From Streptomyces peucetius (lineage in GTDB: Bacteria; Actinomycetota; Actinomycetes; Streptomycetales; Streptomycetaceae): DNA of 64,000 bases. Position 1 is the first letter of the stretch, and each line of letters starts with the position of its first letter. Location: contig NZ_CP107567.1 of the NCBI RefSeq assembly GCF_025854275.1, forward strand, positions 7,688,001 to 7,752,000, written 5' to 3'. The notes beneath the pieces are model-generated. The model worked only from the letters and a program-made list of their open reading frames with translations. It searched no databases and was not told the origin of the DNA. Position numbers and translations under genes: made by a program. Below are positions 1 through 64,000 of this stretch, one piece after another.

Positions 1-2
1 CG

Positions 3-1694
3 AGGGACAGTGACACGCTGTGGCTCGGCAGCCGCCACGACGGTCTGTGGCGGTCCACCGACCGCGGCGCCACGTGGGCACGGGCCGACTTCCCCGCGGA
101 GCCCTCCCCGACCGGGCAGGGCGTCACGTTCCTGGTCGCCGCCGGACGCGTGCTGTACGCCTCCTGGGCCGACGGCGGTGCGACCCTGCGCCGCTCCCGC
201 GACGGCGTCCGCTGGGAGGACGTCCCCGGCCTGCCGGGCGGGGCGGCGGCCCGTGTGCCGATCCGAGCGGCGTACGACGAGGCGAGCCACGCGCTCTACG
301 TCACCTTCGCCGACGCGCCGGGTCCCAACGGCCAGAGCGACGGCGGTGTGCACCGGCTCGACACGGTCACCGGCGCCTGGACCGACGTCACCCCCGTCCG
401 CCCCGGCGGCACCGCCGACGACGGGTCGCGCGACACCTTCGCCTACGGCGGTGTCGCCGTCGACGCCCGCCGCCCCGGCACCGTGGTGGTGACGACCAAC
501 AACCGCTGGGCGCAGGTCGACACCGTGTTCCGGTCCACCGACGGCGGACGCAGCTGGGTCTCCCTGAAGGACTCCGCCGTCCTGGACGTCTCCGAGACGC
601 CCTACCTCCGCTGGGGCGAGCCGCAGCCCAAGTTCGGCTGGTGGATCCAGACGGTCGCCGTCGACCCGTTCGACTCCCGGCACATCGTCTACGGCACCGG
701 CGCCACCCTCTACGGCACCCGCGACCTGGTCCACTGGGCCCCGGAGATCCGCGGGCTGGAGGAGAGTTCCGTACGGCAGCTGGTGTCCCCGCCGACCGGC
801 AGAGCCCGTCTGATCAGCGGCCTGGGCGACATCGGCGTCATGTACCACGACTCGCTCACCGCCTCGCCCTCGCGCGGCATGGCCGGCAACCCGGTCTTCG
901 GAACCGCCACCGGCCTCGCGCTGGCGGCCCGGAAGCCCTCGTACGTGGTGCGGACCGGCTGGGCCTCCGGCGCAGGCGGCGCGTACTCCCACGACGGCGG
1001 CAGGACCTGGCAGCCCTTCAGGAGCCAGCCGGAGATCGCCGCCACCGCCCCCGGGCCGATCGCCGTGAGCGCCGACGGCCGGGTCCTGCTGTGGTCGTTC
1101 GTCCACTGGGACGGTTCCACGCACGCCACCCACCGCTCCGCCGACGGTGGAACAACCTGGGCCGAGGTACCCACGTTCCCCAAGGGCGCCACGCCGGTCG
1201 CCGATCCCGTGGACCCACGGCACTTCTACGCGTACGACACCGCCGCGGGCACCGTGTACCGCTCGACCGACGGCGGGCGGACGTTCACCGCCGGTGCGGA
1301 CGGGCTGGCCTCGGGCGACAGCCAGTTCCGGATCGCGGCGGCACCTGGCCGCTGCGGCGACCTGTGGCTCTCGGCCAAATGGAACGGGCTGTTCCGGTCC
1401 ACCGACGGAGGGCGGACCTTCACCAGGATCACCAGCTGCTGGGCCTCCTACAGCCTCGGCTTCGGCAAGGCCGCCGCCGGCGCCCGTTACCCGGCCGTCT
1501 TCCAGGTCGGCGCGACCGAACAGATCACCGCCGTGTACCGGTCCGACGACGAGGGCGCCTCCTGGACGCGGATCAACGACGACGCCCACCAGTGGGGGTG
1601 GATCGGGGAGACCATCACCGGCGATCCACGCCGCCACGGCCGCGTCTATCTCGGGACCAACGGCCGCGGCATCCAGTACGCCGACCCTGCCTGA
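3..1694 (+). CDS. GH74 xyloglucanase, 5' partial
   Basis: The window opens inside this gene; 563 residues are visible and the N-terminus, including any signal peptide, lies upstream. The protein has repeated beta-propeller BNR/Asp-box motifs (LWRSTDRGATW, FRSTDGGRSWV, YRSTDGGRTF, FRSTDGGRTF). It ends in the GH74-style WGWIGETITGD and VYLGTNGRGIQY. GDLWLSAKWNGLF is also typical of GH74 endo-xyloglucanases and reducing-end cellobiohydrolases. GH74 enzymes cut the beta-1,4-glucan backbone of xyloglucan outside the cell. The first catalytic Asp, normally near the N-terminus, is out of view. GH42, GH95, GH12 and GH31 genes follow, which supports xyloglucan as substrate. The frame is open from base 3 to a TGA. 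A generic sialidase-like propeller is the alternative, but the C-terminal motifs favour GH74. Confidence 0.85.
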   Translation, partial: RDSDTLWLGSRHDGLWRSTDRGATWARADFPAEPSPTGQGVTFLVAAGRVLYASWADGGATLRRSRDGVRWEDVPGLPGGAAARVPIRAAYDEASHALYVTFADAPGPNGQSDGGVHRLDTVTGAWTDVTPVRPGGTADDGSRDTFAYGGVAVDARRPGTVVVTTNNRWAQVDTVFRSTDGGRSWVSLKDSAVLDVSETPYLRWGEPQPKFGWWIQTVAVDPFDSRHIVYGTGATLYGTRDLVHWAPEIRGLEESSVRQLVSPPTGRARLISGLGDIGVMYHDSLTASPSRGMAGNPVFGTATGLALAARKPSYVVRTGWASGAGGAYSHDGGRTWQPFRSQPEIAATAPGPIAVSADGRVLLWSFVHWDGSTHATHRSADGGTTWAEVPTFPKGATPVADPVDPRHFYAYDTAAGTVYRSTDGGRTFTAGADGLASGDSQFRIAAAPGRCGDLWLSAKWNGLFRSTDGGRTFTRITSCWASYSLGFGKAAAGARYPAVFQVGATEQITAVYRSDDEGASWTRINDDAHQWGWIGETITGDPRRHGRVYLGTNGRGIQYADPA

Positions 1695-1741
1695 CCTCCC
1701 CCTTCCCCCGCACCCCTCCCGCGACGAAGCGAGTTCCGGTC

Positions 1742-3724
1742 ATGCCCTCCCTGAACGACGCCACCGGCCGCCGTGTGTTCTTCGGCGGCGACTACAACCC
1801 CGAGCAGTGGCCGGAAGAGACCTGGCACGAGGACGTACGGCTGATGAAGCAGGCCGGGGTCAACTCGGTCACGCTCGGGGTGTTCTCCTGGGCCAGGATC
1901 GAACCCCGCCCGGGAGCCCGCGAGTTCGGCTGGCTCGACCGGCTGACGGACCTGATGCACGGCAACGGCATCGGTGTTGTCCTCGCCACGCCGACCGCCT
2001 CGCCGCCGCCGTGGATGGGCTCCCGGCACCCCGAGACACTGCCGCGCGGCGAGGACGGATCGGTGATCTGGTACGGGTCCCGCCAGCACTTCTGCCCGAG
2101 TTCCCCGGTCTACCGGGAGTACGCGGCGGCGATCACCGAGGACCTCGCGGCACGCTACGGCGACCACCCGGCGCTGCGGATGTGGCACATCAACAACGAG
2201 TACTGCACGTTTTGCTATTGCGAGGAGACCGCCCGACACTTCCGCCGCTGGCTGCGGGCGAAGTACCCGTCCCTCGACGCCCTCAACGACGCCTGGGGCA
2301 CCGCCTTCTGGAGCCAGCGCTACGGCGACTGGGAGGAGATCATCCCACCCCGCAGGGCCCAGTACCTGCGCAACCCCGCCTGCACGCTGGACTTCCGGCG
2401 GTTCACCTCCGACGCACTCCTCGAGTGCTACGTCGCCGAGCGGGACATCGTCTCGGCCCGCACCCCGCGGCTGCCGGTCACCACCAACTTCATGGCCTTC
2501 TGGACCGGTCAGGACGCCTGGCGGTGGGCCGAAGAGGAGGACGTCGTCTCCGTCGACAGCTATCCGGACCCGCGCGATCCGCTGGGCGGGCAGTACGGCG
2601 CGATGATCCAGGACATGACCCGCTCGCAGGCGCGCGGGCCGTGGATGCTGATGGAACAGGCGGCGGGACCGGTCAACTTCCGGGGCGTGAACCATCCCAA
2701 GCCCCGCGGACTGAACCGCCTCTGGTCGATGCAGGCCGTGGCGCGCGGCGCGGACGCCGTCTGCTACTTCCAGTGGCGGCAGTCCAGGCAGGGCGCGGAG
2801 AAGTTCCACTCGGCGATGGTCACCCACGCCGGTGAACAGGGCCGCACGTACCAGGAGATCAAGCAGATCGGCGCGGACCTGTCGGGGATCGGCGAGCATG
2901 TCGCAGGCGCCGGTGTGTCCGCCGACGTGGCGATCCTGCACGACTGGAACTCGTGGTGGGCGGGCGACCAGGAGGGCCGGCTGTCCCGCGAACTCGACCA
3001 CCCGGCCGTCGTCCGGGCCTGGCACCGCGCCCTGTGGGAGGCGGGCCTGGCCACCGACTTCGCCCACCCCGAGCACGACCTCGGCGCCTACCGCCTCGTC
3101 GTCGTGCCCCATCTGTACCTGCTGACCGACACCGCCGTCGACAATCTCGTCGGCTACGTCCGCGGCGGCGGCACGCTCGTGTCGGGCTTCCTCACCGGCG
3201 CCGCGGACGGTGACAACCGCATCCGGCCCGGCGGCATGGACGAGCGGCTCCGGGAACTCTTCGGCATCGCGACGGTCCACGAATGGTGGCCGCTGGAGGC
3301 CGGCGAGACGGTCGATTGCGACGGACCCGAGCCCTTCGAGGGAACCGTGTGGTCGGAGGAACTCCAGGCCTCCACCGCCGACACGGTCGCCGTCTACAGC
3401 AGCGGCGAACTCGCCGGACTGCCCGCCGTCCTGCGCCGGGGCAGTGCCTGGTACGTCTCGACACTCCCCGGTCCCGCGCCCCTGCGGGACCTGCTCGCAC
3501 GCGTCGCCGACGACGCCGGGGTCCGGCCCGTGCTGGCGGACCGGCCGGCCGGGCTGGAGGCAGTACGCCGGGGAGACCTGCTCTTCCTCCTCAACCACGC
3601 TCCCGGACCGGTCACCGTCACCGTGCCGGGGCACCACCGGGACCTGCTCACCGGCGAGATGACCGACGGCCCGGTCCGCCTGGGCCGCCACGGCGTGGCC
3701 GTACTGAAGGAAGAACGGCCGTGA
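1742..3724 (+). CDS. GH42 beta-galactosidase
   Basis: A 660-residue enzyme of family GH42, which removes terminal beta-galactose; some members act on alpha-L-arabinopyranosides. The TIM barrel starts with FFGGDYNPEQWPEETW (residues 13-28). The acid/base Glu is E153 in WHINNEY and the nucleophile is E305 in WMLMEQAAG. Cys118, Cys155, Cys158 and Cys160 match the four-cysteine zinc cluster of many GH42 proteins. A trimerisation (GATase-like) domain and a small C-terminal beta domain follow. There is no signal peptide, so it acts inside the cell on imported oligosaccharides. The ATG is 47 bases after the GH74 stop. The stop overlaps the GTG of the next gene (GTGA), so the two are translationally coupled. 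In this setting it would remove galactose from xyloglucan side chains. Confidence 0.93.
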   Translation: MPSLNDATGRRVFFGGDYNPEQWPEETWHEDVRLMKQAGVNSVTLGVFSWARIEPRPGAREFGWLDRLTDLMHGNGIGVVLATPTASPPPWMGSRHPETLPRGEDGSVIWYGSRQHFCPSSPVYREYAAAITEDLAARYGDHPALRMWHINNEYCTFCYCEETARHFRRWLRAKYPSLDALNDAWGTAFWSQRYGDWEEIIPPRRAQYLRNPACTLDFRRFTSDALLECYVAERDIVSARTPRLPVTTNFMAFWTGQDAWRWAEEEDVVSVDSYPDPRDPLGGQYGAMIQDMTRSQARGPWMLMEQAAGPVNFRGVNHPKPRGLNRLWSMQAVARGADAVCYFQWRQSRQGAEKFHSAMVTHAGEQGRTYQEIKQIGADLSGIGEHVAGAGVSADVAILHDWNSWWAGDQEGRLSRELDHPAVVRAWHRALWEAGLATDFAHPEHDLGAYRLVVVPHLYLLTDTAVDNLVGYVRGGGTLVSGFLTGAADGDNRIRPGGMDERLRELFGIATVHEWWPLEAGETVDCDGPEPFEGTVWSEELQASTADTVAVYSSGELAGLPAVLRRGSAWYVSTLPGPAPLRDLLARVADDAGVRPVLADRPAGLEAVRRGDLLFLLNHAPGPVTVTVPGHHRDLLTGEMTDGPVRLGRHGVAVLKEERP

Positions 3725-5946
3725 GGCACGGAACCTGGGAACCGCGCCCTGCGGCGCGGTGGGAGGACGCCTTCCTCAGCGGCAACGGCCGGCACGGCGC
3801 CATGGCGTACGGAGACCTCGGCGACGAGCGTGTCGTCGTCAACCACCACACCCTGGTGTGCCCCAACGGGAGCGAGACGGCCGGCCCGCCGGAGCTGGCG
3901 GCCGGACTGCGGGAGCTCCAGGACGCGCTGCTGGCCGGTGACACGACGGCCGCCGAGCGCTTCGGGGCCGGGTACCCGCACCTGTGGGTGCAGCCCTTCC
4001 ACCCCGCCTTCCAGGTCCGCGTCCGGCACACCGGCGTGGTCGCGGCCGGTGCGGGACAGTACCGCAGGGAAGTGGACTTCACCTCCGGCGTGGTGACCGC
4101 CGTGCGCGGCGCCTGGCGCAGCGAGGTGTTCGTCTCGCGCGCCGACGACGTGATCGTCCATCGGACGGTGACGGAACCGGGCGGCCTCAGCGCCGACCTC
4201 ACGCTCGACGAGCACCTGCCCGGCCTTCCCGGCGGGCTGCGGTTCACCCGCTCGACCACCCCGGAGGACGACAAATTTGGCACCGCCCTGCTGTGCCTGC
4301 GCACCGACTACCCGAACGGCCGGACCTCCTTCACGGGCACCACCCTGGCCGCCGTCACCGGTGGAAGCACCACGCGGACCGGGAACGGTCTGCGGGTGAC
4401 CGGCGCCTCCTCGGTTCTGCTGCTGACCCGGGTCGAGCGCCACCCGGCGGACCTCGACCCCGCGCCGGAGCAGGCCGTGGCCCTCCGCCGGCTGCTCACG
4501 ACAGACTCCGCGGACCTGTACGCACGCCTCCTCGAACGCCATCTCCCGCCGCACCGGGGCGCCTACGAGCGTGCCGGGCTCCGCCTGGACGCCGACCCGT
4601 CGGAGCGGGCGCTGCCGGGCAGCGAACTGCTGCGCGGGCCCGCCGGTGCCGCACTGCTGGAGCGGCTCTTCGCCGCGGGCCGCTACCACCTGCTGTCGTC
4701 CAGCGGCATGCTGCCGCCCCGCCTGGTGGGCCTGTGGACCGGCGACTGGAACACCGCCTGGTCCGGCGCGTTCACCACGAACGCCAACCTCAATCTGCAG
4801 ATCGCGTCCGCCGCCGTCGCCGCGCTCCCCGAAGTCTCGGCGGCCCACGCCGAGCTGGTCCACGGCCAGTTCGGCGACTGGCGCGACAACGCCCGCGCGG
4901 TCTTCGGCGCCCGCGGTGTCGTGGCGCCCTCCCACACCGACGGGGAATCCGGCCACACCCGGCACTTCCGGCGCGCCTACCCGCTGCATCTGTGGACCGC
5001 GGGCGCCGACTGGCTGCTGCTGCCACTGCTCGACGAGGCCCTGGCCGGCGGCGCGCCCGACCCCCGGCTGGCGCCCGCCCTGGCAGAGGTTGCTGCGTTC
5101 TACGAGGACTTCCTCATCCCCGCCGGGCCCGGCGGACGGCTCACCGTCGTCCCCTCGTACTCGCCGGAGAACCGTCCGGCCAACGCGAGCTGGGGCACCG
5201 CCGACGCGACGATGGACATCGCCGCCGCCCGGCACGCCCTGACCACGGCCGCCGCGCACAACCCCGGCCATCCACGGGCCGCGCACTGGCGGGAGCTGGC
5301 CGGTCGGCTGCCCGGCTACCGCGTCAACGACGACGGCGCGCTGGCCGAATGGGCCCGGCCCGGCCTGGAGGACACGTACGACCACCGGCACATCAGCCAT
5401 CTGTACCCGGTGTGGCCGCTCGACGAGATCAACCCCTACGACACCCCGGACCTCGCGGCGGCCGCCCGCCGGGCGCTGGAACTGCGCGGCGCCGAGAACG
5501 ACTCGGCGCACGGACATCTGCACACCGCGCTCGTCGCCGCCCGGCTCCGCGACGGCGACCGGGCCGGGCGGGCCCTGGGCGAGGTGCTGGGCGGCGACTT
5601 CTTCCACGACTCGCTGATGAGCGCGCACTACCCCGGTCGTGACGTGTACAACGCCGACGCCGCGCACGCGCTCCCCGCCGTACTCCTCGAATGCCTGGTC
5701 CAGTCGACCCCGAGCCGCCTGGTGCTCCTGCCCGCCGTGCCGCCCGGCTGCCGGGCAGGCACCCTGCGGGGCGTCCGCACCCGCTTCGGGGCCCGGCTCG
5801 ACCTGAGCTGGCGCGACGGGTTGGTCACCGCCGAGCTGCGGTCACCCGTCGACCGGACCGTCGAAGTGGTCGCCGGACCGGACCGCTTCCCCCTGACTCT
5901 CGTCGCCGACGAGAAGCACGTCCTCTCCTTTCCCACGAGGACGTGA
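3721..5946 (+). CDS. GH95 alpha-L-fucosidase
   Basis: A 741-residue GH95-type enzyme (alpha-1,2-L-fucosidase; some members prefer alpha-L-galactose). The N-terminal beta-domain motif GNGRHGAMAYG is at residues 21-31. The (alpha/alpha)6 barrel carries FTTNANLNLQ with candidate catalytic Asn354/Asn356, then PSYSPENRP with candidate acid Glu483, and later HRHISHLYPVWP. No signal peptide is seen, so it is cytoplasmic. The GTG start overlaps the GH42 stop by four bases and places the first motif at the usual distance from the N-terminus. Fucose caps the galactose of xyloglucan side chains, so this enzyme would act just before the coupled GH42 protein. Substrate assignment is inference; the family call is firm. 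Confidence 0.88.
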   Translation: MRHGTWEPRPAARWEDAFLSGNGRHGAMAYGDLGDERVVVNHHTLVCPNGSETAGPPELAAGLRELQDALLAGDTTAAERFGAGYPHLWVQPFHPAFQVRVRHTGVVAAGAGQYRREVDFTSGVVTAVRGAWRSEVFVSRADDVIVHRTVTEPGGLSADLTLDEHLPGLPGGLRFTRSTTPEDDKFGTALLCLRTDYPNGRTSFTGTTLAAVTGGSTTRTGNGLRVTGASSVLLLTRVERHPADLDPAPEQAVALRRLLTTDSADLYARLLERHLPPHRGAYERAGLRLDADPSERALPGSELLRGPAGAALLERLFAAGRYHLLSSSGMLPPRLVGLWTGDWNTAWSGAFTTNANLNLQIASAAVAALPEVSAAHAELVHGQFGDWRDNARAVFGARGVVAPSHTDGESGHTRHFRRAYPLHLWTAGADWLLLPLLDEALAGGAPDPRLAPALAEVAAFYEDFLIPAGPGGRLTVVPSYSPENRPANASWGTADATMDIAAARHALTTAAAHNPGHPRAAHWRELAGRLPGYRVNDDGALAEWARPGLEDTYDHRHISHLYPVWPLDEINPYDTPDLAAAARRALELRGAENDSAHGHLHTALVAARLRDGDRAGRALGEVLGGDFFHDSLMSAHYPGRDVYNADAAHALPAVLLECLVQSTPSRLVLLPAVPPGCRAGTLRGVRTRFGARLDLSWRDGLVTAELRSPVDRTVEVVAGPDRFPLTLVADEKHVLSFPTRT

Positions 5947-5960
5947 TCCCCCCACCCATG

Positions 5961-5967
5961 GAAGGGA
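5961..5967 (+). promoter_or_regulatory. Ribosome binding site deciding the GH12 start
   Basis: GAAGGGA ends five bases before the ATG at 5972. An earlier ATG at 5958 overlaps this site, lies in a different frame and has no site of its own, so 5972 is taken as the start. Confidence 0.6.
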
Positions 5968-5971
5968 CTCC

Positions 5972-6694
5972 ATGGCACACCCCACACAGGGCGCACGCCG
6001 GGCACTGAGGCGCGCGGCGCTCGCTCCGCTCCTCGCGCTGCTCGCCGTCGTCGGCCTCGCGTCCGCCCCGGCGCACGCGGCCGTCTGGTACTCCTCCGAC
6101 CGCTGGGGCACCTGGAACAGCGGCGGCTACACCCTCTACAACAACATCTGGGGCTCGGGAGCCGGACCCCAGACCATCTGGGCCGACTCGGCCACCGACT
6201 GGGGCGTCTGGGCCGACCACCCCGGCACCGGCGGGATCAAGTCCTATCCGAACGCCAAGAAGGTCGTGAACAAGAAGATCGGCGCCATCTCCACACTCAC
6301 CAGCCACTACAACGTCTCGGTCCCCGCCGCCGGCGCGTACAACACCGCGTACGACATCTGGGACAGCGGCTACGACCACGAGATCATGCTGTGGGTCAAC
6401 CACCACGGCCCGGTCGGGCCGCTGGGCACCGCACAGGGAAGGGTGAGCCTCGGCGGCCACACCTGGGACGTCTACCGGGGCGACAACGGCGCCAACGCCG
6501 TCTACTCGTTCCTGCGCACCGGTGACTCCACCTCCGGCACGGTCGACCTCAAGGCCGTGCTCGGCTGGCTGAAGAACACCAAGGGATGGATCGGTGACGT
6601 GACCGTCGGCGATGTCCAGTTCGGCTACGAGATCACCTCGTCGCCGGGCGGACTGGACTTCGTGACCCACGACTTCGGCGTGCGATCGAGCTGA
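5972..6694 (+). CDS. Secreted GH12 endoglucanase/xyloglucanase
   Basis: A 240-residue secreted enzyme. Residues 1-37 form a signal peptide: an Arg-rich start, then an Ala/Leu-rich core, with probable cleavage after SAPAHA. The mature protein has the GH12 jelly-roll motifs: LYNNIWG near the start, GGIKSYPN, the nucleophile Glu in DHEIMLWVN and the acid/base Glu in FGYEITSSPGG near the C-terminus. No carbohydrate-binding module is attached. GH12 enzymes cut beta-1,4-glucan, xyloglucan or mixed-linkage glucan outside the cell. It follows the GH95 gene by 25 bases and is probably the last gene of the plus-strand operon, because a strong hairpin follows directly. Together with GH74 it would supply xyloglucan oligosaccharides for import. 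Confidence 0.92.
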   Translation: MAHPTQGARRALRRAALAPLLALLAVVGLASAPAHAAVWYSSDRWGTWNSGGYTLYNNIWGSGAGPQTIWADSATDWGVWADHPGTGGIKSYPNAKKVVNKKIGAISTLTSHYNVSVPAAGAYNTAYDIWDSGYDHEIMLWVNHHGPVGPLGTAQGRVSLGGHTWDVYRGDNGANAVYSFLRTGDSTSGTVDLKAVLGWLKNTKGWIGDVTVGDVQFGYEITSSPGGLDFVTHDFGVRSS

Positions 6695-6709
6695 CGTCGA
6701 AGCAACGCG

Positions 6710-6746
6710 CCGCGGTGCGGCCGGCTCGCCGCCGGCCGCACCGCGG
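6710..6746. terminator. Bidirectional terminator hairpin
   Basis: Perfect 15-bp inverted repeat (left arm 6710-6724, right arm 6732-6746), 16 bp with one inner C-G pair, and a 5-base loop. The arms are CCGCGGTGCGGCCGG and its complement. It sits between the convergent GH12 and GH31 stops and has no T-tract, as is common in Streptomyces. Confidence 0.85.
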
Positions 6747-6753
6747 TCGCATG

Positions 6754-8778
6754 TCACGGCGCGATCGGCAGCGCCGCGCCGTCCCTGAGGAACAGCGGGA
6801 TACGCTCCAGCGGCGCGTCCACCGTCACCGCGCGCCCGCCCTCGTACTCCTCGCCCGTCCAGGCGTCCGTCCACCGCGCCCCGGCAGGGAGGTACGCCGT
6901 ACGGCTCGTCGCCCCCGCCTCCAGCACCGGCGCCACCAGCAGATCGGGGCCGAACAGGTAGGCGTCGGCCACGTCCCACGTCTTCTCGTCGTCCGGGAAC
7001 TCCAGGAACAGCGGGCGCATCGGCGGCACGCCCTTCTCGTGGGCCGCCCGCATCTGCTCCAGAACGTACGGCTTCAGGCGCTCCCGCAGCCCGAGGTACC
7101 ACGCCAGGATCTCCCCGGCCCGCTCGCCGTACGACCAGATTTCGTTGGGGCCGCCGGTCATCGACGGCCCGAGGGGCATGCCCGGGTCGCGGAAGCCGTG
7201 CAGCCGCATCAGCGGGGACAGCGCACCGAACTGGAACCAGCGGACCATGACCTCGCGGTACGCCTCGTCGTCCGGGTCGCCGCCGTGGAAGCCGCCGATG
7301 TCGGTGTTCCACCACGGGATGCCGGAGAGCGCGGTGTTGAGGCCCGCGGCGATCTGGCGCCGCAGGGTGGCGAAGTCGGTGCCGATGTCACCGGACCACA
7401 GGGCCGCCCCGTAGCGCTGGCTGCCGGCCCACGCCGAGCGGTTGAGGGTGACGACCTCCTCTTCGCCCGCGGCCAGCATCCCCTCGTAGAAGGTGCGCGC
7501 GTTCTCGCGGGGATAGAGGTTGCCGACCTCCAGGCCGGGTCCCGCATGGTAGCGCAGGTTGGCGGAGAAGCCGGGCTTGAGCTCCGGTTCGCAGGCGTCC
7601 AGCCAGAACGAGCGGATGCCGTACGGCTCGAGGTAGTTCTCCCGCACCCGCGACCAGACGAAGTCGCGCGCCGCCGGGTTCGTCGCGTCGTAGAACGCGA
7701 CCTGCACCGGCTCCGCGACCTCCTTGTCCGGCCAGTCGGCGTGCGCGATGGGGCCGTACTCCGTCCCGATGAAGTGGCCCAGCTGCTCCATCGGTGCGTG
7801 GTTCTCGCTCAGCGGCGACACCGACGGCCACACGGAGACCACCAGCCTGATGCCGAGCTCCTCCAGTTCGCGGGTCATGGCCGCCGGGTCGGGCCACTCG
7901 GCCGGGTCGAACTTCCACTCGCCGAGGTGCGTCCAGTGGAAGAAGTCGCAGACGATCGCGTCGATCGGCAGCCCGCGCCGCTTGTACTCGCGGGCCACGG
8001 ACAGCAGTTCCTCCTGGGTGCGGTAGCGGAGCTTGCACTGCCAGAAGCCGGCCGCCCACTCCGGGAGCATCGGCGTCCGGCCGGTCACCGCCGAGTAGCG
8101 CTCCTGGGCGGGCGCCGGGTCGCCCGCGGTGATCCAGTAGTCGATCTGGCGTGCGCTGTCGGCCACCCAGCGAGTGCCCGTCTGCGCGAGCTCGACCCGG
8201 CCGATGGCCGGGTTGTTCCACAGCAGGGTGTAGCCCCGGCTGGAGGTGAGCACCGGGATGCTGACCTCCGCGTTGCGCTGGACCAGGTCGACGACGGCGC
8301 CCTTCTGGTCGAACAGGCCGTGCTGGTGCTGCCCGAGGCCGTACAGCTTCTCGTCCTCGTAGGCGGCGAAGCGCTGCTCCAGGCGGTGGTAGCCGTTGCC
8401 GCCCGGTGTGTACAGGCGGGGGCCGGGCCACCAGAAGTGCGCGCGTTCCTCCGCGAGGAGTTCGCGCCCGTCGTCGGTGGCGGTGAACCGCACCATGCCC
8501 TCGGCATCGATCTCCGCGGTCAGCGCGCCGTTGACCACTCGCCCGCGTCCTTGCTCGATCTTGACGGTGGCCGCGGCGGGGGGCGGCGAGCCGAGCAGCG
8601 CACCCGGAAGGCCGTCCAGCAGCGGACCGCCGAGCGTGGCCCGGACCCGGACGGCGTCGGGCCCCCACGGTTCGATGCGCACGGTCTCCCGGCGCCCGCT
8701 CCACTCGAGGGCCCCGGCGTCCTCGCGAAACGTGCCGACGGTGGGGGAGGACTGGGCAAGACTCGCTGACTGGTCCAC
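6754..8778 (-). CDS. GH31 alpha-xylosidase
   Basis: A 674-residue GH31 enzyme. After a beta-sandwich N-domain (to about residue 200) the TIM barrel carries the nucleophile Asp in SFWLDACEPE and the acid/base Asp in LWSGDIGTDF. The W-L-D-A-C-E-P form resembles alpha-xylosidases more than maltases (WNDMNE). No signal peptide is present. Alpha-xylosidase removes xylose from the non-reducing end of xyloglucan oligosaccharides, the step that unlocks backbone glucose. The GTG at 8778 is preferred because AGGAG (8786-8790) lies seven bases before it; an ATG at 8805 would add nine residues but sits inside a palindrome. The gene lies downstream of the LacI-type gene on the same strand. Confidence 0.88.
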   Translation of the reverse strand: MDQSASLAQSSPTVGTFREDAGALEWSGRRETVRIEPWGPDAVRVRATLGGPLLDGLPGALLGSPPPAAATVKIEQGRGRVVNGALTAEIDAEGMVRFTATDDGRELLAEERAHFWWPGPRLYTPGGNGYHRLEQRFAAYEDEKLYGLGQHQHGLFDQKGAVVDLVQRNAEVSIPVLTSSRGYTLLWNNPAIGRVELAQTGTRWVADSARQIDYWITAGDPAPAQERYSAVTGRTPMLPEWAAGFWQCKLRYRTQEELLSVAREYKRRGLPIDAIVCDFFHWTHLGEWKFDPAEWPDPAAMTRELEELGIRLVVSVWPSVSPLSENHAPMEQLGHFIGTEYGPIAHADWPDKEVAEPVQVAFYDATNPAARDFVWSRVRENYLEPYGIRSFWLDACEPELKPGFSANLRYHAGPGLEVGNLYPRENARTFYEGMLAAGEEEVVTLNRSAWAGSQRYGAALWSGDIGTDFATLRRQIAAGLNTALSGIPWWNTDIGGFHGGDPDDEAYREVMVRWFQFGALSPLMRLHGFRDPGMPLGPSMTGGPNEIWSYGERAGEILAWYLGLRERLKPYVLEQMRAAHEKGVPPMRPLFLEFPDDEKTWDVADAYLFGPDLLVAPVLEAGATSRTAYLPAGARWTDAWTGEEYEGGRAVTVDAPLERIPLFLRDGAALPIAP

Positions 8779-8801
8779 GGACGGACTCCTGGGGAGTGAA
8801 G

Positions 8802-8819
8802 GCATACGGGGCCGTATGC
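8802..8819. promoter_or_regulatory. Palindrome between lacI and GH31
   Basis: GCATACGG and CCGTATGC are perfect 8-bp arms separated by GG. The element lies in the short gap between the regulator stop and the GH31 start. It could be an operator or a small RNA hairpin and differs from the GAAGCGCTTC sites upstream of the regulator. Confidence 0.4.
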
Positions 8820-8846
8820 GGGACGAAGGAAGCGGGGCAGGGATGT

Positions 8847-9860
8847 TCAGCCGGAGACGGGCGCGGGACCGGAGCTGGCGCGCACCGTGAGTTCGGGCTC
8901 CAGAAGGACCACCTGGTCGCCCGCCCGGTCCTCGATCTTGGCGATCACATGCTCGACGGCGTGCCGGGCCATCTCCCGCGCCGGGACGGCTACGGAGGTG
9001 AGCCGCACGGACCCCTGGACGGCCACCTGCTCCGGGCAGACGGCGACCACCGAGATGTCCTCGGGCACGGCCCGCCGGTTCTGGCGCAGCAGACCGATCA
9101 GCGGTTCGACGGCTGTCTCGTTCTGTACGACGAAGCCCGTGGTGTCGGGGCGTTCGGTGAAGATCTGGGCGAGTGTGCCGGCCATCGCCGCGTAGCCGCC
9201 CTCGGAGGGGCGGTGCAGCACGCGCAGCCCGAGCGAGCGCGCACGTGCCCTGAGCCCGTCGATGGTCCGCTCCGCGAAGCCCGTCCGCCGCTCGTAGACG
9301 GCCGGGGCCTCACCGATCACGGCGATCTCGCGGTGTCCGAGGCCGGCGAGGTGCTCCGCGCACAGCGCACCGGCCTCGGCGAAGTCCAGATCCACACAGG
9401 TCAGGCCGGTGGTCTCGGCGGGCAGGCCGATCAGCACCGCGGGCCGTCCGCTCTGGCGGAGCAACGGCAGCCGGGCGTCCTCGAGTTCGACGTCCATGAG
9501 GATCATGGCATCGGCGAGACCGCTGCCCACCACCCGGCGCACCGCCTCCGGGCCCTCCTCGCCCGTGAGCATCAGGACGTCGTACCCGAAGGAGCGGGCG
9601 TGCGTGGCGATCGCGATGGCGATCTCCGTCATCACGGGCACGTACATGTCCATGCGCAACGGCATCATCAGGGCGATGATGTTGGATCTGCTGCTCGCCA
9701 GCGCACGGGCCCCCGCGTTGGGGTGGTAGCCGAGTTCCGCGATGCTCCGCTCGACGCGTTCGCGGGTGACCGCGGAGATGGTCCGCTTGCCGCTGAGGAC
9801 ATAGCTCACCGTGCTGGCCGAGACTCCGGCGTGCTGCGCCACGTCGGCAAGGGTGACCAT
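8847..9860 (-). CDS. LacI-family transcriptional regulator
   Basis: A 337-residue LacI/GalR-type repressor. Residues 1-55 form the helix-turn-helix and hinge: VTLADVAQHAGVSASTVSYV, then an AIAELGYHPN-like hinge ending ARALASSRS. A periplasmic-binding-protein-like ligand domain follows to the end. The ATG at 9860 has GGAG seven bases upstream and starts exactly where family members do. It precedes the GH31 gene on the same strand and faces the glycosidase operon. Two GAAGCGCTTC palindromes upstream of its start suggest autoregulation. The likely inducer is a xyloglucan oligosaccharide or a sugar released from it, by context only. Confidence 0.92.
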   Translation of the reverse strand: MVTLADVAQHAGVSASTVSYVLSGKRTISAVTRERVERSIAELGYHPNAGARALASSRSNIIALMMPLRMDMYVPVMTEIAIAIATHARSFGYDVLMLTGEEGPEAVRRVVGSGLADAMILMDVELEDARLPLLRQSGRPAVLIGLPAETTGLTCVDLDFAEAGALCAEHLAGLGHREIAVIGEAPAVYERRTGFAERTIDGLRARARSLGLRVLHRPSEGGYAAMAGTLAQIFTERPDTTGFVVQNETAVEPLIGLLRQNRRAVPEDISVVAVCPEQVAVQGSVRLTSVAVPAREMARHAVEHVIAKIEDRAGDQVVLLEPELTVRASSGPAPVSG

Positions 9861-9877
9861 GGACTATCTCCAGTGCT

Positions 9878-9887
9878 GAAGCGCTTC
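9878..9887. promoter_or_regulatory. LacI-type operator O1
   Basis: Perfect 10-bp palindrome GAAGCGCTTC with the central CG typical of LacI-family operators. It lies 17 bases before the regulator ATG, in the leader or core promoter. Confidence 0.65.
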
Positions 9888-9966
9888 GACTGAGCCGGGC
9901 GTGTCGGTGACGAGCAACTGGTGCAGAGCGTAATTCCCTGCCTTGCGCGATGTCCAGAGCATTGTC

Positions 9967-9976
9967 GAAGCGCTTC
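9967..9976. promoter_or_regulatory. LacI-type operator O2
   Basis: Second identical GAAGCGCTTC palindrome, 89 bp upstream of O1. Two identical sites bracketing the probable lacI promoter would suit autoregulation by looping or cooperative binding. Confidence 0.6.
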
Positions 9977-10010
9977 AATGAAATGCGTGTGCAGTGAATG
10001 AGTCCATGCG

Positions 10011-10682
10011 TCACGGACAGCGGTAGACGAACGACGCGTCGGCGGTGTGCCGGGACGGCGAAATGATGTGGAGCTCGGCGCCGGCCCGGTACTCGCCCCT
10101 GCCGTGGAACGTCCACAGCAGGTGCAGACGGGCCTGCTGCCGGCCGCGGGTCACCTCGTGGCGCAGCACGCCCGAACGGGTTCCGTCGCTGCGCACCCAC
10201 CGGTACGTCAGCGTGCCCGGCCGTCCGTCGGTGCGCACCACGCCCACGACATCGACCGTCCCGTCGCAGCCCGGCCCCTCGGGCGGCGCCGTCACGGTCA
10301 CGTCCCGCACGGCCACCCGCGGTCCGAACCGCTGCCAGGCGAGGAAACCGAGCACGAGCGCCAGGACGAGAGCGGCCGAGGCGTACCGCCGCATCGCACG
10401 GCGTCGCCGGTGCGGGGGCCGGCCCGGGGCGGCCTGCTGACCCGCGAGCGTCCCGTGCCACACGGCGGCGGCCGTGGGCCCGCCGCCGTGCTGCCGGACG
10501 GACGCGGTCACACCGGGGCCGAAGCGCAGCACGTCGCCCTCGACCCGGTCGGGAACGGCAGCAGGCCCGGGCCGCTGGAACCAGTGGCTCGCCAGCTCGG
10601 TCGCGCTGTAGTCGTAGTCGTAGTCGCAGCCGTGGTCGTCGTCGCCGGGAGGCGCGGGCCGGTGGTTCACGGGATCGGGCAC
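10011..10682 (-). CDS. Single-pass membrane protein, kinase neighbour
   Basis: About 223 residues of no recognised family. The N-terminal 90 or so residues look cytoplasmic, with Asp/Tyr-rich DYDYDY and a basic stretch. A transmembrane helix follows near residues 96-117 (ASAALVLALVLGFLAWQ), then an extracellular domain. That domain alternates beta-strand-like segments and ends in a Cys (YRCP). Its pattern (TYRWVRSDGT near the middle, LHLLWTFHGRGEYRAGAEL later) resembles the C-terminal domain of the neighbouring receptor kinase. The GTG start lies inside the 3' end of the kinase gene (16-base overlap). AGGAGG lies only about three bases before it, so the GTG at 10670 is an alternative. It may work with the kinase at the cell surface. 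Confidence 0.6.
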   Translation of the reverse strand: MPDPVNHRPAPPGDDDHGCDYDYDYSATELASHWFQRPGPAAVPDRVEGDVLRFGPGVTASVRQHGGGPTAAAVWHGTLAGQQAAPGRPPHRRRRAMRRYASAALVLALVLGFLAWQRFGPRVAVRDVTVTAPPEGPGCDGTVDVVGVVRTDGRPGTLTYRWVRSDGTRSGVLRHEVTRGRQQARLHLLWTFHGRGEYRAGAELHIISPSRHTADASFVYRCP

Positions 10683-12349
10683 CCCCTCCTGGTCAGCAGC
10701 TGACGGGTGGAAACGCCGCTCGCCGCCGCGGGACCGGTGCTCGCCCGGACGGTCCAGTAGCAGCCCGTGCCCTGGTACGTGTGGTCCAGTGCCAGGGTGT
10801 AGCCGGTGGCGCCGCTCCGCTCGAACGACTCGGTGCTCTCGGCGGCCCCCGGTTCGCCTTTCACGTCTCCGGTGGACCAGGAGACGGTGATCGTCACCGG
10901 GCCCGTTCCGTCCGTCACGACCTCGACGGTGGCGGCCGCTGTCGCCGTACCGGTCTGCCGGAAGCCGGTGACGTCGACGGACTTCACCCGCACGGGAACG
11001 ACCGTCGGCGGCGGACTGCTGACCGGCCGGGCCGGCGGCTGAGAGGGTGGCACGGAAGGCGGTGCGGCGGACTCCGTCGGCGTGGCGGACGTGGCGGACG
11101 TGGCGGATGTGGCGGGCGAGGGCGCGGAGGGCCCGGTGTCCGCGCTCGCGGAGGCCGGGGGAGAGGCGGGAGCCGGTGAATCCGCCGGTCCCGGCGCGCC
11201 GGTGGTCCCGCCCGCCTCCGTGGACGGCGCACCGCCCCCGGACGGCAGTGCGCTGGTGGTGGCGACCGCCCGGGCTGCCGTCTCCGGCGAACCTCCCTCG
11301 CCCGCCCGGGCACTGACGGCGATCGCGGCCGCGACGGCCAGGGCGGCCGCCCCCGCGAGGGCCTTGCGCAGCGCCGGCGGCAGCCGTCCGGCGGGGTGGG
11401 CCCCGGTGCCGATGCCCGCGCCTTCACCCGTGCCTTCGCCGATCGCGGTCGTGGCGGTGTCGGCCGCTTCGGCGGCCCGGCCGCCCGAAGGCAGCAGCAG
11501 GGGCAGCAGCGCGGCCAGCGCCGCCAGTCTGCGCTGCCCGCGCTCCTCCCAGTCGGGGCCGTACGCCGCTCCCGCGATCTCCTCGAGTTCGGCCACGAAC
11601 GCCGCCGCGTTCGCCGGCCGCCGGCCGGGCGACTTGGCAAGTCCCCGGCGGATCAGGGGCCTTACGGGCTCCGGCGCGTCGTCCTCGGGGACGGGCGCGC
11701 CGATGTGCTGGAGCGCCAGCTCCGCGATGTTCTCGCCGCGGAACGGCTTGTGGCCCGTGAGGCATTCGTAGAACGTCGCGGTGGCCGCGTACACGTCGGC
11801 CGCGGGCGACGCGGGCTCGCCGTGCCACTGCTCGGGGGCCATGTAGGCGGGTGTGCCCGCCACGCCCGGCGTGGTGCCGCGGCCCGCGGCGATGCCGAAG
11901 TCGACGAGCTTGGACGAGCCGTCCACCGCCACCAGCACGTTCTCCGGCTTGTAGTCCCGGTGGACCACCCCCGCGCCGTGGGCGGCGGCCAGCCCCAGCA
12001 GCGAACCCTTCAGCACCGCCAGCGCCGCCTCCGGGCCGGTCGCGCCCTCCCGCAGCAGCAGGGCGCGCAGCGCGACCCCGTCGACCAGCTCCATCACGAT
12101 GGCCGCGCCCTGCGGGGACTCGACGTACTCGTGCAGCCGCACCACGTACGGGGAGTCGAGGCCGCCCAGCAGCTGGGCCTCCGCGCGGAACTCCCGTACG
12201 AAGCCGGTGTCCGCGCGCAGCCGCTCGTTGAGGTACTTCACCGCCACCGGAACGCCGGTGGCGTCGTGCACGGCGAGCACGACACGCCCGCATCCTCCGG
12301 AACCGAGCTCCCGGGATTCCGTGTACCCGGGCACCGACCAGGTGTTCAT
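10667..12349 (-). CDS. PknB-like receptor Ser/Thr protein kinase
   Basis: A 560-residue Hanks-type kinase. The Gly-rich loop is LGSGGCG (15-21), with Lys38 in VAVKYL, catalytic Asp132 in HRDYKPEN, DFG at 150-152 and AYMAPEQW at 169-176, so it looks active. The kinase domain ends near residue 270. A single transmembrane helix (ALAGAAALAVAAAIAVSA) follows, then a long Pro/Ser/Thr/Ala linker, then an Ig-like extracellular domain with a Cys pair near the C-terminus. There are no PASTA repeats, so the ligand is unknown. The ATG at 12349 places the Gly-loop at the normal position. It is the first gene of a two-gene minus-strand operon and is divergent from a secreted protease. Confidence 0.93.
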   Translation of the reverse strand: MNTWSVPGYTESRELGSGGCGRVVLAVHDATGVPVAVKYLNERLRADTGFVREFRAEAQLLGGLDSPYVVRLHEYVESPQGAAIVMELVDGVALRALLLREGATGPEAALAVLKGSLLGLAAAHGAGVVHRDYKPENVLVAVDGSSKLVDFGIAAGRGTTPGVAGTPAYMAPEQWHGEPASPAADVYAATATFYECLTGHKPFRGENIAELALQHIGAPVPEDDAPEPVRPLIRRGLAKSPGRRPANAAAFVAELEEIAGAAYGPDWEERGQRRLAALAALLPLLLPSGGRAAEAADTATTAIGEGTGEGAGIGTGAHPAGRLPPALRKALAGAAALAVAAAIAVSARAGEGGSPETAARAVATTSALPSGGGAPSTEAGGTTGAPGPADSPAPASPPASASADTGPSAPSPATSATSATSATPTESAAPPSVPPSQPPARPVSSPPPTVVPVRVKSVDVTGFRQTGTATAAATVEVVTDGTGPVTITVSWSTGDVKGEPGAAESTESFERSGATGYTLALDHTYQGTGCYWTVRASTGPAAASGVSTRQLLTRRGCPIP

Positions 12350-12490
12350 GGTGTTCCCCCCGCCCTGGCGCTGTCTACGGCACAGACACATTTCCCCGCA
12401 CGGCCGGTTCCCGCCGGGATCCGGGCAATTCCGGCGCGCACCGCACTTGGCATGGACCTGCTCCCGCAGTTCGGTTACGCTCCGCCGGGG

Positions 12491-12516
12491 CGCACCTGAG
12501 AGCGCTCTCAGGTGCG
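12491..12516. promoter_or_regulatory. 26-bp perfect palindrome before the protease gene
   Basis: The half-site CGCACCTGAGAGC is followed directly by its exact complement, with no spacer. It lies 47 bases before the protease TTG and 141 bases before the divergent kinase ATG. The core GAGAGCGCTCTC looks like LacI-family operators such as the CebR site (TGGGAGCGCTCCCA). Its place favours operator function, but a cruciform or RNA hairpin role is possible. Confidence 0.55.
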
Positions 12517-12563
12517 GCCTGTTCCATCCCCCACATCGCTGGAACAACCGAAAGGTCAACCCC

Positions 12564-13721
12564 TTGAGACGCACGACAGTCATACGCACGGGCCTGTCCG
12601 CACTCCTCCTCCTGGGTTCCTGGGCCGCCGTCGGGTCCGGGCCCGCCGCCGCCTCCACTTCCGCCTCCTCCGTCCCCGCGCCGGAGTCCCGGCTCTCCAC
12701 CGGTCTCCTCGAGGCCATGCAGCGCGACCTCGGCCTCGACGAGGCCGGGGCGAAGGCCCGCCTGGCGGCGGAGGAGAAGGCCGCCGCTGTCGAAGGAAAG
12801 GCGCAGCGCGCCGCCGGAAAGGCCTTCGGCGGTTCCTGGTTCGACGCCGGCAGCGGAAAACTGACCGTGGCCGTCACCGACTCCGGCAAGGCCCGTGGCG
12901 TACGGGCGACGGGCGCCGACGTCCGCCTCGTGTCCCACAGCGCGAAGCAACTCGACTCCGTCAAGCGGGAGATCGACGCACTGAAGGCGCCCGCCGGCGT
13001 CAGCAGTTGGCACGTCGACCCGAAGGTGAACCGGGTCGTGGTGAACGTGGTCGCCTCGGAGCGGGCTGACAACGATGTCCAGGCATTCCTGGACCGGGCG
13101 GAGGACGCCGGCCCGGTCGCGGTCGAGGAGATCTCGCAGGCGCCGCAGCCGTTCGCCGCGGGCACCGTCGGCGGCGACCCGTACTACACCGGCAACGTCC
13201 GCTGCTCCATCGGCTTCTCCGTCCACGGCGGCTTCGTCACCGCCGGGCACTGCGGACGGGCGGGAGCCGCCGTGCGCGGCTGGGACGGCTCGTACATCGG
13301 CACCTTCCAGGGCTCGTCGTTCCCGGGTGACGACTACGCCTGGGTCAACGTCGGCAGCGGCTGGTGGACCGTCCCCGTGGTCCTCGGCTGGGGAACCGTC
13401 CCCGACCAGCTGGTCCGCGGCTCGGCCGAGGCCCCGATCGGCGCCTCCGTCTGCCGCTCCGGCTCCACCACCCACTGGCACTGCGGCAACGTCCTCGCCA
13501 AGAACGAGACCGTCAACTACAGCCAGGGCGCCGTCCATCAGATGACCAAGACGAGCGTCTGCGCCGAACCGGGCGACTCCGGCGGCTCGTTCATCAGCGG
13601 CGACCAGGCGCAGGGCGTCACCTCCGGCGGCTGGGGCAACTGCAGCACCGGCGGTCAGACCTGGCACCAGCCCGTCAACGAGATCCTCGGCCGCTACGGG
13701 CTGCGCCTGCACACGGCCTGA
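12564..13721 (+). CDS. Secreted alpha-lytic-type serine protease (S1)
   Basis: A 385-residue prepro-protease of the streptogrisin/alpha-lytic family (chymotrypsin fold). Residues 1-30 form a signal peptide (TGLSALLLLGSWAAVGSGPAAA). A propeptide of about 170 residues follows and includes the conserved alpha-lytic pro-domain (VSSWHVDPKVNRVVV). The mature enzyme carries the triad His in TAGHCG, Asp in DDYAWV and Ser in GDSGGS, and six Cys. The start is a TTG at 12564 with AAAGG eight to nine bases before it. Longer in-frame starts would place the signal peptide internally. The gene is divergent from the receptor kinase and has a 26-bp palindrome in its leader or promoter region. Confidence 0.93.
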   Translation: MRRTTVIRTGLSALLLLGSWAAVGSGPAAASTSASSVPAPESRLSTGLLEAMQRDLGLDEAGAKARLAAEEKAAAVEGKAQRAAGKAFGGSWFDAGSGKLTVAVTDSGKARGVRATGADVRLVSHSAKQLDSVKREIDALKAPAGVSSWHVDPKVNRVVVNVVASERADNDVQAFLDRAEDAGPVAVEEISQAPQPFAAGTVGGDPYYTGNVRCSIGFSVHGGFVTAGHCGRAGAAVRGWDGSYIGTFQGSSFPGDDYAWVNVGSGWWTVPVVLGWGTVPDQLVRGSAEAPIGASVCRSGSTTHWHCGNVLAKNETVNYSQGAVHQMTKTSVCAEPGDSGGSFISGDQAQGVTSGGWGNCSTGGQTWHQPVNEILGRYGLRLHTA

Positions 13722-13730
13722 CGAACGGAC

Positions 13731-13781
13731 GGCCGCCACGGCCGGGCCGCTCGCACCCCCGTGCGACCGGCCGTCGTGGCC
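13731..13781. terminator. Compound hairpin between convergent genes
   Basis: Imperfect outer arms (13731-13745 and 13767-13781, about 13 of 15 pairs) enclose a perfect inner hairpin: TCGCAC, CCCC loop, GTGCGA. It lies between the protease stop and the stop of the convergent monooxygenase, so it can end both transcripts. Confidence 0.65.
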
Positions 13782-13793
13782 GCCGCGGCCGGG

Positions 13794-15458
13794 TCACGCA
13801 GCCGCGTGGCCCGGCCCGCCGGCGGGGGTCCGGATCCCGAGGACCCGGCCGAGGTGCGCGGCGAACTCCGGCGCGGCGGGCGGCGACTGCCGCAGGCCCA
13901 CATGGCCGTCGGGGCGCAGCAGGATGCCCGTCGGGCCCGTCACGTGGTAGACGCGCCGGAACTCGCCCCGGCTGTCCCGCCACGCTGGCAGGCCCGCGCC
14001 GCCGTCGGCCGCATCGGCACCGAGTACGAGACAGGAGCTCACCTGCCCGTGCGTCAGCCGCCCGGTCTCCGCGGCCACTCGCGCCGAACGCTCCAGCGAG
14101 CCGGGGTCGTCCGCGTAGAGCAGCAGCGTGTGCGTGTCGTGGCCCCGGAGCGCGTCGAACAGCCGGACCGGGAACGTGGCGACCGGTCCGAGGAGACCAC
14201 CGCAGTCCGGCGCCCGGTCACCGGCGTCCGGACCGTCGTGCCCCACGGCGGCCGGGCCGACGACCGGGCTGCCCCGGTAGCCGACCAGCAGCTGGGCCTC
14301 CCGCAGCAGAAGCGTGCGACGGTCCTCCGGATCGGCCTGGACCCCGCCCGCGGTCGCATGCCGGACCGTGCGTCCCACCACCTCCTCGCCGACGGGTCGG
14401 CGCTCGGCGTCGTAACTCTCCAGCAGCCGCGGACCGGCGGCGCCGGCCACCGCGAGGGCCAGCTTCCAGGCCAGGTTCCAGGCGTCCTGGATACCGGTGT
14501 TCATGCCCTGCGCACCGGTCGGCGGATGGATGTGCGCGGCGTCGCCCGCGACGAACACCCTGCCTCGCGAGTAGCGGTCCACGAGCCGGTGGCTGATCCG
14601 GAACACCGACGACCAGCGCAGCGCGGAGGCTGTGGTGGGCTCCGGCGCGAGACGGTCGAGTACGGCCTGGACATGTTCGAGCCCGGGGGCACGGCCACTC
14701 TCGAGCCCGTGGGCCACCCGATCCCCGTCCGGCTGCCGTTGTACGGACAGTTCGGGCGGGACGAGCATCGACATGCGGTAACGGGAGCGCCCCGGCAGCG
14801 GGATGCACACCAGCAGGTCGTCGGTGGCGCCGTCGCCGCGGTGCAGGGCCCGCACCCCGTAGCCCGCCGGCAGGCTCCAGTCCACCTCCACGTCCGCGAG
14901 CATGTACTCCTCGGGGAACGCACCGCCTTCGAAGGTGAGCCCCAGCGACTTGCGGACGATGCTGTGGGCACCGTCGCAGCCCACCAGGAAACGGGATCTG
15001 ACCTCCTCCTCGCGGCCTGACGGCGTGGTGATCCTGCACCACACCCCCTCGTCGTCCTGCTCGAAGGACACCAGCTCCACGCCCCGTTCGATCCCGGTGT
15101 CCCACCGGGCCAGGTGCTCCTCGATGATCCGCTCCGTCTCGTACTGAGGCAGCGCGGCGAAGCCGTACGGGACGTCCGGCGGCAACGAGAGCTCCACGCG
15201 CGCCTGTTCCGCACCGTTCACGTACATCAGCTGGCCGCGCATCGGCACCGCGGCGTCCAGAGCGGCGCCGACCATGCCCATCCGGTCCCAGATCTCCAGG
15301 GTCCTGGGCTGGATGCCGACGGCCTTCGCGTACGGCAGGCGGGCCGGCAGTCTGTCGATGACGCGGCACCCCACACCCCGCCGCCGCAGCTCCGCCGCGG
15401 CGGTCAGCCCGACCGGCCCCGCGCCCACCACCAGAACATCGGTGTGCACCACTGGCAT
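13794..15458 (-). CDS. FAD-dependent aromatic monooxygenase
   Basis: About 554 residues of the class A flavoprotein hydroxylase group (PheA/TfdB/rifampicin-monooxygenase-like). The N-terminal Rossmann motif is DVLVVGAGPVGLTAA, the DG motif is FLVGCDGAHS near residue 155, and VFVAGDAAHIHPP near residue 285 is the second FAD motif. A thioredoxin-like C-terminal domain (from about 400) is typical of phenol hydroxylase relatives. Such enzymes add a hydroxyl group to aromatic substrates using NADPH and O2; the substrate here is unknown. GAGGGAG lies directly against the ATG at 15458 and six bases before a GTG at 15449, so either may be used. No partner genes for a pathway are adjacent. Confidence 0.88.
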   Translation of the reverse strand: MPVVHTDVLVVGAGPVGLTAAAELRRRGVGCRVIDRLPARLPYAKAVGIQPRTLEIWDRMGMVGAALDAAVPMRGQLMYVNGAEQARVELSLPPDVPYGFAALPQYETERIIEEHLARWDTGIERGVELVSFEQDDEGVWCRITTPSGREEEVRSRFLVGCDGAHSIVRKSLGLTFEGGAFPEEYMLADVEVDWSLPAGYGVRALHRGDGATDDLLVCIPLPGRSRYRMSMLVPPELSVQRQPDGDRVAHGLESGRAPGLEHVQAVLDRLAPEPTTASALRWSSVFRISHRLVDRYSRGRVFVAGDAAHIHPPTGAQGMNTGIQDAWNLAWKLALAVAGAAGPRLLESYDAERRPVGEEVVGRTVRHATAGGVQADPEDRRTLLLREAQLLVGYRGSPVVGPAAVGHDGPDAGDRAPDCGGLLGPVATFPVRLFDALRGHDTHTLLLYADDPGSLERSARVAAETGRLTHGQVSSCLVLGADAADGGAGLPAWRDSRGEFRRVYHVTGPTGILLRPDGHVGLRQSPPAAPEFAAHLGRVLGIRTPAGGPGHAAA

Positions 15459-15699
15459 CTCCCTCGAAGAGGCCCCCTGCGTGCCGACGGGTTCCACCCC
15501 TGTCTCTCATGGTCGCCCGGTGGCGGGCGTCCGGCGACCCGGCGGTCCCACCAGACGGCAGACCCGGCGGAGCCCCGCCGTGCACCCGCGGCGGCACGCT
15601 GAAAGAAGCCGCGGATCTTCTGCCCGACGATGTCGAATCGGCCCCGCCCCGATCGACGCACGGGTGAGAACGTCGCACACCGCACCGAAGGAGCTTCGT

Positions 15700-16320
15700 A
15701 TGACGACGACCGTCACCGCCGATCTGGCCATGTCCCTGGACGGCTTTGTCGCCGGAACGGACATCGGCCCGGACAACCCCGGAGGCAACGGCGCACAGGC
15801 GCTGTTCCACTGGATCCACGACCTCGCGTCGTGGCGCGAGCGCCAGGGCATGACCGGCGGCGAGGACAACCAGGACTCCGAGATCATGCGCGAGTGGTTC
15901 GACTCGACCGGGGCCGTCGTGATGGGGCGGACGATGTACGACACCGGTGAGGAACCGTGGGGCGACAACCCGCCCTTCCGCTCTCCGGTGTTCGTCCTCA
16001 CCCACCGTCCGCGTCAGCCGCTCGTCAAGGAGGGCGGCACCACGTTCACATTCGTCACGGACGGCATCCACAGCGCGCTGGAACAGGCGAAGGCCGCCTC
16101 CGGCGGGCGCAATGTCGACATCGCGGGCGGCGCCGCCACCGTCCAGCAGTATCTGCGGGCAGGGCTGATCGACGAACTGCAACTCCATGTGGTTCCGGTG
16201 CTGATGGGCGCGGGGCTGCGGCTGTTCGACAACCTGGGGACGCGGCAGCGGCGCCTGGAGGCCGTCAGGGTCGTCGGCACCCCCGGCGCCACACACCTCA
16301 AGTACCGCCTCCACGGGTAG
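15700..16320 (+). CDS. DHFR-like/RibD C-terminal reductase
   Basis: A 206-residue protein of the dihydrofolate-reductase-like family (RibD C-terminal domain). It has ADLAMSLDGFVAG at residues 7-19, MGRTMYD near 75, and the nucleotide-binding GGAATVQQYL and ELQLHVVPVLMGAGLRLF. These proteins bind NADPH; the substrate is rarely known. The ATG at 15700 has GAAGGAG seven bases before it. The divergent FAD monooxygenase starts 241 bases upstream. No signal or membrane segment is present. Not folate-pathway DHFR, which is shorter and lacks the GG-A motif. Confidence 0.88.
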   Translation: MTTTVTADLAMSLDGFVAGTDIGPDNPGGNGAQALFHWIHDLASWRERQGMTGGEDNQDSEIMREWFDSTGAVVMGRTMYDTGEEPWGDNPPFRSPVFVLTHRPRQPLVKEGGTTFTFVTDGIHSALEQAKAASGGRNVDIAGGAATVQQYLRAGLIDELQLHVVPVLMGAGLRLFDNLGTRQRRLEAVRVVGTPGATHLKYRLHG

Positions 16321-16370
16321 CATCGCCACGGTCGTCCGGCCCGGTTCACGGAACCGGGTACGGTGCTGAT

Positions 16371-17801
16371 GTGCTGATCACAGGGGAGAACGGGAAGAAT
16401 CCGGAACCGGGGACGGCGCTGCTCCTCGCGGCCGCCCCGGCCGGCAAGGGGCGGCTGATCGACGCGGCGTCGGTGCTGCCCGCGCTCGCCGCCGTACCGG
16501 CGGACATCCTCGCCGGTACGGCCGGAGCCGCGTCGGCCACCGTGATCGAGCTCGCCGACCCGCTCGATCCCCAGACGGTTCTCACCCGTATCCGTGCCGC
16601 CGCGGCGGCACCGGGACCGCTGCACCTCTATCTCGCCGGGCAGTTGCACGTGGACCGCAAGCAACGGCTGCTGCACATGGCCCTCGCGCGGACGGCCCCG
16701 GCGACGCTGCGCTACACCGGACTGCCCTGGCACTGGCTGGCCGGCGAGATCAAGGCCCGGCGGCCGGGCTCCACCACGGTCGTCCTCGATCTCGTCGCCG
16801 ACGCGGAAGCGTGGCGGCAGGTCACCGGTGGTCACATAGGCCTGGGCGACGGAACCCGGGTGTACGGGCGGATCGCCCCCGCGTCCGGCAGGCGCCGGGT
16901 CGCTGCTCCCGTCCATCTGAAGGCCGTGGCGGGGATCTGGCGCAGCGGGGCGCGTCCGGCCCTTCCTGAGCTGCACGGACAGGCCGCCGCGCAGGCCGCG
17001 GCCGAGAACGGTCCGGACGGCGCGCTGCTGTTCGGCGTCACGACGGCCGGCCCGGCCCACACACACGCCCCGCACGCGCAGCAGGCCCCGCACGCACAGG
17101 CCCACGCGCAGGCACCGCAGACACAGGCCCACATACCGGGCCACACGCCGGCGCCCCTGCCCGTGGCCGTTCCCGTGCCCGGGCAGGTGGCCGTTCCCGC
17201 CGCGGCTGACGACGCCGCCCCGCCGCGGGCCTCCGGGGCCGAACCCGCCGTTCCCGCCGAACCCGCCGCAGTCGCGCCGCGAGCGCCGGGGGCCGAACCG
17301 CCGCAGGCACCCGCGGCCGGATTCGCACCAGGGACCCAACCGCCCAGGAGCGATCCGCATCCGGCGATCCTCGCCGCCGCCCGGGCCGGACGCCACGCCG
17401 AGGCCGCCGCCGCGGCCGCGGCGCGGGAGAACGAGGCCCTGCGCCTCCACGGCCCCGGCTCGGTCCAGGTCCTGCACTGGCTGGAGGTACGGGCGGACCT
17501 GGCACGGCTCGCCCAGCACCCGGCCCGCAGTTGCGAGTTGTGGATGACCGCCGCGGACGTGCGGCTGGGACGGCAGCAGACCGCGGACGATCCGGACGTC
17601 GAGGCGGCCGTGGACCGCGCCCACCACCAGTGGGAGCAGATCAGGGACGCCGCCCGGGCCCGCCGGCTCGCCCCGGCCCTGGTCGCCTTGCGACGCCGTG
17701 TGCCCGGCCGGCAGCGCGGCGCGCTCAGACTGCTCCAGCGACGCCTGGAGCAGCTCCACGAGGAGCGGCCGGGAACGCTGCCCGCCGCGCCGACGCGCTG
17801 A
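16371..17801 (+). CDS. Uncharacterised three-part protein with His/Ala/Pro-rich linker
   Basis: A 476-residue protein of unknown function. Residues 1-180 form a compact alpha/beta-like region (LYLAGQLHVD; LRYTGLPWHWL) that faintly recalls caspase/CHAT-like folds, but no catalytic His-Cys pair is evident. Residues 220-330 are low-complexity and rich in Ala, His, Gln and Pro (HAPHAQQAPHAQAHAQAP). Residues 335-476 are helical and TPR-like (HPAILAAARAGRHAEAAAAA, then VLHWLEVRADLARL). The GTG at 16371 is the only reasonable start after the in-frame upstream codons. It is followed by a strong terminator and appears monocistronic. A regulatory or scaffold role is possible but unsupported. Confidence 0.6.
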   Translation: MLITGENGKNPEPGTALLLAAAPAGKGRLIDAASVLPALAAVPADILAGTAGAASATVIELADPLDPQTVLTRIRAAAAAPGPLHLYLAGQLHVDRKQRLLHMALARTAPATLRYTGLPWHWLAGEIKARRPGSTTVVLDLVADAEAWRQVTGGHIGLGDGTRVYGRIAPASGRRRVAAPVHLKAVAGIWRSGARPALPELHGQAAAQAAAENGPDGALLFGVTTAGPAHTHAPHAQQAPHAQAHAQAPQTQAHIPGHTPAPLPVAVPVPGQVAVPAAADDAAPPRASGAEPAVPAEPAAVAPRAPGAEPPQAPAAGFAPGTQPPRSDPHPAILAAARAGRHAEAAAAAAARENEALRLHGPGSVQVLHWLEVRADLARLAQHPARSCELWMTAADVRLGRQQTADDPDVEAAVDRAHHQWEQIRDAARARRLAPALVALRRRVPGRQRGALRLLQRRLEQLHEERPGTLPAAPTR

Positions 17802-17833
17802 CGGTGCGTCGGCGGTGCACAACCGCCGAGGGA

Positions 17834-17882
17834 GCCTGACCGGTTGCAGGAACCGAGGGCGCCTGACCGGTTCCAGGAACCG
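17834..17882. repeat. Two 22-bp direct repeats, period 27
   Basis: Copies at 17834-17855 and 17861-17882 differ at one base. Both contain GCCTGACCGGTT. The second copy forms part of the terminator stem, so the first can compete for pairing with the right arm. Confidence 0.6.
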
Positions 17883-17896
17883 TCAGGCGCCCTCGG
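17853..17896. terminator. Strong terminator hairpin
   Basis: Left arm 17853-17873 pairs with right arm 17877-17896 over 20 bp with one bulged C and a 3-base loop. It sits between the stop of the 476-residue gene and the stop of the convergent PRC-barrel gene. Confidence 0.8.
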
Positions 17897-17953
17897 CTTG
17901 CTTCGGCCGCCCCCGTCGCCCCGTTTCTGCCGGCGCTCGCGCCCCGTCCCGCG

Positions 17954-18967
17954 TCAGGCGGCGCCGCCCGGGCCGCCGCGTTCGTGCTTCTCGCGGGAGG
18001 CCTGCTCCGCGGCCTTGTCCGGCATGTCGGCCTCGATCCGCTCCTTGCGGACCCGGCCCTTGACCGTCTCCTCCTCGATGCGCTCTTCGGTGGTCAGCCG
18101 GACGCGCTCGACCGGCTCGACGCGGGTCTCCACCACCGGCCGGTCCTCGTACAGCGTGACCTCGTAGTCGGCCTCGGAGATCTCCGGCCCGGACAGCGCG
18201 GCACCCCTGTTCTTCTCGGTGATCGGCTCGCGCTCCACACGGACCTCGTCGTGGCGCAGCGGAATGGTCTGCTCCTGCTCCTCCGCCACGACGTACTTGT
18301 GCAGGCGTGCCCTGCCGACCTCGTGGCGTTCGGTGCCGACGTGCATGGTCTCCTCGGACCGTGTCATCGCCGTGTCGGTCTCGCCCTTGCGGTCCCGGCC
18401 CGCCATGTCACGGCGGTCGCCCGCCAGATCACGGCCGTAGGGTTCGCCGGCCGCCGCCGTACGCCCGCGGGCGGGGGTCTCGCCGGCCATGCCCTCGCCG
18501 GACGTCGCACGGCTCCTGCCCGCCATGCCTGCCGCGCCGGCAGCCCCTGCCGCACCTGCAACACCCGGGCCCGTCGTACCGGCCGCACCGGTCCTGTCCG
18601 ATTGGGCCCGGCCTTCGGAGGGCTCGTTGGCGCGCTTCCACGCGGCGTCCCAGTCGATGCTGTAGTGGCGGTACAGCCGCTGCTCCTCCTGCGCCGAAAG
18701 GTGACCACCGGCGTCGACGTCGACGTTCGGCGCGTCCTTGATCTTGTCCTTCGGGTAGGGCACCTCGAGGTGGTCCCCGACCATGTGCGCGTCGCGGATC
18801 GGTACGAACGACTCGTTGCTGCCGAACATGCCCGTCTGCACGCTCACCCAGTCCGGTTCCCCGGTGGCATCGTCGAGGAAGACATGCTTGGTGTTGCCGA
18901 CCTTGTTGCCGTCGGCGTCGTAGACCGGGTGGTCGAGCACATTGCGGATCTGTGCTTTGGTGATCAC
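17954..18967 (-). CDS. PRC-barrel and DUF2382 stress protein
   Basis: A 337-residue protein with two known domains. A PRC-barrel occupies residues 1-80 (VLDHPVYDADGNKVGNTKHV; PYPKDKIKDAPNVD). A DUF2382 (YsnF/AvaK-type) domain lies near residues 215-310 (LHKYVVAEEQEQTIPLRHDE; VTLYEDRPVVETRVEPVERV). Between them is a flexible Gly/Ala-rich linker with AAGAAGAAGMAG. Proteins of this make-up are soluble or surface-associated and often belong to osmotic or general stress regulons in Streptomyces; the molecular role is unknown. The GTG at 18967 follows a near-perfect AAGGAGGAA site. The gene is divergent from the VOC-TetR operon, with about 150 bp between them. Confidence 0.88.
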   Translation of the reverse strand: MITKAQIRNVLDHPVYDADGNKVGNTKHVFLDDATGEPDWVSVQTGMFGSNESFVPIRDAHMVGDHLEVPYPKDKIKDAPNVDVDAGGHLSAQEEQRLYRHYSIDWDAAWKRANEPSEGRAQSDRTGAAGTTGPGVAGAAGAAGAAGMAGRSRATSGEGMAGETPARGRTAAAGEPYGRDLAGDRRDMAGRDRKGETDTAMTRSEETMHVGTERHEVGRARLHKYVVAEEQEQTIPLRHDEVRVEREPITEKNRGAALSGPEISEADYEVTLYEDRPVVETRVEPVERVRLTTEERIEEETVKGRVRKERIEADMPDKAAEQASREKHERGGPGGAA

Positions 18968-19009
18968 TTTTCTTCCTCCTTCTACGGCGTCCCTCAGGCC
19001 GTGTAACCA

Positions 19010-19022
19010 CCCCAAAAAGGGG
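19010..19022. repeat. Small inverted repeat in a divergent promoter region
   Basis: CCCC-AAAAA-GGGG, a 4-bp-arm hairpin with an A5/T5 loop, lies between the divergent PRC-barrel and VOC genes. It may be chance, or part of the PRC-barrel promoter. Confidence 0.25.
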
Positions 19023-19054
19023 CTAAACGGCACGTGGATTCGTGGATGCCGCCC

Positions 19055-19084
19055 TTGTCAAGAGGCTCGAACGCCGATTACAAT
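19055..19084 (+). promoter_or_regulatory. Sigma-70-type promoter for the VOC-TetR operon
   Basis: TTGTCA (19055-19060), an 18-base spacer and TACAAT (19079-19084) closely match the vegetative consensus. They would start transcription about 30 bases before the VOC ATG. Confidence 0.55.
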
Positions 19085-19120
19085 CCGAACCGGAACATAA
19101 TTGAATGGAGGGGGAACATC

Positions 19121-19507
19121 ATGCGGGTGAAGGACTTCGACCACCTGGTGCTCAATGTCCAGGACGTCGAGCGCTCCCTGGAGTTCTACTGCGGACCGCT
19201 CGGCCTCGAGCCCGTCCGCGTGGAGGAGTGGCGGGCCGGCAAGGCGCCGTTCCCGTCGGTCCGGGTCAGCCCGGTCACCATCGTCGATCTCGTCGGCCGG
19301 CCCCGAGGCGAGTCGAACGTGGACCACATATGCCTCGTCGTCGACCCGCTGGACTGGCAAGAGGTCGTCGACTCCGGGGTGTTCACCGTCCTGGAGGGTC
19401 CGGTCGGGCGCTACGGCGCCCGCGGCGACGCGCAGTCGATCTATGTGCGGGACCCCGACGGAAACACCGTCGAGCTGCGCTGGTACCCGCAGGACGGCGA
19501 GCGGTGA
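19121..19507 (+). CDS. VOC (glyoxalase/dioxygenase-fold) protein
   Basis: A 128-residue vicinal-oxygen-chelate protein: FDHLVLNVQDVERSLEFY at residues 5-22, NVDHICLVV in the middle and IYVRDPDGNTVELRWY at the end. His7, His70 and Glu121 would be the usual metal ligands. Family members include glyoxalase I, fosfomycin and bleomycin resistance proteins and dioxygenases; the substrate is not evident. The ATG has GGAGGGGG seven bases upstream. Its stop overlaps the GTG of a TetR gene (GTGA), so the regulator is coupled and probably controls this gene. Confidence 0.85.
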   Translation: MRVKDFDHLVLNVQDVERSLEFYCGPLGLEPVRVEEWRAGKAPFPSVRVSPVTIVDLVGRPRGESNVDHICLVVDPLDWQEVVDSGVFTVLEGPVGRYGARGDAQSIYVRDPDGNTVELRWYPQDGER

Positions 19508-20139
19508 CCCCCGCCGCGGCCGGCCGCCCGCGCGACCCGGCGATCGATGCCGCGGTGGTGGCGGCGACCCTCGACGTGCTGCGCGAACACGGGTATGCCG
19601 GGTTCTCGCTCGAGGCGGTCGCGGCCAGGGCCGGCACGACGAAACCGTCCGTCCGGCGACGATGGCCCACCCGCCAGAGCCTGGTGATCGACGCCCTCGC
19701 CTCCGTCCTGGTCACCCCGCCCGTGCCGGACAACGGCTGCACCCGCTGCGACCTCACCCAGAGCGTCGGCCTGCTCGCGGAGGCGCTGCTCGACCGCCTC
19801 CCGGCGGGCGTCCTCGCCCCGCTGGTCGCGGACTGCGCCCACGACGCCGCCCTGCACCAGCGGTTGATCGACGTGCTGGTGCGGCCCAGCAGGCACGCCG
19901 CCGCGGTCGCCGTACGACGCGCCGTCGACCGCGGCGACCTGCGGGCCGGTGTCGACCCGGAGCTGCTGGTCGACCTGCTGGCCTCGGTGGTCTATCAGCG
20001 GGCCCTCTTCGGCGGGCCGGCGGCCGACCGGGCCGGCGCCCGCCCGCTGGTCGACCTGCTGTTGCAGGGCGTGGCGGTCGACTTCGGCCACCTGGTGCGG
20101 GTGAGCGAGCTGCCGGCCCATGCCAGGCACCGGCACTGA
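19504..20139 (+). CDS. TetR-family regulator coupled to the VOC gene
   Basis: A 211-residue TetR-type repressor. The helix-turn-helix is in residues 20-55 (GYAGFSLEAVAARAGTTKPS, then RRWPTRQSLV). The C-terminal domain (AEALLDRLPAGVLAPLVADC) matches the TetR_C type with a typical dimer-forming VDLLASVVYQRALF. The GTG overlaps the preceding stop by four bases. A coupled VOC enzyme suggests that the ligand is the VOC substrate or a related electrophile. No operator was identified with confidence. Confidence 0.88.
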   Translation: MTPAAAGRPRDPAIDAAVVAATLDVLREHGYAGFSLEAVAARAGTTKPSVRRRWPTRQSLVIDALASVLVTPPVPDNGCTRCDLTQSVGLLAEALLDRLPAGVLAPLVADCAHDAALHQRLIDVLVRPSRHAAAVAVRRAVDRGDLRAGVDPELLVDLLASVVYQRALFGGPAADRAGARPLVDLLLQGVAVDFGHLVRVSELPAHARHRH

Positions 20140-20255
20140 CCACCCGTCAGGCAGCCCTTCCTGGCCGCCGTCAGGCCGCTCGGCCGCCGCCGGACGTCCC
20201 TCCCGGGCCGCCGTCGGGCCGCCCGTCCGACGCCGTCGTCGGTCCGGCCGCCGGA

Positions 20256-21140
20256 TCAGCCGGAGGTACGGGGGACGAGCGGCCGGACCTCTTCGGCCAC
20301 GAAGCGTACGAAGTCCTCCGGGGCGGGTTCGTCGGCCGTCGGCTGGAGCACCACGGTGTCCGCGCCCGCGTCCACCACGCGCTGTACGGCCTTCGCCACC
20401 GAGCCCGCGTCGCCCGCCACGCCGAGTTCGCCGCCGAGGGCGTGGCCCGAGCGCTCCAGCTCGGCCCTGAGCCGGTCCTCGGCGCCGGGGCCCGTCGCCG
20501 TGTGGAGATAGACGACGGTCTCGTGGCGGCCCGTGCGTCCGGCCGCTGCCCGCCCCTCTTCGACGAGCCGGCACGCCTCCCGTACCTGGTCGGGGGCCAT
20601 CGAGGCGTCCAGGATCGTGCCGTCGGCCGCCTCGCCCGTCAACCGCAGCGAGCGCGGACCGGTGGCTCCCGCCAGCACCGGCGGCGCGGTGGCCGGCGGC
20701 CAGTCGAGGGCGACGTCGTCGAGCTTCACGTAGCGGCCGTCGACGGTGACCCGCTCACCGCTCAACAGGGCGCGCATCGCGGCGAGATACTCGCGCAGCA
20801 GCGTCAGCGGCGACTCGGCGCGCGCGCCGACCTGGCCCATCCAGTCCTGGACGCCGTGCCCGACGCCCAGTGCGATCCGCCCGGGGAAGAGCCGGTGCAG
20901 CGTGGCGGCCTCCATCGACGTCAGCGCGACGTTCCGCAACGGCACCGGGAGGAGGCCGACGCCCACCCGGAGCCGCTCCGACCAGGCGAGGGCGGCGGCG
21001 GCCGTGGCGATCCCGCTCTCCAGGAAGCAGTCCTCCCAGAGCCAGAGCTCTTCCAGCCCCGCGGCCTCCGCCGTGCGGACCACCTCCCGCAACCGCTCGG
21101 GAGGCAACTGCGGACGGAACACGGCGCCGAGAGTAGTCAT
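20256..21140 (-). CDS. LLM-class flavin-dependent oxidoreductase
   Basis: A 294-residue luciferase-like monooxygenase-fold enzyme, probably F420- or FMN-dependent. Motifs are GLEELWLWEDCF near residue 28, the barrel strand RLRVGVGLLPVPLRNVALT and the family signature FPGRIALGVGHGVQDWMGQ at about residues 85-103. In actinobacteria such proteins often reduce or oxidise small molecules with F420. The ATG at 21140 starts the first barrel strand. No strong ribosome site is seen and no neighbour gives a pathway. Confidence 0.85.
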   Translation of the reverse strand: MTTLGAVFRPQLPPERLREVVRTAEAAGLEELWLWEDCFLESGIATAAAALAWSERLRVGVGLLPVPLRNVALTSMEAATLHRLFPGRIALGVGHGVQDWMGQVGARAESPLTLLREYLAAMRALLSGERVTVDGRYVKLDDVALDWPPATAPPVLAGATGPRSLRLTGEAADGTILDASMAPDQVREACRLVEEGRAAAGRTGRHETVVYLHTATGPGAEDRLRAELERSGHALGGELGVAGDAGSVAKAVQRVVDAGADTVVLQPTADEPAPEDFVRFVAEEVRPLVPRTSG

Positions 21141-21255
21141 GCAGCACAACTACCCGTTCCGGTAAGGCTTCGACAACCGGTTATCGGCGACCGCGTGTTC
21201 CGCCGGCCGGGCGGACGTCTCGTTTTCGTCCTGCCGCAACGGGAAGCGGAACCTC

Positions 21256-21795
21256 ATGGACCACTCTCGGACTCCCGTACTGGAAGCGCTGGCCGCGTAC
21301 CACGCGGAGCGCCAGACCCCCTTCACACCGCCCGGTCACAAGCAGCACCGCGGCGCGGATCCCCGGGTCCGGGCGGTACTGGGCGACGAGGTCTTCCGGT
21401 CCGACGTCCTCGCGATCAGCGGCCTCGACGACCGGACCTCCTCGCACCGGATCCTGGAGCAGGCACAGGAGCTGATGGCGGACGCCGTAGGGGCGGAGCG
21501 CACGTTCTTCTCCACCTGCGGCAGCTCACTGTCCGTCAAGGCGGCCATGCTCGCCGTCGCCGGACCGCACGAGAAACTCGTCGTCGGCAGGGACGCGCAC
21601 AAGTCCGTCGTGTCCGGGCTCGTGCTCGCAGGCATCCGGCCCGTCTGGGTCGACCCGCAGTGGGACCCGGTCCGCCGCCTGGCGCACCCGCCCTCCGCGG
21701 ACGCCTTCCGCGCCGCGCTGGCCCGCCACCCCGACGCGCGGGGAGCCCTGGTGACCACGCCCACCCCCTACGGGACGTGCTCGGACCTGGCCCAT
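21256..21795 (+). pseudogene. Truncated Orn/Lys/Arg-type PLP decarboxylase
   Basis: About 180 residues match the N-terminal part of fold-I basic-amino-acid decarboxylases: TPFTPPGHKQHRGAD, SHRILEQAQELMADAVGAER and GALVTTPTPYGTCSDL. Homology stops at about 21795, before the PLP-lysine region, and the frame then runs about 20 meaningless residues to a stop at 21855. A full enzyme is 480 or more residues. The lost part includes the catalytic Lys, so this is inactive. The adjoining sequence belongs to a phosphatase C-terminus in another frame, so one deletion probably joined two genes. Confidence 0.8.
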
Positions 21796-21812
21796 CAGCG
21801 CCGCCGCGGTGA

Positions 21813-22259
21813 CGCACTGTCCTGGCCGGCGCCGACCGCCTGCTCGTCGACCTGAATCCGGGGCTCTTCGCCAGCTGTCTCTACGTCCAGATCGACCTCG
21901 CCGGCAGGCGTGCCTGCCTGGCCACGGCAGGCCACCTGCCGCCGCTGCTGCGCGGTCCCGACGGGAGCGCACGGCCGCTGGACGTGCCGCCCGGCCTGTT
22001 GCTCGGCATCGAACCGGCCTCCGACTACCGGTCGGTCGAGTACGCCCTGCCGTCCGGCGCGGTCCTCGCCCTGTTCACCGACGGACTGGTGGAACAGCCG
22101 GGCACCGACCTCGACGTTGCGATCGACGACCTCGTCCGCTCCCTGGCAGCCGGTCCCCGCGACCTCGAGACGCTGGCCGACCAGCTCATGAACCGTGCCC
22201 GCCCCTACGGCGACCGCACGGACGACACGGCCCTGTTCCTGCTGCGCCCCGCGCCGTGA
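21813..22259 (+). pseudogene. C-terminal fragment of a SpoIIE-type PP2C phosphatase
   Basis: About 148 residues match the end of PPM/SpoIIE phosphatases that act on anti-sigma antagonists: LVDLNPGLFASCLYV, ATAGHLPPLLRGPDG, VLALFTDGLVEQPG and the metal-binding RTDDTALFLL. There is no N-terminal half and an in-frame stop sits at 21810-21812. A short product could start at an internal ATG (21984), but it would lack half of the catalytic domain. Sensor domains (PAS/GAF) usual in Streptomyces relatives are absent. It abuts the truncated decarboxylase, which implies deletion of several hundred codons between them. Confidence 0.78.
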
Positions 22260-22332
22260 CACCTCCCGGCTCCAGGGGGCCGGGCGTCGAGGGAAGGCGC
22301 GGGCGCAGCCGGCCAGGGTCTAGAGTCCGAGC

Positions 22333-22410
22333 GCACACCCGTGCACCGACGTGCCGCGTGCACCGGGGCGCACCCGTGTGCCGACGCACACCCGCACACC
22401 GGCGCACATG
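22333..22410. repeat. Degenerate GCACACCCGTGCACCG-type repeats
   Basis: Three or four imperfect copies of a 16-20 bp unit (GCACACCCGTGCACCG, GCGCACCCGTGTGCCG, GCACACCCGCACACCG) lie in the gap before the SDR gene. They are purine/pyrimidine alternating and low-complexity; no function is evident. Confidence 0.4.
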
Positions 22411-22456
22411 GCCGCCGTTCCCGGCCCCGCGCCTTCGTCCGACCCCGGAGCCCGCC

Positions 22457-23185
22457 TTGCGCCAGCCACTCACCATCGTCACCGGCGGCAGCCGCGGTAT
22501 CGGCGCCGCGGTCTGCGCCCGTCTCGCAGCGGAAGGCCACGACGTGGTGGTCGGCTACCGCTCCGACGCCGACGCCGCGCACGACGTCGCCAAGGCCGTC
22601 CGCGCGGCGGGCCGCAGGTCCCTGACGGTCCGGGTCGACACGGCGGACGAGGCGTCGGTCGACCGCCTCTTCGACAGCGCGGTGGAACTCGGCACCGTCA
22701 CCGGGCTGGTGAACAACGCCGGCATCAGCGGCCCCAACGGCCGCCTCGCCGACGCCGACGCCGACGGCATGCGCCGCGCCCTCGACGTCAACGTATGGGG
22801 ATATCTGCTCTGCGCCCGCCGCGCGGTCCGCGACATGACCCGCTCCGGCGGCGGCGCGATCGTCAACATCTCCTCCGCGGCGGCCACGCTCGGCAGTCCC
22901 GGCCAGTACGTCCACTACGCGGCCACCAAGGCCGCCGTCGACGCCATGACCACGGGGCTCTCCAAGGAGGTCGCCGCCGACGGCATCCGCGTCAACTGCG
23001 TGGCGCCGGGCACCGTCTGGACCGGCTTCCACGAGGACCCCCAGCGGCCGGCGAAGGTCGCGGCGGCCGTGCCCATGGGCCGGGCCGGACAGCCGCAGGA
23101 GATCGCCGGGGCTGTCGCATGGCTGCTCTCCGACGACGCCTCGTACACGACGGGTGCCGTCCTGCGCGTGGCGGGCGGCCTGTAG
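22457..23185 (+). CDS. SDR-family oxidoreductase
   Basis: A 242-residue classical short-chain dehydrogenase/reductase. It has the cofactor motif TGGSRGIG (residues 9-16), NNAG near 88, catalytic Ser in VNISSAAA, and Tyr/Lys in HYAATKAA. IRVNCVAPGTVWTGFHEDPQ follows and the end is GAVLRVAGGL. The start is a TTG at 22457 with GGAG six bases upstream, which puts the Gly-rich loop at the correct distance; no in-frame ATG fits. It most resembles glucose dehydrogenase/FabG-like enzymes, but the substrate is unknown. Confidence 0.9.
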   Translation: MRQPLTIVTGGSRGIGAAVCARLAAEGHDVVVGYRSDADAAHDVAKAVRAAGRRSLTVRVDTADEASVDRLFDSAVELGTVTGLVNNAGISGPNGRLADADADGMRRALDVNVWGYLLCARRAVRDMTRSGGGAIVNISSAAATLGSPGQYVHYAATKAAVDAMTTGLSKEVAADGIRVNCVAPGTVWTGFHEDPQRPAKVAAAVPMGRAGQPQEIAGAVAWLLSDDASYTTGAVLRVAGGL

Positions 23186-23226
23186 CCGTACCGCCCGGCA
23201 GCACACACCACGATCCGAAGCACCCC

Positions 23227-23251
23227 GCTTGATCCACCGGGATGGGGGTAC
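23227..23251 (+). promoter_or_regulatory. Sigma-B-like promoter for katE
   Basis: GCTT (23227-23230), 15 bases, GGGTAC (23246-23251) fits the Streptomyces sigma-B pattern GNNT-N14-16-GGGTAY. It lies about 98 bases before the catalase ATG. Stress-induced catalases are known sigma-B targets in Streptomyces. Confidence 0.45.
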
Positions 23252-23348
23252 TCAGGCTGCCCCGTGCCGCTCGCGGCAGAAGAATCGGCCGGGTATGTCC
23301 GAGACGGCGGTCACCCCGGCGTCCGGCACCCGACTTCGTGGAGGACGC

Positions 23349-25571
<2,223 letters not shown>

Positions 25572-25601
25572 CTGGCCCCGGGAGGCGAGCGCCCGCCGCG
25601 C

Positions 25602-26342
25602 TCACGGGCGGGTCACGTCACGGAGCACGCCGATCTTGTCGATGCGATGCTCCGGGTTGCCCTTGTCGTCCCGCCAGAAATTGCCTGCCGCGTCGTCCTC
25701 GGGCGTCGCGCAGGTGGAGATGGTGATCATCGCCTTGGTGGGCCGCTCCCCGGGGCGGCCGGGCACCTCGGCCCGCTGTTCGGCCAGCGAGCGTTCCGAG
25801 CGGAACGACGTCTGCCGGGTCTCGGTGATCACGTACTCGTAGACCGAACCGCCCGCGCCGACGAAAACCGACTCGCCCTTGTCGAGCGACGGCAGGTCGC
25901 GCAGGGGGCCACCCGCGGACAGCCGGTGCGCGGTGACCAGGTAGTTGCCGATCTCGCCCGGGCCGACACCGCCGTGCTCACCGTACGGACTGGCGGCGAC
26001 GCCGCGGTTCTGGATGCGGGTGCCGGGCCAGTCGTCGGTCGTGCCCTCGTACGGGACGACACGCAGGTCCTCCAGACCGATGGCCGGTATGGACAGCACG
26101 GCGGGCGCGGTCCGTGGCTCGGGCTCCGGGGTGGCACTGACCGGGGTGGCACTCACCGGGGGAGCGGCGGCAGCGGAGCCGGCTTCGGCGGGGGCGGTCT
26201 GCACCGGGACGGACGACGGCGCGGCGACAGGCGACGCGGCGGACGGACCGGCCGCCCCGTCTGCGGCAGCGCCGGCGCAGCCGACGACGAACGCGGCCAC
26301 CACGCCGGCGACGGCGGCGGGAGCGATACGGGAAAGTCTCAT
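25602..26342 (-). CDS. Sortase (class E/F-like), possible lipoprotein
   Basis: A 246-residue sortase-fold protein. The N-terminus has a signal/anchor ending in VVGC (residues 19-22), which fits a lipobox. An Ala/Pro/Ser-rich spacer runs to about residue 80. The catalytic domain holds the His in YLVTAHRLS, the Cys in ISTCATPED and an Arg in NPEHRIDKIG. Sortases join surface proteins to the wall or to each other. No LPXTG-type substrate gene is adjacent, so the target is unknown. Streptomyces usually carry several such housekeeping or accessory sortases. It is divergent from an AraC-type gene. Confidence 0.82.
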   Translation of the reverse strand: MRLSRIAPAAVAGVVAAFVVGCAGAAADGAAGPSAASPVAAPSSVPVQTAPAEAGSAAAAPPVSATPVSATPEPEPRTAPAVLSIPAIGLEDLRVVPYEGTTDDWPGTRIQNRGVAASPYGEHGGVGPGEIGNYLVTAHRLSAGGPLRDLPSLDKGESVFVGAGGSVYEYVITETRQTSFRSERSLAEQRAEVPGRPGERPTKAMITISTCATPEDDAAGNFWRDDKGNPEHRIDKIGVLRDVTRP

Positions 26343-26515
26343 GGGCAGCCGGACTCCGTAGCCGGGGTGGATCGGGCCGGAGCGGACGAGCCACGACCCC
26401 TTTCAAGGCGAAAACACCCGAATCCGATCAGATGTTCCACTGTCGGGTCAATGTCTGGCTGTGCCGGTCCGTTGATGCTCCTATTGCTGTCAGTGCCGCG
26501 TGCCAGCATGGTTGC

Positions 26516-27061
26516 GTGACCGATCTGGCCCATCTCCGACAACTGCGGCTGGCCAAGGACGCGATGGACCGCGACTGGGCCGAGCCGCTGGACCTCGAGG
26601 CGATCGCCGCGCACGCCGGATACTCCCGCTACCACTTCGTCCGGGCCTTCAAAGCCGTGTACGGGCAGACCCCCGGCCAGTATCTGACCCGCCGCCGGGT
26701 CGAACGGGCCGAGGAGATGCTGCGCACCGCCGATCTCTCCGTCACCGAGATCTGCGGGCTCGTGGGCTTCAGCAGCCTCGGGACGTTCTCCGCCCGTTTC
26801 AAGAAGCAGACCGGCCTGTCCCCGAGCGAGTACCGCGCCGAACACGTCGGTCGCGGCGCCGCGCTCATCCCCGGCTGCTACGCGATGCTCTGGGCCGGAG
26901 GATTCCCCCCGCCCGCCGGGCGCCCCGAGAACAGACGTCCGGAGCCCCGCGGTCCCCGGTCCAGCGGTTCGGAGCACGACGGTCCCCGGTCCAGCGGTCC
27001 GCGGTCCAACGGTTCGGAGCACGGCGGTTCCGATCACAGCAATTCTGAAGAAGCGGGCTGA
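26516..27061 (+). CDS. AraC-family regulator with repeat tail
   Basis: A 181-residue protein with the double helix-turn-helix of AraC/XylS at the N-terminus (residues 5-105: LEAIAAHAGYSRYHFVRAFK; VTEICGLVGFSSLGTFSARF). After residue 135 the tail is a Ser/Gly/Arg-rich repeat (GPRSSGSEHDGPRSSGPRSN). It has no sensor domain. It ends about 55 bases before a VOC gene on the same strand and probably controls it; this AraC-VOC pairing is common in Streptomyces. The GTG at 26516 starts the first helix; an ATG at 26432 would add residues with no match. Confidence 0.85.
   Translation: MTDLAHLRQLRLAKDAMDRDWAEPLDLEAIAAHAGYSRYHFVRAFKAVYGQTPGQYLTRRRVERAEEMLRTADLSVTEICGLVGFSSLGTFSARFKKQTGLSPSEYRAEHVGRGAALIPGCYAMLWAGGFPPPAGRPENRRPEPRGPRSSGSEHDGPRSSGPRSNGSEHGGSDHSNSEEAG
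26950..27040. repeat. Internal repeats encoding the AraC tail
   Basis: Units such as CGGTCCCCGGTCCAGCGGT and CGGTTCGGAGCACG recur two or three times. They are in frame, so copy-number change would alter tail length without frameshift only in multiples of three bases. Confidence 0.55.
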
Positions 27062-27116
27062 CTCGCCCCCCGCCTACCGTGGCAGCACCGCAGAAATCCG
27101 TTCGAGGAGCACGCAA

Positions 27117-27566
27117 ATGATCAAGGGTCTTGCCATTTCCACCGTCTGGGTGCTGGACCAGGACCGCGCCAAGCAGTTCTATACCGAGAAGCTCGGCCTC
27201 GAGGTGCGTACGGACATGACGATGGGCGAGGGAGGCATGCGCTGGCTGACCGTCGGAGCCAAGGACCAGCCCGAGGTGGAGCTGACCCTCATGGTGCCGG
27301 GCACCCCCGCCATGGACCCCGAGTCCGCCGAGGCGGTGCGGACCCTCGTCTCCAAGGGCGTTCTCGGCGCGGGCGTTCTCGCCACCGACGACATCCACGG
27401 CGACTACGAGAAGCTGAAGGCACGCGGTGTGGAGTTCCTTCAGGAGCCGCAGGAGCGCCCCTACGGCACGGAGGCCATCTTCCGTGACGACTCGGGCAAC
27501 TGGTTCTCCTTCACACAGCGGCGCAAGGACATGGACCTCGATCTCGACAAGGACTGGGCCTGCTGA
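27117..27566 (+). CDS. VOC-family protein
   Basis: A 149-residue glyoxalase/bleomycin-resistance-fold protein. It begins MIKGLAISTVWVLDQDRAKQ, and has QFYTEKLGLEVRTDM, VELTLMVPG and the C-terminal FRDDSGNWFSFTQR. The first strand has Val where metal-binding members have His, so it may not be a classical metalloenzyme. GAGGAG lies seven bases before the ATG. It follows the AraC gene and probably forms an operon with it. It converges on the FUSC gene 30 bases away. Confidence 0.85.
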   Translation: MIKGLAISTVWVLDQDRAKQFYTEKLGLEVRTDMTMGEGGMRWLTVGAKDQPEVELTLMVPGTPAMDPESAEAVRTLVSKGVLGAGVLATDDIHGDYEKLKARGVEFLQEPQERPYGTEAIFRDDSGNWFSFTQRRKDMDLDLDKDWAC

Positions 27567-27596
27567 CACCGTCCCTGCGTGCGGCGGGCGCAGCCC

Positions 27597-28727
27597 TCAG
27601 CCGGGCCCGTCCCGGCCGGGACGGGCATCCAGCGTGTACAGCAGCTGCTGGGTCTGCGCTGCGAGCGCGCCGACCGCGGTCGCCGTCTCGTGGTCGTGGT
27701 CGGGAACACAGCCCTTGAGACGCCCGTGCGCCTCCCAGGCCCGCTTCATCGCCTCGCCGCGGGTTTCGCCGGCCGGCGGGGAGGCGAGCGCGGCGCGGTC
27801 CATGTCGCACGCGTCCGCCGCGGCACGCAGCAGCTCGGTGAGGAGACCGAGCACCGTGTCCGGCGGCGCGGCGAGCCGGCGCCACTCCCCGGCCGTGTCC
27901 ACCAAGGTGCCCGTGAGGGACGCCAGACGGTCGACGATCCCGCTCCAGTAGGCGTCCCAGTCGTCCGGGGGAGGGGGCTCGTGACGCCGTAGCCGGTGGC
28001 CGGGGTTGAAGCGGTAACTCTCCCGCGTCCAGCCACGTGCCCTGTCCAGGCCCTCCACGGCTCCGCACAGCCGCTGCGCGCCCTCGTGCCACTGTCCGGC
28101 ACTGGTCCGGTCGTAGCCGCTCTCCACGTCGTCGGCCACGGTCCTCATCAGCTGGGCACTGTCACGGCCGAGCCGGTCCAGGTTCTCCCGCACGTCACGG
28201 AGGTGGACCGGGGGCAGGACCAGGGCGTTCACACCGATGCCGATCAGCGCGCCGACGAGGGCCTCGAAGAGACGATGCGCGATCGCGGTCGTCGAGAAGG
28301 AGCTGTACGCCAGCACGAAGATGGCCGTCGTCGGCGCGTAGAGGCCCTGGTCCCCGAAGCGCGAGTAGTTCCCCAGCAGAACGGCCGGGGGAAGCGCGAG
28401 CGCCATCGCCGCCATGGAGTTCTCCGTGAGCGACGCGGCACCCGCCGCGAGCAGGGTTCCGATGCCGATGAGGGCCAGCTGCTGCGTCCCGGCGCGCAGC
28501 GACCGGTAGACGGTGCTCTGCACCAGGACCACGGCGGTCCAGGGCGCCATCAGCGCCATGGGCGCCTTCCACCACCAGCCGACCAGCGCCCATGCGAGGA
28601 CGGCGGCACCGGCGGCCTTCAGCGACTGGACCGCCAGGTCCCGCTCCGGACCGGCCTCTGTCACGGCGCGGCGCACGGAGGTCCACACCCGCGCGCCTTC
28701 CCACGCCACCCATCGGTGCCATGCCAC
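27597..28727 (-). CDS. FUSC-family membrane protein
   Basis: A 376-residue inner-membrane protein of the FUSC/aromatic-acid-exporter group. Five or six helices fall within residues 35-180 (AAGAAVLAWALVGWWW; LIGIGTLLAAGAASL; IFVLAYSSFSTTAIA; ALVGALIGIGVNALVLPPVH). A cytoplasmic helical domain follows. Some relatives pump small aromatic acids; most Streptomyces copies are uncharacterised. The GTG at 28727 has GGAG six bases upstream and is preferred to more distal starts, because the sequence before it shows no homology. A 22-bp palindrome overlaps its last codons. Confidence 0.82.
   Translation of the reverse strand: MAWHRWVAWEGARVWTSVRRAVTEAGPERDLAVQSLKAAGAAVLAWALVGWWWKAPMALMAPWTAVVLVQSTVYRSLRAGTQQLALIGIGTLLAAGAASLTENSMAAMALALPPAVLLGNYSRFGDQGLYAPTTAIFVLAYSSFSTTAIAHRLFEALVGALIGIGVNALVLPPVHLRDVRENLDRLGRDSAQLMRTVADDVESGYDRTSAGQWHEGAQRLCGAVEGLDRARGWTRESYRFNPGHRLRRHEPPPPDDWDAYWSGIVDRLASLTGTLVDTAGEWRRLAAPPDTVLGLLTELLRAAADACDMDRAALASPPAGETRGEAMKRAWEAHGRLKGCVPDHDHETATAVGALAAQTQQLLYTLDARPGRDGPG
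27605..27626. terminator. Palindrome at the FUSC 3' end
   Basis: A perfect 22-bp palindrome with half-site GCCCGTCCCGG lies inside the last codons of the FUSC gene and just beyond the convergent VOC stop. It could end VOC transcription. Confidence 0.45.
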
Positions 28728-28844
28728 GGCCGGCTCCGCTCCTTCCGCCGCATCTGCACGGCGCGGGCGGGGCCCCGCGCCACCGGGACAACGGACGTGT
28801 AACCGGCAGACGCCGGCTGAATCGTGCCACGGGGGAACGTCGGG

Positions 28845-29030
28845 AGACATAGTCGGCGAGGAGCCGGTACGCGGTCGGGATGAACGTGTCGTGCCGGTGG
28901 TAGAGCCGGGTGGAGAGGGCGGCGAGGGCCCTGCCGGTGTCCGGGCAGAAGCCGAGGAACGCCTGCTGGCCGCTGGTCGCCCCCGAGTGGAAGTACATCT
29001 CCCCGTGGGCGGTCGGGGCGGCCGGCGTGT
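28845..29030 (-). pseudogene. C-terminal remnant of a beta-lactamase-family serine hydrolase
   Basis: About 60 residues read HTPAAPTAHGEMYFHSGATS, QQAFLGFCPDTGRALAALST and YHRHDTFIPTAYRLLAD. These match the C-terminus of class C beta-lactamase/esterase-type hydrolases (the H-S-G-A-T segment is near the active site). The SxxK and YxN regions and any start are missing. The flanking sequence has no match, so this is a fragment left by deletion. Confidence 0.65.
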
Positions 29031-29110
29031 GCCCGTCGTGATGCCGGCGGGGCCGCGCCCCGGGCCGGGGTACCCCGCCGGCCCCGAGGACTCGCGGGAC
29101 CGCGGCGGCG

Positions 29111-29992
29111 TCAGCGGATCACGTTCAGCGCGCCGGGCTGGACGCTCACCGTCACCGGGAGCGCCGCCTCGACCTCGCCGTCGGCGCCGTACGGAACGGC
29201 CCGGTCGGCCTCGATGCGGACCTCCCGGCCCCTGAGGACCTCCACTTCGGGGCGTGCGAGATGGGCGCCCGTCTTCAGTTCGTTCATCATCGTGAAGAAC
29301 AGCCGCTTGGGGCCGTGCCGGATGACGACGACGTCCAGCAGCCCGTCGTCGAGCCGTGCGCCCGGGGCGATGTTGCGACCGAAGCCGTAGAAGCCCGAGT
29401 TGGCCGCCACGACCGTGTAGCCGCGCCGTTCGTACAGGGTGCCGTCGACCGTGATGCGGTACGCGGCCGGCCGCCAGCCCAGGACGGCACGCAGCCCGCC
29501 CGCGTAGTACGAGGCGGCGCCCCGCAGCAGCCGGGAGGTGTTGGCGTGCCGGTTGGCCACCGCGTCGACGCCCGCGTACACGCTGCCCAGAACCGATGTT
29601 TCGGCGTGGACCGCCGAGCTCACCCGGATGGTGTCGACCGGCCGCGGCGGGCCGTGCAGCAGGAGTTCGGCCAACGCGGCCGGCTCCGAGGGCAGGCTGA
29701 GCGCCCGTGCGAAGTCGTTGCCGCGTCCCGCCGGCACGATGCCGAAGGCGGCGCCCGTGCCGCTGAGCGCGCCGCCGACGCAGCCGGCGATGCCGTCACC
29801 GCCGACGGCGAGCACCACGTGCCCCTGCCCGCCCGCCTGCCGCGCCACCTCCCGGGCGTGTTCCAGGCTGCGGCTGTACTGCGTGTCGAGCCGCGCCCCG
29901 GCCTCCCTCAGGAGACGGGCCAGCGGCAGCAGGGCCGCCGTACCGCTCGACCCGCCCGCGGCAGGGTTGACGACGGCGGTGAACTGTCGCAT
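29111..29992 (-). CDS. Diacylglycerol kinase-like lipid kinase
   Basis: A 293-residue protein of the DAGK catalytic (DgkB/YegS-type) family. It has the start VVNPAAGG (residues 7-14), the ATP-binding LAVGGDGIAG (61-70), GIVPAGRGNDFAR (about 85-97) and the C-terminal LDDGLLDVVVIRHGPKR. These kinases phosphorylate diacylglycerol or sphingoid-like lipids at the membrane. The ATG at 29992 is 28 bases after the stop of the FAD oxidase gene, so the two form an operon. The neighbouring alkyl-DHAP-synthase-like and GlpD genes point to glycerolipid metabolism. The homologous mycobacterial gene is Rv2252. Confidence 0.88.
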   Translation of the reverse strand: MRQFTAVVNPAAGGSSGTAALLPLARLLREAGARLDTQYSRSLEHAREVARQAGGQGHVVLAVGGDGIAGCVGGALSGTGAAFGIVPAGRGNDFARALSLPSEPAALAELLLHGPPRPVDTIRVSSAVHAETSVLGSVYAGVDAVANRHANTSRLLRGAASYYAGGLRAVLGWRPAAYRITVDGTLYERRGYTVVAANSGFYGFGRNIAPGARLDDGLLDVVVIRHGPKRLFFTMMNELKTGAHLARPEVEVLRGREVRIEADRAVPYGADGEVEAALPVTVSVQPGALNVIR

Positions 29993-30020
29993 GAATGCGC
30001 CTTTCAGGAGCAGTGGCCGG

Positions 30021-31613
30021 TCAGCGGAGGGGGACGAGCACGCCGGGGCTGAGCACCCCTGCCGGGTCGAGTTCGGCCTTGAGGGCCTGCAGGACGCGGA
30101 CGCCCACCGGGCCGATCTCCCGCGCGTACCAGTCGCGGTGGTCGGTACCCACGCCGTGGTGGTGGCTGATGGTGCCGCCCGCGGCCAGGATCGCGTCGTT
30201 CGCGGCCCGCTTCGCCGGGCCCCAGTGGGCGACCGGGTCCTCACCCTGCGCCGAGACCACGGTGAAGTAAAGGGAGGCGCCGTTCTCGTACACGTGCGAG
30301 ATGTGGCACATGACGAGCGGCGGCGTCCCCGCCTCGGTCAGCGTGGTGGTGAGTGCCTGGCGCACCTGCTCGTACAGGGCCGGAAGAGCGGACCAGAAGG
30401 CGGCAGTCTCCAGCGTCTCCGCGAAGGCGCCCGCGTCGAGCAGGGCATCGCGCAGATAGGGCGCGTTGTAGCGGCCGTGCGCCCAGCGGTCGCCCGGCTC
30501 CTCGCCGACGTACTCGCCGCCGCACGCCAGCAGCACCTCGCGGGCCCGTGCCCGCCGGTCCTCGGTGTCCGCCGCGCTGCCCTCGTAGCCGGCGATCGCC
30601 ATGCACCCGGCGGACGGCCGGGCCACTGAGCTGCCGATCCTGTCGGGCTGCGCCAGTCCGACGAACGTCTCCGTCTCGTCCGACAGGCGCAGCACGGTCG
30701 GCCGGGGGCCGTCCTGCGCGAGCCTGCGCAGGGCAGCGGCCCCGGCCTCGAAGGACGCGAAGCGCCAGCCTTCGTAGACCCGGGTGGCCGGGAGGGGTCG
30801 TATCCGTACGGTCACGGAGGTGATCACCCCGAGCGCGCCCTCCGAGCCGAGGACCAACTGCCGCAGGTCGGGCCCGGCCGCCGAGCGCGGGGCACGCCCG
30901 AGTTCCAGCGTCCCTTCCGGGGTGGCGAGGGTCAGCCCGAGCACCATCTCGTCGAAACGGCCGTATCCCGCCGACGCCTGGCCACTGGAGCGGGCCGCGG
31001 CGAAACCGCCGACCGAGGCCCACTCGAACGACTGCGGGAAGTGGCCCAGCGTCCAGCCCCGTTCGTTCAGCAGCCGCTCGCACTCGGGCGCCCGCAACCC
31101 CGGCTGCACGGTCGCCGTACGGGAGATGTCGTCGAGGGCGAGCAGGGCGTCCAGCCGGCGCAGGTCGAGCGCGACGAAGGGGCGCTTGCCCTCGGGTGCC
31201 AGACCGCCGACGACGGAGGTGCCGCCGCCGAAGGGCACGACCGAGACCGCCTGCCCCGCGCAGGCTGCCAGTACGGCTGCCACCTCGTCGTGACTGCCCG
31301 GCAGCACGACCGCCGCGGGAATGTCCTCGACGTCACCGGCCCGGATCCGCAGCAGGTCGGGGGTGGACTTGCCCCGGGTGTGCCGGACACGGCTCTCGGC
31401 GTCGGTGCGCACCTGCGCCTCACCCACGCACTCGGTGAGTGCCGCGCGCGCGGCATCGGTGAGCGGGCACGGCGGTACGGCGATCCCGTCGAGCGAGGCG
31501 GGGCCGTTCTTGCGCGGTGTCACGCCGAGCAGATCGTGCAGCAGGCCGGTCACCGTGTCCGGAAGGGGTGCTGCCTTGGCCGGGTCGCCCCAGCCGCTCC
31601 ACAACATGTCCAC
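30021..31613 (-). CDS. Alkyl-DHAP-synthase-like FAD oxidase
   Basis: A 530-residue PCMH-type FAD-binding protein. The FAD domain has PAAVVLPGSHDEVAAVLA, VVPFGGGTSVVGG (about 145-157), WASVGGFAAARSSGQASAGY and GSEGALGVITSV. The C-terminal cap contains CHISHVYENGASLYFT and the end motif ISHHHGVGTDHRDW. These are the signatures of alkyldihydroxyacetone-phosphate synthase (AGPS). The eukaryotic enzyme swaps the acyl chain of acyl-DHAP for a fatty alcohol, making ether lipids; the bacterial function is not proven. The GTG at 31613 has GAGG nine bases before it. The gene is divergent from tetR-glpD and upstream of the lipid kinase, the arrangement of Rv2249c-Rv2252. Confidence 0.87.
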   Translation of the reverse strand: MDMLWSGWGDPAKAAPLPDTVTGLLHDLLGVTPRKNGPASLDGIAVPPCPLTDAARAALTECVGEAQVRTDAESRVRHTRGKSTPDLLRIRAGDVEDIPAAVVLPGSHDEVAAVLAACAGQAVSVVPFGGGTSVVGGLAPEGKRPFVALDLRRLDALLALDDISRTATVQPGLRAPECERLLNERGWTLGHFPQSFEWASVGGFAAARSSGQASAGYGRFDEMVLGLTLATPEGTLELGRAPRSAAGPDLRQLVLGSEGALGVITSVTVRIRPLPATRVYEGWRFASFEAGAAALRRLAQDGPRPTVLRLSDETETFVGLAQPDRIGSSVARPSAGCMAIAGYEGSAADTEDRRARAREVLLACGGEYVGEEPGDRWAHGRYNAPYLRDALLDAGAFAETLETAAFWSALPALYEQVRQALTTTLTEAGTPPLVMCHISHVYENGASLYFTVVSAQGEDPVAHWGPAKRAANDAILAAGGTISHHHGVGTDHRDWYAREIGPVGVRVLQALKAELDPAGVLSPGVLVPLR

Positions 31614-31695
31614 GCGCTGTTTCCTCACGTCGGTGTCACCGGACTCTGGCGGGGCGCACTGCCGCACGGCCTACCTGGGCATTACACTGTGACAG

Positions 31696-32295
31696 ATGAC
31701 GCCCATTCGTCACAACCACTCGGACGTGGACGCCGTCCTCGACGCGGCCCGGGACTGCGTCCTGGCCGTCGGCGTACGCCGGACCACGCTCACCGACATC
31801 GCCCGGCGCGCCGGGGTCTCCCGCATGACCCTCTACCGCCGCTGGCCGGATGTGCGCACGCTCGTCGGCGACCTGATGACCCGGGAGTGGATCGGTCTCG
31901 CCGTCGGCGCCATGCCCGACCACCGGCCGGACACCCCCGCGCGGCGCCGCGTCGTCGACGGACTCGTCGCGGGCGTCGCGGCCTTCCGCGCCCACCCGCT
32001 CTTCCACAAGATCATCGATGTGGACCCCGAGCTGCTGCTCCCCTACATTCTCGACCGCAGGGGCGCCAGTCAGGACGCCCTGCTGGAACTCCTCTCCGGC
32101 GGCCTCGCGGAGGGCCACGCCGACGGATCCGTCCGCCGCTTCCACCCCGAACGCCAGGCCCGCTCACTGCTGCTCGTCGTGCAGTCCTTCGCCCTGTCAC
32201 TGCGCACGATGACCGAAGAGGCCGACCCCGAACTCGCCGACGCCGCCTTCCTCGACGAACTGCGGACCATCCTGGAGAGGACCCTCGCCCCATGA
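31696..32295 (+). CDS. TetR-family regulator of the lipid block
   Basis: A 199-residue TetR-type regulator. The helix-turn-helix is GVRRTTLTDIARRAGVSRMT followed by LYRRWPDVRTLV (residues 25-57). The C-terminal domain begins near residue 75 and includes FRAHPLFHKIIDVDPELLLP. Its stop overlaps the glpD ATG (ATGA), so the two are coupled. It is divergent from the AGPS-like gene, with an 82-base intergenic region that should hold its operator. By its place it corresponds to Rv2250c. The ligand is probably a lipid or an acyl-CoA, by inference. Confidence 0.88.
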   Translation: MTPIRHNHSDVDAVLDAARDCVLAVGVRRTTLTDIARRAGVSRMTLYRRWPDVRTLVGDLMTREWIGLAVGAMPDHRPDTPARRRVVDGLVAGVAAFRAHPLFHKIIDVDPELLLPYILDRRGASQDALLELLSGGLAEGHADGSVRRFHPERQARSLLLVVQSFALSLRTMTEEADPELADAAFLDELRTILERTLAP

Positions 32296-33872
32296 GCCGC
32301 CCCGACAGGCCCGCCACCCCGGCGCCCGCGTCCTCGCTGAACGCGGCCCGCCGCAGCCGCGAACTCGCCGAACTCGCCGACGGCGCCCAGGTCGACGTCC
32401 TCGTCGTCGGGCTCGGCGCCACCGGCGCCGGCGCCGCACTCGACGCCGCCTCCCGTGGTCTCACCGTCGCCGCGATCGACGCCCACGACCTCGCCTTCGG
32501 CACCTCCAGGTGGAGCTCCAAACTCATCCACGGCGGACTGCGCTACCTCGCCACCGGCCACCTCGACGTCGCCCACGAAAGCGCGGTCGAACGCGGCATC
32601 CTCATGGAGCGCACCGCCCCCCACCTGGTCCGCGCCCAGCCCTTCGTCATGCCGCTGACCCCGCTCGTCTCCCGCCGCCAGGCCGCACTGACCCGGGCGG
32701 GGCTGCGCGCCGGGGACCTGCTGCGCGCCGGCGCCCGCACCTCGCGCACCACGCTGCCCGCACCCCGCACCCTCTCCGCCGTCGAGACCCGGCACATGGC
32801 CCCGGTCCTGCGCCCGACGGGCCTGCGCGGCGGACTGCTCTCCTGGGACGGCCAACTCACCGACGACGCACGCCTGGTGATTGCCGTCGCCAGGACCGCC
32901 GCCGCCCACGGCGCCCGCGTACTCACCCGCACCCGCGCACTGGAGGTGACCGGCACCGGCGCCCGCGTCCGCGACGAACTCACCGGCGAGGAACTGCGGA
33001 TCCGGGCCCGTACCGTCATCAACGCCGCCGGAGTGTGGGCGGGCGGCCTCGTCGACGACGTCCGCCTGCGCCCCTCCCGCGGCACCCATCTCGTGCTGCG
33101 CTCGGACGACCTGGGAGGCCTCGCCGCAGGCATGCACATCCCGGTCCCCGGGGAGTCCAACCGGTTCGTCCTCGTCCTGCCGCAGGGCGACGGCCGGGTG
33201 TACGTGGGACTCACCGACGAACCCGTCGAAGGGCCCGTCCCCGACGTGCCCGACGTTCCCGAGACCGACATCGGCTTCCTTCTCGACGTCCTCGGCTCCG
33301 CCCTCGACGTGCCGTTGGGCCGCGACGACGTGGTCGGCGCCTTCGCCGGACTGCGGCCGCTGCTGGACACCGGCGCGCCGGGCGGCTCCGGTGCCGGACG
33401 CACGGCCGACATCTCCCGCAGGCACGCGGTCCTCACCTCGCCGGGAGGTGTCGTCACCGTCGTCGGCGGGAAGCTCACCACCTATCGCCGGATGGCCCAG
33501 GACGCCGTGGACGCCGCCCTCGCCGCGGGCGGTCTGACCGCGGGCCCCAGCCGTACCGCCGCCACCCCCCTGGTCGGCGCGGCATCGCCCGGCGCGCTCG
33601 CCCGGCTCGGCGCACCCCGGCGCCTGGTCCGCCGCTACGGCGCCGAGGCCCCGGCCGTCCACGCGCTCGGCCTCGCCGACCCCGCCCTCGCCCGGCCCGT
33701 GGCCCCCGGGCATCCGGTCACCCGCGCCGAACTCGTCTGGGCCGTACGGCACGAGGGCGCTCTCGACGAGTCGGACGTCCTCGACCGCCGGACCCGGATC
33801 GGCCTGGTCGACCAGGACCGCCGAGCCGCGCACGAGGCGGCCCAGGAGGCGCTGGGGCGCTGCTTCTCCTGA
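32292..33872 (+). CDS. glpD: Glycerol-3-phosphate dehydrogenase/oxidase
   Basis: A 526-residue FAD enzyme that oxidises sn-glycerol-3-phosphate to DHAP, feeding electrons to the membrane quinone pool. The Rossmann motif is VDVLVVGLGATGAGAALDAA (residues 34-53), followed by SSKLIHGGLRYL (76-87), typical of GlpD, and a C-terminal domain with VVGGKLTTYRRMAQDAV. The C-terminal GlpD cap (AELVWAVRHEGALDESDVLD) is intact. The ATG overlaps the tetR stop. With AGPS-like and lipid-kinase genes opposite, the DHAP it makes could enter ether-lipid synthesis. A second, catabolic GlpD is likely elsewhere in the genome. Confidence 0.93.
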   Translation: MSRPDRPATPAPASSLNAARRSRELAELADGAQVDVLVVGLGATGAGAALDAASRGLTVAAIDAHDLAFGTSRWSSKLIHGGLRYLATGHLDVAHESAVERGILMERTAPHLVRAQPFVMPLTPLVSRRQAALTRAGLRAGDLLRAGARTSRTTLPAPRTLSAVETRHMAPVLRPTGLRGGLLSWDGQLTDDARLVIAVARTAAAHGARVLTRTRALEVTGTGARVRDELTGEELRIRARTVINAAGVWAGGLVDDVRLRPSRGTHLVLRSDDLGGLAAGMHIPVPGESNRFVLVLPQGDGRVYVGLTDEPVEGPVPDVPDVPETDIGFLLDVLGSALDVPLGRDDVVGAFAGLRPLLDTGAPGGSGAGRTADISRRHAVLTSPGGVVTVVGGKLTTYRRMAQDAVDAALAAGGLTAGPSRTAATPLVGAASPGALARLGAPRRLVRRYGAEAPAVHALGLADPALARPVAPGHPVTRAELVWAVRHEGALDESDVLDRRTRIGLVDQDRRAAHEAAQEALGRCFS

Positions 33873-33879
33873 CCGCGCA

Positions 33880-34293
33880 TCAGCCGGCGGCGCCCTCGAC
33901 CCTGAGCCGGACCTGCTCCTCGAGCCGCCGCAGGCTCTGGTCGAGGGCGTCGTTCACCGCCTGCTCCCCGGGGTCGTGCGTCTCGTCGAAGAACGACAGG
34001 TGGACGGTGACCTCGCTGGCGCCCGAGCCGATGCCCGCCACCTGGAGCCATCCCGCGTAGCTCCCTCCGTTCCGCGTCCCCCACTCCACCCGCATCTGGT
34101 CCTTCTCCGGGTGCAGCAGAGCCGGGGTGTCCTCGCCGGTACGGTCCTCGTGCACGGTGACCGCGGGCAGCTCCTCCGCGCTGACGTGCAGGGCCTCCGG
34201 AAGCCAGCTGTCGAGCCGGTCCACCCGGGCCGCCTGGTCGTAGACCTGCTCCGGGAGCGCGGGCATCGTACGGGAACGTTCGTATTCGCTCAT
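33880..34293 (-). CDS. SRPBCC-fold small protein
   Basis: A 137-residue protein with the START/SRPBCC pattern: YERSRTMPALPEQVYDQAA at the N-terminus, RVDRLDSWLPEALHV, WLQVAGIGSGASEVTVHLSF and the closing helix DPGEQAVNDALDQSLRRLEE. Such proteins bind hydrophobic ligands or act in stress, and the exact role here is unknown. The ATG at 34293 starts the first strand. It converges on glpD with seven bases between the stops. Confidence 0.78.
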   Translation of the reverse strand: MSEYERSRTMPALPEQVYDQAARVDRLDSWLPEALHVSAEELPAVTVHEDRTGEDTPALLHPEKDQMRVEWGTRNGGSYAGWLQVAGIGSGASEVTVHLSFFDETHDPGEQAVNDALDQSLRRLEEQVRLRVEGAAG

Positions 34294-34593
34294 CAGTGCA
34301 CCGATCCTCAGGTACGGGAGAAACAGGGTCCTTCGATCAACCCTTGCCCTGGCGCCGTGGATCGAAGCGACAGCGGCGCGCGCCCCACCCGTTCGCCGTG
34401 ATGCCCCGAATCCACCGGTTTGGAGTGTCGCCTGGATCACGTTGGCGGATTGTGTGAAACCCGCCGGGCCGGTGGTGCGTCTGTCTGGACGGCGCCGGAA
34501 GGCAGTGGAAACCCAAGGAAGGCAGCGTCACGGCGCTGCCGACCGGGGAACTTCCATGGGGGAAGCCATGGAACAACAGCAGGCACATCATCA

Positions 34594-34605
34594 CAGTACG
34601 TACTG
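34594..34605. promoter_or_regulatory. 12-bp palindrome upstream of the graspetide genes
   Basis: CAGTACGTACTG is a perfect palindrome 76 bases before the precursor ATG in an AT-richer patch. It is a plausible operator; no regulator gene is adjacent. Confidence 0.4.
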
Positions 34606-34669
34606 AAACCATTACCTCGTACGCACGTATCTGTCACACGAGGAGCCCGGGCAGGCGCGCACGGGCAGG

Positions 34670-34674
34670 GGAGG
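34670..34674 (+). promoter_or_regulatory. Strong RBS of the precursor peptide
   Basis: GGAGG within AGGGGAGGAAGAGG lies seven bases before the ATG at 34682. It fits high expression of a short peptide. Confidence 0.6.
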
Positions 34675-34681
34675 AAGAGGA

Positions 34682-34873
34682 ATGAAACCGTTCGCGTGGA
34701 ACTTCGCACGCCCAGCCGAGCCGGCCGCGGGTGTCACCCCCTATTCGTACGACGCCGCCCTGCAGTTGAACGTCCTGGCCGACGGGCGACCCGCCGTCAT
34801 GGACCGGGGCCTGCTCGCCCTGGCCGGCACGACGACGTCGAAGGCCGGTTCCGCGACCCACTTCGACGACTGA
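34682..34873 (+). CDS. tgmA: Graspetide precursor (ATP-grasp-modified RiPP)
   Basis: A 63-residue precursor peptide. The leader matches the actinobacterial ATP-grasp RiPP pattern: PFAWNFARPAEPA (residues 3-15), then YDAALQLNVLADGRP (23-37) and AVMDRG. The C-terminal core is rich in hydroxyl residues and ends in acids: Thr50, Thr51, Thr52, Ser53, Lys54, Ser57, Thr59, then His60, Phe61, Asp62 and Asp63. The neighbouring ligase would join Thr/Ser (ester) or Lys (amide) side chains to the Asp side chains, making a macrocycle. The gene starts after a strong RBS and is 13 bases before the ligase gene. The mature product and its role are unknown. Confidence 0.88.
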   Translation: MKPFAWNFARPAEPAAGVTPYSYDAALQLNVLADGRPAVMDRGLLALAGTTTSKAGSATHFDD

Positions 34874-34886
34874 CCGGCTGTGCGAC

Positions 34887-35816
34887 GTGACGGTGCTGGT
34901 GCTGACGTGCAAGGCGGATGTCACTGCCGACATGGTGGTGGCCGAGCTGCACGAACAGGGCGTTCCGCTGGTGCGGTTCGACCCGGGCGACCTTCCCGGC
35001 GGAGCGGCGCTGTCCGTCGAGTACGTACGCGGCGAGTTCCGCGGCTACCTGTCGAGCGGCGGCCGGGTGGCGAGCATGCAGGGCCTGCGGTCGGTCTGGA
35101 TCCGCAGGCCCAGTGAGCCGGTGGCGCACGCGCCCGAACCGTCCGACTGGCTGAGCGTCGAGAGTGCGCACGCCCTGTACGGGATGCTCGACTGCACCCG
35201 GGCGCGGTGGATGAACCACCCGAGCGCCGCGGCCAAGGCCCGGCGCAAGCCGTGGCAGATGCGCATCGCGTACCTCAGTGGCTTCCCGGTGCCCGCCACG
35301 CTCCTGACCACCCATCCGGCGATGGCCCGTCAGTTCGCCGAGCAGTACCGGCAGGTTGTCGTGAAGTCGGTGTCCGGCAAGTCCCCGGGCGAACCGCCGA
35401 TGGCGCTGCCGACCACACTCGTACCACCGGACGCCGACTTCTCGGGCGTGGCCGCGGCCCCCACGCTGCTCCAGCGTTACATCGCCAAGCGCGCCGACAT
35501 CCGGCTCACCAGCGTGGGCGACCGGCACTTCGCGGCCCGCAAGGCTGCGGAACCGGGACAGGTCGACGGGCGTTACGGCGACACCGGTCACGAGTGGCAG
35601 CCCGTGGAGGTGCCGGCCCAGATCGCCAGGGCCGTCGAGACCTACAAGAAGCACGCCGAACTCGCCTACGGCGCCTTCGACTTCGCCGAGGACTCCACCG
35701 GCACATGGTGGTTCCTCGAATGCAACCAGGGCGGGCAGTTCGGTTTCGTGGAGTTGGAGACCGGGCTTCCCATCGCGCGGACCGTGGCTTCCTGGCTTGG
35801 CGCGGAAGTGTCGTGA
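34887..35816 (+). CDS. tgmB: ATP-grasp peptide maturase (graspetide ligase)
   Basis: A 309-residue ATP-grasp enzyme of the SAV_5884/MvdD type. The N-terminal pre-ATP-grasp region ends in SVWIRRPSEP. Next come NHPSAAAKARRKPWQMRIAY, then VVVKSVSGKS (ATP-binding Lys), LLQRYIAKRADIRLTSVGDR and the Mg/ATP motif FDFAEDSTGTWWFLECNQGG near residue 270, followed by QFGFVELETGLPIA. The enzyme phosphorylates an Asp/Glu side chain and joins it to Thr/Ser or Lys of the core. The precursor gene is immediately upstream. The usual third gene, an O-methyltransferase of the PCMT type, is absent: the next genes are a repeat region and a convergent DUF1992 gene. Confidence 0.92.
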   Translation: MTVLVLTCKADVTADMVVAELHEQGVPLVRFDPGDLPGGAALSVEYVRGEFRGYLSSGGRVASMQGLRSVWIRRPSEPVAHAPEPSDWLSVESAHALYGMLDCTRARWMNHPSAAAKARRKPWQMRIAYLSGFPVPATLLTTHPAMARQFAEQYRQVVVKSVSGKSPGEPPMALPTTLVPPDADFSGVAAAPTLLQRYIAKRADIRLTSVGDRHFAARKAAEPGQVDGRYGDTGHEWQPVEVPAQIARAVETYKKHAELAYGAFDFAEDSTGTWWFLECNQGGQFGFVELETGLPIARTVASWLGAEVS

Positions 35817-35883
35817 CGGGCCGTCGTGGTCGGTGAGGGTCCGTGACCGTGGCAGGTCCCGCCGCAGTGTGCCGGGGGCCGCG

Positions 35884-35950
35884 ACCGGGCACGTACGGCC
35901 GGCGCGTGTCGGGGGCCCGCCACCGGGCACGTACGGCCGTCGCGTGTCGG
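35884..35950. repeat. Two 29-bp direct repeats, period 38
   Basis: Copies at 35884-35912 and 35922-35950 differ at one base; both contain ACCGGGCACGTACGGCCG. They occupy the space just after the ATP-grasp gene. Weaker partial copies follow to about 36000. Confidence 0.65.
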
Positions 35951-36041
35951 TGAGCGCCCGCGATCCCGGCGCATGCGGCCGCCGTGCGCCACAGTGAGGG
36001 CTGCCGCGTGACGTTGGAGGGCCTTGGCCGCGCCGCGTGCC

Positions 36042-36440
36042 TCAGGCGCGGCCGCGCCGCCAGTCCTCGACGACCGTGTTCACGTCGTACGGCGTCAGCC
36101 CCAGCGGCGGCCCGGGCGGCGGGCGCCGGACCGCTGCTGCGATCTTCTCGTTGATCTCCCCGACGATGCGCCGCACCGCGGTCTCCGACGGAGCCCGTGC
36201 GGCCTTCTCGAGCGCGTCCTCCGCCTCCTTGCGCAGCGCGAGCGTCGGAGGGAGGAAGCCGAGCCCTTCGCGGTGCATCTTCCCCTTGATCCACCACATC
36301 TCGTCGTACGTGTCGCCCGACGAGGACAGCGGACGGCCGAAGCCGGGCAGATCCTTGAACTCGCCGCGCTCGGTGGCCTCGCGGATCTGCTTGTCGACCC
36401 AGGATTCGAAGCTGACACCCGGCGGTTTGCGTTCGGTCAT
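36042..36440 (-). CDS. DUF1992 (DnaJ homologue C28-like) protein
   Basis: A 132-residue DUF1992 protein. The family core is FESWVDKQIREATERGEFKD followed by LPGFGRPLSS (residues 10-40). YDEMWWIKGKMHREGLGFLPP follows, then a helical tail with Pro-rich PPPGPPLGLTPYDV. The domain is found in bacterial and mitochondrial proteins of unknown activity and lacks a J-domain. The ATG at 36440 begins nine residues before the core. It ends 225 bases from the ATP-grasp stop and is convergent with it. Confidence 0.85.
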   Translation of the reverse strand: MTERKPPGVSFESWVDKQIREATERGEFKDLPGFGRPLSSSGDTYDEMWWIKGKMHREGLGFLPPTLALRKEAEDALEKAARAPSETAVRRIVGEINEKIAAAVRRPPPGPPLGLTPYDVNTVVEDWRRGRA

Positions 36441-36471
36441 GCGTCCCAGCCTACGTCCGCCGGTCCGGTGC

Positions 36472-38025
36472 TCAGACGGCCGCCGCAACCGGTTCGTCGT
36501 CCGTGTCACGGACCCGGGCGAGGAGATCGACGACGACGGCGGCGGTCCAGCTGAAGCCGGTCGCGCCGCGCGCCTGCCCGGTGCGCGGGTCGACGTACTC
36601 GGCGAAGCCGGAGGCGTCGGCCGCGGCGAGGAGAGCCTGCTCAAGGGCGTCGGCGCGGACCGTGGCCCCGTGCTGCCGCAGCCCGCGCTCCAGCAGCCAG
36701 TTCACGTTGAACCAGGCCGGGCCGCGCCAGTAGCGGCAGGCGTCGAACGCGGGACCGTGCAGGTCGTAGCTGGGCACCAGGTCCGTGGCCGTACCGAGTC
36801 CGAAATGCGGTCCGCTCATGGTGTGCACCAGGGCGCCGGCGATGCGGCCGGGAAGGCCGGGAAGCACCAGCGGCAGCAGACCGGTGACGCTCATCTCCCG
36901 GACGGGACGGCCGGTGCGCACGTCCCGGCACAGGAACATCCCCGTGTCCTCGTCCCACAGCCGCTGCACCAGGGCGCCGGTCAGCCGGCGTGCCCGCGCA
37001 CGGTGCGGCGCCGGGTCCTGACCCAGCTCCGCCGCGATCTCGGCCAGGGCGTGCTCGGACAGGGCGAGCAGCGCGTTGAAGCCGGGGTCCTCGACGGCGA
37101 AGGCGTGCTCGCGGCCCGCGTCGCGGTAGCCGCCGTCCCGGTACTGCGCGGCGAGGCGGACGTAGCGGCCGTAGTCCAGGTCGGTGGGACGGTCGGCGCC
37201 CTCACCGCACTCGAGGTCGGCCCGCCGGAACGAGCCGGCGGGAGCGGGCTCGACGTGGTCGAGAGGCTCGTCCCAGCAGGGGCTGTTGTCCATGCCCGAC
37301 TCCCAGGGATGGACGACGGCGGCGAGCCCCGCGCCGCCGAAGTCGCGGCAGCCGGTCAGATAGTTGTGCCAGGCCGCGAGACGCGGCTGGACGCGCTCGA
37401 GGAATCCGCGGCGGCGTGAGAGTTCCGGGTCGCTCTCGTGGACCAACCAGGCGGCCAGCGCGTGGACGGGCGGCTGCACGATGCCGGACGTCTCCACGCC
37501 GTCCGGCGCGCCCGCCGCCCGTCCGGCGGTGGAGGACCGCCAGAAGTCCGGGCTGGGGAAGTACGCCCCGAGCGGCACGGCGGGGTTGAACACGATGTGC
37601 GGGACGCGCCCGTCGGCCCACTGGGCGTCCAGCAGCGTCTCCAGCTCGCACTGGGCGCGCCGGGGTGACAGGTGACGCAGACCGATGGCGATGAACGCCG
37701 AGTCCCAGCTCCACTGATGCGGGTACAGCGCGAGGGAGGGGACCGTCGACGCACCTCGCCAGTTGCCCTCGAGGACCTGCGCCGCCTGCAGCCCGAACTC
37801 CTCGCGGCGAAGCTCCTCGTCGCGTCCGGTCGCGCGGATTCCGGTGGGCGGCGCGGGAACGGCATGGGGAACGATCGCGGGTGCGGGTGCGGGTGGAGGG
37901 CCGGCCTGCGGGGGGACCAGCGTCCGGTGCGGTCCGCTCGCCCGGCGGGACGGCTCGGCCGGCGCCCGGTGCCCCTCGAAGGCGGCCTGCCCGGGGACGA
38001 GCGGGCCGCGGGCGACGCGTTCCAC
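36472..38025 (-). CDS. GH63-like glycoside hydrolase (MGH type)
   Basis: A 517-residue (alpha/alpha)6-barrel enzyme like mannosylglycerate hydrolase/GH63 proteins. After a Pro-rich N-terminal stretch (about 65 residues) it has YPHQWSWDSAFIAIGLRHL, AQWADGRVPHIVFNP, VETSGIVQPPVHALAAW, VVHPWESGMDNSPCWDEP and YWRGPAWFNVNWLLERGL. The last two segments hold the probable acid and base residues. Family members hydrolyse mannosylglycerate, glucosylglycerate or similar glycosides; the substrate is not determined. The GTG at 38025 with GGAG eight bases before it is preferred to a TTG at 38055. It is divergent from a TetR gene. Confidence 0.82.
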   Translation of the reverse strand: MERVARGPLVPGQAAFEGHRAPAEPSRRASGPHRTLVPPQAGPPPAPAPAIVPHAVPAPPTGIRATGRDEELRREEFGLQAAQVLEGNWRGASTVPSLALYPHQWSWDSAFIAIGLRHLSPRRAQCELETLLDAQWADGRVPHIVFNPAVPLGAYFPSPDFWRSSTAGRAAGAPDGVETSGIVQPPVHALAAWLVHESDPELSRRRGFLERVQPRLAAWHNYLTGCRDFGGAGLAAVVHPWESGMDNSPCWDEPLDHVEPAPAGSFRRADLECGEGADRPTDLDYGRYVRLAAQYRDGGYRDAGREHAFAVEDPGFNALLALSEHALAEIAAELGQDPAPHRARARRLTGALVQRLWDEDTGMFLCRDVRTGRPVREMSVTGLLPLVLPGLPGRIAGALVHTMSGPHFGLGTATDLVPSYDLHGPAFDACRYWRGPAWFNVNWLLERGLRQHGATVRADALEQALLAAADASGFAEYVDPRTGQARGATGFSWTAAVVVDLLARVRDTDDEPVAAAV

Positions 38026-38264
38026 TTGAGGAGCTCCAGATGCTTGAGACCGCAACTTATGCCGACGAATGGCAAGGCTAGGCGCTTCTCCGGAGGAAAA
38101 TCACCAGGCCGACACAGTGATATTCCCGACATTTGTGCCGAACGTGACCGCAGGGTGCCCCCTCCGTGCCCGCGACGGCGTCGTCGCTGGCCCTGTAGCC
38201 TGACCAAACGCTCCAACCGCAGTACTGCACCTGATGTGATCCCGACCTGTCGGGAGATGAAGCA

Positions 38265-38843
38265 ATGCGCCACAACCCCCAGCGCCGCAACGCCCTGCTC
38301 GACGCGGCGATCGAGGTCCTCGCCCGCGAAGGTTCACGCGGGCTGACCCTGCGCGCCGTCGACGCCGAAGCAGGCGTGCCGGTCGGCACCAGTTCGAACT
38401 ACTTCACACACCGCGCCCAGATGCTCGGCCAGATCATGAAGCGCACCCATGAACGCCTCACGCCCGATCCGGCCCGCCTGGCCCGGACCCTCTCCGCGCC
38501 TCCCACGCATCAGCTCGTCGCCCGGCTGCTGCGTGAGGTCCATGAGCGGATGGAGGCCGACCGGAGCAGTTACCTCGCCATGCTCGAACTGCGCCTGGAA
38601 GGCACCCGCCGTCCGGAGCTCGGCGCCGAGCTGGGCCGGATCCTGGCCGACGAGCTGGAGAACAACGTCCGCTTCCATCTCGAGGCGGGGCTGCCCGGCG
38701 ACCGTACCGACGTGGTCCTGCTGTACGTCGCCGTCCACGGCATGCTCGTCGACGACCTCACCGTGCCCGCCGTGCTCGACGGGCAGGCGCCCGCCCTCAT
38801 CGACCAGCTCACCGCCCGCCTCCTCGGCCCCGCCGCCTCCTGA
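38265..38843 (+). CDS. TetR-family regulator
   Basis: A 192-residue TetR-type regulator. The helix-turn-helix is RNALLDAAIEVLAREGSRGL, then TLRAVDAEAGVPVGTSSNYF (residues 8-47). The C-terminal helices include LRLEGTRRPELGAELGRILA. It is divergent from the GH63-like gene, with 239 bases between the starts, and probably controls it or itself. GGGAGATGAAGC precedes the ATG. Confidence 0.88.
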   Translation: MRHNPQRRNALLDAAIEVLAREGSRGLTLRAVDAEAGVPVGTSSNYFTHRAQMLGQIMKRTHERLTPDPARLARTLSAPPTHQLVARLLREVHERMEADRSSYLAMLELRLEGTRRPELGAELGRILADELENNVRFHLEAGLPGDRTDVVLLYVAVHGMLVDDLTVPAVLDGQAPALIDQLTARLLGPAAS

Positions 38844-38969
38844 CTCTCCTCCTGACCGTCTCCCGTGCGTGTCCGGGACACGTCCCGGACACGCACAGCG
38901 CTGCCGGCAGGCGGTCGCCGCGTGCCACGGTGACCGCCCGACCGGCAACCCAACAAGGAGGCAACCGTC

Positions 38970-39341
38970 ATGCGTCACCACAGAAACGTCCGGCCCCGCA
39001 CCACCGCGGCCGTGACAGCCGTCGTCGCCGCCCTGGCAGCCACCACCCTCTCCGTCGGCACGGCCACCGCCGCGCCCGCCGACCGGTGCAGCCAGGCGGC
39101 CCCCACCCGCGCCGACAACCCCTACACCACCACCCACACCGTCCTCAGCGACGCACCCCTGCGCAAGGGCCCCTACCGGGAGTGCGACTGGCTGCAGACC
39201 TACCCCGCGCAGTCGACCGTCGAGGTCAGGTGCTTCATCGTCAACGATTACGGCAACACCTGGTCGTACGTGCCCGGAGCCGGCTGGGTCTGGGACAGCC
39301 ACCTGTCGAGCAACGGATCCCCGCACCGCTGCCTCTTCTGA
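38970..39341 (+). CDS. Small secreted SH3-like protein
   Basis: A 123-residue protein with a signal peptide (residues 1-36, TTAAVTAVVAALAATTLSVG, cleavage near TATAAPA). The mature part has four Cys and an SH3b-like pattern: LRKGPYRECDWLQTYPAQST, VRCFIVNDYGNTWSYV and GWVWDSHLS. Such modules bind wall polymers or simply bind proteins outside the cell. AAGGAGG lies seven to eight bases before the ATG. It follows tetR by 126 bases and looks monocistronic. Confidence 0.82.
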   Translation: MRHHRNVRPRTTAAVTAVVAALAATTLSVGTATAAPADRCSQAAPTRADNPYTTTHTVLSDAPLRKGPYRECDWLQTYPAQSTVEVRCFIVNDYGNTWSYVPGAGWVWDSHLSSNGSPHRCLF

Positions 39342-39460
39342 CCCGCCCCGCGCTTCCCGCCCGGCCTGCCCGCCTGCCCTGCAACGGGCCCGTCCTGCCG
39401 ATCAGTCCCAGGCAGTCGGGCCCTCGCCGGACTCCCGTCACCGGATTCCGGTGGCTCTGG

Positions 39461-40405
39461 TCACCATGCGTCGATGACCGGCGCGTCGGGCTCGTGCTGC
39501 CGCCAGGCCTCGCTGAGGCGCGCGAGCCGGTCCGAGGCGGCGATGCCGTGCAGGGACGCGACCTTGCCGTCGCTGACTTCGAACGCCACGGCGCCCGCGA
39601 CCCGGTTCTCGATCACGGCGAGGACGGCCGGGGAGCCGTTGACCATCGCGACATGCATCGCGGGGGAGCCGCCGGCCAGCCGCCGCTTGGCCGGCGTGGG
39701 TTTGAAGCCTGCCCGCACGTAGGAGGCGACGCGCTCGCGCGTCTTGTAGCGCAGCAGCCGCCTGGCCAGTCCGGCGCCGTCCGAGACCGCCGTCACGTCG
39801 TCGGTGAGCAGGGCCACCAGCCGTTCGGTGCGCCCCGACGTGGCGGCGACGAGGAACTCCTCGACGACCCTGCGCGCGGACGCGGGGTCCACCTCGCCGC
39901 CGCGGCGCTCGGCGGTGATCCGACGTCGGGCCCGGTGGACGTGCTGCTGGCTCGCGGACTCGGTGATGCCGAGGATTTCGGCAATCTCGGCGTGGGGGTA
40001 CGAGAAGGCCTCACGCAGGACGTAGGCGGCCCGCTCGACCGGTGAGAGGCGCTCCATGAGGGTCAGTACGGCCAAGGACACCGATTCGCGCTGCTCGAAG
40101 GTGTCGGCCGGGCCGAGCATCGGGTCGCCCTCGAGGAGCGGCTCGGGCAGCCAGGCACCGGCCGCACGCTCGTGGCGCACCTGTGCCGAGCGGAGCCGGT
40201 CGAGGCAGAGATTGGTGACGACCTTGGTCAGCCACGCTTCCGGCACCTCGACCCGTTCGCGGTCCGCAGCCTGCCAGCGCAGGAACGTGTCCTGCACGGC
40301 GTCCTCCGCGTCGGCGGCCGAGCCGAGCAGACGGTACGCCAGCGAGGCCAGCCGGCCCCGGCTGGCCTCGAACCGATCGATGGCTGCACTGTCCACGCGG
40401 AACAC
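39461..40405 (-). CDS. ECF41-type RNA polymerase sigma factor
   Basis: A 314-residue ECF sigma factor with a long C-terminal extension. Region 2 has AYRLLGSAADAEDAVQDTFL followed by RWQ (residues 22-44). Region 4 has LSPVERAAYVLREAFSYPHA, then EIAEILGITESASQQHVHRA. From about 175 an NTF2/SnoaL-like domain follows; in the ECF41 group this domain modulates activity in place of a separate anti-sigma. Its DGxGK-like motif reads VSDGAGLARR. The GTG at 40405 is two bases after the stop of the oxidoreductase gene, so they are one operon. ECF41 factors are usually next to an oxidoreductase-type partner, as here. Confidence 0.9.
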   Translation of the reverse strand: MFRVDSAAIDRFEASRGRLASLAYRLLGSAADAEDAVQDTFLRWQAADRERVEVPEAWLTKVVTNLCLDRLRSAQVRHERAAGAWLPEPLLEGDPMLGPADTFEQRESVSLAVLTLMERLSPVERAAYVLREAFSYPHAEIAEILGITESASQQHVHRARRRITAERRGGEVDPASARRVVEEFLVAATSGRTERLVALLTDDVTAVSDGAGLARRLLRYKTRERVASYVRAGFKPTPAKRRLAGGSPAMHVAMVNGSPAVLAVIENRVAGAVAFEVSDGKVASLHGIAASDRLARLSEAWRQHEPDAPVIDAW

Positions 40406-40406
40406 C

Positions 40407-41603
40407 CTAGACGGCGACGCTCACACCGGACCGGTCAGGCGCGGTGGCCAGGCGGCGCTTGCGCTTCGGCATGCCGAAGGTCGGGTGGGTGATGCCCCAT
40501 CCGGCCCCCTTGAGCACGCCCGACTTGAGCCGCGCGGCGGTCCGGCCGCCCACGTACCAGGGCTTCGACCGGACATCCCCGTCCACCATCTGGAAGATCG
40601 CGTCCCGCCGACCGAGGCTGATGTGGTTGCCGTGGTACTTCAGCCCGGTGGTCGGAACCTCTCTGCCCGTCAGGCGCGCGATGATCGCGGCGGTCGCCTG
40701 CATGTTGGTGAAGCCGGCCGAGGCGCAGGACATCGGCAGCGGCCGGCCGTTGTCGCCGATCGCGTAGGCGCAGTCACCGGCGGCGTAGACGTCCGGGTGC
40801 GAGACCGAGCGCATGGTGCGGTCGACGACGATCTGGCCGGTCTCGGCGACCTCCAGGCCGCTGGCGGCCGCGATGGGGTGCACGGCGAACCCGGCCGACC
40901 AAACGGTCACGTCGGCCGGGATGGACGGCCCGGCGAGACCGTCGGCGATTGCCTTCGTCGGCTCGACGGCTGCGATTCCGGTGTGCTCGTGGACGGTGAT
41001 GCCGAGCCGGTCGAAGGCCTGGCGCAGGTGGCGGCGGGCCTTCGGGGAGAGCCAGGCGCCCAGCTCACCGCGGGCGGCGAGCGCGACAGAGAGATCGGGC
41101 CGCGACTCGGCGAACTCGGTGGCGGTCTCGATGCCGGTCAGCCCCTCACCGACGACCAGCACGGTGCCGCCCTCGCCCAGGCCGGCCAGACGCTCGCGCA
41201 GACGCAGCGCCGAGGACCAGCCGGTCACATCGAAGGCGTGCTCGGCCACGCCGGGGACGCCATGGTGGGCGACGGAGCTGCCGAGCGCGTAGAGAAGCGT
41301 GTCGTACGCGAGCTCGCCGTCACCGTCCCCGCCGGTCACAGCGACGGTCCTGCGCTCGGGGTGGACACCGGTGACGCGCGCCAGGCGCAGCCGCACCCCG
41401 GTGCCCGCGAATACGTCCGTGAGCTTGCGGACGGCGACGTCCTGGCCGATCGCAACCTGGTGGAGCCGCATCCGCTCGACGAAGTCGGGCACGGCGTTGA
41501 CGACGGTGATCTCGATGTCGGCGGGCGAAAGCCGGCGGGCCAGGTTTCCGGCGGCGAAGGCCCCGGCGTATCCGGCGCCGAGGACGACGATGCGGTGCTT
41601 CAT
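40407..41603 (-). CDS. NDH-2-like FAD/NAD oxidoreductase, ECF41 partner
   Basis: A 398-residue pyridine-nucleotide flavoprotein with the two-dinucleotide-binding-domain fold. The FAD motif is RIVVLGAGYAGAFAAGNLA (residues 4-22). The second Gly-rich motif is VLVVGEGLTGIETATEFAE, and the closing motif is HPDVYAAGDCAYA. It lacks redox Cys pairs and so resembles type-II NADH dehydrogenases. It is the COE-type gene (carboxymuconolactone decarboxylase, oxidoreductase or epimerase) typically controlled by ECF41 sigma factors. AGGAG lies seven bases before the ATG. A possible ECF41 promoter lies 34 bases upstream. The substrate is unknown. Confidence 0.88.
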   Translation of the reverse strand: MKHRIVVLGAGYAGAFAAGNLARRLSPADIEITVVNAVPDFVERMRLHQVAIGQDVAVRKLTDVFAGTGVRLRLARVTGVHPERRTVAVTGGDGDGELAYDTLLYALGSSVAHHGVPGVAEHAFDVTGWSSALRLRERLAGLGEGGTVLVVGEGLTGIETATEFAESRPDLSVALAARGELGAWLSPKARRHLRQAFDRLGITVHEHTGIAAVEPTKAIADGLAGPSIPADVTVWSAGFAVHPIAAASGLEVAETGQIVVDRTMRSVSHPDVYAAGDCAYAIGDNGRPLPMSCASAGFTNMQATAAIIARLTGREVPTTGLKYHGNHISLGRRDAIFQMVDGDVRSKPWYVGGRTAARLKSGVLKGAGWGITHPTFGMPKRKRRLATAPDRSGVSVAV

Positions 41604-41636
41604 GGCGTGGCTCCTGTCTCGTTCGCGTGCACCCTG

Positions 41637-41663
41637 AACGAGACGGCGTCCCGATTGCTGACA
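41637..41663 (-). promoter_or_regulatory. Candidate ECF41 promoter
   Basis: Reading on the minus strand, TGTCAGC (41663-41657), 16 bases, CGTT (41640-41637) resembles the ECF41 consensus TGTCACA-N16-CGTC. It ends 34 bases before the oxidoreductase ATG. Two or three positions differ, so it is tentative. Confidence 0.45.
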
Positions 41664-42182
41664 GGAGTCGTGTGTGATGCACGTCACGGACTTCCCCGAA
41701 GGTGCTCCCGCGCGACCGGACGCGCCGGGACGGGGCACCTGAAGTGGAGTTCTACGTCGGAATCCGCCGGCTGCTCGAGCGCCAGGCCACCGCAACACCC
41801 TTCTCGCCATCCCCGCACCGGCACCCGAGGAGCCGCCCCGCCCCGCGCTACTGCGCCGGGGCAGCGCGCGAGCAGCAGCGGGGCAGTGCGCGCAGCAGGG
41901 GCATCTGCTCCTCGAAGGACTGCCCTTCCGCGGCGCTGAGGTACGGCACCGGCAACCAGACGACGGTGCCGACGCTCGGCCCTTGCACCCACCCACCGCC
42001 GCACCCGGGGCGCGGATCACACCGGCCAATGAGGGTCACTGGTCCGGCGCGAACGAGCGGTGAGTTGGTACAGCACGCCACGTGAGGCATACCCGGGGCG
42101 TAGAAGGTGCTCACCCGACGGAGGAGGGGGATGGGACCGTCAGTTGATGTCGCGCCGCCGCGGGCGATGCGATCTTCTGTGC
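41664..42182. other. Gene-poor region with one coding-like fragment
   Basis: No complete gene is recognised. On the minus strand, 41848-41965 encodes VVWLPVPYLSAAEGQSFEEQ and then MPLLRALPRCC, which has protein-like composition, but upstream of it the frame is arbitrary. It could be the tail of a decayed gene. Nothing else is supported. Confidence 0.35.
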
Positions 42183-43208
42183 ATGACCGGTGTGACACGA
42201 ACGACGAGGGCGCCTTGGCGCATATGGTGGCAGCAGTGGCCGGACTGGGTGCACCGGGCCTCGACGGCGTGGGCGTTGGCGTACGCCGGCTTCGGTACGA
42301 CCGGCGCGCTGAGCGGGACGCCGCTGCTCCATCTTGGCGGTGCGCCTGGCCCCCCGGCGCTGGGCTGGGGGGTGGCGGCGGTGGGGGCGCTGGCCGTCCT
42401 GGCCTGTGGCGCGGTGGTGCGGTACGGACCGCGGCCGGCGCTGCGGGTGCTCCTGTGGGTGGTCTGCGTGCTGGCCGGGGCCGCCGCATTCGGTCTGCTG
42501 ATGGACGTCGTCACACTGGTCTTCGGCCAGGGTGTGGACAGCGGGGTGGCCGCCGCGCACCACGTGCTGGCGGCGGCCGGGGCTCTGCTACTCGCGGCCA
42601 CTGCCCGGTCCGGCCGCCGCCCGTCCGCCGTGGCCGCCGTACAGGCCCCTTCCGTCGGATCCCGGCGGGTCCAACTGGCCGCCTGTGCCGGTACGGTCGC
42701 CTTTCTCCCCTACGCGGCGATGAAACTCATCTGGGCGTCCGGCGGCACCTTCGCCGGGATGACCGGCGAGGAAATGCTCGCCGTCTCCCAGCGCAACGGT
42801 GCGTCGGGAATCTGGCTCTCCCTGGAGTCCTGGGGCCTGGACGGCACCGTACTGCTGGCCGCGCTCGGCGTCTTCCTGCTGTGGGGCCTGGTCCGCCCGT
42901 GGGGCCAGGCCTTTCCGCGCTGGACGCTGTGGCTGCGCGGCCGGCGCGTCCCGCGCTGGCTCCCCCTGGCACCGGCCGTCCTCGGCGCCGCCACCCTGGC
43001 TCCGTACGGGATGTTCGGGGTCGGCTACGCGGCCTTGTCCACGGCCGGCGTGGTGGAGATGCGGCGCGGCGACTTCCACTCCTCGCGCGACGCGCTGCTG
43101 GTCGCCTGGATCGGCATGGTCGCGTTCGCGCTCTACGGCGTAGCTCTGACTGCCGCTGCCCGCTCGTACTGGCTTCGGACCCGTTCCGCATCGGCGGACG
43201 CGCGTTGA
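42183..43208 (+). CDS. Multi-pass membrane protein of unknown function
   Basis: A 341-residue integral membrane protein with about eight helices: PALGWGVAAVGALAVLACGA, LLWVVCVLAGAAAFGLLMDV, HHVLAAAGALLLAATA, VQLAACAGTVAFLPYAAMKL, TVLLAALGVFLLWGL, PLAPAVLGAATLAPYGM and a final DALLVAWIGMVAFALYGVAL. A loop carries WASGGTFAGMTGEEMLAVSQ. No known family is recognised. The ATG at 42183 lies in a basic N-terminus. It stands alone. Confidence 0.75.
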   Translation: MTGVTRTTRAPWRIWWQQWPDWVHRASTAWALAYAGFGTTGALSGTPLLHLGGAPGPPALGWGVAAVGALAVLACGAVVRYGPRPALRVLLWVVCVLAGAAAFGLLMDVVTLVFGQGVDSGVAAAHHVLAAAGALLLAATARSGRRPSAVAAVQAPSVGSRRVQLAACAGTVAFLPYAAMKLIWASGGTFAGMTGEEMLAVSQRNGASGIWLSLESWGLDGTVLLAALGVFLLWGLVRPWGQAFPRWTLWLRGRRVPRWLPLAPAVLGAATLAPYGMFGVGYAALSTAGVVEMRRGDFHSSRDALLVAWIGMVAFALYGVALTAAARSYWLRTRSASADAR

Positions 43209-43363
43209 CGTGGAGTGCTCCTCTGTGGCCAGGCGCCCAGGACTTGGCCCCGCGTGAGCGCCCCGCTCGGCCCGCCTGAGCGCTGGAGACGCCCCGCAGG
43301 CCAGCGGGCAGTCGAGGTTCCCGGCTGAGGTGATGTCTGAGCCCGTCGTTAGGCTCCCGCATC

Positions 43364-43684
43364 ATGACCAGTGATCTCGGATTCACGGGCTCGTGCTGCC
43401 GGACCCAGCACCCTGAGCTGCCGATGAACTACACGGCCGACGCTCCGGCCGTGTGGGATCCAGCCTTCGCCGATGCCGACGACTGCCTGCTCTCGTCGGA
43501 CCAGTGCGTGATGCATGCACAGCAGTCCCACGTCCACACCCGCCCGGCCGGCGAGCGACCCTACGTCGAGCTCGAGCCCACCGACCGTCCCCTCGCCGTC
43601 GAACAGTGCACGGGGATCACGCCGGGAAGCGTGCGGGAGATCGCCGCAGCCGTGCTCCACTTCGGGGAGAGCGAGCAGCGGTGA
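43364..43684 (+). CDS. Shortened DUF2199 protein
   Basis: A 106-residue protein. Residues 5-50 match the N-terminus of DUF2199 (GFTGSCCRTQHPELPMNYTA, then DCLLSSDQCVMHA). Residues 65-100 match its C-terminus (YVELEPTDRPLAVEQCTGIT). The middle of the domain, about 60 residues, is missing, and the Cys-x-x-Cys pair that opens the domain is degraded (Gly replaces the first Cys). An in-frame internal deletion is likely. The stop overlaps the GTG of the next gene, so expression may still matter for it. Confidence 0.65.
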   Translation: MTSDLGFTGSCCRTQHPELPMNYTADAPAVWDPAFADADDCLLSSDQCVMHAQQSHVHTRPAGERPYVELEPTDRPLAVEQCTGITPGSVREIAAAVLHFGESEQR

Positions 43685-44346
43685 CCGCCGGCACCCCCGC
43701 ATCGCCGTTCCCGGTCGCGCCGGCAGGCCTGAGCCGCAGGGCACAGAGGTTCGTCGAGGTGGACGGCATCCGCGTGGCTCGGCAGTGCATACAGCGCCAC
43801 CGCGACACGTGGCTCGGGCGTGGAATACCCGCTGCGGAGATCGACCGGGCCGCGGCCTTCCAGGACCGCTGGGGCGGCATCGCCCTGCCTCCGGCCCCGG
43901 CGTACGAGGGCGGCCCGCGCGTACTGGACGCCGGCTGCCCGGAGGGCTCTGCCCGGGAGGGCTGGTCGTTCCCGGCCGGGAGCTGCCGGGTTTCCATGGC
44001 CTACAGATTCATGATCGGCCCCGAGGGCGCGTTCGGGATCGACGCCTACCGCTGGACACCCCTGCATGCCGGCACAGACGGATGGGTGGAATCACTGGCG
44101 CTGGCCGCCCATGCGGGACGCTGGGCCCAAACCATCACGAAGATCACCGGCACGGCCGTCGAGTCCCTGGACCTCGACGGCTACGAGCCGGTACCCGAAG
44201 TGCAGGGCCTGACCGACACCTGGTGGCGGGGCAAGGACTCGCTGATCGCCCTTTACCGCAGCGAGGCCGTCGGTCTCGACGCCCCTCGGTGCCTCGAAGC
44301 CCACGTCTACGGCGGCCTCGACGAATGGGGCCTCCACGGCGGCTGA
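43681..44346 (+). CDS. Hypothetical protein coupled to DUF2199
   Basis: A 221-residue soluble protein of no recognised family. It has AQRFVEVDGIRVARQCIQRH at about residues 20-40, FQDRWGGIALPPAPAYEGGP, and an acidic C-terminal half with ESLDLDGYEPVPEVQGLTDT and AHVYGGLDEWG. It loosely recalls SMI1/KNR4-type immunity-like proteins, but this is not established. The GTG overlaps the DUF2199 stop by four bases (GTGA), so it is translated by coupling. Confidence 0.65.
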   Translation: MTAGTPASPFPVAPAGLSRRAQRFVEVDGIRVARQCIQRHRDTWLGRGIPAAEIDRAAAFQDRWGGIALPPAPAYEGGPRVLDAGCPEGSAREGWSFPAGSCRVSMAYRFMIGPEGAFGIDAYRWTPLHAGTDGWVESLALAAHAGRWAQTITKITGTAVESLDLDGYEPVPEVQGLTDTWWRGKDSLIALYRSEAVGLDAPRCLEAHVYGGLDEWGLHGG

Positions 44347-44687
44347 CCACTCGCCGGCGCCACCGGATCCGAGCACCCGGGTGGCCAGACGGGCCGTCTA
44401 CCGTGCTCAGTCCCACGAGGGTTGTGGTGCTGAGTGCTTCAGCCGGCACCTGAGCGGCCGAGTCGGCACCGCGGGGCGTGCGACCCGGCGTACGGGCCGC
44501 CCACCACCCTCTGCCGGCTCAAGCGGGTCCGGCAGCCAGGCGGGCGGCCGTGGTCGGCCGCGTCGGTTCATAGGACATGTGAAGAGATGCCATAGGGGGC
44601 ATCCGGGTGGCAGTCATCCCGAACTGCAACTGCCCTCGGTCCGCCCGCAGTCCTCTTCTGCACACGCACCCCGACCGAGGAGGCACC
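44347..44687. other. Intergenic region
   Basis: No gene is supported. A small inverted repeat, GATGCC and GGCATC around ATAGGG, lies near 44585-44605, just before the next gene's leader. Nothing else stands out. Confidence 0.4.
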
Positions 44688-45035
44688 ATGGCAGCCTGGC
44701 AGACCACCACCATGACCCCGGACACCACGGCCACGGCCGACCCCTACCGCTTCCCGGGCGCCACCGCCGTCGAGGACCAGCCCCGGCCGCCCGCCGCCCT
44801 CTCCGTCCCCGACGCCGTCGACGTCGTCGACTACCTCTTGGCCGCCCCCGACCCCGGCCAGCGCGTCCCCCTGCAGCTGGAGCCGGCCGACCGGCGCCGA
44901 CTGGACCTGCACGCCGCCCTCACCACCGCCGGCATCGCCCCGCTCCCCGGCGACCTCGCCGCCATCGAGGCCCTGTGCACCCTGGACGACAGCACCCACA
45001 CCGCGCTCCAGCGGTGGATCACCCGCACCACGTGA
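44688..45035 (+). CDS. Small hypothetical protein
   Basis: A 115-residue soluble protein of unknown function. The N-terminal 30 residues are Thr-rich (TTTMTPDTTATADPY). The rest looks like a compact helical domain (SVPDAVDVVDYLLAAPDPGQ, then VPLQLEPADRRRLDLHAALT). GAGGAGG lies four bases before the ATG at 44688; an earlier ATG (44607) has no such site. A terminator-like hairpin follows. Confidence 0.6.
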   Translation: MAAWQTTTMTPDTTATADPYRFPGATAVEDQPRPPAALSVPDAVDVVDYLLAAPDPGQRVPLQLEPADRRRLDLHAALTTAGIAPLPGDLAAIEALCTLDDSTHTALQRWITRTT

Positions 45036-45071
45036 GCGGCCGGCACGGCAGCACCCCACCCGAGGCAGTGG

Positions 45072-45096
45072 CGGCCGGGCGACGCGCGCCCGGCCG
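45072..45096. terminator. Terminator-like hairpin
   Basis: Ten-bp perfect arms (45072-45081 and 45087-45096) with a 5-base loop, between a small hypothetical gene and the GNAT gene. Confidence 0.65.
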
Positions 45097-45118
45097 TCCT
45101 CCGGCTACCGTGCCCTCC

Positions 45119-45601
45119 ATGCCACGACTCGAGCGCCTGACCGCCGCCCACGCCCCGGCCCTGCTCGCTTTCGAACAGGAGAACCGGGCCTACTTCGCCG
45201 CTTCCATACCCGACCGCGGCGACGACTACTTCACCCACTTCATGGCCCGTCACAGCGCGCTGCTCGCCGAACAGGCCGCAGGGGTGTGCCACTTCCACGT
45301 ACTCGCCGACCCGTCCGGTGCGATACTGGGCCGCGTCAACCTCGTGGACGTGGCCGACGGCAGTGCCGAACTGGGCTTCCGCATCGCCGAATCGGCCGCC
45401 GGCGCCGGTCTCGCCACCGCGGCCGTCCGCGAGATCTGCGATCTGGCCGCCACCCGGTACGGCCTCACGGAACTCCGCGCCGCCGCCGCACTCGACAACA
45501 CCGGCTCACGGACCGTCCTGAAGCGCACCGGTTTCACCGAGACCGGATCCACCGTGCTCGCCGGCCGCCCCGGACTGCTCCACACTCGCAGACTGCCCTG
45601 A
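45119..45601 (+). CDS. GNAT-family N-acetyltransferase
   Basis: A 160-residue GNAT enzyme of the RimJ/RimL type. It has LTAAHAPALLAFEQENRAYF near the N-terminus, ILGRVNLVDVADGSAELGFR, the acetyl-CoA loop SAAGAGLATAAVREICDLA (residues 92-110) and LDNTGSRTVLKRTGFTETG. It would move an acetyl group from acetyl-CoA to an amine, often a protein N-terminus or antibiotic. No strong RBS is visible before the ATG. It is 89 bases upstream of tap. Confidence 0.88.
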   Translation: MPRLERLTAAHAPALLAFEQENRAYFAASIPDRGDDYFTHFMARHSALLAEQAAGVCHFHVLADPSGAILGRVNLVDVADGSAELGFRIAESAAGAGLATAAVREICDLAATRYGLTELRAAAALDNTGSRTVLKRTGFTETGSTVLAGRPGLLHTRRLP

Positions 45602-45690
45602 ACCCAGCGCTGCCGGACGAGCGATCAAGGTGCGATTCGAGGAGCGACGGAACGTGCGATCACTGTAGGCTTCTGACCGGAGGTGAGCCG

Positions 45691-47958
45691 GTGGCCACGG
45701 AGAACGAGTTGTTCGGTGCGGTGGACGCGCTGCTGGAACAGGTCGCCCAGGACGAGCTGCCGGAGCCTGCCGAGCGCAGGAGACTGCGTGAGGCAGCGGG
45801 GCTGAGCCAGGCACAGATCGCCAAGGCGCTGGACGCCCGGCGCGAGGCGGTGGGCAACTGGGAGGCCGGCAGGACCGAGCCGAGGCCGCCGAAGCGCGCA
45901 GCGTACGCCCGGCTGCTGGAAGGACTTGCCGTACGCTTCCCCGCGCAGGCCGACGGCACGGCCGCCCAGGTGCCGGAGACGCCTGAGACCTCGGCCGTCC
46001 CTCTCCCGCCCGCGCCCGCGCCCGAGCCGGCGCTGCAGGCCGCCGCCACGCCCCCCGACCGGCCGACGCCGGTCACCACCAGCACTCCGGCGGCGCGGCA
46101 CCGTCAGGCCATGCGGCACGCCGCGCCCGAGGAGCCGGCGGACAGCACTGCCGCGGCACCCAGGTCGACGGCGGCGCCCAAGGTGACACCGGCGGGCCGT
46201 CCCGCCGCACGGCGGACGCCCACGACGGCCGGCGCCCCCGCCGCGAAGCGCGCGCCCGCCCCGCCCGCCGCGGACCCGCGTTTCGCCAACGGCCCGCTCG
46301 CGGTCGTCGACTGCGAGGACGGTGCCGTCCTCGCGTACTGCCTCGGCGGACTCGTCCTGGACGTCCCCGCCACGTCCCTCGCGGCCCTTGTGGAGTGGAC
46401 GCTCACCGAAGCGCGGCTCGGCGCGCCCCGCCTGAGCCGTCACGGCAAGGACGCCGATCCGCTGCTGGTCCTCACCGACGCGGCCGCCGAACGCTACGGC
46501 CTCCCGGCCCGCCTGACGGACGACGAGCGGCGTGCGGGCCGGCTGCCGGACGGCCACAAGGTCCTCGACCGGCTGGCGCGGGCCGACTGGCAGCTCACCC
46601 GGCGCGGATTCGGCCCCTGGGCCCGTATCTACCGCCCGGCGAAGGGCTCGCGACGCGCGTGCGTGCAACTGTGCATCCCCGGCTGGGACGCGCTCGACCC
46701 CCGGTCCTGGGGCGAGGCCGCACAGCTGCCACCGGGTGACCTGGCGAACCTGCTGGGCACCTACGCCGCCCGCGTCATGACCCCGCGCGGCTCGACCGCC
46801 GTCACCGGCCTGGAGCTGATGACCGCGCTGCATCCGCCCACCCGCGCGAGCGAACCGGACGCCGACGGCCGACGGCACAGCGAACCCAACCCCGGCTCCC
46901 TCGGCACCGACCCGGTCGACTGCGCGCCCTGCGAGGCCCCCGACGGCCACCCGCTCCTCGCCGGCCTGCCGCGCTTCCACCAGCGCACGCCTGGCGAGAT
47001 GCTGGTGGAAGAGGCGTACGACTGGGCGCGCCCGCTCACCGACGACGAGTGCGCCCGGCGCTTCGTCGTCGGGATCGACGTCAACATGGCTTTCGCCGCC
47101 GCCGCGAACGGCACGGTCGTCGGCCTCGGCGCACCGGTCCACGTCACACACCCGTCCTTCGATCCGAAGCTGCCCGGCAGTTGGCTGGTCGACCTCTCCG
47201 GCATCGAGCTGGACGAGCGTCTGCCGTCGCCGTTCACCCCGACCGGCGAGCGCCCGTCCGGTCCGGCCTGGTACGCGACGCCGACCGTGGCCTACGCGGT
47301 GGAGCTCGGCCACGCCGTGGCGCCGGCCGAGGCGTACGTCCGGTACGAGAACGGCCGCTACCTGGACGCCTGGTACAACCGGCTGCGCGACGCGTACATG
47401 GCGACGATGGCCGACCTGGGCGTCGGCGCCGGTCTGGAGCCGCAGGCCTTCCTGGAGGCCATGGACGGCCACAAGCAGGCCGACCCCCAGGCGGCGATCG
47501 TGCTGGCCGCAGTCAAGGCGACGGTGAAGGGCGGCATCGGCAAGCTCCGTGAACGCCCGAGGGGCGGCGGCTGGCGGCCCGGCCGTCCGTGGCCGGCCCT
47601 GAACCGGCCGACCTGGCGCCCGGACATCCGAGCGGCGGTCATCTCCAAGGCACGCGTCAACATGCACCGCAAGATGCTCAAGACCGCGCAGGCTACGGGC
47701 CGGTACCCGGTCGCGGTGCTGTCGGACTGCGCCGTCTACGCCTCCGACGGGCCCTCGCCGCTGGACTTCCTCCCCTACCGGGACGGCAAGCCGCTGCCGG
47801 GCGGGTTCCGGCTCGGCGTCTCCCCCGGCATGGTCAAGCACGAAGGCACCCAGACCGTGCTGTGGGCCGAGGGCGTGCGCGAAGAGCACGGCCAGGACCT
47901 GAACATCGCCCGGTACATCAAGGACGGCGCGGTCGCCGCCACGGACACGGGGGAGTAG
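45691..47958 (+). CDS. tap: Telomere-associated protein Tap
   Basis: A 755-residue protein matching Streptomyces Tap (about 740 residues). The N-terminus (ATENELFGAVDALLEQVAQD) leads into a helix-turn-helix (GLSQAQIAKALDARREAVGN, WEAGRTEPRPPKRAAYARLL; residues 30-75). A low-complexity Pro/Ala linker runs to about 205, then the large conserved domain: RFANGPLAVVDCEDG, PWARIYRPAKGSRRACVQLC, FVVGIDVNMAFAAAANG and the C-terminal VAVLSDCAVYAS and GQDLNIARYIKDG. Tap binds telomere 3' overhangs and recruits Tpg for end patching of linear replicons. The GTG has GGAGG seven bases before it. tpg follows three bases after the stop. Confidence 0.95.
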   Translation: MATENELFGAVDALLEQVAQDELPEPAERRRLREAAGLSQAQIAKALDARREAVGNWEAGRTEPRPPKRAAYARLLEGLAVRFPAQADGTAAQVPETPETSAVPLPPAPAPEPALQAAATPPDRPTPVTTSTPAARHRQAMRHAAPEEPADSTAAAPRSTAAPKVTPAGRPAARRTPTTAGAPAAKRAPAPPAADPRFANGPLAVVDCEDGAVLAYCLGGLVLDVPATSLAALVEWTLTEARLGAPRLSRHGKDADPLLVLTDAAAERYGLPARLTDDERRAGRLPDGHKVLDRLARADWQLTRRGFGPWARIYRPAKGSRRACVQLCIPGWDALDPRSWGEAAQLPPGDLANLLGTYAARVMTPRGSTAVTGLELMTALHPPTRASEPDADGRRHSEPNPGSLGTDPVDCAPCEAPDGHPLLAGLPRFHQRTPGEMLVEEAYDWARPLTDDECARRFVVGIDVNMAFAAAANGTVVGLGAPVHVTHPSFDPKLPGSWLVDLSGIELDERLPSPFTPTGERPSGPAWYATPTVAYAVELGHAVAPAEAYVRYENGRYLDAWYNRLRDAYMATMADLGVGAGLEPQAFLEAMDGHKQADPQAAIVLAAVKATVKGGIGKLRERPRGGGWRPGRPWPALNRPTWRPDIRAAVISKARVNMHRKMLKTAQATGRYPVAVLSDCAVYASDGPSPLDFLPYRDGKPLPGGFRLGVSPGMVKHEGTQTVLWAEGVREEHGQDLNIARYIKDGAVAATDTGE

Positions 47959-47961
47959 GCG

Positions 47962-48516
47962 ATGGGCAAGCTGGCGGACAGCCTCGACAAGGCGGTGCAG
48001 GGCGCGTTCACCCGCCCTGTTCCCAAGTCGGCCGGGGCGCAGATGCGTTACCTGGTCAAGCAGCTCAAGGGGACCCGTGCGGTGGCCGACGCGCTGGGAG
48101 TCTCCCAGCGAACGGTGGAGCGGTACGTCAAGGGGCAGCTGAAGCGGCCCCGCAGGGACCTCGCCGCGCGCATGGAGCGGGAGGTCAGGCAGCGGTGGCA
48201 GCCCCGGATCCGTGCCTGGGCCAAGCAGCAGGCGGCCACCACCGGCGGCATCGTCATCGACACCCGTGCCCGCTTCGGCTACACCGCCGCCCCCGGCAGC
48301 ACCGACGACGCGCGCCTGCGCCATCTCACCCAGGCGCTCCCCCCGCAGTACGCGGCCCGCCTCTTCGACGCCCAGGAGCAGGGGGCCACCGAGCAGCAGC
48401 TCCTCGACATCACGGCCGAAGGTCTCCAGGAGATCTACTTCAAGGACCACGGACGCCGCGCCCAGGGCCTGCTGGTGGAGTTCACCGACATCGACCACAT
48501 CGACGTCGAACTCTGA
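47962..48516 (+). CDS. tpg: Terminal protein Tpg
   Basis: A 184-residue protein with the exact length of S. coelicolor Tpg. A helix-turn-helix (VADALGVSQRTVERYVKG, residues 41-58) is followed by KRPRRDLAARMEREVRQRWQ. A Thr occurs at position 114 (PGSTDDARLR), the position reported as the deoxynucleotidylation site in Tpg; I recall this and could not check it. The C-terminus is acidic (LLVEFTDIDHIDVEL). Tpg becomes covalently joined to the 5' DNA end and primes end patching. It is in one operon with tap. Its presence indicates a linear replicon. Confidence 0.95.
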   Translation: MGKLADSLDKAVQGAFTRPVPKSAGAQMRYLVKQLKGTRAVADALGVSQRTVERYVKGQLKRPRRDLAARMEREVRQRWQPRIRAWAKQQAATTGGIVIDTRARFGYTAAPGSTDDARLRHLTQALPPQYAARLFDAQEQGATEQQLLDITAEGLQEIYFKDHGRRAQGLLVEFTDIDHIDVEL

Positions 48517-48583
48517 GACGTCGGTCGGCACGTCGGTCGGAACCGGGTCAGGTGAGTACCAAGTGGGAAGCTAGGCTTCGGTC

Positions 48584-49072
48584 ATGCCGCCCCAGCAGCA
48601 GTCCGCAGGCCCCACTGACGGGCAGTTGTCGGTCATCGACAGGTTGAGCTCGCTGCCCTTCCCCGAGGAGAAGGGAAGGGCCGGATCGGACGGTCAGTGG
48701 GGTGGGCCGGGGTTCCACCTGGCCGTGCTCCGAGAAAGCCGGGACTTCTGGGAGGACCGGAGCACCGAGATCGTCGAGGCGGCCGAGGAGGAGCTGGAAG
48801 CCGATCTCGCCGCTCTGGCCGTCGTCCTCACGAAACGCTGGGGCGCCCCGGAAACGGTTGATCTGTGGCCGTATCTCGGGTTCGACGACCCCGGCCCCCA
48901 CGTCGCGACTCGCGAGCCGCTCAGCTTCCTGTGCAATGTTGCCGGGAGCATGCGGATGTGGCGGTTGCCGAACTCGGAGCGATGGTTCGGCCTGGCGATC
49001 GGTCAAGCCGACCCGGAGTGGCAGTTCCAACTGCTGGCAGCCGTTGGTGAGACGTCCTCGCTCACCCGGTGA
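48584..49072 (+). CDS. Hypothetical protein, first of a coupled run
   Basis: A 162-residue acidic soluble protein of unknown function. It has SLPFPEEKGRAG, HLAVLRESRDFWEDRSTEIV, EAAEEELEADLAALAVVLTK (a probable helix) and TVDLWPYLGFDDPGPHVATR. The stop overlaps the GTG of the next frame by four bases. It lies 67 bases after tpg, but no link to telomere function is evident. Confidence 0.6.
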   Translation: MPPQQQSAGPTDGQLSVIDRLSSLPFPEEKGRAGSDGQWGGPGFHLAVLRESRDFWEDRSTEIVEAAEEELEADLAALAVVLTKRWGAPETVDLWPYLGFDDPGPHVATREPLSFLCNVAGSMRMWRLPNSERWFGLAIGQADPEWQFQLLAAVGETSSLTR

Positions 49073-49317
49073 TCCGCAGCATCGGCATCTTGCGGTCGGG
49101 GGAAGCATTCCGCGTCAGCCCCGACCGCGTTCTGCTTCGTGCCCGATTCAGCCCGTCCTCGCCGGGTACCAGAAGGATCGATCTCCCCTCCGAAGCAGCC
49201 GAAACCGGCCAACGGGTCACCGCTGACCGGGTGCGGCTGCGGCCGGTCCCGGCTGTCGTCGGGCCCGAGCCGGGCATTGGCCTCGGCGGATGCTTCCTGT
49301 ACTGCCTCCGAAGGTGA
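49069..49317 (+). CDS. Small hypothetical protein, GTGA-coupled
   Basis: An 82-residue basic protein (VIRSIGILRSGEAFRVSPDR at the start, GGCFLYCLRR at the end) of no known family. Both ends overlap neighbouring genes by the four bases GTGA, which is the main reason to accept it as real. The Cys-x-x-x-Cys-like end is the only notable motif. Confidence 0.45.
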   Translation: MIRSIGILRSGEAFRVSPDRVLLRARFSPSSPGTRRIDLPSEAAETGQRVTADRVRLRPVPAVVGPEPGIGLGGCFLYCLRR

Positions 49318-50261
49318 TCACACACCACCGCGACGGCTGGATCCACGCCTACATGGTGGACTCCGGCGTCTTCGGGGCGCTGGAGCCCGCCGCGGCGTTC
49401 CGGCCGCGGCCCGGCGACGAGGTCGTGGAATCGGCGGTCCGGCCCGATCTGGAACGAGTCGTGTATACGACACTGAACGGCGTCGTCTGCCTCACGCGCG
49501 CCGGTGATCCGGTGTGGACATCGAACTTCGAGCCGCACTCCGACCGGCCCCATGGACACCGGCCCGGCTGCGCGCTGTCCCCGGACGGCCGGACCGTGTG
49601 GGTCTACCGGCCGGACGCGATGGCGGGACGCGGGGGCGGAGACCAGTGGGTCGTGCACGACGCCGGCAGCGGGGCGGTTCTCGCCCGCCGGGCGCTGGAG
49701 ACGGTCGGGCACGGCGCCGGCCACCACATGCATCCCGTGGACGGCAGCATCTACCTCGACATCGGTGAGGGCCAGGACGGCTCCGTCAACTCAGAGGTTC
49801 GGTCGGCGCCGACGGCGACGCGGAGTTCGTGACGTACCCGTGGTGGGACCGCTGCCTGGTCGACCTGGCGCCGGACGAACGGCAGTTCATGACCGTGGAC
49901 CACGGGCAGGCGGATGTCGCCTTCCACCGCCACCCCAGCGGGGACGTGCTCTTCACCCTGCCCGTCGAGGCCTTCGGGCACGACCCGGAGGCGACGTTCA
50001 TGGAATGGAGCGGCGGCTACCTGACCCCGGACCTGGCCGTCGTCGCCCTGGGCGGTGAGGGGCAGGACGAGGAGGAGTGGTTTCGCCATCACCTATCGAC
50101 GTGCGGACGGGCACGCTCAGCGGCGAGATCGCCGTCGAGGTGACCACCCCGTACTGGTGCCCCTGGGCGACGGGTCCTGGCTCACCGACGGCCCCGACGG
50201 CAACCCCGTCCGCTGGTCGCGCGCCCCGCCTGCCGTCCTCACCGCCGCACCGGAAAGCTGA
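49314..50261 (+). pseudogene. Frameshifted hypothetical gene (three shifts)
   Basis: Coherent protein sequence continues through three frames. From the GTG at 49314 the first frame reads VITHHRDGWIHAYMVDSGVF to GEGQDGS near 49785. The next (from about 49800) reads GADGDAEFVTYPWWDRCLVD to GGEGQDEEEW near 50080. The third reads IDVRTGTLSGEIAVEVTTPY near 50095-50150, and a final frame reads VPLGDGSWLTDGPDGNPVRW to a stop at 50261. Each change equals loss of one base. Joined, it would be about 310 residues, possibly propeller-like (PDGRTVWVYRPDA). The family is not recognised. Either true decay or base-calling errors explain this. Confidence 0.6.
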
Positions 50262-50937
50262 TCACCGATTCCCTGATCCGTCGAGGCCGCCCGATCAGGG
50301 CGTGCCGCGCCGAGGAGGCCATCGCCCACCGGCGCAGCACCGCGGGCACGGGCAAAGCCCGCCAGGAACCGGCAGAACTCCCGATCCGGCCGTCGCCCAG
50401 GGGCGTCTGTGCCGCAGGCCTCCGGTGGTGCCCGCCGGGCCGGGCTTCGCCCCGGACGGCACTCTTCCTGGCGTGTATGGGGAAGAACTCCAATCAATGA
50501 AGGTGGAGAAAATCTGTCATGGCGAGAGTAGACATGAGGGCGTTCGAGAGCTAGGTTTTCCCTCGTAGCCAAGAAGTCGAAGAGGGCACGGCAGAGACGA
50601 ACTGTCGTGCGAACAAGTCAGGCAGGATGCGAAACGGCAGTGGAGCGGCGGGGCCGGAACAGGCGGGTCCCTTCGCTGGCTGCCGGGTCGAGCGGCCCCA
50701 GGGGCCGCATGCAGTACCCGCGGTATCCAGCAGTACAACCGAGTAACCGAATGAGGTAAGGAGCAGACGCCATCAGGATCGCCCGGGCGAAGCAGAACAC
50801 CGCTCGGGTACCGCAGGCCCCGGATTGGAAGGTGGTCCCCGGTCACGCATCCGCGATCCCCGCACCTCCGCCCTCCCAGGCGGACCAGCGGAACAAGAAG
50901 GCCGGCGCAGTCAGCCGGTAGATGGTGTTGAAAGCTC
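50262..50937. other. Non-coding island with possible retroelement remnant
   Basis: No gene is supported. From about 50490 to 50800 the GC content drops and the sequence looks structured rather than coding. GTGCGAACAAGTCAGG at 50607-50622 resembles the 5' GUGYG of group II introns. AAGGAG (50758-50763) stands eight bases before an ATC codon opening a short frame ([19 protein letters not shown]), as if a start codon had mutated. The identity is uncertain; no reverse-transcriptase core (YADD) is present. Confidence 0.35.
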
Positions 50938-50970
50938 GGGGCCCGAGTGCCGGTACGGCACTCGGGCCCC
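50938..50970. terminator. 15-bp perfect hairpin before the MerR-like gene
   Basis: Arms 50938-50952 and 50956-50970 (GGGGCCCGAGTGCCG and its complement) with a 3-base loop. It ends 28 bases before the ATG of the next gene, so it could be an upstream terminator or attenuate that gene. Confidence 0.65.
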
Positions 50971-50998
50971 CCGACGCGTCCCCCGGAAGAAGAGGTCT

Positions 50999-51325
50999 AT
51001 GCCCCCTCGCAGTACCCGCCCCGTCGACAAACTCGACGACGACGACTACCCCGCCTACACCATGGGCCGGGCCGCCGACATGATCGGCACCGCCCCCGCC
51101 TTCCTCCGCGCCCTCGGCGAGCACCGCCTGATCACCCCGCTGCGCTCCGAAGGCGGCCACCGCCGCTACTCCCGCTACCAACTGCGTATCGCCGCCCGGG
51201 CCCGCGAACTCGTCGACGCCGGCACCCCGATCGAAGCCGCCTGCCGCATCATCATCCTCGAGGACCAACTCGAGGAAGCCCGGCGCATCAACGAAGAACT
51301 GCGCACCCGCGGCGCCGCCTCGTAA
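50999..51325 (+). CDS. MerR-type small regulator
   Basis: A 108-residue protein with a MerR winged-helix domain: YTMGRAADMIGTAPAFLRAL, GEHRLITPLRSEGGHRRYSR and YQLRIAARARELVDAGTPIE (residues 20-90). A short coiled-coil (IIILEDQLEEARRINEELRT) follows and would form the dimer. There is no effector domain. The ATG has an AAGAAGAGG leader. A strong hairpin precedes it, which suggests attenuation or insulation. Similar small regulators are common in Streptomyces, with unknown targets. Confidence 0.82.
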   Translation: MPPRSTRPVDKLDDDDYPAYTMGRAADMIGTAPAFLRALGEHRLITPLRSEGGHRRYSRYQLRIAARARELVDAGTPIEAACRIIILEDQLEEARRINEELRTRGAAS

Positions 51326-51535
51326 CGGCGTACGGGGCCGAGCTGCCCGATCCGAACACCGCTGCGGGCACGACCCGACCCCCACGACGGCAGACGTCGC
51401 CCCGGGCAACCGGGTCTGCACCCTGAGCCAGGCCTGTCCGCGGCTCGAGGCTCATGGGGCCTTGCATCGCTCGGCCGACTACGTCGTGACCCGCTGGCGG
51501 GAATGCTCGGTCACACCTGTGCGTCGCCACTGCCC

Positions 51536-51562
51536 GGCGGGTCCGTCGATGCCGGACCCGCC
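51536..51562. terminator. Terminator of the pectate lyase gene
   Basis: Ten-bp arms (GGCGGGTCCG at 51536-51545, complement at 51553-51562) with a 7-base loop, 21 bases beyond the minus-strand stop. Confidence 0.7.
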
Positions 51563-51582
51563 CGACGGCGGGAACGCGCCGG

Positions 51583-53133
51583 CTATCCGGCGTAGGTCTC
51601 GTACTCGGCGACCCTCGGTGTGCCGGTCGAGCTGGTGATCTCGAAGGTGATCTTGCGGAGCGAGGTCGGGGGGAAGGTGATGACCCCCGCCCCGCTGCCT
51701 GTGGTCAGGACGGCGCCGGTGTCTGCGTCGACGACCCGCCAGGACCCGATGTTGCCCGCGGAGCCGGACTCCTCCCGGATGTTGATCATGGACACCGTGG
51801 TGGCGGAGCCCCACTTGATCGAGACGGCACCGGTCGGCCCGGTCGGCGACCAGTAGGTGTTCATGTCACCGTCGCGCACATTTCCGTAACTCGTCCCGTC
51901 GGCCTTGCCGGAGCCGTCGGAGCCGGCCCCGATGCTGAGGTTGGTCCCGCTGGGCTGGCTCGGTCCCGGCGTGGGAGTGCTCGGCGTGGGCGTGGGCGTG
52001 GGTGTCGGGGTCGGTGCCGGTGTCTGCGGTGAGCAGTTGCCGTCCGACACCCGCAGACCCTTTCCGGCGCCTGCCGTCCCGCTCACGACGCTCGGCACGC
52101 AACTGCCGTCGTCGAGACTGTAGGAGTACGGGATGCTGACCGTGGTGTTGGAACGCGGGTCGGGGCCCGCCGGGTTGTTCTCGCTCCCAGGGCTGGACCA
52201 GGTCACGTTGTCGAAGATGTTGCCGCTGACCTGCCAGTAGCCGGCGGCGTCGGTGTAGAAAGTGCCCAGGACGTCCTTGGAGTCCTTGAAGTAGTTGTTG
52301 TCCACCTTGGCGCGAGCGCCCGCCCGGGAGTTGATGCCCGACTCGTTGAGGCGCACGTAGTGGTTGTTGTACATGTGCGCTGTGCCGCCACGCAGCAGGG
52401 GTGCGCGGGAATCGATGTTCTCGTACAGGTTGTGGTGGTACGTGATGAAGCCGTTCGAGAGGTCGCTCTCGCTGGACCCGACGAGGCCGCCGCGGCCGGA
52501 GTTGCGCAGGATGCTGTAGGACAGGGTCACGTACTGGGTGTTGTTCTTCATGTCGAAGAGGCCGTCGTACCCCTCGGACTCCCCACCCGACGCCTCCAGG
52601 GTGACGTGATCGACCCAGACGTTGCGGACGTTGCTCTCCATGCCGATGGCGTCACCGCCGTTGGACGTGGGGGAACCCGACTTCTTGACGTTCCGGACGG
52701 TCACGTTCTGGATGATGATGTTGCGGGCGTCGCGTATGTGGATGCCCAGCTGGTCGAAGACGGCTCCGCTGCCGACCCCGATGATCGTGACATTGCTGAT
52801 CTGCTTGAGCTCGATCACGCCGTCGGCGGTGTTGCAGCTGTCGCCCGACACCTTGCTGGTGTTGCCGTGGTTGATGGTCCCCTCGACCTCGATGGTGATG
52901 GGGGTGCTGCTGCTGGCCCGGCCGCACAGGGCCGCATGGATCGCGGTTCCCGTGGTGGCCCGTACCGTCTGCCCGCCCGTACCGCCGGTGGTCCCACCGT
53001 TCTGGGTCGCGTAGCCGGTGGCGCCGGCGGCCGCCGCCGACGCCTCGGGCATCGACAGAACCACACCGGTCGCGGCCGCAAGAGCCGTCGTGGCCAGCGC
53101 CGCATAGAGTCGCAGTGCGACTGGTCGTCTCAT
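51583..53133 (-). CDS. Secreted PL1 pectate lyase with C-terminal binding domain
   Basis: A 516-residue secreted enzyme. The signal peptide is residues 1-34 (ALATTALAAATGVVLSMPEA). A parallel beta-helix PL1 domain (about 35-375) carries ITIEVEGTINHGNTSKV, the Ca-binding VWVDHVTLEASGG and DGLFDMKNNTQYVTLSYS, and the catalytic Arg region GINSRAGARAKVDNNYF. A Pro-Thr repeat linker (PTPTPTPTP) leads to an F5/8-type (CBM32-like) module (NTYWSPTGPTGAVSIKWGSA). It cleaves polygalacturonate by beta-elimination outside the cell. ATG at 53133 with AAGGG nine bases before. A second plant-wall enzyme in the window besides the xyloglucan set. Confidence 0.92.
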   Translation of the reverse strand: MRRPVALRLYAALATTALAAATGVVLSMPEASAAAAGATGYATQNGGTTGGTGGQTVRATTGTAIHAALCGRASSSTPITIEVEGTINHGNTSKVSGDSCNTADGVIELKQISNVTIIGVGSGAVFDQLGIHIRDARNIIIQNVTVRNVKKSGSPTSNGGDAIGMESNVRNVWVDHVTLEASGGESEGYDGLFDMKNNTQYVTLSYSILRNSGRGGLVGSSESDLSNGFITYHHNLYENIDSRAPLLRGGTAHMYNNHYVRLNESGINSRAGARAKVDNNYFKDSKDVLGTFYTDAAGYWQVSGNIFDNVTWSSPGSENNPAGPDPRSNTTVSIPYSYSLDDGSCVPSVVSGTAGAGKGLRVSDGNCSPQTPAPTPTPTPTPTPSTPTPGPSQPSGTNLSIGAGSDGSGKADGTSYGNVRDGDMNTYWSPTGPTGAVSIKWGSATTVSMINIREESGSAGNIGSWRVVDADTGAVLTTGSGAGVITFPPTSLRKITFEITSSTGTPRVAEYETYAG

Positions 53134-53274
53134 CCTCGCCTACCCTTTCGCCTTTTACCGCGGAATGCTGGGTGTTGCCGCTGCCTAGTCGTCACGGCGG
53201 GCATTCAGGTTGCCGACGTGCGCCGGAAGAACGCGGACGCGGGGCGGGAGCCCGGAACGGGGAGCAGGCGCCGG

Positions 53275-53634
53275 TCACCAAGGGCTGTGGTGGGCCAGAT
53301 TCAGGGCAAGAGCGGTCACCGGCAGGCAGAAGAAGACGGCCCAGGGCCCCAACCGGTGGTCACCGACGCGCAGATGGGCGACGAGTGCGCCGAGGAAGTA
53401 CAGCACCAGGCCGCCGGCGGCGAGCATGCCCACCGCCGGCAGCACGAAGAGCCCGGTCAGCAGCCCCAGCGAACCGGTCGCCAGCACGGCACCCAGCGGC
53501 CGTATCCATGACCGTGGCACCCGCAGTTTGTCCGCCTGGCGCCGGGGAAGGTCGTGGCCGGTGAGGTTGGCGACGGCGGCCGAGCCGTTGAGGGCAGAGG
53601 TCAGGAGGACGACCACGAGGTGGACGGTGGACAC
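53275..53634 (-). CDS. DoxX-family membrane protein
   Basis: A 119-residue membrane protein with four helices: VHLVVVLLTSALNGSAAVAN, PLGAVLATGSLGLLTGLFVL, VGMLAAGGLVLYFLGALVAH and WAVFFCLPVTALALNLAHH. The pattern matches DoxX-like proteins, which are thought to serve in redox or quinone-linked roles; no function is proven here. The GTG at 53634 has AGGAG six bases before it. It lies upstream of the pectate lyase on the same strand but 141 bases away, so it is probably independent. Confidence 0.85.
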   Translation of the reverse strand: MSTVHLVVVLLTSALNGSAAVANLTGHDLPRRQADKLRVPRSWIRPLGAVLATGSLGLLTGLFVLPAVGMLAAGGLVLYFLGALVAHLRVGDHRLGPWAVFFCLPVTALALNLAHHSPW

Positions 53635-54299
53635 GGAAGGCTCCTTCTCACGAGCAGCAGGGTTTCACCCTTCCGACGATCCACAGCCCCGGAACGTGAT
53701 GCGCCGTGCCAGGTCCGGCCCGGCCTAACCTGCCGGGACCACCGCTCCATCAGCGAGGAAATCGGTCGCGCCCCCATGACGCGAGCCGTTGGCCCCGGTC
53801 GCCCCAGCTGTACGACTTGTACTCCAGGTCGAAGCCCGGCAGTGCTCCGGCCGTGGAGCATCAGGGCGGCCCTGCGCTCGTCGAGGTGGCCGAGGGACGT
53901 GCCGTCGCGCTCTCGGCTGAAGAGATCGACCTGCTGGCCCGCGTTCGCGGGGCGGTGGAGATGTGGGGGACCGCGTGGTCGGTCAGGGCGACGGGCATGA
54001 GCGTTCGTACTGTGCGCTCGACCGGGCGTTGTGCCCCGGCGAGGCCAGGCTCGACGCGCGGGGCCGTCCGTGCCACAGGGTCTGTCGGTGTGACCGCTCG
54101 GTGCTCCTGCACGACGGCGGCTCGGCGGTGCGGACGCGGGCCCTGTCGCCGCGCGGTTTCGAAGGATGCGGAGGCGGCGAACGTGCTCCCGCTGCTGGCG
54201 TCCTCCGTCGCGAGCCGGCGCACCTCGTGCTCGCGTCATGCTCGCCCCCGGTCGACGCGGCTCCGAGGCCCGGTCCGGCCGATCCGCTGTCCGCCAATC
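53635..54299. other. Gene-poor region with coding-like, frameshifted stretch
   Basis: No intact gene is supported. On the plus strand, 53800-54000 reads QLYDLYSRSKPG and VALSAEEIDLLARVRGAVEM, and from about 54000 another frame reads HERSYCALDRALCPGEARLD then CRCDRSVLLHDGG. The composition is protein-like but I recognise no family. It could be a decayed gene. Confidence 0.35.
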
Positions 54300-54325
54300 G
54301 GGTCAAGAGTTGGCAAAGGGGGTAT
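54300..54325 (+). promoter_or_regulatory. Sigma-B-like promoter for slipin
   Basis: GGGT (54300-54303), 16 bases, GGGTAT (54320-54325) fits GNNT-N14-16-GGGTAY. It lies about 40 bases before the slipin ATG. Confidence 0.4.
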
Positions 54326-54365
54326 ATCTGGGAGACGGGCCCCGTTCCTTGAGGAGGTGGCTGTC

Positions 54366-55394
54366 ATGGTCGAGGAACTGCTGACAGCGTTGGCCCTGGC
54401 AGGCTCCGGTGTGGCGGTGTACGTGGCGTCCGCGGCCCGGGTGGTGAAGCAGTACGAGCGAGGCGTCGTCCTGCGCTTCGGCCGGCTGCGCGGCGAGATA
54501 CGCATGCCGGGCTTCACCATGATCGTCCCGATCGTCGACCGGATGCACAAAGTGAACATGCAGATCGTGACCATGCCGGTGCCTGCTCAGGACGGCATCA
54601 CGCGGGACAATGTCACGGTCCGGGTGGATGCGGTCATCTACTTCAAGGTCGTCGACCCGGCTGACGCCATCATTCGTGTCGAGGACTACCGGTTCGCCGT
54701 CTCCCAGATGGCGCAGACCTCGCTGCGTTCGATCCTGGGCAAGAGCAACCTCGACGATCTGCTCTCGAACCGCGAGAAGCTCAACGAGGGGCTGGAGCTC
54801 ATGATGGACAGCCCTGCCGTCGAGTGGGGCGTCACCATCGACCGGGTCGAGATCAAGGACGTCTCCCTGCCGGAGACGATGAAGCGGTCCATGGCCCGGC
54901 AGGCGGAGGCGGACCGTGAGCGGCGCGCCCGCGTGATCAACGCCGACGCCGAGCTGCAGGCGTCGAAGAAGCTGGCGGAGGCTGCCGGTGCGATGTCCGA
55001 CGAGCCTGCCGCTCTGCAGCTGCGGCTCCTGCAGACCGTCGTCGCGGTGGCCGCCGAGAAGAACTCGACCCTTGTCCTGCCCTTCCCCGTCGAACTGCTG
55101 CGCTTCCTGGAGCGGTCCACCCCGCGGGAGGTCGCACAGCGCACCAAGGCGCTTACGGACGTACTCGATGCGCTCCCGAAGGGGAACGCGCGGGCGGAGG
55201 AGCCGGAATCGCCGGAGGAATCGGAATCGCCGGAGGAAGTGACGGAGAAGGAGGAGGGAGAGGAGAAGGAGATCGAGAGCGGGCGCGAGACGCAGAAGGC
55301 GACGGACGTGTCCTTGATGGGGACGACCGTCCCCGATGGTCCCGAGCGCGTGGCATCCGCCGGCCGGCTGCCCCTTCAAGGGGAAGGCGGGTGA
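54366..55394 (+). CDS. Slipin (SPFH/stomatin-type membrane protein)
   Basis: A 342-residue SPFH-domain protein. Residues 4-22 form a membrane anchor (LLTALALAGSGVAVYVASA). The SPFH domain follows: YERGVVLRFGRLRGEIRMPG, IVTMPVPAQDGITRDNVTVR, VDAVIYFKVVDPADAIIRVE and LDDLLSNREKLNEGLELMMD. A coiled-coil is at about 185-225 (ARQAEADRERRARVINADAE), and the tail from about 280 is Glu-rich (EEPESPEESESPEEVTEKEE). Slipins form large membrane-bound oligomers linked to microdomains and proteolysis. The ATG has GAGGAGG eight bases before. It is 162 bases upstream of dnaK and may belong to the same stress block. Confidence 0.92.
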   Translation: MVEELLTALALAGSGVAVYVASAARVVKQYERGVVLRFGRLRGEIRMPGFTMIVPIVDRMHKVNMQIVTMPVPAQDGITRDNVTVRVDAVIYFKVVDPADAIIRVEDYRFAVSQMAQTSLRSILGKSNLDDLLSNREKLNEGLELMMDSPAVEWGVTIDRVEIKDVSLPETMKRSMARQAEADRERRARVINADAELQASKKLAEAAGAMSDEPAALQLRLLQTVVAVAAEKNSTLVLPFPVELLRFLERSTPREVAQRTKALTDVLDALPKGNARAEEPESPEESESPEEVTEKEEGEEKEIESGRETQKATDVSLMGTTVPDGPERVASAGRLPLQGEGG

Positions 55395-55483
55395 TCCGAC
55401 CGGACCTGTCCGCCTCCTGGACACCGTCACCCGCGACCAGCGCCGACGGCCCGGCAGCCCGGCCGCTCCTCGCCCGGGAAAGA

Positions 55484-55504
55484 CTTGACTCCAGGGGGCT
55501 CAAG
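55484..55504. promoter_or_regulatory. HAIR-type HspR operator
   Basis: CTTGACT, seven bases, GCTCAAG is a 12-of-14 match to the HspR operator consensus CTTGAGT-N7-ACTCAAG. It overlaps the -35 and spacer of the dnaK promoter, so binding of HspR would block transcription until heat shock. Confidence 0.8.
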
Positions 55505-55513
55505 TTTTATGTA
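55485..55513 (+). promoter_or_regulatory. Vegetative promoter of dnaK
   Basis: TTGACT (55485-55490), a 17-base spacer and TATGTA (55508-55513) form a good sigma-70-type promoter. It starts transcription about 35 bases before the dnaK ATG and is overlapped by the HAIR element. Confidence 0.7.
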
Positions 55514-55556
55514 GGAGGGGACGGCAGATTCGCGGTGGCAACCAGAGGAGGCGGCC

Positions 55557-57437
55557 ATGGCTCGAGCAGTCGGAATCGACCTGGGGACGACGAACTCTGT
55601 GGTCTGTGTGCTGGAAGGCGGGGAACCGACCGTCATCGCGAACACAGAGGGCGCCAGGACCACGCCGTCGGTGGTGGCATTCGCGAAGAACGGTGAGGTG
55701 CTCGTCGGTGAGCTCGCCAAGCGCCAGGCGGTGACCAACGTCGACCGCACGGCACGCTCCGTCAAGCGGCACATGGGCGAGGCGCAGTGGCGCTTCCCGG
55801 AGTCCGGGGACATCGACGGCAAGCAGTACACCACGCAGGAGATCTCGGCCCGGGTCCTGCAGAAGCTCAAGCGCGACGCGGCGGCCTATCTCGGCGAGGA
55901 CGTCACCGACGCGGTGATCACCGTTCCGGCGTACTTCAACGACAGCCAGCGCACCGCGACGAAGGAGGCCGGTGAGATCGCCGGCCTGAAAGTGCTGCGC
56001 ATCATCAACGAACCGACCGCGGCCGCCCTGGCGTACGGCCTGGACAAGGAGAACGACCAGACGATACTCGTGTTCGACCTCGGGGGCGGCACTTTCGACG
56101 TCTCGCTGCTGGAGATCGGCGAGGGCCTCGTCGAGGTGAAGGCCACCAACGGTGACACGCACCTCGGCGGCGACGACTGGGACCAGCGGATCGTCGACCA
56201 CCTGGTGAAGCAGTTCAAGAACGGTCACGGCATCGACCTGTCCAGGGACAAGATGGCTCTCCAGCGTCTGCGCGAGGCCGCGGAGAAGGCGAAGATCGAG
56301 CTGTCGTCGTCCACCGAGACGTCGATCAACCTGCCCTACATCACGGCGTCGGCCGAAGGCGCGCTGCACCTGGACGAGAAACTGACCCGCGCGCAGTTCG
56401 AGCAGCTGACGTCGGACCTGCTCGAGCGCTGCAAGACCCCCTTCCACAACGCCATCAAGGACGCCGGGATCAAGGTGTCGGACATCGATCACGTGATCCT
56501 GGTGGGCGGCTCCACGCGGATGCCGGCGGTGACCGGCCTGGTCAAGGAACTGACCGGAAAGGAACCGCACAAGGGTGTGAACCCGGACGAGGTCGTCGCC
56601 ATCGGAGCCTCGCTGCAGGCCGGTGTCCTCAAGGGTGAGGTCAAGGACGTCCTGCTCCTCGACGTGACCCCGCTGTCCCTCGGTATCGAGACCAAGGGCG
56701 GCATCATGACCAAGCTCATCGAGCGCAACACCACGATCCCGACCAAGCGGTCCGAGATCTTCACCACGGCCGAGGACAACCAGCCGTCCGTGCAGATCCA
56801 GGTCTACCAGGGCGAGCGCGAGATCGCGGCGTACAACAAGAAGCTCGGTATGTTCGAGCTGACCGGTCTGCCGCCGGCGCCCCGCGGCGTCCCGCAGATC
56901 GAGGTCTCCTTCGACATCGACGCCAACGGCATCATGCACGTCACCGCTAAGGACCTCGCCACCGGCAAGGAGCAGAAGATGACCGTCACCGGCGGCTCCT
57001 CGCTGCCGAAGCAGGACATCGACCGCATGGTCCGTGAGGCGGAGCAGCACGCGGAGGACGACCGCCGCCGCAAAGAGGCCGCGGAGACCCGCAACCAGGC
57101 GGAGAGCACCGTCTACCAGACGGAGAAGGTGCTGCAGGACAACCGCGACAAGATCCCCGAGGACGTCCGGTCCGAGACGGAGGCGGCCCTGGCCGACGTC
57201 AAGGAGAAGCTCAAGGGCGACGACAGCGGCGCCATCCGGTCGGCCACCGAGAAGGCCACCGCGGCCGCCCAGCGGATCGGCTCCGCGCTGTACGCCCAGA
57301 CACAGCAGACCCAGGCGCAGACCGAGGGTGGGGGCGCCGGAACCGCCGGCACCGGAGCGGCCTCGGCCTCGGAGGGTGACGAAGACGTCGTCGACGCGGA
57401 GATCGTGGACGACGAGGGGAAGGGGGGCGCCGGATGA
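55557..57437 (+). CDS. dnaK: Hsp70 chaperone DnaK (extra copy)
   Basis: A 626-residue Hsp70. ATPase-domain signatures are [20 protein letters not shown] (residues 5-24), [17 protein letters not shown] and [12 protein letters not shown]. The peptide-binding domain includes [17 protein letters not shown] and the lid is helical. The C-terminus is Ala/Gly/Gln-rich and ends [19 protein letters not shown], close to the actinobacterial form. It refolds proteins with GrpE and a J-protein. The ATG has GAGGAGG four to five bases before. grpE overlaps its stop (ATGA). No dnaJ or hspR follows, unlike the main dnaK-grpE-dnaJ-hspR operon of Streptomyces, so this is probably a second copy still under HspR control. 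Confidence 0.96.
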
Positions 57438-58162
57438 GCCGCGACCCCGACGTCGGGAACGACCGGGACCGGCGGGCACCCGTCGTCATCCGCGACCGTC
57501 GCAGAATCGACCCGGTGACACTCGAGCCGCGCCGGCCGGCCGACCCGGCCGTCCCCTCGGCGCACGGGACGGCGACGCCGCCCTCGGCGCACGAGTCGGT
57601 GACCCGCTCGGCGCCGGGCGGGGCCGCCGGCCGGCCGGCAGCCGCCGAACTGCGGCGGGCCCGGACCGAGGCCGCCCGGCTGCGTGACGAGAACGCTGAA
57701 CTGACAGCGGATCTTCAGCGTCTGAAGGCCGAGTACGACAACTACCGCAAACGCGTCCGGCGGGACCGGCTGGCAATCCGCGAGATCGCCGTGACCAACG
57801 TCCTGGCCGCGCTGCTTCCCGTGCTCGACGCCTTCGAAGGGGCACGCGAACAGGGTGCCGACACCGGAATCGAGGCGGTGGCCAAGGTACTCGGCGAACA
57901 ACTGGCGGCGCTCGGCCTGCAGTCCGTCGGGGCGCCGGGGGAGGCCTTCGACCCCCAGACCCACGAAGCGGTCACCTACACCCCGTCCGACGAGGCGGCC
58001 GGCCCGGTCTGCACCGAGGTGCTCCGGCACGGCTACCGCGTGGGCGACCACCTCCTGCGCCCCGCGCAGGTCGCCGTCACCGGCCCGCCCGCCGGTGGTC
58101 CGGTGGTCCCCACGGAGGTCCGGGCCGACGACGGCAGGAGCGGTGTGCCTGGTGCTGAATGA
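57434..58162 (+). CDS. grpE: Nucleotide-exchange factor GrpE
   Basis: A 242-residue GrpE that speeds ADP release from DnaK. The N-terminal 65 residues are basic and disordered ([20 protein letters not shown]). A long dimerising helix runs from about 70 to 105 ([30 protein letters not shown]). The C-terminal beta-domain has [19 protein letters not shown] and [20 protein letters not shown]. The ATG overlaps the dnaK stop by four bases. A hairpin follows, and no J-protein gene is next. Confidence 0.94.
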
Positions 58163-58199
58163 ACGCCGGAGCGGCTGCTCGGTCGGCTGCCCGCCGGGC

Positions 58200-58237
58200 C
58201 GGACCGTATGGACACAACCATTGGTGTGAACGGTCCG
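58200..58237. terminator. Hairpin after grpE
   Basis: Outer arms CGGACCGT (58200-58207) and ACGGTCCG (58230-58237) are perfect. An inner pairing (CACAACC with GGTGTG, one bulge) extends the stem. It lies about 40 bases after the grpE stop. Confidence 0.5.
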
Positions 58238-58361
58238 CCCACCCAGCGGCGCTGCTCCGGCCCGGCCCCGTCGCGCCGTTACGGTCGGGTCTGTCCCGAG
58301 GTGGAGCGCCGGCACGGCTGCGGGCCCCACCCCTTCCACGATGTCGAAAGGCGGGTCCAGC

Positions 58362-58595
58362 ATGTCCAGCAACGCAGAAACCGGCGGGGTCACAGGCACC
58401 AAGGACAAGGACTACAACCTGATCTGGTACATCGAGAGCTGCCTGAACAACGCCCTGCGGCTCGAGACGTACATCCGGGACTCGGAGCGCGACGGTGACA
58501 GCGAAGTCACCGAGCTCTTCCGCAAGGCGCAGGCCGACAGCCGCAAGGGCGCCGAGCTCGGCAAGCAGCTGCTGCGCAGCCGCATGGGCAGCTGA
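58362..58595 (+). CDS. Small conserved-looking protein
   Basis: A 77-residue soluble, charged, probably helical protein (DKDYNLIWYIESCLNNALRL, ETYIRDSERDGDSEVTELFR, KAQADSRKGAELGKQLLRSR). It has no known domain. GAAAGGCGGG lies about seven bases before the ATG at 58362; the ATG at 58341 would add seven residues. Its place after dnaK-grpE suggests a stress role, but the hairpin between them argues for separate transcription. Confidence 0.6.
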   Translation: MSSNAETGGVTGTKDKDYNLIWYIESCLNNALRLETYIRDSERDGDSEVTELFRKAQADSRKGAELGKQLLRSRMGS

Positions 58596-58634
58596 CGGCC
58601 CTGCCCGGACGCCCCCGCGTCGCCGCACGGTCGT

Positions 58635-58737
58635 ACGACGCGGTGGTGCGGATCACCACATCAGCCATCTGCGCTACGGACCTGCACTTCGTCCGTGGCA
58701 CGATGCCCGGCCTGGAGCAGGGCAGGATCCTCGGGCG
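58635..58737 (+). pseudogene. Zinc-type alcohol dehydrogenase N-terminal fragment
   Basis: About 34 residues read DAVVRITTSAICATDLHFVR followed by GTMPGLEQGRILG. This is the start of zinc-dependent alcohol dehydrogenases (Cys/Asp zinc ligands in ICATDLH, then the usual GHEGVG, lost here after ILG). The rest of the enzyme is absent, so it is a short remnant. Confidence 0.65.
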
Positions 58738-58885
58738 AGGCCGGCTGGACCAAGGTGGCTCTCGGCCTCGGCGAGGACGGTTCCCTCGCCCCGGGACTCG
58801 AGGAGAGGCGGGCACCGGAGCAGCCACCACCGCAGGCTCCGGCCGGCCCTTCGCCACCGGGGACGACGAGAGAAGGTGATCACCG

Positions 58886-59047
58886 GTGACGGCCCACGCC
58901 GGAGAAACGGCTCGCAAGACCGGCGACTTCTACTGCGCGACGTGCGACGAGAAGGTCCATGCCACGGAGGGTGACAAGATCCTTCCGTGCCCCAACGGCC
59001 ACAAGGCCTTCGAGACCCGGCGGAACGAGCCGGACACGAAATCCTGA
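58886..59047 (+). CDS. 53-residue zinc-ribbon protein
   Basis: A small protein with FYCATCDEKVHATEGDKILP followed by CPNGHKAFETRRNEP. CxxC and CPNGH give a Cys-Cys-Cys-His set that would bind one zinc. The GTG at 58886 follows AAGG about ten bases upstream. Similar zinc-ribbon mini-proteins occur beside stress genes in Streptomyces; the role is unknown. It lies 47 bases before a kinase-like gene. Confidence 0.6.
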   Translation: MTAHAGETARKTGDFYCATCDEKVHATEGDKILPCPNGHKAFETRRNEPDTKS

Positions 59048-59094
59048 CGGGGAACGCCGGACGGGACGTACCGGACAGGCAGGAGCGGGACCCG

Positions 59095-59643
59095 ATGGCC
59101 GCGGACGCACTCCGGCGTGAAGTGGCGGTGCTGGTCGGGTTGCAGGCCGCGGGCAAGTCGACCTTCTACCGCCAGCGCCTCGCCATCGACCACACGCTGG
59201 TGAGCAAGGACCTGTTCCCTCGCGCGGCCCGGAACAAGCAGCGTCGGCAGATGCGCCTGGTGGCTGGCGCCCTGGCCGCCGGGAGACCGGTGGCCGTCGA
59301 CAACACCAACCCGTCGCCAGAGGAGTGGGGACCGCTGATCGAGCTGGGGCACGCGCTGGGGGCCTCGGTGACGGCGTACTGGTTCCCGCCCGACGTCGAG
59401 GGTTCGCTGCGGCGCAACGCCGCCCGACACGGGTCTGAACGCGTACCGGAGGTGGGTGTGCACGCCACGTTCCGGAAGCTCCGCCGTCCGTCCGTCGCCG
59501 ACGGTTTCGACGCCGTGCACGAAGTGCGCTTCGACGGCGCCGGAGGTTTCCAGGTGCGGCTCCTGCGGCACACCCCCGAGCCGCCCGAGCCACGCCGGCC
59601 GCCCGAGCCACCTGAGCCACGCGAGCCGCCCGCGCCCGACTGA
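59095..59643 (+). CDS. P-loop kinase-like ATPase
   Basis: A 182-residue protein of the AAA/polynucleotide-kinase-like P-loop group. Walker A is VLVGLQAAGKSTFYRQRLA (residues 12-30). LVSKDLFP and VAVDNTNPSPEEWGPLIELG follow; the DNTN motif is typical of this group and the Asp would serve in catalysis. SLRRNAARHGSERVPEVGVH matches the lid. The C-terminus is a Pro-Glu repeat (PEPPEPRRPPEPPEPREPP). Relatives phosphorylate nucleic-acid ends or small molecules; the substrate here is unknown. AGGAG lies nine bases before the ATG. Confidence 0.82.
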   Translation: MAADALRREVAVLVGLQAAGKSTFYRQRLAIDHTLVSKDLFPRAARNKQRRQMRLVAGALAAGRPVAVDNTNPSPEEWGPLIELGHALGASVTAYWFPPDVEGSLRRNAARHGSERVPEVGVHATFRKLRRPSVADGFDAVHEVRFDGAGGFQVRLLRHTPEPPEPRRPPEPPEPREPPAPD

Positions 59644-59719
59644 GACCCCCGGCGCGACACCGGCCCTGGACAGCCGCCACGTACTCCTCCGGCCCCCGGC
59701 TCTTGCGGCCGGGCGGACT

Positions 59720-60721
59720 TCAACGGAGCTCAGTCGTGCCGGGGCCGAAGCGGTGCCGGTAGGCGGACGGGGTGAGGCCCGTCTGCCGGCGCATCAGCGC
59801 GCGCAGATTGGCGGCGGTGCCGATGCCGCTGCGCCGCGCCACCACCTCGAAGCGTGTCTCACCTCGCTCGATCAGCCGGCAGGCCAGGGCGAGCCGCTCT
59901 CCCGTGAGCCATGCCAGTGGCGTCGTCCCCAGCTGTGCCCGGAAGCGACGGTGCAACGTCGCCGGGCTGACCGAAGCGCGCTCCGCGAGGTTCGTCACCG
60001 TGAGCGGCGTGTTCAGCCGTTCCTGCGCCCAGGCCAGAACCGAGGCCAGGGATTCCTCCGGCACGTCGGGCACCGGGCGTTCGATGAACTGCCGCTGCCC
60101 ACCGTCCCGATGCGCCGCGAAGACCAGCCGCCGGCTGACGGAGTTGGCGGCCTCCGCGCCGTGGTCCCGGCGGACGATGTGCAGTCCCAGGTCGAGGGCG
60201 GCCGCGCTTCCCGCGGCGGTGAGGATGTCGCCGTCGTCCACGAACAGTACGTCCTCCTCCAGCTGGACCGAGGGGAAGCGGGCCCGGAAGGAATCGGCCC
60301 ATTGCCAGTGCGCGGTGGCCCGGCGGCCGTCGAGGACCCCGGCCTCGGCGAGGGTGAAGGCGCCGCTGCACAGGCCGACCAGGCGGGCACCGCGCTCGTG
60401 CGCGCGCCGCACGGCGTCGAGCACGGCCGGTCGGCGGGGGACCTCGGTGTCGGGCCGGTTGGGAACGATCAAGGTGTCCGCCGAGTCGGCCGTCCCCAGG
60501 CCGGCGACTCCGGTGAGCGTGAAGAAACCGTCGCGCATGAGGGTCAGCGGCTCGGGGGAGCAGAGCCGGAAGTCGTAGAGGTCGCGGCCCAGTTCGGGCC
60601 GGCGCAGGCCGAAGACCTCGGTCGCGCAGCCAAGCTCGAAGGGGTTCGAGTTCTCGTCCACGACCACGACGACCCGGTGCAGGCCCGCCGTACCGGCCTG
60701 GTGCGAGGAACCTTGCGGCAT
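59720..60721 (-). CDS. GlxA-type AraC regulator
   Basis: A 333-residue regulator with a DJ-1/PfpI-like GATase domain (residues 15-190: VVVVVDENSNPFELGCATEV, GARLVGLCSGAFTLAEAGVL) and a C-terminal AraC helix-turn-helix (VTNLAERASVSPATLHRRFR; LACRLIERGETRFEVVARRS). The Cys in GLCSGAF sits at the elbow of the GATase fold. Such proteins usually sense a small molecule and activate nearby genes. The ATG at 60721 lies 52 bases from the divergent cupin gene, its probable target. Confidence 0.93.
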   Translation of the reverse strand: MPQGSSHQAGTAGLHRVVVVVDENSNPFELGCATEVFGLRRPELGRDLYDFRLCSPEPLTLMRDGFFTLTGVAGLGTADSADTLIVPNRPDTEVPRRPAVLDAVRRAHERGARLVGLCSGAFTLAEAGVLDGRRATAHWQWADSFRARFPSVQLEEDVLFVDDGDILTAAGSAAALDLGLHIVRRDHGAEAANSVSRRLVFAAHRDGGQRQFIERPVPDVPEESLASVLAWAQERLNTPLTVTNLAERASVSPATLHRRFRAQLGTTPLAWLTGERLALACRLIERGETRFEVVARRSGIGTAANLRALMRRQTGLTPSAYRHRFGPGTTELR

Positions 60722-60773
60722 GTGCGATTTCTAGCACTCACACCGGCTGTGCTCAACCGGCGACCATTGATCC

Positions 60774-61169
60774 ATGAGCAATGAACCCATCGCCCTCGGG
60801 GCAGCCCTCGCCTCCTTCGACGCACTGTGGAGTCCCCGCATCGTCACCCGCGTCAACGACTACGACGTCCGGATCGCCAAGGTCGAGGGCGAGCATCTCT
60901 GGCACGCCCATGACGACACCGACGAGTTCTTCCTGGTGCTCGAGGGAGAGCTGTACATCTCGTTGCGCGAGTCCGCCGGGGAGCGCACGGTCCGGCTCCC
61001 GCGGGGTTCGGTCTTCACCGTTCCCCGGGGTACGGAGCACAAGCCGTACGCACCCACCGGTGCGGCGCTCCTGCTCTTCGAACCCACCGGCACGCCGACG
61101 GTCGGTGACCGCCACGACGAGGTCCCCGACCACGTCGACGCGACAACGGGCCACGCCCTCGGCTTCTGA
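60774..61169 (+). CDS. Cupin-domain protein
   Basis: A 131-residue single-domain cupin. The first cupin motif is EHLWHAHDDTDEFFLVLEGE (His-x-His with Asp/Glu), then LPRGSVFTVPRGTEHKPYAP with the second-motif His. Four putative metal ligands are present, so it may bind a metal. Family roles range from isomerases to quercetinase-like enzymes; the function here is unknown. It is divergent from the GlxA-type regulator. Confidence 0.88.
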   Translation: MSNEPIALGAALASFDALWSPRIVTRVNDYDVRIAKVEGEHLWHAHDDTDEFFLVLEGELYISLRESAGERTVRLPRGSVFTVPRGTEHKPYAPTGAALLLFEPTGTPTVGDRHDEVPDHVDATTGHALGF

Positions 61170-61247
61170 CGGCACCGGGACCACGTGGAGGCAGCGCTGC
61201 GGGACGGGCGGTGGCCGGTGTGCGGAGCCTCCGCAGTCGGGCCCGTC

Positions 61248-61823
61248 TCAGCCGGCGTGACGCGAGGTGTCCTGCTCCCACTCGCTCCTCGTGAGGGCGT
61301 ACTCGACCTCGCCGTGTTCGGAGCCGTCGATGGTCTCGGGCCAGTCTCCGAAGTAGGTACGGACGTACTTCAGTCCCGACTTCTCCATCACGCGTCGCGA
61401 ACCGGCGTTGACCGCCATCGTGTTGGCGGTCACCCGTTGGACACCGAGTTCCGCGAACCCCTTGTGGATCAGAGCCCTCGCGCCTTCCGTGGCGTAGCCC
61501 CGGCCCCACGCCGCCTTGCGCAGCCGGTAGCCGAGCTCGACCACCGCCGGACTGTCGTCATCCAGCGGGCGGAACTCGAACCAGCCGAGAAACGTCCGGG
61601 TGTCCTTCGACTCGGCGGCCCAGAAACCGCGGGCTCCGGTGCCTGTGTGACGGTGGAGCAGGCGCGGCAGGTGCACGGTGCGCATGGTGTCCGGAGGTGT
61701 CGGCCGGCCACCGTTGATGTATCGCATCACCTCGGGATCGCTGTCGAGGTCGACGAGGCGGTCCAGGTCGTCGACCGTGAACGGGCGCAGCGCCATCCGT
61801 TCGGTGTGCAGAAAGATGCCCAT
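61248..61823 (-). CDS. GNAT-family N-acetyltransferase
   Basis: A 191-residue acetyltransferase of the RimJ/RimL type. It has LHTERMALRPFTVDDLDRLV at the N-terminus, GFWAAESKDTRTFLGWFEFR, the acetyl-CoA loop KAAWGRGYATEGARALIHKG (about residues 102-121) and VNAGSRRVMEKSGLKYVRTY. It converges on the cupin gene. The substrate is unknown. Confidence 0.9.
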   Translation of the reverse strand: MGIFLHTERMALRPFTVDDLDRLVDLDSDPEVMRYINGGRPTPPDTMRTVHLPRLLHRHTGTGARGFWAAESKDTRTFLGWFEFRPLDDDSPAVVELGYRLRKAAWGRGYATEGARALIHKGFAELGVQRVTANTMAVNAGSRRVMEKSGLKYVRTYFGDWPETIDGSEHGEVEYALTRSEWEQDTSRHAG

Positions 61824-61910
61824 GCTGTGATCTTCGACGCCGTCACGGCTGCTCCGCCACCGAATATCACCGGCGGTCCCGGCTCCCTGCCCCTCGCGCC
61901 GGGGCCGCTC

Positions 61911-62376
61911 TCACCATACGACCGGCAGGGTGACGAGGCCGCCCGTCAGGATGTCCTGGCGCACGGCGAGGTCGTCGGTGTCCACGGCGAGCCGCATGTC
62001 GGGGAACCTGCGGATGAGCTGGTCGAAGGCCACGTGGAGTTCCATGCGGGCCAGCGGCGCGCCGATGCAGTAGCGGGCGCCGTGCCCGAAGGTCAGGTGG
62101 GATGCCGCGCCGGGGCGAACGATGTCGAAACGGTCCGGGTCGTCGAACGCGGCGGCGTCGTGGTTGGCGGCGCCGTTGTCGAGCATGAGGAGGCTTCCGG
62201 CGGGGACGGTGACTTTGCCGACCTCCAGGTCGGTGCGCGCGTATCGCGGTATGCCGCCACCGCCCTTGCCGGGGGCGCGCAGAATCTCCTCCACCGCCCC
62301 CGGGATGAGCGTCGGGTCATCCAGCAGGGCGTGCCACTGGGCCGGTCGGTCAGCAGGAGGATTGCGCCGAGGCCAG
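61911..62376 (-). pseudogene. Cytochrome P450, C-terminal fragment
   Basis: About 150 residues of a bacterial P450. It has ALLDDPTLIPGAVEEILRAP (J/K helices with the ExxR region), LEVGKVTVPAGSLLMLDNGA, NHDAAAFDDPDRFDIVRP and the haem-binding FGHGARYCIGAPLARMEL with the Cys ligand. A full enzyme is about 400 residues. The N-terminal 250, including the I-helix, are missing, and the sequence above 62376 shows no match. No start with a good RBS exists, so this is a deletion remnant. Confidence 0.8.
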
Positions 62377-62600
62377 GCGAGGGAGCCGGGAAATCATGCT
62401 CTTCCGCTGTTCTGACGATCACGCGAGCAGTCCGGTCGGAGCCGGGCAACCGCTGCCGACCGGAACTCCCTTGCTGCGCGAGGAGGTTGGCGGCCCGACA
62501 CAGTGTCAGCCGCCCTGCCGCTCTGTCGATGCGAGCCTCGAGCGGCCTTCTGACCGGCGGCGATTCCACTGTGCAACTGGAGTGCGAATAGGGTGACTCC

Positions 62601-63716
62601 ATGTCTGCCATGTTGAGTTCCATGAGAACACGCGCCGCGCTTCGCGCATCGGCGCGTGTCTCCGTCGAGTTGCTACTGGTCCTCGTGATGGCCGGGGTGT
62701 GCCTGTGGCTTCTGGGCCGGATGTGGCCGGTGGTCTGGCCGCTCGTCGTGGCCCTGTTCCTCACCACACTGACCTGGCCCCTGGCCCGCTGCCTGCGCCG
62801 GCACGGGTGGCCGCCCGCCCTGGCCGCGTCGGCGGTGACCGTGCTGTTCCTCCTCGTCGCCGCAGGAATCGTGGCGCTGATCGCGGTGCCGGTGGCCTCG
62901 CAGTCCGGCGAGCTCGCCGACGGGGTGGTGGAAGGCATCCAGAAGCTGCGCGAATGGGCTGCCGGGCCGCCGCTGAACATCGGCGACGACCAGATCACAG
63001 GTGCCTTCGACGCCGCGACGGCCCGCGTCCAGGACAGCGTCGGCAGCATGGTCACCACCGTCGTCACCGGGGTGAGCACCGTGTTCAGCGGCGTGGTCAC
63101 CGCCGTGCTGGCCCTCTTCCTGATGTTCTTCTTCCTCAAGGACGGCCCCCGGTTCCTGCCGTGGCTCGCCCGTCAGCTCCCCGGCCGGCTCGCCACCGAC
63201 GTCCCGACCGTGGCCGCGCGCAGTTGGGACACCCTGGGCGCGTTCGTGCGGTCCCAGGCGTTCGTCGGTCTGCTCGACGCCGTCTTCATCGGTCTCGGCC
63301 TGTGGATTCTGGGGGTCCCGCTGGTACTTCCGCTGGCGGTGCTGACCTTCGTGTCCGCGTTCGTGCCGATCGTGGGCGCCCTGTTCGCCGGTCTGGTCGC
63401 CGTGCTCATCGCCCTGGTGTCGAACGGCCCCACGGACGCACTGCTCGTGCTGGCGATCATCGTCGTGGTGCAGCAGCTCGAGGGCAATGTGTTCCAGCCC
63501 ATGATCCAGAGCCGTGGGCTGGGCCTGCACGCGGCGGTGATCCTGCTGGCGGTGACGCTGGGCGGCAGCCTGGCAGGTGTCGTGGGCAGCCTGCTCGCCG
63601 TACCGGCCGCCGCTCTGATCGCGGTGTTCTGGAACTATCTGCGCGAGCAGCTGAGCGACCCGCCGCAGGAGCCGGCGTCCGAGGAGCCGCACACCGGTGA
63701 CGCCGTCCCGGCGTAG
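62601..63716 (+). CDS. AI-2E-family transporter
   Basis: A 371-residue membrane protein with seven or eight helices: VELLLVLVMAGVCLWLLG, VWPLVVALFLTTLTWPLA, ALAASAVTVLFLLVAAGIVA, TVFSGVVTAVLALFLMFFFL, AFVGLLDAVFIGLGLWILGV and LPLAVLTFVSAFVPIVGALF. The family signature EGNVFQPMIQSRGLGLHAAV is present. Family members export autoinducer-2 or act as Na+/H+ antiporters; the function in Streptomyces is not known. It has a short acidic cytoplasmic tail. A terminator hairpin follows. Confidence 0.93.
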   Translation: MSAMLSSMRTRAALRASARVSVELLLVLVMAGVCLWLLGRMWPVVWPLVVALFLTTLTWPLARCLRRHGWPPALAASAVTVLFLLVAAGIVALIAVPVASQSGELADGVVEGIQKLREWAAGPPLNIGDDQITGAFDAATARVQDSVGSMVTTVVTGVSTVFSGVVTAVLALFLMFFFLKDGPRFLPWLARQLPGRLATDVPTVAARSWDTLGAFVRSQAFVGLLDAVFIGLGLWILGVPLVLPLAVLTFVSAFVPIVGALFAGLVAVLIALVSNGPTDALLVLAIIVVVQQLEGNVFQPMIQSRGLGLHAAVILLAVTLGGSLAGVVGSLLAVPAAALIAVFWNYLREQLSDPPQEPASEEPHTGDAVPA

Positions 63717-63789
63717 CGGTGTGACGCCGTAGCGTCCCGGCAGCCGGCCCAGGGCACGCCGGGGGCAGCGGCCCCGTCGTGCCGGGCGT

Positions 63790-63820
63790 CCGGGGCCGGC
63801 CGGTCACAAGCCGGCCCCGG
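63790..63820. terminator. Bidirectional terminator
   Basis: Eleven-bp arms (63790-63800 and 63810-63820) with a 9-base loop. It lies between the stops of the convergent transporter and katG genes. Confidence 0.75.
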
Positions 63821-63829
63821 ACATCACGA

Positions 63830-64000
<171 letters not shown>

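Follow-up and report, generated by a model that had tools for sequence, protein, structure and literature searches.

The 64,000-nucleotide stretch of DNA analyzed here (hereafter the window) covers positions 7,688,001–7,752,000 of the 8,050,611-base, single-contig genome of Streptomyces peucetius. On its forward strand, a gene for a 63-residue peptide of the Strep_pep family of graspetide precursors (34682–34873; ATG start at 34682, TGA stop at 34873) is followed after 13 bases (34874–34886) by a gene for a 309-residue ATP-grasp graspetide synthetase (34887–35816; GTG start at 34887, TGA stop at 35816). The precursor matches PF14404 (Strep_pep) over residues 1–63 of 63 with 132.3 bits (gathering score 25; E-value 6.4e-39) and TIGR04186 with 54 bits (cut-off 25), while the ligase scores 361.9 bits against TIGR04187 (GRASP_SAV_5884; curated cut-off 350) and is the only match to that model in the whole genome. 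The peptide comprises a leader (residues 1–48; 34682–34825), whose boundary is placed where conservation changes and which carries the conserved motif Q-L-N-V-L-x-D-G-R-x-A, and the core GTTTSKAGSATHFDD (residues 49–63; 34826–34870), which ends in HFDD and contains potential Ser, Thr and Lys donors together with Asp acceptors. A preliminary description of this DNA had recognized a graspetide precursor of 63 residues ending in HFDD with an ATP-grasp ligase 13 bases on, and both the assignment and the coordinates are correct. It was equally accurate downstream, where it placed 225 bases with repeats and then a convergent DUF1992 gene: 35817–36041 contains two 38-nt tandem copies, 92% identical, at 35874–35949, and the convergent gene at 36042–36440 matches PF09350 (DnaJC28_CD), which we take to be DUF1992. 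Scans of 34300–36100 for sigma-70 promoters and intrinsic terminators returned nothing; by reading of the sequence, a promoter-like element, TGAAAC-N16-CGTATC, was placed on the forward strand at 34604–34631.

The cassette is an ordinary two-gene graspetide locus of a family widespread in Streptomyces. Of 150 Streptomyces genomes sampled, 76 have a PF14404 match above the cut-off (G085 through a frame-broken copy), as does none of 14 control genomes; an order-wide sample that overlaps the first one gives 120 of 245 genomes, with matches in two of eight genera. Of the 92 PF14404 places in the 150 genomes, 87 were used and five set aside, each of the five a short partial match in a long open reading frame; in all 87 the synthetase adjoins the precursor. 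The arrangement that had been presented as a minimal cassette is thus no novelty but the normal form, and about half of the sampled Streptomyces have the family. Ten aligned precursors used as a protein query returned 599 proteins, and a search for the core pattern with Lys at position 58 at least 119 stretches, of which, among the matches listed, 118 are from Streptomyces and one is from Streptantibioticus. Strep_pep is named in PMC8939145 among families going back to a 2009 study. Some genomes (for example G104, G007, G061 and G049) have a second Strep_pep copy elsewhere, often with Ala58 or Gln58 and in some cases with a GTG start. Three of the five places set aside (L129, L130 and L131) are short stretches of kinase-like, apparently PASTA-type, proteins that score near the PF14404 cut-off, which looks like chance similarity.

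Comparison of precursor homologues, which the preliminary description had proposed as a check, reveals a sharp difference between leader and core. Among 83 unique precursor genes from the profile-found loci, pN/pS is 0.471 for the leader (residues 2–48) and 0.061 for the core (residues 51–63) at similar pS (0.514 and 0.459, respectively). Ten core positions (T51, S53, A55, G56, S57, T59, H60, F61, D62 and D63) show no variation across all 87 profile-found loci, a count that includes one locus, L128, whose core is out of frame with its leader and that was obtained with a profile which itself spans the core. These 87 loci are the fair test of invariance: a wider set of 253 loci was selected for THFDD, so the constancy of Asp-Asp and THF in that set is by construction. 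L128 itself is either a broken copy or a sequencing error. Thr50 and Thr52 vary among precursors and are therefore unlikely to be required as ring donors, although the preliminary description had listed them among the candidates. Position 58 is occupied by Lys, Ala or Gln. A literature search for the core sequences gave no peptide paper as judged by title, and a search for TgmA-type names gave, by title and among the matches listed, none on RiPPs.

To place the synthetase, we built a quick, midpoint-rooted IQ-TREE phylogeny of 162 sequences, comprising 91 from 220 Strep_pep loci and all 71 other TIGR04187 synthetases, with long-branch warnings inside the latter group. A single branch with an SH-aLRT support of 100 splits the 91 Strep_pep synthetases, the window ligase among them, from the 71 others. 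A solved structure lies in the same clade: chain A of PDB 9BOU (‘MvdD-like pre-ATP grasp domain-containing protein’) scores 404.7 bits against the window ligase at 60.7% identity and is 99.4% identical to the Strep_pep synthetase of locus L135, while the best row from the other clade reaches 40.3%. The L135 precursor carries the family core, and the rows nearest 9BOU have its Thr54/Lys58 form. Our literature search found no paper naming 9BOU.

The acidic residues of the window core are Asp62 and Asp63 only, and across 163 unique precursor rows Asp, Glu and Asn are all absent from positions 49–61. The number of side-chain rings is thereby limited to two, as the preliminary description had stated. 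Graspetides carry side-chain ester or amide rings, with 18 Da lost per ring, and the window core has Lys54 and Ala58 in place of the frequent Thr54/Lys58 pair. The Lys54/Ala58 variant, which is new here, occurs in three of the 87 profile-found loci and in five of the 163 unique rows of the wider set, in which Lys58 is over-represented because one of its searches used the Lys58 core form as the pattern. It is common close by: searching with the window precursor yields 17 proteins (identity 62–100%, its own entry included), 13 with Lys54 and four with Thr54. An amide via Lys54, which had been offered as an alternative to the esters, thus lacks support as a general trait of Strep_pep cores, though the residue prevails among the nearest proteins. 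Lys58 is absent in 22 of the 87 loci and any core Lys in 19 (both counts include the frame-broken L128), yet Asp-Asp is kept in all. A residue as changeable as Lys58, set beside two constant terminal Asp residues, speaks against a Lys amide as a family-wide trait, and the retention of both Asp residues without Lys58 argues against an amide, though donor switching is possible.

A specific form of this idea is that Lys54 takes over an amide-donor role of Lys58, which would make the window peptide a lactam-containing variant with a shifted ring. Lys54 never appears without Ala58 (5 of 5 unique precursors of the wider set and 13 of 13 among the nearest proteins), and the Lys54/Ala58 rows form one four-row group in the synthetase tree (support 75), as if the Lys had moved by four residues. 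We nonetheless regard it as unlikely, as the 19 profile-found loci devoid of core Lys (one being the frame-broken L128) retain Thr51, Ser53, Ser57, Thr59 and both Asp residues, and as Thr54 accompanies Ala58 in L308, a member of the same five-row tree group (support 98), and appears in the four Thr54 proteins noted above. The Thr54/Lys58 label itself requires at least four changes on the tree, three of them forced by well-supported branches. We infer from the conservation pattern that the rings would be two esters formed from invariant hydroxyls.

No methyltransferase adjoins the window cassette, and to this extent the preliminary description was right; its further statement that the usual enzyme is missing is misleading. 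A PIMT-like methyltransferase gene is present in 0 of 220 Strep_pep loci and in 66 of 71 other TIGR04187 loci, the exceptions among the latter being L021, L031, L034, L276 and L296. The 220 loci represent 200 unique precursor genes from strains that are not independent and records that overlap, with at least 1,100 bases visible downstream of the ligase in 174 of them and at least 500 in 200. The comparison set of 71 is made up of 69 loci among the matches listed, mostly best scores first, plus two from S. prunicolor. Counted separately, the profile-found loci gave 0 of 87 and control TIGR04187 loci 27 of 30; 30 of these 87 were first viewed to about 550 bases past the ligase, of which 29 were then widened and the thirtieth is the window. 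Given these counts and the separate synthetase clade, the methyltransferase is not missing from the window cassette: the Strep_pep branch does not carry one. The core, with positions 49–61 free of Asp, Glu and Asn, also offers such an enzyme no obvious substrate.

The locus could alternatively be a reduced group 13 (graspimiditide) cassette, descended through loss of the third gene from an ancestral locus that also encoded a PIMT-like methyltransferase. According to PMC13001092 and PMC12291112, group 13 graspetides, the graspimiditides, of which fuscimiditide is an example, combine a PIMT-like methyltransferase with an Asp in the loop. Fuscimiditide-type loci share with the window pair an ATP-grasp ligase making Thr-Asp esters, as would be expected in the window product, but differ from it in having the methyltransferase in the cluster and the loop Asp. 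The common membership of the broad TIGR04187 family and the methyltransferase in 66 of its 71 other loci are what such a descent would predict; the fully supported branch that parts the two sets of synthetases, and the lack of the gene from every Strep_pep locus, make it very improbable. Recent loss is ruled out by the tree; a loss at the base of the clade could still have taken place, since the tree is midpoint-rooted and came from a quick search.

A methyltransferase acting in trans was sought across the genome, as the preliminary description had advised for a TgmC-type enzyme: TIGR04188 gives eight matches, only two above 100 bits (248.6 and 189.9), both PIMT-like, under the cut-off of 380 and remote from the cassette. 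That one of these two proteins converts the product to an aspartimide or isoaspartate is the least probable reading, even though one of them (L351) has an ABC-transporter-like gene about 850 bases away, as the sole core acids would be needed for the rings, the other protein (L350) by our reading sits beside globin-, FHA- and VWA-like genes, and two of three S. prunicolor ligases have their own methyltransferase adjacent. L351 (189.9 bits; G000:C1:7409000-7424000) possibly belongs to another RiPP locus.

A probable known relative is prunipeptin. The title of a 2021 paper by Unno and Kodani, cited in PMC13097080, describes it as a bicyclic peptide from Streptomyces prunicolor, and PMC11888242 calls it a graspetide (MIBiG BGC0002725) with a cluster family of 3,589 members, 99.53% of them from Streptomyces, and low diversity; this distribution fits that of Strep_pep found here. 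In S. prunicolor NBRC 13075 we found three TIGR04187 synthetases, two of which (L337 and L339) have an adjoining methyltransferase, while the third belongs to a two-gene Strep_pep pair (L338/L242) homologous to the window pair in both precursor and synthetase. Its precursor has 63 residues and the same leader motif, its core is GTTTSTAGSKTHFDD, identical to that of the window except for two residues, and the synthetases share 64% identity. The prunipeptin cluster reportedly has just two genes. By elimination, together with this gene number, the S. prunicolor pair is probably pruAB. The window locus is most likely prunipeptin-type, judged from sequence comparison, because the Strep_pep pair is the only S. 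prunicolor TIGR04187 locus found to lack a methyltransferase. Prunipeptin may use its Lys58 in an amide; if it does, the Ala58 core of the window must differ from it.

Upstream of the family, a conserved element with the consensus GTAAGGAAACCAATCACCCGTTCGATTCGTATAAGTC is present in 138 of 192 unique regions (at most four mismatches in a 16-base anchor). When 20 genomes chosen among those with main-clade loci were searched, the main-clade element appeared once per genome in 19 and was absent from one (G128), with no control hits, and each genomic match lies 29–99 bases upstream of the precursor start; the exact two-box version gives one match in 16 of the 20 genomes and none in four. This form was not seen in sister-clade loci among the matches listed. 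Relatives L041, L076, L143, L094, L213 and L254 retain GA[AG]AC...CGTA[CT], some 55 bases ahead of the precursor start, and L144 is without the first box. The TGAAAC-N16-CGTATC element of the window looks related to the main-clade form, and its letters, with up to two mismatches, match the 8.05-Mb genome once, at the cassette (backwards control, 0). Spacing and letters, read against the ECF box consensus, suggest a putative ECF-type promoter. The conserved promoter-like element at the cassette is new here. A perfect palindrome at 34594–34605, CAGTACGTACTG, was considered as an operator and rejected, as GTACGTAC occurs in only nine of 192 upstream regions. After ligase and precursor, the next commonest neighbor family is found in 26 of 89 oriented loci, and no widely linked transporter or protease emerged from this neighbor survey, whose counts are lower bounds because the simple gene finder missed even precursors (of the 89 loci, it recovered the ligase in 83 but the precursor in just 55).

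Taken together, we consider it likely that the window pair belongs to the Strep_pep family of Streptomyces as a two-gene graspetide locus of the prunipeptin type. By analogy with other graspetides, the synthetase would bind the conserved leader and use ATP to activate both terminal Asp residues (Asp62 and Asp63) at their side-chain carboxylates, which would then form esters with hydroxyl groups of invariant residues from the set Thr51, Ser53, Ser57 and Thr59, yielding a peptide bicyclic at its C terminus and 36 Da below the precursor. No aspartimide step would follow, and host proteins encoded elsewhere would remove the leader and carry out any export.

For the family, the methyltransferase puzzle dissolves, its absence being a property of the Strep_pep branch, and the features worth testing are instead the shifted Lys and the near-invariant core, together with the dedicated promoter-like element. 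As a sign of selection, the near-frozen core would point to one conserved target within the genus, which is not what a diversifying antibiotic would show. Since the leader drifts but the 13-residue core is near-unchanged across about half of the species sampled, it is possible, though we hold this tentatively, that the Strep_pep graspetide is a conserved Streptomyces signal or regulator, not a weapon, switched on from a dedicated once-per-genome promoter element. If the assignment is true, the shift of the core Lys from position 58 to 54 in the small clade of the window would be a natural test of whether Lys takes part in a ring. The natural Lys58, Ala58, Gln58 and Lys54 variants, together with the 9BOU structure from this branch, ease the design of experiments on ring assignment and function.
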